Assembly: GCA_016235675.1 (NCBI GenBank)
Contig: JACRJN010000015.1
Coordinates: 1 to 51,489, forward strand
Direction: 5' to 3'
DNA: 51,489 nucleotides
Source: Candidatus Schekmanbacteria bacterium
GTDB lineage: Bacteria > SZUA-182
The first letter of the stretch is position 1. Each line of letters opens with the position of its first letter. Of this stretch, positions 1 through 51,489 are shown piece after piece. The notes beneath the pieces were generated by a model that was given only the letters and a program-made list of their open reading frames with translations, did not search any database and was not told where the DNA came from. The position numbers and the translations under genes were made by a program.

Positions 1-42
1 GAGAGTGTTCACCTAAAGATAGATATTTATATATTTAAAAAA

Positions 43-186
43 CGTAGTCCCGTGGCTTCAGCCACGTATTTTCAGCCCCTTAGGGCTGCAAAAAAGGTAT
101 GTTCGTATGGAACGCGCCGAAAGTATTGAGAGTCATAATTGCAGGGCTAACGCCCTGAAGTTCAGCCCTGAAGGGCTGGGACTACG
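43..186. repeat. MITE-like palindromic repeat, family 1, left-edge copy
   Basis: The element begins with CGTAGTCCC (43-51) and ends with its exact inverted complement GGGACTACG (178-186). Between them lie several small palindromes, among them GTGGCTTCAGCCAC, CAGCCCCTTAGGGCTG, CAGGGCTAACGCCCTG and CAGCCCTGAAGGGCTG. Positions 75-186 match the complement of 51377-51489 almost base for base. No ORF is inside. It is most likely a non-autonomous mobile palindrome; no transposase is in the window. Confidence 0.85.
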
Positions 187-208
187 AACTGACGCCACAA
201 ACGCTGTG

Positions 209-237
209 ATGTCAGGAGTTTCCTCCTGACATTTTTA
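209..237 (+). terminator. Rho-independent terminator of an upstream transcript
   Basis: A perfect 10 bp stem, ATGTCAGGAG (209-218) against CTCCTGACAT (223-232), with a TTTC loop, is followed directly by a T run (232-236). The T run lies only on the + strand side, so it would end rightward transcription entering from outside the window. It insulates the ankyrin gene from that transcript. Confidence 0.75.
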
Positions 238-351
238 TATGCCATGACAATATTTGGCACGATTTATGAATAAACAGTTTATGGGGCATTAGGTTGGCTT
301 GCCCCGCCCTTATTCAATATTTGACATGGGGGTTATTTTGGAAAAAAGCCA

Positions 352-2031
352 ATGCTGCGAAAATTAGTCTCTATATTTCTATTCTATCTGGCCATAAATC
401 TTGTCGGTTGCACCTCCGACCCTAATACCGCCTTGATCACTGCCGCAGGCAACGGACAAACTACCACTGTCAAAACGCTGCTTGAGCGCGGCGCTCAGAT
501 AAACAGCCGCGACAAAGAGCGGCATACCGCTTTATTGCAGGCGGTCTTAGGCGGACATTTAAATACTGTGATGTTTCTTTTGAAAAACGGAGCCGCCGTA
601 AATGTTGTCGATGACAGCGGGCTTACCCCGCTGATTGGGGCGGCGCTGAAGGGGCATCTCTCGCTGATTACGGTATTACTTGATAACGGGGCGGATATAA
701 ACGCCAAAACCAATCAGGGTAAAAGTGCTTTGATCTGGGCGGCGATTAATAATGATCTGCCAATAATCAAGGAGTTAATCAACGCTGGGGCCGATATAAA
801 TATCCGGGATGAAGAAGGGCTGACGGCGCTGACCTGGGCGGCAAAATCCAGCGACATAGATACGGTTGATTTTTTATTGGAAAGCGGGGCCTCATTAAAC
901 GCCCAGGATAATAAAGGTTGGAATCCCCTGATGTGGGCGGGCATCGGCGGGAACCTGGAAATGGTGAAATTTTTGACCGGTAAAGGGTGTAGCGTTGCTG
1001 CAAAAGATCAAGAGGGGCAAAATGCCTTGCTTTGCGCCCTAAAAAATAAACAAGTTAATATCGTACGATATTTAATAGAGCAGGGGGTGAAGATTGGCGA
1101 ATGCGATAACAACGGGATAAGCGCCTTGGCCTGGGCAGCCAAAGGCGGCGATAATCAGATGATGGCCTATCTTTTGGAACGCAAAGCCGAGCTGGATTTA
1201 CAGGATGCGAATGGTTTGACCGCCCTGATGTGGGCGATTAGGGAAAATCAAAATGAATCCGCCTTAACCTTATTACGCGCCGGAGCGGATGTCCGGATTA
1301 AGGATAAAAATCAAAAGACGGCGCTGTTATGGGCAGCACAAAATTGCAACGCCGATATAGTAAGAATATTATTGCAAAAGGGAACCGATGTAAATCAACG
1401 GGACAGCGAAGGAAATACCCCGCTGATTTGGGCAGCCAGAGAAAATACCGTAAAGCCAGGTATAAATACCATACTAACAAGTATACTTGAGGGTGAAGCC
1501 GTAACGGTAAAGCTTTTATTGGACGCCGGTGCTGATTTTAATGCTTGCGATAAGGATCAGAATACTGTCCTGATGTGGTCGGCGCGTAAAGGCCACCCGG
1601 AGATTGTCCGGGCGCTCCTGGCAAAAGGGGCGAAGGTCGATGCCGCCAATAATATGGGAATGACCGCTCTGATCATGGCCGCGATGGGTAATCATACCCA
1701 GGTTATGAAAATTTTACTTGAGGCGGGGTCTTCTATCGATCACAGAAATAAAAACGGGATAACCGGTTTAATGACCGCCGCCATGCTGGGGCACTATGAG
1801 GCCGTAAAGCTGTTAGCCGATTCCGGCGCGCCAATAAACGCCCAATGCGAACCGGGCACCACCGCCTTAATGCTGGCGGCTATGGGAGGGCATACCCGGA
1901 TAGTGAAAATTCTGCTGGAAAAAGGCGCATCCGCGGATATAAAAGATAAGCAGGGGCTGACCGCCTTGAATTGGGCGAAACAGGAAGGGCAGGAAAAGGC
2001 GGTTAAGCTGTTGCAGACGGCGGGGGGATGA
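352..2031 (+). CDS. Ankyrin-repeat lipoprotein (16 repeats)
   Basis: The 559-residue protein starts with a basic and hydrophobic signal ending in a lipobox, L17-V-G-C20, so Cys20 is the predicted lipidated residue; Thr at +2 gives no inner-membrane retention signal. The rest, residues 23-559, is an unbroken solenoid of 16 ankyrin repeats of 33 residues (pattern G-TALxxAAxxGH--IVxxLLxxGAxxN). Repeat 11 carries an insertion of about 15 residues (TVKPGINTILTSILEGE) in the helix-turn region. Ankyrin solenoids bind protein partners, so this is probably an envelope-facing scaffold; no enzyme domain is present. The ATG at 352 is favoured because it gives the signal at the extreme N-terminus, although the upstream Shine-Dalgarno (GGAAAAAA) is weak. 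The stop lies 11 bp from the convergent stop of the next gene. Family assignment is firm; the partner is unknown. Confidence 0.93.
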   Translation: MLRKLVSIFLFYLAINLVGCTSDPNTALITAAGNGQTTTVKTLLERGAQINSRDKERHTALLQAVLGGHLNTVMFLLKNGAAVNVVDDSGLTPLIGAALKGHLSLITVLLDNGADINAKTNQGKSALIWAAINNDLPIIKELINAGADINIRDEEGLTALTWAAKSSDIDTVDFLLESGASLNAQDNKGWNPLMWAGIGGNLEMVKFLTGKGCSVAAKDQEGQNALLCALKNKQVNIVRYLIEQGVKIGECDNNGISALAWAAKGGDNQMMAYLLERKAELDLQDANGLTALMWAIRENQNESALTLLRAGADVRIKDKNQKTALLWAAQNCNADIVRILLQKGTDVNQRDSEGNTPLIWAARENTVKPGINTILTSILEGEAVTVKLLLDAGADFNACDKDQNTVLMWSARKGHPEIVRALLAKGAKVDAANNMGMTALIMAAMGNHTQVMKILLEAGSSIDHRNKNGITGLMTAAMLGHYEAVKLLADSGAPINAQCEPGTTALMLAAMGGHTRIVKILLEKGASADIKDKQGLTALNWAKQEGQEKAVKLLQTAGG

Positions 2032-2042
2032 GTTATGTTTTT

Positions 2043-4334
2043 TTACAACAACGGAATAATAAAAATGCGGAACCATTTGATATAATCCGGATAGGCGAAT
2101 GATTTTTTGAGCGGGGGCAATTTGGGTTGGGTTTTGGGTTTGGCCGGAGGTTTGGGTGCGGGGGCGGCGGGGCGGCTGACTTCACAAAGATCACCGATAC
2201 CGTTTTTGTCGGTATCGGTTTGATCGGGGTTGGCAATATGGGGGCAGTTGTCGCAGCTATCCGGCAGGCCGTCTTGATCGCTGTCTGTGCGTTCCAGTAG
2301 CGGAATTTCACCGTCGCAGTTGTTGTCCTGTCCGTCGCATAGTTCCGGAGCGCCGGAATAAACCCCGGCATCGCTGTCCAGGCAGTCCCCGGCTTGATTT
2401 ACATAGCCTTGAGGTGCAGTACAAGCCTCTATCGTATCGTTGGGATCGCCGAAGCCGTCCAAATCAGCGTCACGATAATAAATGGTTGTAAGTCCTTCGT
2501 CGATCAGTCCATCGCAATCGTTGTCCAGCCCGTCGCAAATTTCAACGGCCTGAGGGTTGACTTGAGCCTTGCCGTCATCGCAATCCGTATTATCAGGGAT
2601 AAAGCCGTTCGGGGGAGCGCAGGCGATCAGGATGTTGTGGGAATTGCCGAAACCGTCCTGGTCTGCATCCCGATAATAGACCTGGGTCAGACCTTCGTCG
2701 ATTAGACCGTTGCAATTGTTGTCCGCTTTATCGCATATTTCTTTTACGCCCGGATGAACGGCGCTATCGGTATCGTCGCAGTCAAGGTTATTGTCTACAT
2801 AATATGGGGGTGGGGCGCAGGCGCGGATGCTTTTAGAGGGATGGCCGAAGCCGTCCCGATCGCTATCAATATAATAGACGGCATCGCCCTGATCGTCGAC
2901 CAATCCGTTGCAGTCGTTGTCTTTACCGTCGCAGACCTCCTTTGCGCCGGGATAGATGGCGGCATCGTTATCGTTACAGTCCGGGGGATTTTTACAGCCT
3001 GAATCCTTGGGGAAGCCGTCGCCGTCCCGGTCCTGGCATAACAGACCGGCATATTCGTCTATCCCTATATCATATGCCTCATGCTGCGGGCGTTTATCGC
3101 CGTCAATATCTTCCGCTATCGATTCCAGGTAAGTACCGGCATTGATGCAGGGGGACTCGGAACGCAGGCGATAGCCATCGGAAAAATAGGGATAGGTGTT
3201 AATATTACCTTCCCCCGGCCAGCCGCCCTTGACGTCCGAATAAGCGATGTTCAGCACACTGCCGACGCTGAAGATTCCCTTTTGCGATTCAGGGGTATTA
3301 TTCCAGATAATGCTGTTGATAATGCGCAGATTGGAAAAGGAGAGGGAAAGGGCGCCGCCGTAAACAGAGGCTTTATTATTGATGAGGGTACAATTGAATA
3401 TATCGGGTGCGGAACGGTCGGTGCAGCTTATCCCGCCGCCGTAAGCAGTACTGTTTTCCGCTAACAGGCAATTGCCGATTAGCGGGGCGGCATAGGCGCA
3501 AAAAATCCCGCCGCCGTCCTGGGCCATATTGTGGCTGATGACGTTTTTAGAGATTTTAGGATTGGCTTGTTGAATACAGGCGATCCCGCCCCCGTAATGG
3601 GCGGAAGAATTCCCCTTTATTTGACAATTGGAAATTTGCGCTAAAGCGGTCACTTCCAAATATATCCCGCCGCCGTAGGCGGATGCCGAGTTATTGATGA
3701 TTTTGGTTTTTTTGATTTGCGGGGAGGCTCTGCGGATTAAAATCCCGCCGCCGTTTTTCCCTGCCGTATTGCTGGTTATGGTGCATTCGCTGATGATGCA
3801 ATCAGCCCTGTCGACGACGGCGATCCCGCCGCCTGATGCCGCGCTGTTAAAAACGACAATACAATTACTGATCTTTGGTTTTGCGCCCCAGAGACAAGCT
3901 ATTCCGCCGCCTGATTCGCCTGCGGTATTACTGGTTATGATGCAATCGCTGATGGTCGGGGATGAATTATAACAATAAATACCCCCGCCGTCTGAAGCAA
4001 AACCATTGCGGATAGTAAACCCGCTTAAAATCGTATCGGACTTTTCCCCGGATGCGAATTTTATCGCGCCCATACGGTTCTGGCCGTCGATAATTGTCGA
4101 CTCCGCACCGTTTTGGGAAAGCACTTCAATCTTTTTACCCTTGAAATTAAGCGCTTCGGAATAGATTCCCGAATTTACTATTATAACATCCCCGTTTTGC
4201 GCGTTATCGATGGCATTCTGGATAGTGTTAAAATCCTTCCCGGTTTTACCCACCTTTATTTCTGCGGCAATAACAAGCTGGTTATTAAGGATAAACATTG
4301 AAATGAGGAAAAATAATTTTAATTTATGTGGCAT
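2043..4334 (-). CDS. Exported parallel beta-helix protein with MopE-type metal-binding repeats and a thrombospondin type 3 segment
   Basis: The 763-residue protein has a signal peptide (about 1-24, ending VIAA). Residues 25-430 form a right-handed parallel beta-helix of about 22-residue coils (SGGGIACxxxAxPxISNCxI), starting with a typical IQNAIDNAQNGDVIIV cap and ending at DIGIDEYAG. Residues 431-677 hold four copies of the putative metal-binding (MopE-like) motif, each with an acidic DxDxDGFG stretch and a CDGxDNDCNG-type core. Residues 678-715 are a thrombospondin type 3 Ca-binding run (DSDQDGLPDSCDNCP). A Pro/Lys-rich linker follows, then a short hydrophobic tail ending IIPLL. The protein is likely a calcium- or copper-loaded surface or secreted structural protein. 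No catalytic motif was recognised. It has its own promoter at 4375-4403. The short tail could be a weak anchor or simply the end of the ORF. Confidence 0.92.
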   Translation of the reverse strand: MPHKLKLFFLISMFILNNQLVIAAEIKVGKTGKDFNTIQNAIDNAQNGDVIIVNSGIYSEALNFKGKKIEVLSQNGAESTIIDGQNRMGAIKFASGEKSDTILSGFTIRNGFASDGGGIYCYNSSPTISDCIITSNTAGESGGGIACLWGAKPKISNCIVVFNSAASGGGIAVVDRADCIISECTITSNTAGKNGGGILIRRASPQIKKTKIINNSASAYGGGIYLEVTALAQISNCQIKGNSSAHYGGGIACIQQANPKISKNVISHNMAQDGGGIFCAYAAPLIGNCLLAENSTAYGGGISCTDRSAPDIFNCTLINNKASVYGGALSLSFSNLRIINSIIWNNTPESQKGIFSVGSVLNIAYSDVKGGWPGEGNINTYPYFSDGYRLRSESPCINAGTYLESIAEDIDGDKRPQHEAYDIGIDEYAGLLCQDRDGDGFPKDSGCKNPPDCNDNDAAIYPGAKEVCDGKDNDCNGLVDDQGDAVYYIDSDRDGFGHPSKSIRACAPPPYYVDNNLDCDDTDSAVHPGVKEICDKADNNCNGLIDEGLTQVYYRDADQDGFGNSHNILIACAPPNGFIPDNTDCDDGKAQVNPQAVEICDGLDNDCDGLIDEGLTTIYYRDADLDGFGDPNDTIEACTAPQGYVNQAGDCLDSDAGVYSGAPELCDGQDNNCDGEIPLLERTDSDQDGLPDSCDNCPHIANPDQTDTDKNGIGDLCEVSRPAAPAPKPPAKPKTQPKLPPLKKSFAYPDYIKWFRIFIIPLL

Positions 4335-4374
4335 TTTTTATAAAGTAATGAGGTAAAATACAAGTCAGGCAACG

Positions 4375-4403
4375 ATTTTATCATAAAATATATGTTTCAT
4401 CAA
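4375..4403 (-). promoter_or_regulatory. Sigma70-like promoter for the beta-helix/MopE gene
   Basis: Reading the minus strand, TTGATG (4398-4403) and TAAAAT (4375-4380) are separated by exactly 17 bp. Transcription would start near 4368, about 34 nt upstream of the ATG at 4334. The 5' leader shows no strong Shine-Dalgarno. Confidence 0.55.
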
Positions 4404-4530
4404 GACAAAATAAATATTATATTAATATTAAGGGTTAATGGTGAAGGAGAAAAATAATTTTTTTACCCTTAAAGCATAATATAACTTACTGTGCATTAAT
4501 AATATGGGGAGATAGAACTTTACATAGATG

Positions 4531-4559
4531 TTGCTTTAAGAGTCAATTATTGGTATAAT
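4531..4559 (+). promoter_or_regulatory. Extended -10 promoter candidate
   Basis: TTGCTT (4531-4536), a 17 bp spacer and TGGTATAAT (-10 hexamer 4554-4559) with the extended -10 TG. It would read toward the giant gene through a leader of about 440 nt. The region is AT-rich, so chance matches are possible. Confidence 0.35.
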
Positions 4560-4718
4560 ATGTAATAAGTGCAGGGTTGAATTAAAATATATATACTGGC
4601 AAACATGATACAGAATTAAATGATTGCTAATGTTGTATTTAATTGATTATAAATGAATTTATTAAATCTGATATGTTAATTAAATAAATTTATACGTATC
4701 TCTTATGTTTTTTTGCTA

Positions 4719-4747
4719 TTGTAAATAGATTTGGCTGTTGCTATAAT
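4719..4747 (+). promoter_or_regulatory. Sigma70-like promoter candidate for the giant gene
   Basis: TTGTAA (4719-4724), a 17 bp spacer and a perfect TATAAT (4742-4747). Transcription would begin near 4754, giving a leader of about 255 nt that contains both palindromic repeats at 4829-4884 and 4904-4988. This is the best promoter between 4335 and 5008. Apart from promoters and repeats I see nothing coding in that gap. Confidence 0.5.
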
Positions 4748-4828
4748 CAGAAAGTTAAGCAGAGGTTAGTAGCGTAGAAATAGGGAGACCTTTTTGTTTT
4801 TGTTTACATCAGGGGAAAGTCTTAAATA

Positions 4829-4884
4829 CCGTAGTCCCAGCCCTTTAGGGCTGAATTTCCAGAGCTAAAGCCCTGGCACTACGG
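4829..4884. repeat. Short family 1 palindromic repeat
   Basis: CCGTAGTCCC (from 4829) and GGCACTACGG (to 4884) form inverted ends around CAGCCCTTTAGGGCTG and an imperfect GAGCTAAAGCCC segment. It is a shorter relative of the edge elements at 43-186 and 51377-51489, sharing the CGTAGTCCC terminus and the CAGCCC-GGGCTG core. Confidence 0.75.
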
Positions 4885-4903
4885 TAGGGTTATATTTTTA
4901 TGC

Positions 4904-4988
4904 TGTCATTGCGAGCTTAAGCGAAGCAATCTCGATTTTATTGCAGCGTCTGAGATTGCTTCGGCGGTAAGGCTGCTGAGCTATGACA
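4904..4988. repeat. Family 2 palindromic repeat (TCATTGCGAGC type)
   Basis: TGTCATTGCGAGC at the left and GAGCTATGACA at the right bracket an inner inverted pair, GAAGCAATCTC and GAGATTGCTTC. A second copy lies at 48195-48276. From memory this type of palindrome is common in environmental bacterial genomes. It ends only 20 bp before the ATG at 5009, so its hairpin would sit in the leader of the giant mRNA. Confidence 0.75.
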
Positions 4989-5008
4989 TTAACTGTGGCA
5001 TATTATTT

Positions 5009-8000
5009 ATGGAACATTACACTATAAAGACATCTCTTTCTGATTGTAAAAATAAAATAAATAAAATGGCGGGTTTTATGTTGCATTATTTTAAGATTTC
5101 TTTGCTCTCGGAAAAGAAATCCAATCTGTTTAGGCTGCGGTTATATTTCTTATTTTTTCTGCTTTTCTTTTATACGAAAAACGTTTCTGCTGCGGTCTAT
5201 TATGTTAATGGATCGTGTGAGTTCGACGGTGACGGCACAAGCTCTCTTTGTGCCGGCGGCGCTGGCGGTTCGGGAGCGAAAAAAACCATTCAATTTGCGG
5301 TAGATAAAGCTGTAGGGGGGGATGTAATCAAAGTAGTGCCCTATGCCGCTTACAGCATTCCGAACAAAATTACCAATACTGTATATTATGAAAATTTATT
5401 AATCACTAAAGAGATAACCCTGGAATTATATACCGGCAACGGGGATGTTTGCACTGCTGACTGCCCTCTCAATTATCTCTCCACCGACCCTTGTCTTTCC
5501 GATTGCAAGAGCTGGGATATTCGTCCTAAACATTTGCCGCCGTTATCTACACGAAAACTCGGCACCTGGATCACCATCCACGGCGATAAAAACGGAGACA
5601 AACTTGGGGATAACGGGAACGCCACGATCGCCTGGAGCGGGGGTTATGCCGGGACTTTGCAAAATCTTACCATATCGGGCGGTTTTAGCGGTGCGGTAGG
5701 AGGAATAGGTTCGGGGATACTGATCGGGGGGGAAGAGACGAATATTTATCTTACCGGTTTGATGATTACCGCTAATGATATAGGGGTATCCGTTCGTTAC
5801 GGTGCTGCTCCTACCATGCAAGGTTGTTCTGTATACTATAACAATAAAAGCGGTATCAGTATACAAGACGGATCAGTGCCCACAATCGGCGGGAGCAGTG
5901 ATTGGAGGGGCCCGCTTGCCAACGAAATTTACGGCAACGGCCAGGGGATGAACGGCGATCTTTGTTTTGGCGGTACGGGAATCAGTGAATGCGAGAATCA
6001 GCGGAATGAGGGCTGTGCGGCTATCTCGATTCTGGATGCTTCCAAGCCTAAAATCTGGGGAAACCAAATCTATAGCAATAAATATATCGGTATGGCTTCT
6101 TTGCAGCAATCTGCCCCATCCATAAAATGGAATGAGGTAAAAAGCAACGGGCGTACCGGTCTCGGATTGCTGTCTACCGGTCAAAATATCGAAGTAATCG
6201 GCAATTGGATTGAAGATAACGAACGCGGCATCGGCATCCAAAGCAGCGGCGATCCCTGCGCCACTATTAAAATTAAAGATAACGATATTTTAAAAAACAG
6301 CATGGGTGCCATAACCAGTTGCAACGCTTATCTGCAAATCGGCGGCGCGTCCGGTGAGGGGAACAGAATTTATAATAATAAGGGTATATATGCCCTGTTC
6401 CTTACTCAAAAAAGTTACGCGGAAATCAGTTATAACAATATAGTAAATAACGAATATCCCGGTATAAAATTATTCGGTTCCGACGGTCTGATCGAGAATA
6501 ACCTGGTCGCGGAGAACGGCTGTGCCTTAGCCTTGAGAAACAAATGCAGCAGTTTAGCTTCAGGGGATTTGCGGCATTACGGTCAGATTGAAGTCGACGG
6601 CGGCACGGTTAAACGTATCAATAATAATGTACTGATAGGAGGAAACTATTCGGAACGCGGCTTTGAAGGTTTAGGTATCTGGGCGATGGATTCGCCTATT
6701 TTCCCTGACATGCCGATGGTTATAGAAGAAATCAAGGGAAATATCATTTACCGGGTGGGGCTGGGTATTAATCTAGAGGTATACCGCAGGGGTATAGTTG
6801 ATAATAACTTATTGATGCAATGGGGAAATAGCGACCCGACCTTGCAGGATAGCGACGGCGTTGCGGATGGGTATGTTCTGGCAGGTGTTCAGCCGGGAGA
6901 GAATAATTATAAATTTTGTCAGAATTTCGGAACTTTTGGAGCCGGAACTTCTGAGAGCCCGATAGAATACGTTTTTCAAGATCCTAACCATACAGAAATT
7001 AATTACTCCAACGGCAATGTCTCCCCGGATTATAGCCTGCGGGTGGATAGCGAATCCCCCGTTTATAATGAGAGTCCGGAACAAGGTAAAACCTTAGGTT
7101 TGCCGGCGGACTTTATTTATCCAGAGGATGCCCGCGGCAATACAAATATCCGTAATCAATTCCCCGATCAAGGCAGCGCAGACTGGTCATTGGGGCAAGC
7201 TGTATTAGCCGATTCCGAACGCAAGGTCGATGGATATTATAACGGTCGCACCTTGATTATTTTTAAAAATAACATACCCGTAACTTGGGCAAATATAACC
7301 GCCTATACTAAAGCCGACAACAAAGTTACCGTTTCCCTCCCCTCCTTCAATGAAGCAAACCGCCCGCAAAAAGGGGATTTTTATGTGATTGTGACTGCTT
7401 TTACTTATGATAAATTTTTTCACGCTAGTAATCCCCCTCCATCTCCCGTCGTCGATGATGAGGCGCCGATACTATTAAAGACGATACCGGCTAACAACGC
7501 GCAGGATGTTTCCTGTAATCAGACAATTGTGGTCTATCTTCAGGATAACGGAGACGGCATCGACAAAACTTCGATTCAGCTTGCTTTGGACGGTGGGGTA
7601 AACGCGGCCGGTAATTGTCCGAACCCCTCCCCCTGTGCGCTTAAATTTGCTCTGGATGAAGATAACAGCACCCTTAAGGCGGTTTATGTGCCGCAGGAGA
7701 TATTAAGCCCCAACACTGTTTACACTGTCACCGTTAGCGCTACTGATTTGCGAGGTAATGCGTTAGCGCCGGTTGCCTTTAGCTTTACCACCAATGCCAA
7801 TCAGTTACCCGATATAACCGCTCCTGAGGTTAGTGATTTAAATCCGGCGAATGGTATCACGAATGTGCCTTTGAATGCGGCCATTCAATTTAAAATCAGC
7901 GATACCGGTAGCGGAGTCGATCCGGATTCGCTTGTTTTGAAAGTGGACGGGGTGGAAAAAATCCTGCATAAAACGCCGCTAATCTCCGCGAATAATCTGA

Positions 8001-11000
8001 ATATAGATTACTTAGTCTATTACCGTCCCGCTAAGGGCTGGGACGAGGAAAAAGTATATAGTTTATATATTGGGGCAGAAGATTATGACGGGAATAGTTT
8101 TACCTTAATCAGCAATTTTTCTACTGTTCTTAGTAATGATTTAACCGCCCCTAAAGATATAAGTAGATTAAAGGTGGAGGTTAAGGGCAATAGTAATGTG
8201 GAATTGCGCTGGATACCGAGTGAAAATCTGGATTGCGATATTGCCAGCTATCCCTATACATTATATATAAACAGCGGGAGCGGCTACGGCAGCGGCCAAC
8301 CTTTGCCCAATCTGTCCTGGACAGGGGATAAGCATATTGTCGCCAATTTAACTGAAGGTACTTACGCTTTTAAGCTTACGGTTAAAGACATCAGAGGAAA
8401 CCAGAGCGCGGGAACGGAAGTAAGTAATGTACGGCTATTAAACGCCGGTACCGGATTCTCCGACGATTTTGAGGGATTTTACGATAATTTTATTTCCGCC
8501 TCCAGTCTGGTCAAGTGGGATATTATAGGAAATGTTTATGACGAGCTGATTTTGTGGCAAGGCGCATTGCCCGAGCAAACCAGCAGTAATCGATTGCAGC
8601 TCGATACTACAGAGACCAGCAATGTGTATTATAAGAATAAGGTTATTTACATACGGAGCGGTTCGGCTGTCCCTAAGATGGTAACGATTACCGATTATGA
8701 CGGCGCCAGTAAAATAGCCACCGTGTCTCCCGCCTTTACCATTCCCCCTCTGGCAGGCGATTTATATAAAGTGACAGACCCTAAGAGCAAAACATCGATC
8801 TGGAAAATAATTAATGGACAGCTTGAAGTGGATGGCAGCGGTGCGGATGAAAGCGGCAGCGAGTTGATCATCAAGAATTTGCAGCGCAGCGATTATCGTT
8901 TTACCGGTAAAGTAAAAATATTAAGTGCCGGTGCAAACGATGCCGCATGGCTGCTTGTGCGCAAAACGGCTGAAAGTAATCAGGGCAGCAGCGGTTATGC
9001 CATAAAGATTGCCAAAGGCGGCACCGATAATATAGGTATATATAAATTGGATAACGGCGTTTCCGTTTTAGTAGGCAATGCGGGGAGTTATCTTATCGGT
9101 AGCGATATTTTCTATAACGTGAGCTTACGTGTAGTGAATAATAGCCTGACTTTAAATATCAATGAGTTTGAATTGGCTGTTACAGATAGTGAGTATAGTT
9201 TTAATGATGGGAAAATGGGATTATGGCAGCCGGCGGGAAGTTTAGCCAAAGTGGCCTTCGATAATATCAAAATCGAATACGAGTATCGCCCAAGCGGCGG
9301 GGATTCCCGCTATTCAGCCAGCGACAGCACCAGTTGGAGCCATGCCGATTCGGATTCGCCTCCGGATGGGGTTAATAATGTACTGCAATTAAACAGCAAT
9401 CAGGAATCTGAATTGGTGGTGGACGCGGTAAAACTAAACAGCGATTTTATCTTCCAAGTCAAATTCAATATCTTAGATGAAACCGGCAATGCCGGGATTT
9501 TGGTGCGCAAGGCTGAAGGAGGCTCATTAGGCGGCAGCGGTTATCTACTGCAAATTCGTCCCGGAAGCCTCCCGGCTAAGAATATTAAATTCTATAAATT
9601 AACCGATGCAGCCGATACCGTCTTAACCAGCGGTTCTTATGAGATTGCTCCGGTTCCGGGCCTTAACTATTGGGTTTGGCTGGCAGGCCGCAGCGATACC
9701 TATACGGTAAGCATAGGCGATTCGGAATTATTCAGCCAAAGTACTGAAATTTTGACGGTAAATGATAACAGCTACAGCTATAATTCCGCAGCCGGGTTTT
9801 ATAACAGCGGAACAAGCCAGGTGTACTATGATGATTTATTTATCAGCGGCGCTTTGGCGGGAAGCACCAGACCTGTAAATAATGGTGCAACTTATGCGGA
9901 AATTCAAAAATTAATCGATACATCCAGACCGGGAGATACGCTTTTATTCGCTCCCGGTGATTACAACATCGAGGCTAATCGGATCTGGATGAAGGAGGGA
10001 GTGCACCTAAAAGCCGATACGGGCCGGACATTATGCGACCCTGTAGCCCCTGCAAGCGAGGTGACGATCCGGGGGACGGGAACCTTGATTGTCGCCGCCG
10101 ATGCTGCCACTATCGAAGGTTTTAAGCTGAAAGGCAATAATGATAATGTGGGTATTTTGGTAATCGATGTTTCTCCGATAATCAAGAACAACGAAATCTA
10201 CAGTTGTTATGACGGAATTCGTGTCGGCGGCGGCGCTACCGGCGGGACGGCGATTTCCGCGCCCCAGATTAGGGACAATTGTATTCACGATAACACAAAT
10301 TATGGTATCGCCAATTCCTTCGAATCGGTCGCGGTTATTGCCAATAACGATATTCATCACAACGCCTCGCATGGAATCGGTGTGCAGGAAAAAGCCGCTC
10401 CCCAGATTCGCAGCAACAGTATTCATGAAAATCAGGGGAAAGGGATTGCCAACCGCGGGCAAAGTTTTGCCACTATCGGCGGGACATCCGGTACCGAAGG
10501 GAATTTAATTTATGGCAATGCGGAACAAGGAATCGGCATATTGGGTAGTTCATTTCCGGCGATAGAGCAGAATAAGATTTATGCTAATCTTCAGGACGGT
10601 ATCGGCGTACGGGAAGAGGCTCAGCCGGTTATTAAGAGTAATATAATTTATGCAAACCTGGAAAGCGGCATAGCCGCCTGGGACAAATCCCGTCCGGTAA
10701 TCGACGGTAACGATATTTATAATCATTTTTATACTTGTCAGGGGACGCCCTGGCCGGAATGCAGCGAGTCTCAGAATTCCTTTGGAAGCGGTATCAGAAT
10801 TTTTGAACAATCCAAACCGGTTTTCTATAACACGCAAAATATACACGATAACAGCTATGGGATTTCCATGGCTGATGTGGGTGTGGACATCTTGCTGGAT
10901 GATTTGCTGGGCACTCAGGATAGTTTGATGTCGGATCGTTATAAAGTAAGACTGGGAGCAGGAGCTTCCAGCATAACGGATTATTACAAGGGTATGACTT

Positions 11001-14000
11001 TGCGTTTAGTCGGCCCGGCTACTGTTAACGAAGTAGTTTGGAAGCAGGGGGTCTTGCCGGATCAAACAAATATGCCACTCGATCAAGTGTTGCTGGATAC
11101 TACTGCTGTGGAGACAGATGATTATTATACAAATAAAGTTATCTATATGCTGAGCGGTAATGCCTCCCCCAAGGTGGTAACGGTTACTGACTATGCTGGA
11201 GGAAGCAAAATAGCTACGGTATCTCCTGCTTTTAATACGGGTGGCCATCCCGAGGAAGGGGATCAATATAAAATTGTATCGGACATCAATCAGGGGATGA
11301 CAAGCAGCGTGGGCGATCCGACGTGGGTGAAAATTACTGCTTATGATGGGGCTGAAAAAATCGCGACTGTATCCCCTGGTTACAACATTCATCCGATTAC
11401 CGGCCAACATTATTATATTCAGAAGGATTCCGCCAGCCAGTATGTAGTTTCCGGCGTGATACTAACCGGCAATATGATCGGTTTCCATATCGGCGGCGAC
11501 AGCGCGGTAGTGGTGGAAAACTGCCATGTATACAGTAATTGTACCCTGGGTATCGCGATTGATAATACCGCTCATCCCATTATCCGCAATAATCAAGTAT
11601 ATCAAAACGGCGATATGGCGGGGTTAGGGCAGCATTTGACCCATCAGGCGGAGGTAATGCCTGGTCACGGCACCGGTGTCGGCGGTATCGGCAGCACCAA
11701 AAGCACCTATCCCACTATTTATGATAATACGATCTGGGGTCATGAGCCTCTGATTATGCTTGGGGTTGGTGACGGCGATCCTTTGACCAGCGACGTTTTA
11801 CCCAGTCAAAGCGGGATGGACAATAATCATGTGCGTCTGGATACCACACAGACCATGGATGAATATTATAAGGGAAGAAGCATTTATATTTTAAGCGGTG
11901 CGGCTAATCCGACCATAGTGACGATTACCCGCTATTACGGGATGACTCCTTATAATGGGGAAACTAAAATAGCGGAAGTAACTTCGGAGTTGACGAAAAC
12001 TACCGGGTGGGCCTATGCGGTTCATCCCGTTGCTGGGGATCAATATAAAGTGTCGCGTGATAATTTCGGGATCGGATTCCGCGGTGATGAACGTCCTGAA
12101 ACCCGTCGTCCGCTGGTTTATACTAATCAAATTTATGATAATTTCGTAGGTATTGCAGTGGGCGGACGTGATGATATTGATTATGCTCCCAACCCGGAAA
12201 TTACTAATAATAATATTTATTCCTGCGGCGGCGGCGATTGTCCCAGCGGGGTAAATTGCGGCGGCGGTATCGGCAACCGTTCGCACTCTTCCGCATTTAT
12301 ACAAGGCAATACTATACACGGCAATACCGGAGTTAATAATTTTGGGATTGGTGTGCTGGAGTTTGCCAGCCCGACTATTGCGGATAACGATATTTCCAGC
12401 CGCGGTTATTCAGGCATTAGTAATAATTATTTAGGTATTGCCATCAAAGGCAGTTCGACTCCGGTAATCAAAAATAATAAGATTCACGATAACAACTTTT
12501 TAGGGATCGCCGTCGGGGACGACAATTTGAGCAGCGACGATGCGCCTAATCCGCAAATCTATAATAACACAATCTATAACAATACAACCGGGATTTGCAA
12601 TGAAAACAACCTAAGCGAATTGGACTGCGGCGGCGGTATAGGGGTAAAGGCTTCGGCTACCGGCAGCATCTATCGGAATACGGTTTACGGCCATAGCGGT
12701 TTGAGCAATTTCGGAATCGGGATCAAACAAAACGCTCATCCCTTGATTGGCGGTAACAATAATATTGACAGTAATAGTGTCTACGGTAATTACCGCGGGA
12801 TTGCGGTCAAAAATGAGGCTTATCCCACCATTAAAAACAACAAAATATATAATAACCTGCGGATGGGTATCGGTGTGCAGGATGTGGCCAGGCCGCTGAT
12901 AGAAAGTAACGAAATTTATCATAATTTCGGGGTGGACTGTGTCGGCGGCGATGTGGATGATTGCGGGGGCGGCATCGGCAATGAAGATAATTCCGCCGCC
13001 GAGATTAAGAATAACCGCATTTATGACCATATGGAAGAGAATATGGCCCTGAATAATTGGGGGATCGGGGTCAAGGACACCGCTCTCCCGACAATTTACG
13101 GTAACGACATCTTTAAAAATTATCGCGGCATCGGAATTAAAGACAGTTCTTCTCCCACAGTTTCCTATAATAATATTTACAGCAATTTACATCATGGAAT
13201 CGGGACACGGGGCAGCGCTGCGGCTTATATCTATGGCAATACGCTGCGCAATAACGGCGGTTGTGCGAATGCGCAACTGCACGGAGAGGCGGGGGCGATG
13301 ATGGCCAGAGAACAGGCGCATCCCACCATTGAAAATAATTTGATTTATAGTAATCCCGGTGGCGGTATTGGGTGTCAGGAGGTCAATACCGAACCCATTA
13401 TTATCAAAGCAAATCATATTTATAACAACGGGCTTTCCGGTTTGCGTATGCAGCTAGGGAAGTTTGTAATACTGGAAAATGGCAATAAAATTTATAATCA
13501 CTTAACTGGCGCTACCGCAATACGGTTACAGGATCCCGGCACCCGTTTAATAATGCAGGATGGAAACGAGATTTATAATAATGAGGGAACCGATCCGGAA
13601 GGGGTGGCTAAACCTGCGGCAATTCAGGCCAGGGACGGCGCTACTTTGGAAATTTACGGCTCCCCTACTCCCAATTTGATTTACAAGAATAAATCCCGCG
13701 GTATTTCTGTAGCAAATAACGTTACGTTAATCATCAAAGACGGGAACAGAATATATGATAACCCCGAATACGGGATAGCCGTCAGCAACCGGGGGGGAAC
13801 TGCCGATAGCCATTCCTATGTAACGGTTGAAAATAACTATATTTATAGTAATTGTATCGGCGGGGAGGAAAATTTCCGCCAGGGAATCGGTATCGCCCCC
13901 TGGGTAGAGGGCAGTAAAATCACCATCAGTATTAAGAATAACAAGATATACGGCAACAGCGACGGCGGCGGCTTAGGGATAGCTTCCTCGGAGGGGGTGG

Positions 14001-17000
14001 GAGGGGGGGGCGCGGGATATGTCGACGGCATTGTGGAAGGCAATGAGATTTACGGCAGCCGGGGGGGAACGGGTGTGTTTATCGGAGATAATGCCGGGGT
14101 TACGCTGATCAAAAATAAAGTCTATGAAAACAAATGGGGTGTGAATATCTGGAATCCGACTGAAACCGCAAATCCGGTAAGCGGGGTAATTCCGGCGCAA
14201 AGCGGATTAGCGTCAAATCAAGTGAGATTAAGTTCCGATGCTTCCGGTATAGAGAATTACTACAATGGAATGATTTTAACCATAGAGAATACCGATCCCA
14301 GTTGGGTCAGAATTTCTGCTTATGACGGTGCGGAAAAGATCGCCTATGTAACTCCGGCGTACGCTAATCAACCGGTAACCGGCGCGCAATACACCGTAGA
14401 TCAGTATGTTTTAAGCGGGGTAATCCCGTCACAAAGCGGATTAGCGTCCAACCAAATAAAATTGAGTTCCGCGGCTTCCAATCTAAACGGTTATTATAAT
14501 GGGATGGTTTTAACCGTGGATAATGCCGATCCCGGTTGGGTTAGAATTTATGATTATGATGGTGCGGAACAGATCGCCTATGTAACTCCAGCATACGATA
14601 CTCAACCGGTAACCGGCGCGGAATATACCGTTAACGATAATAAATTTATTAGTCTTATCGGCGACGGAACAGATGAAGGCCGGAATTATATTCATAATAA
14701 CTACAGCAGCGGTATGGCGGTTTATAATTCATCTCCCATTATCGATAATAATTTAATCTACAGCAACGGGTCGGAGATAGTGGAATCCGGAGAAGGTGCC
14801 ACGGCGGAAGAATCAGGTTCCGGGATTGTTACCCAATATTCGCCTAATTTAAGAATCAGGGGTAATTCAATTTATAATAATTTGGACAGCGGAATCAAGG
14901 GCCGCAACGGTGCGGTTTTAAATATTGAAGATAACAAGATTTTCAGCAACGGACGCTTCGGGATGTCATATGAGGGGACTGTCGGCGAGTGGGTAACGGC
15001 GTCTATAAAAAATAATCAGATCTATAAAAACGGCTCCCTTGGAGATGCCGGAGCCGGAATCGCGGCGTTATATTATGCCAGATTGAACATAGAACAGAAT
15101 GAAATTTATGAAAATAAGGGAAGTAACGCCTCCGGTATTCAGTATCAGGATGAATTGGATGTAACTATCGATAGAAATAAAATTTATCGTAATGATAGCG
15201 GAATTTTAATTCTTGAAAGGACCGGAAGCTATCCGATCCGAATAAAGAATAATTTTATTTATGAAAACACTTACGGCATGTCTATCGGCACGGTGGTGTC
15301 AGCAGTTGAAATTTATAACAATACATTTGCTTATAATAATCTCTATGCGATCAGAACCGGAGGGATACCGGCCTATTTCAGTTTTTCTACTCACGATACT
15401 AATATAACAGGGACTAATGCAGACCAAATATGTATTGAAGGAAATATACGTAATTGTATATTCTGGGGTAATTATAACGGGGAATGCCAAATTCTCGCCA
15501 ATTGCCCGCCGGGAATTTCCGACAGCATTTTGGATTGCAGCGGCAGCGGCCAGGCTAAAGGTGTTTGTAAGCTTGGAAGTATATGGCAAGGCGGTGTGAC
15601 GGGAACATGTCTCGGTGGTACTGTTACCAATGTCGCACCCACTTTCGCCGATGCCGCGCAGAATGATTATCATTTGAAATATAATTCAGCAGGTATTGAT
15701 TCCGGTTATAATGTAGGATTGACTAACGATTTTGACGGGGATACAAGACCTCAAGGCGCGGCTGTCGATTTGGGCGCCGATGAATACTTAGTCGGGGTGC
15801 GGAAGATTGTTTTAAGCGACACCACCCCCTTAGGACAACGTGACAGCGCCCAAAAGGGTTTCACCAATAATCAAACAATTAATGTGGGGATAGAAGCCGC
15901 CGGGGCTGCCTGGATGATTTTAGCCGAAGACGCGGGTTTTAACACTAACCCGACCCCATGGATTAATTATCAGAATTCATATAATTATACCTTAAGCAGC
16001 GGCGACGGCGAAAAAATTGTATATTGCAAGGTAAAAGACAATGCTGTTCCAATCAATTACAGCACGGTAAAAAGCAGTTCCATAATATTGGATACAATCC
16101 CGCCGACTGTAGCTAATAATGTTTTAAGCGTTCCGAATGGCGGTGAAAATTGGAATACCAGCAGTCAAAAAACAATTCAATGGAACAGCAATGGGATTTC
16201 TGATGTAAATTTAAAAGCAAGCCCGATAAGATTAGATTATTCCACTGACGGCGGTGCACAGTATTATTTTGATGTTAATACTCCCGATGATCAACTGGTA
16301 GCGGAGAACGAAAATAACGACGGTTCCTATCAATGGATACCGCCGGTTTTACAAAACAGAACACAGATGAAAATTCGTCTGGGCGCTTATGATAAAGCCG
16401 GCAATTTTAACGCTGACGAATCGGATAATGTGTTCACTTTGAATATTCCCGATACCACGCCGCCTTATACCAGCGATCACGATCCGCAGCCTGATGAGAC
16501 CAGAGATAATGCCTTGCAAAGCATTGTGGTTTATGTAAATGACGATTCACAAGGTGTGGATTTAACCAGTATTAAGTTATATATAAACGATGTCGCCGCA
16601 ACATATGGATATTCAGGAACGCCAAGAAGCTACCGGATTAGCTATGACAGTACGTTCACTGCCGGGGATAAAATCAAGGTGCGGGTCGAAGCCAAAGATT
16701 TGGCGGGCAATGAGATGACTCCCGATGAATACACATTCGATATTTTCCCGCAAGACGCGGTTGCGGTTTGGCATTTTGACGAGGGCAGCGGCGGCGTGGT
16801 GCGGGATGCCACTCCCAATATGAATGACGGCTGGTTAGCAACATCAGGGACTGAGGCGACCGGTACAGCCGCCCGCACAAATGGAGGCAGACAAGGCGAC
16901 GGGATTAGCTTCGACGGTGTTGATGATTATATAAAATTCAACTACACCCTCGGCAACAATTTGTTAACCGGCACTATCGAAACCTGGTTTAAATTGGCTG

Positions 17001-20000
17001 TAAAACATAATAGCGCAAGCAACAGTGTTTATTTACTGAGTAAACAGGAAAGCAACGGCGGCATCGGCCTGAAATTAAAAGATGACGGGAAGCTTTGGTT
17101 GGTTTTGAGTAATGCGGATATTGTCGGAGGAAGTTTAAACGAATGGGAGGCCGATCGCTGGTATCATGTAGCCGCGGTCTGGGATAGTTCGAAGGCGTAT
17201 ATCTATATTAACGGGGCGTTGGATAGCTGGAAAACCTTTGACGGCGGCAGCGGCAATTATACCACTGTTCTTGAAATAGGACGATTGGGTTTTGGCGACG
17301 ACGGATCGAATTATTTTAAAGGGGTGATCGACGAAACCGCGATATATGAGCGCGCTCTTACCAATGCCGAGATTCAGCAGCGCTATAATAGTTCATATAA
17401 TACCGCGCCCAGCCGGCCGTATAATATAACCCCGGCTGATTCGGCGCAAAATGTAGCGCTTACTCCCACTTTAGTCTCATCCGGTTATTACGATCCCGAT
17501 GGCAACTCCCATCAGTCTTCACGTTGGCAAATAAGCTTGGGTACCGGCTTAAACGCCCAAACGGGGTTTGATGCTCAAAAAGTCTATGACAGTAAAAGCA
17601 GCGCCGATTTGGGAAGCCATTTTGTCGATACGGTATTGTCCCAAAGTACTAATTATTACTGGCGTGTAGCTCATCAGGATAATTCGGGAACCTGGTCGGA
17701 ATGGTCGAACGAAACCAGGTTTACCACAAAAACCAGCAATACCGCGCCCAACACTCCGCAGAATGTAGTGCCTCAAGACGGCAGCAGCGGGGTGGATTTG
17801 GTTGCCGCCCTGCAAGCCTCTGATTTTACGGATAAGGATACCGGAGATATTCAAAAAGCGGCTCATTGGCAAATCAGAACAGAGCCCGGGGATTATACCG
17901 CGCCGTTTTATCAGGCGACGACGATCTCTGACGCTGAATTGACGCAATACACCCTTCCGGTAATTATGAATTCCAATACGCTATATTATTGGCGTGTCCG
18001 GTATCAGGATATTGCCGATGCCTGGTCGGAATATTCTTCGGAAACATCTTTCACCACCGGTAACAACACACCGCCGCAACAACCGGTTGCCGGTTCGCCC
18101 GCTAACGGAGTTTCCGGAATAAGCCGTATGGTTACTTTAAACGCTTCTACCTATTTCGATAATGACGGCGATAGTCATCAAGCCTCTCAATGGCAGATGC
18201 ACAAACAAGACGGCAGTTACGGCGATGAAAACTCTTATGACAGCGGGGCTTTTGCAGAGTTAACCAAAACAAGCCATACTCCGGAATTTATCCTGGATTA
18301 CGGGTACACCTATTATTGGCGGGTACGTTATCAGGATGTGAAGGGTGCCTGGTCGTTATTTAGTGCTGAAACATCGTTTACGACTAGCGGGACATCGATG
18401 TCGGGAGCGCTGGCTTATTGGCGGTTTGAAGAAGGCGAAGGGTTACAAAGTGCGGATTCCTCCGGCAATAATAACACAGCTTCCCTGAAAAACGGAATAA
18501 AATGGTCGTTTACAGGGAAAGTCGGCAGCGCTTTGGAGTATGACGGTGAAAACGATTATGTGCAGACGCCGTATTTCGATGTGTTCTATCAGAAGAGTTT
18601 TAGCATTGAAATGTGGGTGAATTTTGCCGATGATTCCGATTCCGATAGCCCCTTATTCGAATCCGGCGATTCGCAAACCACCAGAAAATATTTGGGAGTT
18701 TTACGACGGAACAAGAAATTATTATTTAGTTTTTATAATGACGATATAGCCGGCAATACAGATCTTTCCGCCAATCGCTGGTGGCATATTGTATGTACCT
18801 TTAATGAGAGTGGCCAGGGCCGGATAATTTATGTAAACGGGGTAAGTGATAACAGCGGCAGCGCTGGCGGTCTTTTGGCGGTAACCAATGGAGCGGCAAC
18901 CGGCAGCGGGGCGCGGTTGGGACGTTACGAAGTCAGTTCTCCGGCCAAGGTTTTCAGAGGGATAATCGACGAGGTAATAGTTTATAATAAGGTTCTGTCC
19001 CCTGACGAAGTTCAGACACGTTATCAACAAACAGTATTGGGATATGCCCCGGATAAACCGTCCAATATCAATCCGGCGCACAGAGCGGATAATGTTTCCC
19101 TGAAGGTTTCCCTGCAATCTTCGGCATTTTTCGACCGGGAAAGAGAAACTCATCAAGCGTCACGGTGGCAGGTAAGGACACAAACCGGTCAATACGGGTC
19201 AGGCGCGCTGCATGATGTAACTACAGATTCAGATTTAACCGGTCATATAATTTCATTAACGGAAGGCATCCTCCCGGATACGGTCTATTATTGGCGTGTT
19301 CAGCATCAGGACGGCAGCGGCGCCTGGTCGGCTTATTCTACAGAAACCTCTTTCCGTACCAGACAGAATAATAGTCCCTATCCTCCAAATAATCAGAGTC
19401 CGGCAAATGGGATAACCGGCGTTTCCTTAACGCCTGCTTTGAGTGCCTCAGATTTTTCCGATCCCGACGGCGGCGATGTCAACGAAGCGCAGTCCGCTTC
19501 TAATTGGCAAATTAGCCTTGCAGCCGGAGATTATAGCGCGCCGGTGTATGAAACCACCACCTTTGAGGATTTAAACAGGCACACCGTTAACAAGACCTTA
19601 GCGGCGGGAACAAAATATTTTTGGCATGTCCGCTATCGGGATTTGGCCGGGTTATGGTCGGAGTTTTCTCCTGAAACCTCTTTTACCACCCAGGGGAATA
19701 CCCCCCCGAATAAACCGATAAACAGCGCTCCGGCTAACAATAGCAATAGTCAATCCCGTTCACCGCAGTTGGCGGCCAACGGTTATTTCGATACCGATGG
19801 AGATGTGCATAAAGCCTCGCAATGGCAGATAACCAAAACAGCCGGTAATTATAATGCGCAGGATTTAGCCTACGACAGCGGCTATGTGAACGGATCAACC
19901 AGTCATAATATCGCGGCGGCTTTGAATTACGGCACAACTTATTTTTGGCATGTGCGTTATCAGGACGCACGTTATGCCTGGTCGGATTATTCCGATGAAT

Positions 20001-23000
20001 TCGCCTTTACTGTTGGGGCGGGAACAGGCGTCGCCCCGCAAAAACCGGGCAATCTTTCCCCGGCCAGCGCGGCTGCCGGTATCTCGCCCAGACCGGCACT
20101 GACGGGGTCGGCATTTGTCGATAACGACAATAATGCTCATCAGGCATCACGCTGGCAGATCAGGCCGGAGACAGGTGCATATTTGGGTGCGGAATCATAC
20201 GACAGCGGCATAACCGGCGATTTACTTACGCATACCTTGCCGGTTGTGTCCGGATTATTGCCCGACGCCGTTTACTATTGGCGCGTTCAATACCAGGATA
20301 ATACAGGCGCTTGGTCTGAGTTCTCCAACGAAACATATTTTACCGTCCGCGGCAACACACCGCCTTATCCGCCGCTAAACCTGAGTCCGGCGGCAGGGGA
20401 GGCGAATGTTCTGCTTTCACCTGTTTTGGTCGCTTCCGCCTTCTCCGATACCGATATAAACACCGACCACCTGGAAAGTCACAGAGCCGCCGGATGGCAG
20501 ATAACCGATGTTGCCGGGAATTATACTGCCCCGGTTTATGAAACTACCACCAATAGTTATTTAACCGAAATCGTTCTGCCGGTTGTCCTGGCCGGGAACA
20601 AGACTTATTACTGGCGTGTGTCTTATCAGGATGCCGCGCAGGGCTGGTCCGGCTGGTCTGATGAAACCTCATATACTACCGGTACGAACCGGAGGCCGAA
20701 TACCCCCAATAACAGCGCACCCGCAGCCGGCAGTGTTTTATCCACATTAGCGCCGACATTAACCTCTTCAGATTTTTCCGATCCGGATAACGGTGATACC
20801 CAGCTTGCCTCGCAATGGAAGATAAGAAGGGCGGATTCCGACGGTTCTTACGATAGCGGCCCGGTAGTGGATAAGACGAGTCATATTCTGATCCAATCCC
20901 TGAATTATAATACCTTATATTATTGGCAGGTACGTCATCGGGACAATCACGGCGAATGGTCTTTCTTCTCAGCGGAAACATCCTTTAAAACTCCGGCTTA
21001 TGTGCCGCCCTCCGGGGCATTGGCTTATTGGAAATTTGACGAAGGAAGCGGTAATACCGCCTACGATTCGACTGCCAATAACCAAAATGGCACGGTTTAT
21101 GGAGCGGCTTGGACTGATGCCGCTAAATATGGCAAGGCATTGAGTTTCAACGGGAGCAATAGCTATGTAAACGTGAACGGAACGGCTCTCGGGGTAAACG
21201 CAACTTTTGAAGCCTGGGTGCAGGGTATGGCGGGGACTGTGATCAGCCAGGGAGGATCGCCAAGCCCGGTAAGATGGATCAATCTGGATAATAATAAGAT
21301 TAAATTTTATGTAGTAAATAATAATAACGAAACTTATTACGTCAGCGCCAATAATGACGGAAATTGGCAGCATGTTGTCGGTGTTCAGAACGGAACGCTG
21401 ATAAAATTATATGTTGACGGCGTACTAATCAATACGGTGGATATTGCATCCGCCAAGAGTGCCGGTTCCCTGTCCGGAAATTATAATATCGGAAGGAGTG
21501 TCGGCACAAACAGCGGCTATTTCAAGGGGGTTATTGATGAGGCGATTATTTATAATTACGCCTTAAGCGATGCCGACGTATGGAATCGTTTTAACAACAC
21601 CGCCATGACCATTCCGGATAACCCAGTAAATATCTCGCCTGTAGCCGATAATATTTCTCTGCTGCCCAAATTACAGGCTTCGGCATTTTCCGATTCCTCC
21701 GGAGGAGTGCATCAGGCATCGCGTTGGCAAATAAGGCTCGACGACGGCATTTATGGCGACAGCGATGCGTATGAATTTTACAGCGCCACCGATTTGGAAA
21801 GCCACAAATTGCCGCTGGCGGATCGCCTTAGTTCCAGTCTGGTTTACTATTGGCGGGTACAGTATAAAAATTCAGGGGGATATTGGTCATATTATTCAAC
21901 GGAGACTACGTTTAAAACCCGTCAGAATATAAAACCGGATCAGCCGGTTAATGCCAGTCCGACGCCAGGGCAAGCTAATGTGGAGCAAGACCCCACGCTG
22001 AAATCATCTGCTTTCGGCGACCAGGATGATGAAGATGTTCTTACCGCAAGTTACTGGCAAATCACCGCTGTTGCCGGAGACTATTCTAATCCTGTGTATC
22101 AATATACATTAAACGCAGATGTCGTTGAACATAAACTGCCGGTAAATTTAACATCCGGTACATACTATTGGCGGGCAGCCCATAAGGATTTGGTGGATTG
22201 GTCTGACTGGTCTGTGGAAACCTCCTTTATCGCAGGGGATAATGTCGCACCTCAGAAGCCGGCTAATATAGAACCGGGTGTCGGGCAAAAGTATACCCCC
22301 ACAGTGCCGAAGCTAAGCGCTACGGAAACATTTGTAGACGCCAATGTGGGAGACACTCATTATAGAAGTCAGTGGCAGATTCGTAAAGATACTGAATCTT
22401 ATGGCGGCTTTAGCAGTTATGACAGCGGTGAAGTTTCTGATTTAACATCTCATACGCTAACTTGGCCCTTAATTTATAATACCGTCTATTATTGGCATGT
22501 ACGTTATCAGGATAATCATGGCGCCTGGTCATATTTTTCCGATGAGACCTCGTTTATTACCAAAGCGGTACCGGAAGGGGTAATCGCCTATTGGAATTTT
22601 GATGAGAACAGCGGAACTACCGCCAATGACGGTTCGGGAAATAATAATACCGGCAGATTATACGGCGCGGCCGCCTGGACTAATGATTCACGTTACGGGC
22701 GGTCAGCCTTATCTTTGGCGCAAAACGGCACTACCGATTATGTAAGGGCGGAAGATTCGAACAGTTTGGGTGTTAAGGGGTTGACGGCGGGCGGCAACGG
22801 GCAGATAACTATCGAAGGTTGGGTGAAGCCCTCGGCAGGGTTGAGCGCTGGTGTAGGAAATTGGGTGGATATTGTCGGCAAAGGCAATGCCGGCGGGACA
22901 ACCGCTAATTATCGTTTATTTATCGATGATGAAAGTTTAGATACTAATTATCAGGAAATGCTGGGCTTTGCTTACTATAGCGCAGGCAATTGGCGCGGTG

Positions 23001-26000
23001 CGGAATCGGAACTGGCGATGGTAACCCATAGCCGTTATACCCCCGGTATCGGGTATGAACATGAGGCCACCTGGTCTCATGTGGCGATAGTTTATGATGA
23101 GAGTAAACTGGAAGAAGAGCTTAAATTTTATATCAACGGAAATTTAGTCGATATTTCCGATTTGCCCGACAATTATTCGATGCTGGTTAATACAGAGCCG
23201 CTGCTGATTGGCCGCAATGCTCAGGATGGTCGGGCGTTTAAAGGTCTGATTGATGAACTGGCTTTGTATAACAGAGCCTTATCCAATGAAGAGATCAAGG
23301 AACGCTATGGGGCGCGGATCGAGGAAATCTATGCCAGAGATACCCAGGGTGCGGGAGATTATATCCAGACTAATGATCAGGTGGTCATTGAGTTTAGCGG
23401 AGAAACCAGAGCGAATCCGATTAATGCCGTCAATATTAATGATGTTTTGCAGTTGAATAATAATCATAGCTGGCTAAGCGGCAGCGGACGGATTGTAAAT
23501 ACCGTGTGGGAGTCCTTCGTTTATACTAATGATGCGCTGATTATTACTTTAAGTGCTGAAGGTGGTTCTCCCAGTGTAGTTCCAGGCGATACCGTCACTT
23601 TAGACGGGATAACCATCCTGGATAAAGCCGGACGGGCTATTATCGATTCGGCTGTTATTGGCGGGGATTTTGCGAATAGTCTTCCCAATTGTCCTATAGG
23701 GTTAGCACCTGCCGACGAAGATACTAATATTTCTGTATTACCTGAATTGCGTTCCTCTCTCTTTTCAGATACGGATGCCGGGTTCTTTAATCCCGATGCC
23801 TGGGATATGCACAAGTCCAGTCAATGGCAGGTGAGTAAGGCATCGGGAGCTGGTTTTGCAGCCAATCGGGTATACGATAGCGGCGTATCCGGCGATTTAA
23901 CGCGGCATACGCTTTTAGAGACTGCGCAACCCTGGTCTACGCTTTTAAAATCACTGGAACCGGCCACCCTGTATTATTGGCATGTTCGTCATCAGGATAA
24001 TGAAGACGCCTGGTCGCCATATTCAGATGAATGCACGACCGCCGGTGAACGTTCGTTTACCACCGCCGGAAGACCGAATAAACCGGTGAATTTCTATCCC
24101 CAAAATTGTGATATAATCGTCGGCAGATGGTTGAAATCCGAGGGATATTCCGATGCGACAGGCAATGCGCAAAAAGCCTCGCAATGGCAAATCAGCAGTA
24201 ACAGCGGTAACTACGATAATCCATATTATGACAGCGGTGCGGTATCCGATTTAACCACACATTTAATTGCTAACGAATTACCGGCAGCGCAGACCTTTTA
24301 TTGGCGCGTACGTCATCGCAGCGACCGTTCAGTCTGGTCTGACTGGTCTGATGAAACTTGCTTTGCAACACGCGGCAATAATTCCCCGGTTAAACCATCC
24401 AATGTCTCCCCGGAAAATTTTGCTACTATGGTGCTGCGCAATCCCCTTTTGCAGGCTTCCGCTTACCAGGATGCGGATAACGATCCTCATCAGGCGTCTC
24501 AATGGCAAATCAGAACCTATAAAGGCACTTACGGTGGAACCGGCAGCTATGACAGCGGGGATGTTGCCGATTTAACCGGCCATTTGGTTTCAGCAACCCT
24601 TAATTTGAACCGTAAATATTATTGGCGGGTCAGGTATCAGGACTATTATCTGAGTTGGTCGGATTGGTCAGACGAAACCGTATTCGAAGTGACCCCCGTA
24701 CATAGCGGCGCGGTAGCTTTCTGGCGCTTGGACGAAGGCAATTATGGAACGGCTTATGATTCCACCAACTCCGGCAACAACGGCACAATTTACGGCGCAC
24801 AATGGGACAAGGGCCGATATAAATCCGGCTTGAATTTCGACGGTAATGATTATATTTATGTGGCGGATCATAGTAGTATAAACCAACTCTCAGCCTTGAC
24901 TATCGAAGCTTGGGTAAAACCGAATGCTTCTATAGCTGAAGGCGCCCGCCTGTTTGATAAAAAGCTGGGTACTTCAAGTCGGTATAATTTAAGTTGGAGC
25001 GCTGCCGGCTTAAAAATTTATATGATAACAGATGAAATGACAATATCAACCACCGGCACAGGGAGTATCCCTCCGGATAATTGGACTCATGTGGCGGTTA
25101 GCTGGGACGGTAGTCAGGATAAGCTTAAAGCTTATATTAATGGTGTGTTATCGGCTACCTATAATTTAAGCGGTTCCGTTGTAAGCTCTGTAAATTATCC
25201 AATATACTTAGGTTCTTCTTTTAACGGGGCTATGGATGAAATAGTTATTTACAACCGCGCCCTGACGGATGATGAAATTATCGAACGTTACGGCGCCTAT
25301 GGGACAAAAATAATAACGGCCACTATCGGCGATGATTCAGGATACGGCGAAGGGATACAAGCCGGGGATAAAGCGGTTATCCGCTTTGCCGGCCCAACTT
25401 CCGGGCCGGAGATCAATGCCGCGGCGGGGACGATCGGGGGTGTGGATGTAGACGCAGTGTTAACGGTTAATAATGCGCATACCTGGAAGGATGACAGCGG
25501 TCTGATAGGGGATAGTTCTAATTGGAGTACCGTAACCTATCCGACCAACGATACCCTGACGATTGAAATGAAAGATGAAAGTGCGGGGAAACCCAGTATA
25601 AACGATACGACCTGCGACAAACTGACTATAGATGAGGGGATTACCGATGATTTTGGTTTGCCGATTGCCGACAGTGTTAAGATAAAGGGTAGTTTCGATT
25701 TACCCCAAAATGCCGTCTTGTACTGGAAGTTTAATGAAGGCAGCGGGAATTCTGTATCCGATCAAACCTGTAATGGAAATACCGGAACCATAAGCAATTC
25801 CAATTGGGCGTTAAATATAGGGAAAGAAAAACATTCATTGTATTTTAGCAACCTTGTTTCATTAAGTAATTACGGCTTGGTGACCGGCTTATCCGAGTTG
25901 ACCATAGAAGCCTGGGTCAAGCCTAATAAAAATAGTATACCTAACGATGGTATCTTAAGTAAAAGAGATGAATATGCTTTATTGTGGACAACGAGAGGGT

Positions 26001-29000
26001 TATCCACCGTTATAAAAACGGATCTGGGGACTACGACTACTTCAGGTACCGGTTATGGTACGCTGCCGATAGATCGCTGGACGCATATAGTGGTTACCTG
26101 GGATCGGGGAAGCGGGCAGATTAAAGAATATATCAACGGTGTTCTTAAAAATACCAGCGGCCGGTCAGGTAATTATACGAAAACTACAGATCCGGGGTCG
26201 TTTGAAGTCGGGCGGTATTATTCCAATAACTATTATTTTGACGGTTTAATCGATGATGTAGTGTTTTATAATCGCGCTTTAAATGCTACAGAGATATTTA
26301 ACCGTTATAAGAATTCTTCGAAGTCTACCCGGTTCGCCGGAGCAACGGCCTATGATCAATCTAATTCAGGCGCAGGGATTAACGCCGGAGATAAGGTTGT
26401 TATTAAATTCGACGGCCCGACCAACGGCCCGGCGCTGGATTATGCCAACGGCACTATCGGAGGCGTGGATATCGATAGTGTTTTAAAGTTAGACACAAAT
26501 TATACCTGGAAAGATAGTACCGGGTCGATACATCCCGATTCCGTTTGGTCTTCTTCTGTTTATACTAATGACACGTTAACCATAGTTTTTAAGGCTTTCG
26601 ATGGTCTCAAGCCCACGGTTAAACCGGGAAATACTATTAATTTGAATAATGATGTAATCAAAGACGGGGAGGGGAATGTCATTAATGATGTTGCCACTCT
26701 CATTGGAAGTTTCGAATTGCCTCCGGACGCGGCGGTACATCTGAAATTCGATGAAAATGCAGGTAACATTGCCTATGATTCGAGCGGAAACGGTAATAAT
26801 GGAACCGTATCGGGCGCCTATTGGGTAGAGCAGGGCAAATATAATTCCGCCTTGAATTTCGAATCCGGATCTGTATCTTTAAACGGTTTAAGTCCGTCGC
26901 TGATGGCTTTAACCAGATTAACCGTCGAGGCCTGGGTCAGGCCGAATTTAAATGTTAGTGAGAAGGACACGATCTTGAGCAAATTTGATCAATTCCAGTG
27001 GTATTGGAGTCAAGCCGGGCACAAAGTTAAATTTTGTCCTACCAGAACCTGTAATAATGGCAGCGGGATGATTACCAGCTCTGGGAGCGGGATAGACAGC
27101 GTTCCGCCGGATAAATGGACGCATGTGGCGATAACCTGGGATGGAGGAACCATCAGACATTACGTGGACGGTGTTTTAACAGCCACTACCGGCGCCAGCG
27201 GTAGTATTACCTGGGATAATGATATCCAAACCGGCATGAGTGTAGGGCTTGGGACGTATCGATTTGATGGGCTGATAGACGAATTCGCTATTTATAACCG
27301 GGCGCTTACCGATGCGGAAATTCAAAGCCGTTACGGGCAAATCAGTACTCTCCGGGTTAACATGAAGGATATTCAAGCTGAAAACTCTTCGGAGAAAGGG
27401 GATGGTATTCAAGAAGGGGATCAGGTGACTATTAGATTTGACGGGGCTATCGAGTGCCAGGAAATTAATTGTACGGCAGGTACAATCTGCGGTGCAGATA
27501 TTGATAGCGTTTTAAAACTAAATAATAATCATACCTGGAAAGATAAGGACGGACGTATTAGTTGTGCATCGGTTTGGACCAGCGATGTGTTTACCAATGA
27601 TACCTTAGTAATAGTATTAAATAATTATGACTCTGGTGCAAACCAACCAACTGTTGCTGTCGGCGATACGGTAACTATTAATGGCGGCATTAACAGCGCC
27701 GCAGGGAATCCTGTTACGGACTCCATGTCAATCAGGGGCAGTTTCGATGTGCCGGCCGGGATTTTGCTCTATTGGAAATTTGATGAAAATGCCGGGCTTT
27801 ATGCCTATGATTCAAGCGGTTATGGGAATACAGGGACTTTGACCAATAATACTATTTGGACCACGAACGCCAAAAACGGCACGGCGGTCTCTGTTAATGG
27901 CAGCGCAATTACTGTGCAGTGTGTACCAAAACCGCAATTGTCATATTTAAAGAAATTCAGTATTGAAATGTGGGTAAGACCGGGCGCAGTAAGTGGCGGG
28001 TCAATTTTGAATGCCGATTTTATTACGTTGGAATATACTACCGACGGGCTAAAAACCTGGCTTTGGGGGAATGGGACGCCGTACAAAAAAACCGACGGTA
28101 CCGGCGCTTCCAGTTTTCCAACCGAACAATGGAGCCATATCACTGTTACCTGGGACGGCGGTACAATCCGAGAGTATATTAATGGCTTTTTTAAGAGAGG
28201 CACCGGGTATAGCTCTTCCAGCACAGCCGCGACGAATGCGGTACGGTTAGGGTATACTTTTAACGGATTGATAGATGAATTTGCCATATATAATCAGGTG
28301 TTGACGCCGGAAGAGATACAGCAGCGCTATAATACGTATGGTGTTAAGTTAGGCAATGTTTTTGCCAGTGATGAGGTAACTTTAGACGGTAAATTGCTGT
28401 CGGGACTTCAGATCGGGGACAAGGTTGTTATAAAATTCGACGGTGCAACTAATGGTGCGCAAATAGATTGGGCGGCAGGAACAATCGGCAGTGTGGATAT
28501 TGATAGTGTTTTAGTTATAGAATCCGGCCATAGCTGGAAAGACGGCAATGGACAAATCCATTCCGATTCGCACTGGGAAACAGACAAGTTTGCCAATGAT
28601 ACTTTAATTATTGTCTTAAATAACGTAATGGCCGGAGCGCCTAATGTGGAAGTAGGCGATAAGATTAAATTGAACGGAACCATATTGGACACGGAAGGTA
28701 AGCCGATTGTAAGCGAGGCCGTAATTCAAGGTGATTTTGGATTGCCCAGCAATGTAGTGCTGCATTGGAGTTTCGATGAAGCGGGTGGAAATGTCGCGTA
28801 TGATACCAGCGGTTACGCCAATCACGGGACATTGCAAAGCCAAGCGGTTCGTACTGATGAAGCGGTGGTAAACAGAGCGGTATATTTTAACGGCAGTTAT
28901 GACAGCGCTGTACGCGCGGAAGTAACACGCAATACCACCGGCTTGACGGGATTGACCATGGAAGCCTGGGTAAAACTTGATTATAACAATAGTGAAGGCG

Positions 29001-32000
29001 GATATATTATAACAAAATTCGATGAATACTTTTTCCGCTGGAATAATGGGGAAGTACAGGCGATTGTGAGGACGGATCAAACAACAGGAGTTGCCGGCGC
29101 AGGCGCCGGGAGTGTAGTCGTCAATCAATGGGCGCACGTATTATTAACTTGGAATGGGTCTGGTTTAAATATATATGTCAATGGCGTTTTGAAAAACAGT
29201 GTCGGGTGTGGGGGAACCAAAACATATCCGGCCAATTTGCTTTTCGATGTAGGCGGCGCCGCATATGCTTACAGAATCAAAGGTTGGGTGGATGAATTTA
29301 TTGTATATAACAGAGCGTTAACGGATGTTGAAGCAAAAGCGCGCTATTCCAGCAGCGGGATAAATATTCTCAGCGCGGTCGCTTCGGATAATTTGACAAT
29401 AGATAATAAATACGACGTCGGGATACAGTCCGGGGATAAAGTTAGCATAAAATTTTCCGGTTCCGTATCAGACGCAACCATTGCTTCGCTGACTGCCGCT
29501 AATATAGATCAAGTTTTGGTTTTGAATAATGGGCATAGCTGGAAAAACGGCGCCGGACAGGTAAATGGTATTGTTTGGAGTACGGGAACCTTTACCAACG
29601 ATACTTTAACAATATTACTTGAAGATTTTGACGGGGGAAAACCCGACGTTGGATACGGGGATGAAATTGCTTTGTCCGGAGGGGTTATTAAAGATACTGA
29701 TGGAAAAGTTGCGTTAGGCAGTTGCTTGATTACAGGTAGTTTTGATCTTCCCGAAGGGGTTGTCGCCTATTGGAATTTTGAAAAAATTGAAGGCAATACC
29801 CTGTTTGATGAAAGCGGGTACGAAAATAACGGAACCTTAATCAATAATCCGGAAAGCATTGTTTACGGTAAATCAGGCCATGCCTTAAAGTTCGACGGGT
29901 TAGACGATTATATAAAAATACCGTCTAAATACAGTATAAAAGCCTTTTCGGCTGTGACGATTGAAGCCCTTTTGAAACCAGACAGGTTATTCGCTGCGAA
30001 CAATATTGAGTTTCTTATAAAGTTCGATGAATATAGTATGTCATGGGGCACATCCGGATTAAAAACCACTTTAAGAACCAGCGGCAGCATTACTACTTCA
30101 GGTACCGGAGGCAACACTATTCCGGTCGATAAATGGACACATGTGGCCTTTACCTGGGATGGCAATAGCGACACTATAAAAGAATATATTAATGGATATT
30201 TAGTAAAGAGTACAGGTCTGGCAGGGGACACTACCTATAATACGAGTCAGGATTTGAATATCGGGGCGCTTACTAATTATAATAGATATTATTTCGGGTT
30301 AATCGATGATATAGCGATTTATAACCGCGCTCTGAGTGCTGACGAAATTGCTAGGCGCTATGAATCTACAGCTATAAGAACCAAATTGTGGAAAGCTCAG
30401 GCCGGTGATGACTTTGAATATTATACAAACCCGGCGGCAAATACATCTATTCAGTCCGGCATTCAATCCGGGGATATAGTAGTAATTAAATTCGATAATG
30501 CCACTAACGGCGCGGCTATAGATTGGGCGGCCGGAACAATCGGTGGGGTGGATATAGATAGTGTATTAGTGTTGGATAACGGGCATACCTGGAAAAATAG
30601 TGCGGGACAATTGAATGCTTCGTCGCTTTGGACCAGCGATATTTATACTGACGATACCTTGATTATTGCATTAACCGCTGTCGATTCGCAGGGGAAACCG
30701 AATGTCGCCGCCGGGGATACGCTGACATTAAACGGCAATATACTATTAGGCGCTGATAATAAAGCAATAAACGGAGAAATTGCCTTAGCCGGCAGTTTTG
30801 ACCTGCCCCTAGGAGCGCTGGCCTGGTGGCGTTTTGAGGAGGGAGCCGGCAGTAATATTCATGATTCTACCGCGTTGCAATATCATGGGACTATGCAACC
30901 CGATGTCGATGAAACCAGATGGCACACCTCAGGCGCTATCGGCGGTTCCCTGGGTTTCGATAATGTAGATGATTATGTGGCCTTCCCGTATGTCGCGCCC
31001 TTTACCGGTTTTAAAGCCTTTAGTATCGAGACTTGGGTTAAACCCGCTGGTAATGTTTCCGAAGGGGATATTATCGTGGCTAAAGGCAATGAATATGCCC
31101 TGATCTGGAGCCCCAGCGGTCTAAAGACCCGAATTTGGACTAACAATGGATATGTGGCGACAACGGGGACAGGCACCGGTGACCTAAGTATCGGCAACTG
31201 GCGGCATGTGGCAGTGACCTGGGATGGAGAAACCGATACTCTGACCGAGTATATCAACGGCGTAGCTAAAAAAATTACTACTGTAACCGGCAGCATGACC
31301 GATTATAGCAGCCAAACCCTGTTAAGATTTGGCATCTGGAGCGACGGCGGTTCGGTTTTCCACGGCGACATCGACGAAGTAATTATTTATGACCGGGCGC
31401 TTACGGCCAATGAAGTGTTACAGCGGGTCGGATTTGTTCTCAGTAAACCCGATAAACCTGTTAATGTGTCGCCCCTCCCAGGATCTGGAGGAACGGCGAG
31501 CGAGGTTTCGTTGCTGCCTGTTTTGACGGCTTCGGCCTATTTCGATGCCGATTGGGACAGTCAACTGGGTTCCAGATGGTGGATTGCTACAGATTCCTCT
31601 TTTACTAATATAATTTATGATAGCGGTGATAGTTTGGATTTGAGTTCTCATGAAGTAACTAAGGCCGGCTTTACCGATAGTCAGCGGCTATTCCTGGAAC
31701 CTAATACCCTATACTATTGGCAGGTAGCTTATAAAGACGCGCGCAATAATTGGTCTGATTGGTCTGATGAAACTTCATTTATTACCAGGACAAATACCAA
31801 ACCGAATAAGCCCGTAAATATGTTACCTGTAGCAGGTGATGTTAACACCTTCCGTACGCCTACGTTAGTAACCGCTGGTTTTTCCGACCCGAATAGCGGC
31901 GATGCCAAGGAAAAATTGAATAAATCCCAATGGCAGATTAGAATGGACGGCTGCGATTATAATGGCTCCGGCAGTTGCGCCGGTAATGTAAAATTTTATA

Positions 32001-35000
32001 CCAGCGGTGAAATTAGCGACGGATTGACCGAGCATCTGCCTTATGCCAGCAATAATGTGGTTATTTTAGATCAAAACAAACCATATTACTGGCAGGTAAG
32101 GTATGCCGATTTGGTTGACGGTATTGACAACTGGTCTGATTGGTCTGATGAGACGTCGTTTACTACCGGGACTAATCAACTTCCGGCAAAACCGCTAAAT
32201 TTGAGTCCGTCGGCTAATCAAACCAACGTTTCGATTGCGGCGACTTTATCGGCCTCGACATTAGGTGCTACCCATCGTGCATCGCAATGGCGGATCAGAA
32301 CGGCGGAAGGTGATTATGGGACGAACATCTACTATGACAGCGCCCCATCTAATGATCTAACCATCCATACCATTAAAGCATCATTAGAATATGGTCAAAA
32401 ATATTATTGGCAGGTTCGGTATCAGGATAATAACGGAGCCTGGTCGCCATATTCAGATGAAACCCCCTTTATTACAGAAGTGAAGATTGGTATCCCTACC
32501 GGAGCGATTAGTTATTGGCCGTTTGAAGAAGGGAGCGGAGCGGATACAGAAGACAGGGCGGGGAATAATGACGGTGTTTTGTATGGTAATTATAGCTGGA
32601 ATACCGGTAAAATAGGGAATGCCGTCAATTTCGACGGTAAAAGCAGTTATGCGAACGTTACCCACGATAGTAGTTTGAACGTTACCGATAACCTAACTGT
32701 CGAAGCCTGGATTAAAGCTGATTTCAACGCAGGTACTAACCGGGCGATAATTACCAAGGATTTTATCAGCCCGGTGCTTGCAAGCAACAGTGTATGTCCC
32801 TATCGGCTGATGATATTAGCGGATAGCGGCAAATTGGTGTTTACTACAGATTGTTATCCCACTGACAAAGAGGTCGTCAGCGATGTGGCCTTAAACGATA
32901 ATAAATGGCATCATATCGTGGGAGTTGCCGAGTCGGCTTCCCGCACTTTACGCCTTTATATAGATGGTGTATTGGCGGGAACAGGCCCTTATTTCGGCAC
33001 ACTCAAAACCAATACCGCTCCATTGTGGATTGGGCGCAGCAGTGAAATTGATAAGAAAGGCAACGGCTCTTATCCCTTCTACGGCGCAATTGATGAAGTG
33101 CTTATTTATAACCGCGCCTTAACTGCTTCAGAAATAAGTCAACGCTATAGTGCGTTGTATGCGCCCAATAAATCACCCCGGACACCGGTTAATAAATTAC
33201 CCGAAGCCTTCGCTGCTTCGGTTTCATTAAAACCGGGATTGGAAAGTTATCCATTCAGCGATCCGGAAAATGATGGGCAAAGCGCCTCCAGATGGCAGAT
33301 CAGGGAAGCGTCATCGGGTTATGGCGCCGCAGGTTCTTATGATTCAGGCATTGTCAATGATTTAACGTCTCATACCTTACCGGTTTATAAAGCTTTGCAG
33401 CCGGATACCCCCTGTTATTGGCATGTTCAGCATCAGGACAATAACGGCGCCTGGTCTAATTTCTCTGTTGAGACCAGTTTCACCACCAGAGGCAATCTGG
33501 CGCCGAATAAACCTAACAATCAATCACCAATTAACATTATTATAAACAAACTGCCGTTACCTGAATTGAAAGCATCTGCTTTTGAGGATGATGACAGTTT
33601 AACTGATGCTAACGAGGATCACCGTGCTTCCAATTGGCAGATAAGAATTTCTACCGGAAATTATGATGCTCCATTTTATCAAAGCACGATAACGGCGGAA
33701 ACCACAACGACATTGAATGTTCATCAGGTTGCAGCCACCTGGAGTTACAATACTCAATATTTCTGGCGTGTGCGCTATCAGGATGCTGGGCAGTTATGGT
33801 CGCCATGGTCGGATGAGACATCATTTACTGTTACGAGCGATGAGAAACCACAGAAGCCGGTTAATATTTCACCCCAGGGAGGGGAGGTTGTAGTTCGCAG
33901 GCCGGAACTGATTGCCTCTGCTTTTGCGGATGCTCAGGGGGATACTCATGCGGCATCGAAGTGGGAGATAAAATATTATACTACAGAATGCGGAGCGACT
34001 CCTGTTTATGAGACAACAACCAGCGCTTTGACTAATTATACCTTGCCTGCCGGGGTTTTGAGTTATAACACTAATTATTGCTGGCAGGTACGTTATCAGG
34101 ATAATCAGGGAACCTGGTCTGATCCATCTGATGCCACCACCTTTAGCGTCGGGGATAATGATCGTCCGACTGCTCAGAATTCTACTCCCGTTAACGGAGC
34201 TGCCGGGGTAAGCCGTACCCCGACATTAACCGCTTCGTACTCCGATCCGGAAAATGATCCGCAGGCCGGAAGTCAATGGCGAATAAGCAAGGTAAGCGGA
34301 GATTACAGTTCTGCCAATTCAGTGTACGACAGCGGACCGCTAACCGCACAAACCTCTCATGTAGTAACCACCACCCTGAACGGGCAGACTGCCTATTATT
34401 GGCAAGTGCGTTATCAGGATAACAGAGGCGCCTGGTCATCGTATTCCAGTGAAACTTCCTTCACGACGGTTTCCGGCAGCGGTTCTGCACCGGCCAGGCC
34501 GGGAAATCTGGTTCCCTTGCCGCCCGATAATCTGGATATATCTTTGCGTCCGCAGTTTTCCGCCTCGGATTTTTCCGATACGGATGGGGATATTCATCAG
34601 GCTTCCAAATGGCAAATCAGAAAAGAAAGCGGTAAATACGGCGAATCGGGGAGTTATGATTCCGGCAACAGCGCTAATTTAACCAGTCATATTGTACCGG
34701 TTTCTTCTGTTCTGGCACCAGATACGACATATTATTGGCAGGTGCAATATCAGGATAGTACCGGAGTGTGGTCGGCATTCTCCCTGGAAACCAGCTTCAT
34801 CACCAGGAGCAACACACCGCCGTCACAGCCGACAGGTACCGTTCCCAGCGGCAATGATATTAGCAGAAAACCGGTTTTGAGCGCGGATGATTTTGCGGAT
34901 ACCGATTTGGCGAACGATCCGCGTGAGCAGCATCTTGCCTCTTATTGGCAAATCAGAACCAGCAGCGGAAATTACAGTAGTCCGGCTTATCAGGCGACAA

Positions 35001-38000
35001 CAACAGCCGAGTTGACCGCCCATGCCGTCGGCATCCAATTAGCACCCGGTGACTATTATTGGCAGGTGTCTTATCGTGATCTTTGGGGAGCCTGGTCTGC
35101 CTTTTCTCCGGAATTATCTTTCAGTACTTTCTCGAATCAACTGCCGGCCAAGCCGGTAAATCAAGAGCCGGAGGATGGTATAAACAACGTATCTCCGCTT
35201 CTCAGATTAAGAGCAACGGTGTATAGCGATGGCGATAATGATCCGCATCAGGCCACCGGATGGGAGATAAGAATCGATGGGGGGTCGTATTCATCCCCGG
35301 CGTATGCCCTTACCACAAACACTGATTTAGAAAGCCATTTACTGGCAAGCGCCTTAAGCCATAATACAACATATTATTGGCACGTTCGTTATCAGGACTC
35401 GATCGGCGGCTGGTCGGATTGGTCGGAGGAGACTTCCTTTACCACCGGGGTCAATAATCCTCCGGAAAAACCGCTAAATATCGCACCTGCTAAGGGGGCA
35501 AGCAATATTAATACTAAGCCTGCTTTACAGGCATCGAATTTTGTAGATTATTATCCTCCTAGCGATCAGCAATCCGCCAGTCAATGGCAGATTACTAAAA
35601 TCGGGGGAAGTTATATCCCCTCGGATTTGGCTTACGACAGCGGCCCGATTAGCGATAAGACTAATCATTCAATTACCGCTTCCCTGGAAGGAGCGACTAC
35701 CTATTATTGGCATACCGGATATAGAGATAGTCAGGGTGCTTGGTCGGATTGGTCGGATGAGTGGTCGTTTACCACGCAATCAGTGACGGGTAAAGCCCCC
35801 GATAAACCGACTAATTTCGCCCCTGCGGGAACAGATGTCAGCCTTATTCCTGTTTTGCAGGCCTACGATTTTAGCGATCAGGACGGGCATACCCATCAGG
35901 CTTCTATCTGGCAGATCAGAAAAGATGGGGGTATTTACGGGGATGCCGATTCTTATAACAGCGGTTCGTCTTCCGATTTAACTGCCCATGGGATCGGGGT
36001 ACAATTAAAAGCAGGCACCACTTATTTCTGGCGTGTACAATATAAAGATTCCAGTGAAATGTGGTCGGCGTATTCCGACGAAACGACATTTAAGACCAGA
36101 GTAAACAATAAACCGGATGCGCCATCCGCCGATTACCCCAATAATATAAGCGATGTAAATCATTCGCCGATATTGATTTCCAGTGCGTTTTCCGATCAAG
36201 ATGATTCGATTGATCCTCAAGGGGAATATCATCTGGCTACCAATTGGCAAATCAGCAATATATCCGAAGATTACAGCTCTCCGGTTTATCAATATACTTC
36301 GACCGCTGCCGAAGAATTGCTGTCTCATCAGGTAACAAGCGTTTTGTCGGGCGGAACATATTTCTGGAGGGTGAGACATGAGGATTCCAGCGGAGTTTGG
36401 TCGGATTATTCACCAGAAGGTTCATTTATAACCGGAGAAAATTATATCCCCAATACTCCGCAACCGGTAGCTCCCATTAATGGAACAATGATAAATCCAT
36501 GCGCGGTTATTTTGACCGCTACAGCCTTTAGTGATAATAACGCTGCCGATTGGCAACAGGCTTCACAATGGCAGGTGTCTGAAACGTTTAGTGATTACAG
36601 TGCCGACAATTTAGTTTACGATAGCGGGCCGTATAACGATCAAAGCAGTCATTCAATTAACTCATGTCTGCCGGGAGGAACCTTATATTGGCGTGTACGT
36701 TATCAGGATAATCACGGAGCCTGGTCTTTGTATTCGAATGAGCAATCATTTTTTGCCGGGGTAATGCCCTCAGGTGCGGTAGCCTATTGGAAATTGGATG
36801 ACAACGGCAGCAATACAGCTACTGATAGCAAAGGGGCCAATCCTGGTTCACTTAAACCCACTTTCCCCGGTGACAGCCCGTTATGGACTCCTGCAAATCA
36901 TGATTATGGCTTAAGCTTTGACGGGATTAATGATTATGTGTCTACAGGGGATGTTTTAGATAATGTTTTTGCCGGAACCGGTAAGAAGTTTTCTATAATA
37001 ACCTGGATCAAACAAGACGCTACCGTTGCCGGAGAAAAGTATATTATAGGCAAGTTAGCCGATTCTGCATTCTCTCCCGGAGAAAATCAACGGCAATTAG
37101 CTTTGTCGGTAGTAAATGGGAAAATTCAATTTGCATATTATGGCGCTTTAGGTGGAAGCAGCTACAGAGTTTTTCAAGCAGATGCGGCCTCTATTTTGCC
37201 GGGTGAATGGTATCAGGTAGTAACTACCTATGATCAGACATTAACCTATGACAGCAGAGTTTCAATATATATTAATGGCACAGGTCAATCGCTTTCAGTA
37301 GTTTATACAGCGGGGTCACCTGCCGCTATACCTGATGGAACCGCTCAATTAGGGATCGGTGCTGCGGTAAATTCCGCAGGGACACAGAGTATATATAATT
37401 TTAATGGAACCATAGATGATGTAGCTATTTATAGCCGGGTTTTAACAGTTGATGAATTCGCCACGGCTACTGGTCCGCAAAGACCCAACAACCTCTTGCC
37501 TTCTAATGCAGCATCTGCTGTTTCTTTGCGGCCTGTTTTTGCCGCGGATGAATTTGTAACTGAAAATGGGGACACCCACCAGGCCTCGCAATGGCAGGTT
37601 AGGGCGCAAACAGGAATATACGGCGGCAATGATTCTTATGATAGCGGACAGCATGTTATAGATTTGACCAGTCATGCTCTGTCCATTACAGAAATTCTTA
37701 AGCCCGACAATAGTTATTATTGGCGGGTAAAATATCAGGATAATGCTGGCGACTGGTCGCTTTGGTCCAGGGAGACTGTCTTTGCGACCAGAAGCAATAC
37801 CGCTCCTGATGCCCCTATAAGTTTAGCGCCCAACGGGGCAAATAATGTCAGCCTGCCGCCGCAGTTGGCCGCCGGAGATATGGCGGATAACGATAATCTG
37901 ACCGATCCGGACGGGGAATTACATTATGCTTCGCAATGGCAGATAGCGGCTGATGATCAATTTACTAATATTGTTTATGATTCCCAACCTTGCGCTGATT

Positions 38001-41000
38001 TGACACAGCATATCGTCAGCGGAGTTTTAACCCCCGGCACCTATTATTGGCGTGTGGCTTATCAAGATGCGGGCGGTTTGTGGTCAAGCTGGTCGGCTAC
38101 GGCGGTATTCACCAGCGTCGGCAATGTTGCGCCCAATCAGCCGGGAAATGTTAACCCGACAGCCGGGCAGGTTGGGGTATTACGCAGTCCCACCCTGCAA
38201 GCCTCGGCTTTTTCAGACAACGACGGAGATGCGCAGCATCATTATGCCTCTTATTGGGCGATCAGAAGCGACGGCGGCAATTATGACAACCCGGCTTATC
38301 AAATTACCAGTACGACAGATTTGACGGCCTATGCGGTACCGATAGCTTATGCGTTGCAGGCTAACGCACTCTATTACTGGCAGGTAAAATATCAGGATGC
38401 CGCCGGTGCCTGGTCGCCGTATTCGGATGAAACGTCATTTACCACATCAGCCAAAAACAGACCCTATACTCCCAACAATGCTCTGCCCTTGAACGGGGCG
38501 AATCAGGTTGATCGGACGCCGGTTTTATCCGCATCCGCATTCAGCGATCCCGACGGGGATAGCCAACAGGCCAGTCAATGGCAGGTTACCACAAGCCCAG
38601 GGGATTATTCAGCAAGTTCATTGGTTTATGGAAGCGGAGCCAGCGCCGATACAAATTCCCACCCAGTTATTACGCTTCTGGATAGCGGGAGTGTTTATTA
38701 CTGGCACGTGAGGTATCAGGATACGGACGGGAATTGGTCATTATATTCAGCCGAATGGTCTTTTAAGACCGAATACGGGTTAAACCATGCGCCTGCCAGA
38801 CCGAATAATTATTTACCGGCAGGTAGTGGGGTCACCCTCTTGCCGGCATTGCAGGTTGTTGGCCAGGATTATTACGATCCAGACGGCGATCCTCAGGCAG
38901 CTTCAAGATGGCAAATCAGGAAAGATGTCGGTATTTATGGCGGAAGCGGGTCATATGACAGCGGCGAAAGTCTGGATTTAACCAGCCATAAACCCCCGGT
39001 TTCATCAATATTGACGCCGGCTACGGTTTATTATTGGCGTGTAATCTATAAAGATGCCGATAACAACTGGTCTGAGTTATCGGCTGAAACCAGTTTTGCC
39101 ACCCGCGCCAATGGCGTTCCTCATACTCCGGGCAATCAAACACCCGCTAACAACGCAACAGGCGTCTATTTATCGCCGATACTCACAGCGTCCGCCTTTG
39201 AAGATGACGACATTTTATTAGATGTAAATGAATATCACAAGGCAAGCAAATGGCAAGTGGCTACCGATGCTCAATTTAATAGTATTATTTATACGTGCGA
39301 TCCTTGTACTGATTTGATACAAATAACGATTCCGCCAGGTACTTTAGCCGCATATCAAACTTATTATTGGCGTGTGGCCTATCAGGATGCAGCGGGGGCT
39401 TGGTCGGAGTTTTCACCTGCGTTTACCTTTAATACCGGAAATAATTCAGCGCCGCGTAAACCCAACAACATTAATCCGGCAAACAATACCACCGGGATTT
39501 CCCGTCGTCCGGCTTTAAGCGCCTCATCCTATATCGATCCGGAAGGGAATGCACAAACCGCCGCCCGTTGGCAGATTACCACCGCGAAGGGTGATTATAC
39601 GTCACCGGTATATCAAATTACCACCGGAAGCGATCTAACCGGGCACAGGGTAGCTATCGGCGCCTTAACTTACGGGACAACCTATTTCTGGCATGTTGGC
39701 TATAAAGATCATCAGGATTGGTCGGACTGGTCGGATGAAACCTCTTTCACTACGGTGAATAAAGTAGATTCGGGAGTAGTGGCCTATTGGACTTTTGAAG
39801 AGGGCAGCGGGCAGACTACGGAGGATATAAGCGCAAACGATCATCGCGGTCTTTTAGGGCTTGGCAATTTAGCGGATAGTAAGGACCCGGCGTGGGTATT
39901 AAACGGCAAATTCGGCAAAGCCTTAAGTTTCGATGGGACAGACGATGCGGTAACGGTTCTGGATTCTCCACAACTGAGCCTGGAAAATGCGATCACCCTG
40001 GAAGCTTGGCTGAATATTGACGCCCCGTCCAATAATATTCTCCGGAAGGATTTTAGCGATTGGTATCTGAGCTTAGGCGATGGAGGCGCTAATAATAACA
40101 GAGGGACTAACCCTGAATTTTTCGTAAAGACTTCCGGTGGTTACTACAACATTATCGGCACGGGCGCTTTGGAGCTTAACCGCTGGTATCATTTGCTGGC
40201 CACCTACGATGGTGCGGGCGCAAAATTGTATGTCAACGGGAACGAAGCCCAGGTAAACAGCATAAGCTCTCAAACCGGCGTCATTTCCCGCTACGGTTCC
40301 TATTTAAAGATCGGTGCCTGGGAAACGGATACCTTTGACGGCCTGTTGGACGAAGTGGTAATTTACAACCGGGCGCTGTCGGCTAGCGAAGCGGAAGAGC
40401 GTTTCGGCGGTGTGTGGATAAAGAGCGCTCTGGCTCTGGATGGAGCCGGGGAGAATGGTTTACAGGCTGGTGACCAAGTGATAATAACCTTTAACGGCGA
40501 AACAAATGGGGATACTATTAATGCTGCCAATATAGACACGGCGCTGGCCTTGGACAGCGGCTCCTGGCTGGACGGCAATGGGGCTGTCGGCTCGGCGCAA
40601 TGGAGCGGCAGTGTCTATTTTAACGACACTTTGACTATAACTTTAAGTACCGGCGGCGGTATTCCGACTATCTCCGCTAATAATGTGATTCATTTACCGG
40701 GGACAATCAAGGATAAATATAATAATGGGATTAGCGAATCTATTACTCTGGCTGGAAGTTTTGACCCTGTTCCCGATGGTGCGGCGGCATGTTGGAAGTT
40801 TAATGAAGGCAGCGGCAGCGTCGCCTATGACAGCACGGCTAATAATAATATCGGAACATTGAAGGATAATGCTGCGTGGACGAGCGGCAAACTGGCGGAT
40901 GGGCTTTATTTAGACGGCAGCGGAGATTATGTCGATGCCGGAGCCGGCAGCAGCCTGAAATTCAATCTGGCTGACGGCTTCAGCGTGGAAGCCTGGGTCG

Positions 41001-44000
41001 ATCCGGCTTTGGACGGCAGCGAGGATGTGATCCTGGCCAATGCGGGCAATTCCACCAAGGGTTATCAATTGTTGGTCAGCAGCGCGAACAATGTCAGATT
41101 TATTCTTCGTGAATCCGCAACCATTTATAAAGGTGCGGAAAGTACGGTATTATCAGCCGGCTGGCATCATGTAGTAGGGATTTGGAACGGCACCGCTGCA
41201 CAACTTTATATTGATGGAGGGTTGAACTCTGCCAATATTGGAGCGGGAACCTTATCTAATATCAGCAGTACCAATAACTTCCTTTTAGGCAATGCCCCCG
41301 GAGAAACTAATTTCTTCAAAGGGAAAATCGATGAAGTGGTGATCTACAGTAAAGCCTTATCTACAGACGAGATACAGGTACGTTTTTCAGCGGGAACCGC
41401 ACCGGATAAGCCGGTCAATATCTCGCCGGTGCCGCCAGTCAACGAGGGAATTTCTTTAATCCCGACATTGACCGCGTCATCCTTTGTGGACAATGACGGC
41501 AATGCGCATCAGGCCTCGCGTTGGCAGGTTAAAAAAGAGGGCGGGATATACGGAGACGGCGATTCTTATAACAGCGGAGCCGCCGCGGCACTAACCTATC
41601 ATACCCTGGTCGGTAAGGTACTGGAATGCAGCACAGTCTATTATTGGCAGGTTCAATATCAGGACAATCGCGGAGCCGGCGCCTGGTCTGAATGGTCGAG
41701 TGAGACCAGTTTCCGCACCAGAACAAACACTGCGCCGAACCAGCCTTCCGCCATTTCGCCGGTCGGGGTCGATAATGTAGCCTTACAGCCCACCTTGACC
41801 ATTTCCGGGATTTCGGATAATGATGAAACCAACGATCCGACAGGTGAAGGGCATAAGGCTACCCAATGGCAGATAACCACTGCCTCCGGCAATTATAATT
41901 CTCCGTTGTATGAATTGACCAGCACTACAGATTTAACCAGCCACACTGTGAGTGTTGAATTGGCGCCCAATACGCTTTGTTATTGGCGAGTGCGGCAACA
42001 GGATAATTGCAGCGAATGGTCGGCTTATAGCGCGGAAAAATCGTTTAAGATAAAAGCCAATGCTCCGGAAAAACCGATCAATGTTGCGCCGGTGCCTCCT
42101 GACAATGAGGGAATTTCTTTAATCCCCGCATTAACCGCTTCTTCCTTTGTAGATCTGGATGGCTATGCACATCAAGCCTCGCGTTGGCAGGTAAGAAAAG
42201 ACGGCGGTGCATATGGAGACGGCGATTCATACGAGAGCGGAACCGTTGCGGCAACAACCAACCATACTTTGGTTGGGAAAGTATTGGATAGCAGCACGGT
42301 TTATTACTGGCACGTTCAATACCAGGATAATCGGGGTGCGGGTGCCTGGTCCGAATGGTCTGACGAGACCAGTTTCCGTACCAGGGGTAACAGCGCTCCG
42401 GCGGCTCCCACAGGTTTATCGCCCAACAACCAGACTGTGGTTACTCTCACTCCCACCTTGAGTGCCGGCGCCTTCTCCGATGCGGATACGACAATTGACC
42501 CGACAGAATATCACCGTGCCTCGCAATGGCAGATTACCAAAGTCTCCGGGAATTATGTCGCTCCCAATCTGGTGAATGACAGCGGCACAACCACCGGTAA
42601 CCTGACCAGCTACACCTTGCCGGTAACCCTGACCACCAATATCGAATACTTTTGGCAGGTGCGTTATCAGGATGCGTCGCAAGCCTGGTCTGACTGGTCG
42701 GCCCAGGCAAGTTTTGCCACCGACGGTATGCCTCCGGAAGTTTCCAGTCTGAATCCGGCTAATGGGGCAACCGGTGTGGCGGCAGGCAGCGACCTGACCT
42801 TTACCCTGTCCGATGCCCAGAGCGGCGTAGAGTGGACGAGCTTTGCCTTGCAGTTATCAGGCAGTTTGGATTATTCTGCCGGCTACAACGCTTCCAGCCT
42901 GCAAGTTACCAAAACAGGCGTGCCAGCCAGTTATAATGTGACCGTCAACCCCGCTACAAATTTTGGTTCTCAGGAAACCATTGTGGTAACCGTCAATGTG
43001 AACGATGCCGTCGGCAATGCCCTGTCCTCGCCCGCCTGGTCGTTTACCACGGCTGCTCTGGGACCCGGCATTGTGGATACCTCCACCTCCTCCCAGGCTA
43101 CGGCCAATTCCGCCCAGAGGAAGACCTTCTACGACACCGTGAATTCCAGACACTGGGCTTTCTATTATAATGGTTCGGGGATTGAGTACAGCTACTCCGC
43201 TGATGGAGCCTCCTGGACCAGCGCCGGGACTTTGGCCTATAACACGGCGGATTTTTCGCTGACTTATAAGAATATTTCCGGCACCGGCTATGTATTCGTA
43301 GCCGCGGTAGCCAATACCTACGATGTGGTTATCCGGCGCGGCAGCTTAGGGGCGACATCCATTACCTTTGGCAGCGAATATACCGTTTTTGACGGCACCT
43401 CTGCCAGTGATAGATACGATAGCCCCAGTGTAGCCCTGGATGCCGCCAATAGCTATATTTGGGTAGCGGCGATAAGGGATACCGGCACGATTTTGGACGA
43501 TCATTTCCAGGCGTATACCAGGAGGTCTTCTAACTCCGGGGATGGCGATCTCTCCGCCTGGCAGACTGCCGCTGGTGTGGGCAGAAAGGTACGCATATTG
43601 AAAGATTTGGTTGCCATGCCTCAGACCGGCTCTAATATGTATTTGTTGGAGAATACCGATACGCCTAATGTGGTCGGCTTTACTTATAACGGCACGACCT
43701 GGTCATCTGCCAATACCGGTGGGGACTACTCCTGGTTCTCATTCACCGGCGCTGGGCTGAATAGCACTGTCAATGCCATAGCCATCTCCGGCAGCGATGT
43801 CTATGTGGGGGGGTGGTTTACCGATGCTGGCGGAAATACCTCTGCTGATTATATTGCCCGCTGGGACGGCAGCGCTTGGAACGCCCTGGGCAGCGGGCTG
43901 AATAGCTCTGTCAATGCCATAGCCATCTCCGGCGGCAATGTCTATGTGGGGGGCGGTTTCACCGATGCTGGCGGAAACACCTCTGCTGACCGGATTGCCC

Positions 44001-45280: not shown

Positions 45281-45372
45281 TATGTAGACGACGCATTAGT
45301 AAGTAATGTGGGGAGGAACAAGCGGAGCGGTTCCACCAACATGGATTTTCATTCAATAAATTAAGGTAGAGC

Positions 45373-45496
45373 TGGTCCGGCATCCATTTAGTTTTGACGT
45401 GTTGTACTTAGAAGGAGTAAAGACTTCAGTTCTGTGCGGATTCACGGGACTAAAGTCCCTACTCCAACCCATCAGTACAAAATGGATGCGGTACCA
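45373..45496. repeat. Palindromic element between convergent genes
   Basis: Left arm TGGTCCGGCATCCATTTAGT (from 45373) pairs with the complement of AAATGGATGCGGTACCA (to 45496). An inner pair, GGAGTAAAGACTTCAG and GGACTAAAGTCCCTACTCC, sits in the middle. It fills the gap between the giant gene and the GGDEF gene and ends 3 bp from the latter's stop. It may act as a bidirectional terminator. No T-run terminator is obvious in 45281-45498, apart from a weak GGAAC/GTTCC hairpin near 45314-45335. Confidence 0.65.
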
Positions 45497-45498
45497 GG

Positions 45499-46503
45499 CT
45501 AACCAGCATAAATACACACCATATTCTTCCCGTTTTTTTTGGCTGCATAAAGGGCTTGGTCGGCTTTTTGGATTAATTGCTCACGATTTTGAGCATCTTT
45601 TGGGTATTCGGCTATTCCCATACTAATAGTGAACCTACCGATCGGTAAAAGTTCCTCGTGTTCGAACTTAGTTTCCTCAACCACCTTTCTGATCCGGTTG
45701 GCCATATGTTCGGCGCCTTGTTTGGTTACATTCGGCAAAATAACCGCGAATTCCTCTCCCCCGTAACGGGCTACAAAATCACAATCGCGGGAATTCTCCT
45801 TCAACAGCCAGGAGAGCTTTTTCAAAGCCAGGTCTCCGATGGGATGACCGTTTTTATCGTTGAATAATTTAAAGTTATCAATATCGATCATAATCAGACT
45901 GACGGGATGATTTTCCCGATCGGAACGGGCGATTTCTATTTGCATTAATTGTTGAAAGAAACGGTGATTGAAAAGATCGGTCAGCCCGTCGAGTTGGGAA
46001 AGTTTTTTATAAAAAACGGATTCATCCGCTTTCCTGCGTAAAGATCGTTGTTCTGAGGTTTTATTCACAATTATCCTTATTTGATCGATGTTTAAAGGCT
46101 TGGTTAAATAATCGATTGCTCCCAGTTTCATGGATTCCACCGCGGTGTTTACCGAGGCATACCCGGTCATGACGATCACATCCACATCGGGGGTATTTTC
46201 TTTGATTTTTTTCAATAATTCCATGCCGTTCATCCCCTTCATTTTTACATCGGTAATTACAATGGAAATCCCGCCGGACAAGACCTTTTGCAAGGCATCT
46301 TCCGCCCGGGGAAAACTGGATACGGTATAACCTTCCTCAGACAAAACATCGGATAACAAATGGCGCATGATTTCTTCGTCATCCACCACCAACACCTTGC
46401 TTACGGTATGTTCATTTATCTGGTTTTTTTCACCGTTGGGATCGATCTGTTCCAAGAGCTTATTAGTCTCGCTTCGAACTATCTTTAGTTCCTCGTTTAA
46501 CAT
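45499..46503 (-). CDS. Response regulator with GGDEF diguanylate cyclase domain
   Basis: The 334-residue cytoplasmic protein makes cyclic di-GMP from two GTP. A receiver domain (about 36-150) shows the acidic pair D41/D42, phosphoacceptor D85 (VITDVKM), T113 and K135. The GGDEF domain (about 165-334) has the metal-binding MIDIDNFK segment, the active signature GGEEF (249-253) and the product-inhibition I-site R240-DC-D243 exactly five residues ahead, so it should be active and feedback inhibited. A ~35-residue N-terminal extension precedes the receiver domain. A strong Shine-Dalgarno (AGGAGGG) supports the start. It lies 44 bp downstream of the histidine kinase gene and is probably co-transcribed, so the receiver is the expected output of that pathway. 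The wider layout resembles PleD/WspR-type regulators, but with a single receiver domain. Confidence 0.95.
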   Translation of the reverse strand: MLNEELKIVRSETNKLLEQIDPNGEKNQINEHTVSKVLVVDDEEIMRHLLSDVLSEEGYTVSSFPRAEDALQKVLSGGISIVITDVKMKGMNGMELLKKIKENTPDVDVIVMTGYASVNTAVESMKLGAIDYLTKPLNIDQIRIIVNKTSEQRSLRRKADESVFYKKLSQLDGLTDLFNHRFFQQLMQIEIARSDRENHPVSLIMIDIDNFKLFNDKNGHPIGDLALKKLSWLLKENSRDCDFVARYGGEEFAVILPNVTKQGAEHMANRIRKVVEETKFEHEELLPIGRFTISMGIAEYPKDAQNREQLIQKADQALYAAKKNGKNMVCIYAG

Positions 46504-46547
46504 TTTTTCCCTCCTGATTATCTGCGTTACGGCACAGGGTTTTATCT

Positions 46548-48029
46548 CTAAGCTGCGTTCAAATTTAGATTAACGGGTAAAACAAGGTAAATTATATTTC
46601 CCTGATCGGGTTTACTTTCCACCTGCATATTCCCCTGATGGGATTTGATTATTTCAGCGCTGGCCGATAAATCTGAACTCTCCTGGGTGACACCTTGTCC
46701 GCCAGCGGAAAAAATAATTTCAATATGGTTATCAGCCTTTGATTTAGTAACGATAGAAAAATCTCCTCCCTCCGGCATAGCTTGGCGGGCATTATTAATC
46801 AAATTAATAAAAACCTGCTGCAACCGGTGGGAATCAGCATTTATATCAGGCAGGTTTTGGGCAAAATCGGTAATCAGATTGATATGCTGATTTTCTAATT
46901 GCCGGCGGAAAAACGAGAGTGTATCTTCAATTAATTGATTGATTTCCAGGGAGGAAACCCCGGTTTGTTCCGAATCAAGTGAGAGTTTAATCAGGTTTGC
47001 TGCCATATCCTTGCAGCGCTGAGCTTCTTTCCGGATATAGCCGAGAAAGGTTTCCGCGGATTTAAATTCATCGGGAGTAAAGTTAACCAAGCCCTGTTTA
47101 TGCTGTATCTTTTCCAAAATAAACTGGGAGTAGCCGAAAATGCCGCTTAACGGATTGTTTATTTCATGAGAAATACCGATCGCCAATTGACCGACGGCAT
47201 TTGATTGGCCGGAAAGTAACAATTGTTGCCGGAAACTTTTCAAGTCTTGTTGGGCGCTTTCTAGTTCCTGCGTTTTGATTTTAAGCAGTTGGTCGGATTC
47301 ACCGGATTTTTGTTTATAAGCTTGTAAATCCAAGATCAGTCGCTTAAATGTTTTGCCTGCCGATTCTATATCGGCATCAGGACGGTTTGTCTTCAGCGGT
47401 TCCTTCCCTTGCATTATATCTTCTGCATCCTGCGCCAGATTTTTTAATGACCTGACAAAGTGCCTGATTAAAATTAAGGACACTAAAGAGATACCTAAAC
47501 CGGACAATAAAACCACACCGGTTATTATCTTGTTATATTTGTTGATTGACTTTGCCAAAATACTATCGGAAAAACCGATGTGGATGGTGCCTAAACGGCT
47601 TTTCAGGATATTTTGCGCCAGATCATAAACCCCGCCTTGGCCGATTTCGTTGTTTAAATAAAAGTGGGCCAGTTTTGTATCGGTATTTGCCTCTATACGG
47701 TTATATTTATCTATTTGATAAGCGTAATTAAAGGGGATGGTGCCGGAGATAATTTTCCCCCGGTTGTCCGCAAAAAAAATATACAGTATAGCGGTATTTT
47801 CCTGCATAATTTGATAAATCAATAAATCGAATTGAGCGCTTTCCTCGGTTAAGGCACATTGAGCCGCTTTTTTCCCGATAAGTTGGGCGACAATCCTGCC
47901 GGTACGCATTATTTGTTCGCTAAAACCGGTATTAAAAATTTTTTTAGCGATTAATACTGTAGAGAGTGCTATGGCGATAGTTCCGATTAGTATACAAGCC
48001 ATAATTTTATTTTGAATCCCGATACGCAT
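46548..48029 (-). CDS. Membrane sensor histidine kinase with degenerate ATP-binding domain
   Basis: The 493-residue protein has TM1 (about 9-28), a periplasmic sensor of about 135 residues (Cache-like by size and position), TM2 (about 168-190), a HAMP-like segment (to about 240), a coiled coil (240-275), and a DHp domain with the intact H-box GISHEINNPL (His288). The N-box is present (INNARQAM, N413). After it the catalytic domain is abnormal: the G1 position reads FSAGGQGV (441-447) where DxGxG is expected, the F-box is missing, and the GTGLGL G2 loop is replaced by ESSDLSASAEIIK. The end (NMQVESKP, YLVLPV) is normal. There is no frameshift. ATP use is therefore doubtful; it may act as a phosphatase, a partner for another kinase, or a ligand-gated scaffold. 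The gene sits between the PhnD-like lipoprotein and the GGDEF regulator. Confidence 0.9.
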   Translation of the reverse strand: MRIGIQNKIMACILIGTIAIALSTVLIAKKIFNTGFSEQIMRTGRIVAQLIGKKAAQCALTEESAQFDLLIYQIMQENTAILYIFFADNRGKIISGTIPFNYAYQIDKYNRIEANTDTKLAHFYLNNEIGQGGVYDLAQNILKSRLGTIHIGFSDSILAKSINKYNKIITGVVLLSGLGISLVSLILIRHFVRSLKNLAQDAEDIMQGKEPLKTNRPDADIESAGKTFKRLILDLQAYKQKSGESDQLLKIKTQELESAQQDLKSFRQQLLLSGQSNAVGQLAIGISHEINNPLSGIFGYSQFILEKIQHKQGLVNFTPDEFKSAETFLGYIRKEAQRCKDMAANLIKLSLDSEQTGVSSLEINQLIEDTLSFFRRQLENQHINLITDFAQNLPDINADSHRLQQVFINLINNARQAMPEGGDFSIVTKSKADNHIEIIFSAGGQGVTQESSDLSASAEIIKSHQGNMQVESKPDQGNIIYLVLPVNLNLNAA

Positions 48030-48060
48030 CTAATAATCCTAATTTAAGAAATACTTTTTT

Positions 48061-48370
48061 CACCACGAAGCACACGAAGATCACGAAGGGAAAAAATAAA
48101 ATAGTTTAATTAAATATCATAAATACTTATCTTATTTTTTTACCTTTTTTCAAGCTGTAAACTTTTGGTAGCGTAGAGATACCGCAGACCTGAAGCGTCA
48201 TTGCGAGCGAAGCGAAGCAATCTCCATGCGTGCACATGAGATTGCTTCGGCGATAAGGCTGCCTCGCTTTTGACGCTTTGGGTCTCTGATTGAGAACGCC
48301 ACCAACTTTTTACCTTTGGCTGCATTCGCGTAAAAAATAGCATTTGTAATTCTTCGTGCGCTTCGTGGTG
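48061..48370. repeat. Outer inverted repeat of a nested palindromic element
   Basis: CACCACGAAGCACACGAAGA (48061-48080) and TCTTCGTGCGCTTCGTGGTG (48351-48370) are inverted copies with one mismatch. A second palindrome with arms near 48157-48200 and 48271-48314 lies inside, and that holds the family 2 core. No gene is visible in the 361 bp gap between the kinase and the PhnD-like gene. Confidence 0.8.
48195..48276. repeat. Family 2 palindromic repeat, second copy
   Basis: GCGTCATTGCGAGCGAAGCG at the left and CTCGCTTTTGACGC at the right, with GAAGCAATCTC and GAGATTGCTTC inside, match the copy at 4904-4988, including the CGGCG-TAAGGCTGC segment. It forms the core of the nested element at 48061-48370. 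Confidence 0.8.
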
Positions 48371-48390
48371 AAAAGAAATTTACCCACAGT

Positions 48391-49329
48391 TTATCGCCAT
48401 GAGCCGTTTTTTGCCAGATAGCTTTTTACTTCCCGTAAGTCGTTGTACATACTGTCATCCACTTCGACAAAGCGGTCGATACGCATATTTTTTAGAATTT
48501 CACGGCCGGCGTTATCCTGATGAATGGCAAGGAAGGTCTCTCTTATTTTAGCTTCCAGTTGGGGGTTGAGGTTTGGTCTGACTACCACGGGAACAGTACT
48601 GTAAGGCTTCGATGTGGCCAGAATTTTGGTTTTTGCCGTGTCTTGCGGATCGAATTGGTTCAAATAGTCCCAAATCAGGCTATCGACCGCGGCCGCATCG
48701 ACCAGTTTTGCTGCCACCATAGCTATCGATTTATCATGACTGCCGGAATAAACAAGCTCCTGGAAAAATTTTTCCGGCGGCACCCCGAATATTTTGACAA
48801 TTAGATAAGTCGGGATCAGACAACCTGAATTCGACAGCGGATCGCTGAATGCAAAACGTCGCCCCTTTAATTCGTCCAGTTTGCGGGTGGCCGAGTCTTT
48901 GTGAACAATAATATAAGAATGATAATGAACCGTCCCGTTTATTTGCGGAACAACCAATAATTTCAAACCGAACTCTTCATGACCGTCGATATAAGGGCGC
49001 CCGCAGACAAATGCCAGATCAATTTTGCCTTCTTTCAATAAGCGATTGACCTCCGAGTAAGATTCCTTGTCAATTACCGTTATCGACAGATCCAGTTTTT
49101 TTTCCAGATAATGAGCCAACTCATAATAATAACCATAAGCCTGTTTAGGTGTGGTCATAGCCCCTAAAGCCAGAATCAATCTCCGGGGAATTTGCGTTTT
49201 AGCGGCATCGGCATGGGGGATTATGGCATCGTCGATAGCAATTTGAATCTGATCGCTATCGCTGCAACCGGGGAAGGAAAAAAAGATCAACCCCGATAGT
49301 ATCCACAGGGAATATTTTTTTACTGACAT
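48391..49329 (-). CDS. PhnD-like periplasmic binding lipoprotein
   Basis: The 312-residue protein has a signal peptide with lipobox FPGC (Cys22) and, after a linker, a phosphonate/phosphite-type substrate-binding fold: LILALGAM near residue 52, LLKEGKIDLAFVCGRPY, YHSYIIVHKD, LKGRRFAFSDPLSNSG (the DPxSxSG motif, D163-G169), and a lobe-two stretch with AAKLVDAAAVDS. It resembles PhnD/PtxB-type proteins that bind small anions such as phosphonates or phosphite. No permease or ATPase gene is adjacent. Instead it is followed on the same strand by a sensor histidine kinase and a GGDEF regulator, so a ligand-sensing role is more likely than transport (inference). A clear Shine-Dalgarno (AGGAG) sits 6 nt before the ATG. 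The ligand cannot be deduced. Confidence 0.88.
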   Translation of the reverse strand: MSVKKYSLWILSGLIFFSFPGCSDSDQIQIAIDDAIIPHADAAKTQIPRRLILALGAMTTPKQAYGYYYELAHYLEKKLDLSITVIDKESYSEVNRLLKEGKIDLAFVCGRPYIDGHEEFGLKLLVVPQINGTVHYHSYIIVHKDSATRKLDELKGRRFAFSDPLSNSGCLIPTYLIVKIFGVPPEKFFQELVYSGSHDKSIAMVAAKLVDAAAVDSLIWDYLNQFDPQDTAKTKILATSKPYSTVPVVVRPNLNPQLEAKIRETFLAIHQDNAGREILKNMRIDRFVEVDDSMYNDLREVKSYLAKNGSWR

Positions 49330-49420
49330 TTTTAGCTCCTGATTTACGCTGGGTATAGGCTCTGGGCTTCAGGCTTCAGGCTAATTCAAATACCCTCCAA
49401 GGGAGGGTTTCTTTCTGCGC

Positions 49421-49547
49421 CTAATACCAATTCGCTGTCAATGATTAATGTAGCGTTGGGGTTTATCCCCAACACGTTCGTCTGCAAGCGGGGGATGAAC
49501 CCCCGCGCTACAGATTATTCTTCAATGTTTGACAGCGAATTAGTATA
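49421..49547. repeat. Palindromic element with TTCGCTGTCA ends
   Basis: CTAATACCAATTCGCTGTCA (49421-49440) pairs with the complement of TGACAGCGAATTAGTATA (from 49530). Inner arms TGTAGCGTTGGGGTTTATCC and GGATGAACCCCCGCGCTACA form a second layer. It occupies most of the 222 bp between the HD-GYP and PhnD-like genes. A separate small hairpin, ACCCTCC/GGAGGGT, lies at 49392-49408. Confidence 0.75.
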
Positions 49548-49551
49548 AAGC

Positions 49552-51042
49552 CTAAAGCCTAATTGGGGTTGCATTTTGCGGCTCCTTGTTTAATAATCTC
49601 AAAAAGAAATCCACCAATTGCGGATGAAACTGGCTGCCTTTATTTTTTGTGAATTCTTGATTTATTTCTTCTGATGATAACGCCTTGCGATAGGCTCGGT
49701 CCGAACTCATGGCGTCATAAGAATCGGCAATAATAATTACCTGATTGGAAGGGGAGAGCGCCGCCCCGGAAATACCGTTCGGATAACCTTTACCGTCATA
49801 ACGTTCATGATGATGCAAAACAATCTGGCGCGCTTCGTCTAAAAATTTAAACGGTTTAAGGATATTTGCCCCGATAGCGGGATGGGTTTTTATGACTTCA
49901 TATTCTTCGGGAGTGAGTTTGCCGGGTTTGTTTAAGATGTTTTCGCTGATGGCCAGTTTGCCGATGTCATGCAATACCGCGCCGTATTTCAAATTATTCA
50001 ACTCTTGTTTGCCCAGCCCGATGGCATGACCCAAACGTAAACAAACGCTGGTAACCCGGTGCGTATGACCGCGCAGATAAACATCGCGCGCTTCGGTCAA
50101 GGCCACCATAAATTGCATGATGCCTAAATAGATTCCGTTTAAATCGGATAAAAGCCTGTTGTTATCAATCGCGATAGCCGCCTGTACGGCCAGGATGGAT
50201 AATAATTCCAGATCGGCCTGGTTAAAGGGCATACCGTTAATCTTTTTACGCAGATTGATTACCCCGATGGTATGTTTGGAGGTAGACAAAGGCAATGAAA
50301 TCAATTCATCATCGATACCCATGGAGGCGCTGATAAATGATTTGTCGGGATAATCACGCGCTAATTTACAAAACAAGGGGTGGGCGTCTATATTGGAAAC
50401 CAAAACGGGTTTGCCTCCCTGAATGACCTTTCCGGCGATGCACTCATTAAGCGCTACCGGTTTTTGGGTGACATCTTCATCCAGACCCACGGCGGCGGCG
50501 ATTTTCAGTGTCTTGGCCTTTTCGTCCAATAACATTATCGAGCCTTGACTGACATGCAATTGTTTGAGAATGGAACTGAGAATCAACTCATATAAACTTT
50601 GGGTGGAAAAGCGGGAAGAGATTAATTCGCTGAATTGGAACAGGCCGGTCAATTCTTTCAGGCGGTTATTTTCTTCTTCCAGCTCTTTGCGTTTAATGGC
50701 ATTTTTTACCGCAAGCCGTAAGGTGTCGTTGTTAAAAGGTTTCAGGATGTAATCATAAGCCCCTTCCTTAATCGCGGTCTGCGCCGTTTCAATATTCCCG
50801 AATCCGGTCATAATGATGGCTTTAGTCTTGGGGCTGAACTGCCTCATTTGTTTAATGACATCCAATCCGGTCATTTTAGGCATCTTAATGTCGGTAATCA
50901 GCAGATCAAAACCGGCTGTTTTCAAACTCTCCAGCGCGCCTGACGGGTTGTTAACGGGGGTAATTTCATAGCCTTCATCGAGTAATAAATCGCTGGTCAG
51001 GCTTAAGATAACCGGGTCATCGTCTAATACCAGAATTTTCAT
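49552..51042 (-). CDS. Response regulator with GAF and HD-GYP c-di-GMP phosphodiesterase domains
   Basis: The 496-residue protein degrades cyclic di-GMP. Numbered from the chosen start, the receiver domain (1-120) has D7/D8 and phosphoacceptor D51 (ITDIKMP) and the LKPF lysine. A coiled linker leads to a GAF domain (about 140-295). The HD-GYP domain (about 310-485) has H358-D359 (LHDIGKL) and the full HHERYDGKGYP motif (411-421), so it should be catalytically competent. An in-frame ATG 42 bp further upstream (51084) exists, but it has no ribosome site and adds residues ahead of the receiver's first strand; the ATG at 51042 is preceded by AAGGGG and gives the canonical MKILVLDDD start. It is the first gene of the minus-strand signalling group and opposes the GGDEF regulator at the other end. 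Confidence 0.95.
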   Translation of the reverse strand: MKILVLDDDPVILSLTSDLLLDEGYEITPVNNPSGALESLKTAGFDLLITDIKMPKMTGLDVIKQMRQFSPKTKAIIMTGFGNIETAQTAIKEGAYDYILKPFNNDTLRLAVKNAIKRKELEEENNRLKELTGLFQFSELISSRFSTQSLYELILSSILKQLHVSQGSIMLLDEKAKTLKIAAAVGLDEDVTQKPVALNECIAGKVIQGGKPVLVSNIDAHPLFCKLARDYPDKSFISASMGIDDELISLPLSTSKHTIGVINLRKKINGMPFNQADLELLSILAVQAAIAIDNNRLLSDLNGIYLGIMQFMVALTEARDVYLRGHTHRVTSVCLRLGHAIGLGKQELNNLKYGAVLHDIGKLAISENILNKPGKLTPEEYEVIKTHPAIGANILKPFKFLDEARQIVLHHHERYDGKGYPNGISGAALSPSNQVIIIADSYDAMSSDRAYRKALSSEEINQEFTKNKGSQFHPQLVDFFLRLLNKEPQNATPIRL

Positions 51043-51165
51043 AAGACACCCCTTGCCAGTGCGATTCGTCGCATGGCTATACATATTCAGTGTTATACAG
51101 AGAGCAATTATCGTGCCCTATGCAGGTTTTTATGGTTATATATAAGTTACAATTCAAGACGTTGC

Positions 51166-51180
51166 GCATATTTGGTATGC
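51166..51180. promoter_or_regulatory. Small inverted repeat, possible operator
   Basis: GCATA and TATGC (51166-51170 and 51176-51180) are separated by 5 bp, in the region upstream of the HD-GYP gene and just upstream of the strong + strand promoter at 51195. Size and place suit a dimeric regulator site, but a 5 bp arm can arise by chance. Confidence 0.2.
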
Positions 51181-51194
51181 AAGAATATAATTTC

Positions 51195-51223
51195 TTGACA
51201 GGCTAGTTTAGCAACTATATAAT
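51195..51223 (+). promoter_or_regulatory. Perfect-consensus sigma70 promoter
   Basis: TTGACA (51195-51200), a 17 bp spacer and TATAAT (51218-51223) match the sigma70 consensus at all 12 positions. Transcription would start near 51230 and run rightward, away from the HD-GYP gene, into a 27-codon ORF and then the edge repeat. The 51085-51489 stretch otherwise holds only the HD-GYP leader and the repeat; no clear promoter for HD-GYP was seen. Confidence 0.7.
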
Positions 51224-51269
51224 TCCCTGTATTAATCATGGAGGGTAGAAAGAAGGGAGTCGTACGATA

Positions 51270-51353
51270 ATGACCCGATGCCGCCAAAAGACAGAGAAAC
51301 TCAAAAGTAGAAATAAAATGGAAAACAGTTCGAGAGTGTTGACATATGGATAG
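51270..51353 (+). CDS. Possible 27-residue basic small protein
   Basis: ATG at 51270 follows a Shine-Dalgarno-like AGAAGGGAG (51251-51259) at 10 nt spacing and the perfect promoter at 51195-51223. It encodes MTRCRQKTEKLKSRNKMENS followed by seven residues and TAG. The peptide is Lys/Arg-rich, with one Cys and no hydrophobic segment. I recognise no family. The transcript might instead be a non-coding RNA, or the ORF may be chance; the promoter and ribosome site are the only support. Confidence 0.25.
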   Translation: MTRCRQKTEKLKSRNKMENSSRVLTYG

Positions 51354-51376
51354 AAATTGTTTTTTCGTTCGTAGTT

Positions 51377-51489
51377 CGTAGTCCCAGCCCTTCAGGGCTG
51401 AACTTCAGGGCGTTAGCCCTGCAATTATGACTCTCAATACTTTCGGCGCGTTCCATATGAACACACCTTTTTTTGCAGCCCTAAGGGGC
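51377..51489. repeat. MITE-like family 1 repeat, right-edge copy (cut by window end)
   Basis: Starts with CGTAGTCCC (51377-51385) and runs off the window. It is the inverted complement of about 75-186, with only a few mismatches (for example around the run of seven T and the ATATGAAC segment). The far ~30 bp of the element is missing. Confidence 0.85.

Follow-up and report, generated by a model that had tools for sequence, protein, structure and literature searches.

A histidine kinase-like protein lacking its ATP lid beside a diguanylate cyclase regulator: a candidate pseudokinase antagonist

What can a sensor kinase still do for its response regulator once its ATP site has gone? This question is raised by a locus of a Candidatus Schekmanbacteria bacterium, contained in a stretch of 51,489 nucleotides (the window; contig JACRJN010000015.1 of assembly GCA_016235675.1), in which the gene for a kinase-like protein with a HisKA and a lidless HATPase_c domain, P0001, precedes that for an intact REC-GGDEF response regulator. 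An earlier note on this DNA had described P0001 as a histidine kinase with a normal H-box (His288) and N-box, a replaced G1 Asp, and an F-box and G2 loop deleted without frameshift, and had suggested that it acts as a pseudokinase switch or a phosphatase. This description turned out to be right in all the details that we examined, coordinates included.

The locus and the domains of P0001

The order of transcription on the minus strand is a REC-GAF-HD-GYP response regulator, which by its Pfam domains is a putative c-di-GMP phosphodiesterase (49552..51084), a PhnD-like periplasmic substrate-binding protein (48391..49329; PF12974 at 224 bits, TIGR01098 above its cut-off), which is a possible ligand input, P0001 (46548..48029) and the partner REC-GGDEF regulator (45499..46503), a diguanylate cyclase by its Pfam domains and motifs. 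The gap between the gene of P0001 and that of its partner is 44 bp. The receiver and cyclase motifs looked for in the partner are all present, i.e. DDE, TDVKM, VMTGY, TKP, the RxxD I-site that serves for inhibition, and GGEEF.

The frame of P0001 is open over 493 amino acids. Pfam detects HisKA at residues 280-350 (35.6 bits, above the cut-off of 26.9) and HATPase_c at residues 399-486 (35.2 bits, also above its cut-off), with profile positions 2-109 of the latter packed into just 88 residues. A profile search of the genome contigs again gave 264 bp for positions 2-109, and the score of P0001 was the second lowest among the 21 genome matches, the lowest being that of MutL. On the N-terminal side, all on the minus strand, we recognized by eye a first transmembrane helix (residues 8-28, 47946..48008; a helix of low confidence in the AlphaFold2 model) and a second one (residues 168-192, 47454..47528), which is followed by a HAMP-like linker. 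They enclose a putative periplasmic sensor with a weak resemblance to sCache_3_2 (residues 38-163, 47541..47918; E 0.063, 13.8 bits, under the cut-off of 28.4). The DHp domain (residues 262-358, 46956..47246) was delimited from Pfam, the alignment and AlphaFold2, and the lidless CA domain (residues 361-487, 46569..46949) from these and from fold comparison.

The alignment places the phospho-acceptor H288 within SHEINNPL, where it is followed by the ExxN motif (H288 E289 I N N292; 47154..47168, minus strand). In HisKA kinases, the T/N residue of the E/DxxT/N motif is needed for phosphatase activity, according to the available text of the source (PMC3510030), and the motif is present in P0001 as E289-N292. 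The N-box region (residues 400-417, 46779..46832, minus strand), with the sequence NLINNARQAM, retains N409 and N413.

Between the PhnD-like gene and the kinase gene sits a mobile-repeat insertion of 318 bp (48057..48374), identified from the sequence by its 24-bp terminal inverted repeats, with a second repeat nested within it. It ends 27 bp before the start codon of the kinase. The genome contains 59 copies of its terminal motif, as compared with 0 for the reversed control, and the nested inner repeat, of ~140 bp, has close to 40 further copies. The outer element is found without the inner one at G000:C47:4253-4422, where the flanks overlap by 7 bp, as expected of a target-site duplication.

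Elsewhere in the window, positions 5009-45280 of the plus strand form one open reading frame that codes for 13,423 amino acids. By eye, this giant protein, which is probably secreted, comprises parallel beta-helix-type, LamG-like and fibronectin-like repeats, a propeller-like C-terminus and a hydrophobic N-terminal stretch. The other end of the contig encodes an ankyrin-repeat protein (352-2031) and a MopE/Chlam_PMP-type repeat protein (2043-4334).

Extent and distribution of the ATP-site loss

The G1 box reads FADTGCGI in the orthologous kinase of genome G003 and FSAGGQGV in P0001 (residues 440-447, 46689..46712, minus strand), A442 replacing the Asp. At the D453/L454 junction (46670..46671, minus strand), 19 residues of the G003 orthologue (KLFDPFFTTKPVGEGTGLG) are absent in frame. 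In the alignment with related kinases, this stretch holds the F-box, the ATP lid and the G2 motif GTGLG. G1, F and G2 are normal in both orthologues, those of G003 and G005.

A further alignment was made of P0001 with 67 homologues from viral contigs (68 rows; the homologues were hand-listed from 80 loci, 13 seeming duplicates or partial sequences being omitted). At the 25 columns that are conserved to at least 90% in these homologues, P0001 keeps 14 residues, substitutes 2 (A287S and D442A) and lacks 9; the median number of departures in the 67 others is 0, and the worst row departs at 7 columns, with a single gap among them. Each of the 19 further HATPase kinase genes detected in this genome codes for a lid that carries a G2-like Gly motif, and 18 of them retain the G1 Asp, L011 having Asn. 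As judged from these alignments, the departure of P0001 from its family at the ATP motifs is well beyond chance. The loss of G1, F and G2, combined with what is known of the family, indicates that P0001 is very likely dead as an autokinase, in keeping with the expectation of the earlier note. It would probably make no more phosphate signal and could at most relay or erase one.

Structure prediction, which the earlier note had advised, yielded a Bergerat-type CA fold without a lid. In the AlphaFold2 model (67 homologues; mean pLDDT 64, pTM 0.52), block pLDDT values were 80-97 over residues 361-490, the minimum of 80 being at 441-450, where G1 lies, and 59-89 in the DHp domain; they were low in the sensor part. 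Since the homologues in the input carry lids, the alignment may favour the fold, and we therefore speak of a predicted lidless Bergerat domain. The model could be superimposed on the CA domain of ThkA (Z 20.1, rmsd 2.1 over 134 residues), on DivL (4q20_B; Z 19.0, rmsd 3.8 over 160 residues) and on RetS (Z 18.5, rmsd 8.1 over 167 residues). ChpT and Spo0B were absent among the 50 fold matches listed, an absence that carries no weight as evidence.

On present sequences, the lid loss is private to the P0001 lineage among the nine genomes of the class, and is not a conserved trait. It is known from this one genome, a draft of 190 contigs and 89.65% completeness, so that local decay has to be reckoned with. 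A search of 386 genomes with the CA fragment, in which at most 13 candidates per genome were scored, did not find a conserved family of lidless kinases. The matches listed fall into two groups: those that end at or shortly past G1, and the five that reach query residue 92 or beyond, whose 16-24 extra residues are a lid. At E 1e-7, the CA fragment found a match in 49 of the 386 genomes, the host genome counted. With the full protein, the scan of the genome_contigs set gave just three matches, all distant, a first scan of the viral_contigs set gave one, and a plasmid scan gave no match over 80% of the query. A literature search, for which subscription journals were mostly out of reach, found no account of a sensor kinase without a lid.

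Evolution of the kinase-regulator pair and a candidate phosphate donor

Within the nine genomes of the class, the partner REC-GGDEF regulator has two close relatives, in G003 (64%) and G005 (65%), the next matches spanning both domains reaching 36% at most. A HisKA kinase is encoded directly upstream of the regulator in both genomes, and its core matches P0001 better than any other (46%); the same pair is thus found in three genomes, which bears out the view that the receiver adjacent to P0001 is its cognate one. A small gene, which reads PstS-like, is found upstream in G003 and G005 in place of the PhnD-like one, and neither genome gave a match to the PhnD-like protein at E 1e-10. The sensor regions of the two kinases are also longer than that of P0001. 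Since G003 and G005 share the pair, differ in the sensor and the binding-protein gene, and keep the ATP motifs, this comparison indicates that the pair is old, that its input has been exchanged and that the ATP site was lost in the P0001 lineage alone among the nine genomes.

In the active orthologues (L076, 6436-8820; L077, 7465-9780), HAMP and DHp are separated by an insert rich in Cys and Trp (NCWEVKxCN...). This insert may be a metal or haem site and is missing from P0001. A second PhnD-like protein, 46% identical to the first, is encoded near another kinase gene (G000:C119:854-1657 and 3286-4023; L181 and L017), suggesting that the arrangement of a binding protein and a kinase is repeated. 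Another set of binding protein, kinase and regulator is found in a distant genome (L079, G032:C99, 7782-11577), where a related kinase comes after a 624-residue protein that reads as a PstS-like and a PhnD-like part and has a haem-type motif, CxxCH. An NtrC-type regulator is encoded downstream there.

To the core alignment, 27 loci were submitted; 2 had no reading frame and 4 no core, which left 21 plus 4 focal rows. Conservation counts and trees were based on 20 plus 4 rows, after removal of L032 for a masked run. The regulators of the three genomes are equidistant (199/296, 198/296 and 201/296 identities), whereas the kinase core of the host shares 97/205 and 94/203 residues with those of G003 and G005, which share 140/203 with each other. 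On a fixed topology, the end branch of the host was 0.90 for the kinase (0.18 and 0.29 for the two others) and 0.13 for the regulator (0.24 and 0.25). At the sites where G003 and G005 agree, the host has another residue in 61 of 145 cases for the kinase core and in 29 of 193 for the regulator (Fisher p 3e-8). With three outgroups, the relative-rate counts of host to G003 ranged from 14:5 to 18:4 in DHp and from 19:13 to 23:9 in CA, the weakest contrast being that of CA with outgroup L041 (19:13). By these measures, the kinase core is accelerated on the host branch, in DHp and CA alike, and the partner regulator is not.

Family-conserved positions of the DHp have changed in P0001 (A284I, L347I, F349L and R351L), which favours a relaxed or altered constraint. 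Outside the ATP motifs, the CA domain retains all 12 of the columns that are conserved to at least 90% in 20 relatives, which argues that the CA shell is still under a need to fold. The CA part also retains a coding-type base composition per codon position (0.515/0.299/0.388).

These data allowed us to reconsider two statements of the earlier note. A conserved pseudokinase switch finds no support, the loss being absent from the G003 and G005 orthologues. The note had also taken normal motifs in orthologues as a mark of sequencing error or local decay. The motifs are indeed normal there, and of these two readings local decay is possible; sequencing error is not indicated, because the loss accompanies an acceleration that is peculiar to this genome and extends over the entire kinase core. 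The substitution, the in-frame deletion and the gene-wide divergence, taken together, rule out a simple sequencing error as the main reading.

If P0001 no longer makes phosphate signal, another kinase might serve its regulator. The best paralogue of P0001 in the genome is a kinase with a complete ATP site (C172:3830-5530). A gene for an ABC_sub_bind-like protein (read by eye) lies upstream of it, and there is no response regulator among its neighbours, on a contig that begins ~3.8 kb upstream. In a free tree, made without support values, the core of C172 rather than that of P0001 falls beside the G003 and G005 kinases, so that the orthology of P0001 to the latter rests on gene order. The placement of C172 may be due to long-branch attraction, or C172 may be the true core orthologue.

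We then compared the six positions that we take to be the specificity determinants of the DHp (offsets +7, +8, +11, +12, +15 and +16 from the His), which were readable in 17 of the genome's 19 other kinase genes, C172 among them. They read SGGYFI in P0001 and GGGYFI in G003, G005 and C172. Only C172 shares 5/6 with P0001; the other 16 kinases share at most 3/6. These positions suggest that P0001 may have retained the docking of its regulator. Under either reading of the tree, C172 would be the obvious choice as the kinase that phosphorylates the REC-GGDEF regulator.

Possible roles and comparison with known systems

We tentatively propose, giving it not quite an even chance, that P0001 is an ATP-dead pseudokinase kept as an antagonist of the diguanylate cyclase. 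A once active HisKA kinase would have lost its grip on ATP through the replacement of the G1 Asp and the deletion of the F-box, lid and G2, and would have retained its sensor, its dimerization and histidine domain, and a folded CA shell. It would dock the neighbouring REC-GGDEF regulator via its DHp face and either strip the phosphate from it or sequester it. The periplasmic sensor would control P0001, perhaps jointly with the PhnD-like binding protein. A different kinase would supply the regulator with phosphate, the likeliest being C172, the orphan paralogue, and the net result would be a brake on the c-di-GMP synthase. The four DHp departures would count against such an antagonist, and a relaxed constraint would produce the same changes.

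We also considered a two-sensor c-di-GMP switch that arose through duplication, in which C172 would drive the cyclase and the lid-excised P0001 would be an ATP-independent, ligand-gated phosphatase responding to a different ligand. C172 lies beside another type of binding protein, and push and pull on one regulator would then answer different ligands. We regard this as rather unlikely.

The main and serious rival of the antagonist proposal is decay, which we hold to be a real, though doubtful, possibility. The kinase would have become redundant, as C172 may serve the same regulator, would have lost its ATP site and would be drifting, so far free of stops. The acceleration of DHp and CA on the host branch, the absence of the loss from the orthologues and the mobile repeat 27 bp upstream of the start, which splits the kinase gene from the binding-protein gene, all speak for this reading. 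Yet 493 codons are open, the deletion is in frame, the composition of the CA part and its 12/12 columns are maintained, and so is the pairing with an intact REC-GGDEF regulator.

Next comes phosphotransfer, which we consider improbable. Here, H288 would be phosphorylated by the receiver of another kinase or in trans and would hand the phosphate on to the REC-GGDEF regulator, as in ChpT, Spo0B and PhyT. ChpT and PhyT display the same pattern, a retained His and a lost ATP pocket, as far as the available texts on them go. P0001 also matches the HPTransfase family of ChpT (PF10090; E 0.23), but its 11.7 bits lie under the cut-off of 22.9, so that membership was rejected, and no stand-alone receiver or hybrid kinase was identified as an upstream donor.

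A still-active kinase with an unusual nucleotide site would be in line with the retained N-box and GxG of G1 but is very hard to believe, the joint loss of the G1 Asp and the whole lid and G2 being unmatched in the 19 other kinases of the genome and the 67 homologues. An assembly or sequencing artefact is just as remote: the genome is a draft, but it would take a base substitution together with a clean in-frame loss of 57 nt, in a gene that has diverged across its core.

By sequence and structure, the nearest active relatives of P0001 are HisKA kinases of the ZraS, AtoS and ThkA type, which keep the G1, F and G2 motifs that P0001 has lost. Degenerate kinases offer closer parallels. ChpT, unlike P0001, is not known to have a sensor or membrane part. 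The available text on ChpT of Caulobacter describes a dimeric DHp with a Bergerat fold that has no ATP lid and does not autophosphorylate, a likeness to P0001; in ChpT, additional turns of a helix take the place of the lid (PMC3433190), which in P0001 is deleted. PhyT/PhyP of Sphingomonas melonis resembles P0001 in being a membrane-anchored degenerate kinase, with a periplasmic sensor, a phospho-His and a degenerate ATPase, encoded at the locus of its regulator; the accessible part of the paper states that it was first called a phosphatase and later shown to be a phosphotransferase (PMC5898713). It differs by its HRxxN-type DHp and its regulator, PhyR of the general stress response, P0001 having a HisKA HExxN motif and a diguanylate cyclase as partner. 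The relabelling of PhyT calls for caution before settling on the word phosphatase for P0001.

DivL of Caulobacter is a pseudokinase that retains the kinase fold and the face that docks response regulators; it has lost both kinase and phosphatase activity and senses a phosphorylated regulator, according to the part of the text available (PMC4211667). In contrast to P0001, with its His288 and no lid, DivL has Tyr in place of His and keeps its lid. In the laboratory-evolved ChrS-Ala245fs of Corynebacterium glutamicum, CA is destroyed by a frameshift and DHp is kept; the paralogous HrrS phosphorylates the partner regulator and alone switches on the target genes, and the protein appeared phosphatase-defective, as related in the accessible text (PMC9491836). 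The change in P0001 is natural and in frame. Since DivL lost both activities and ChrS with a broken CA seemed phosphatase-defective, phosphatase activity does not necessarily survive the breaking of a CA domain. DrBphP is a phosphatase for which kinase activity has not been detected, according to the available portion of a review (PMC12189002).

If P0001 is decaying, it offers a snapshot of a two-component pair shedding its kinase with its output enzyme intact. If it is functional, a single in-frame excision would have turned a sensor kinase into a dedicated antagonist, a paralogue taking over the kinase role, and P0001 would be the natural counterpart of laboratory kinases without CA. As degenerate kinases that retain their His are already known, P0001 would belong to a known kind, tied here to c-di-GMP enzymes.
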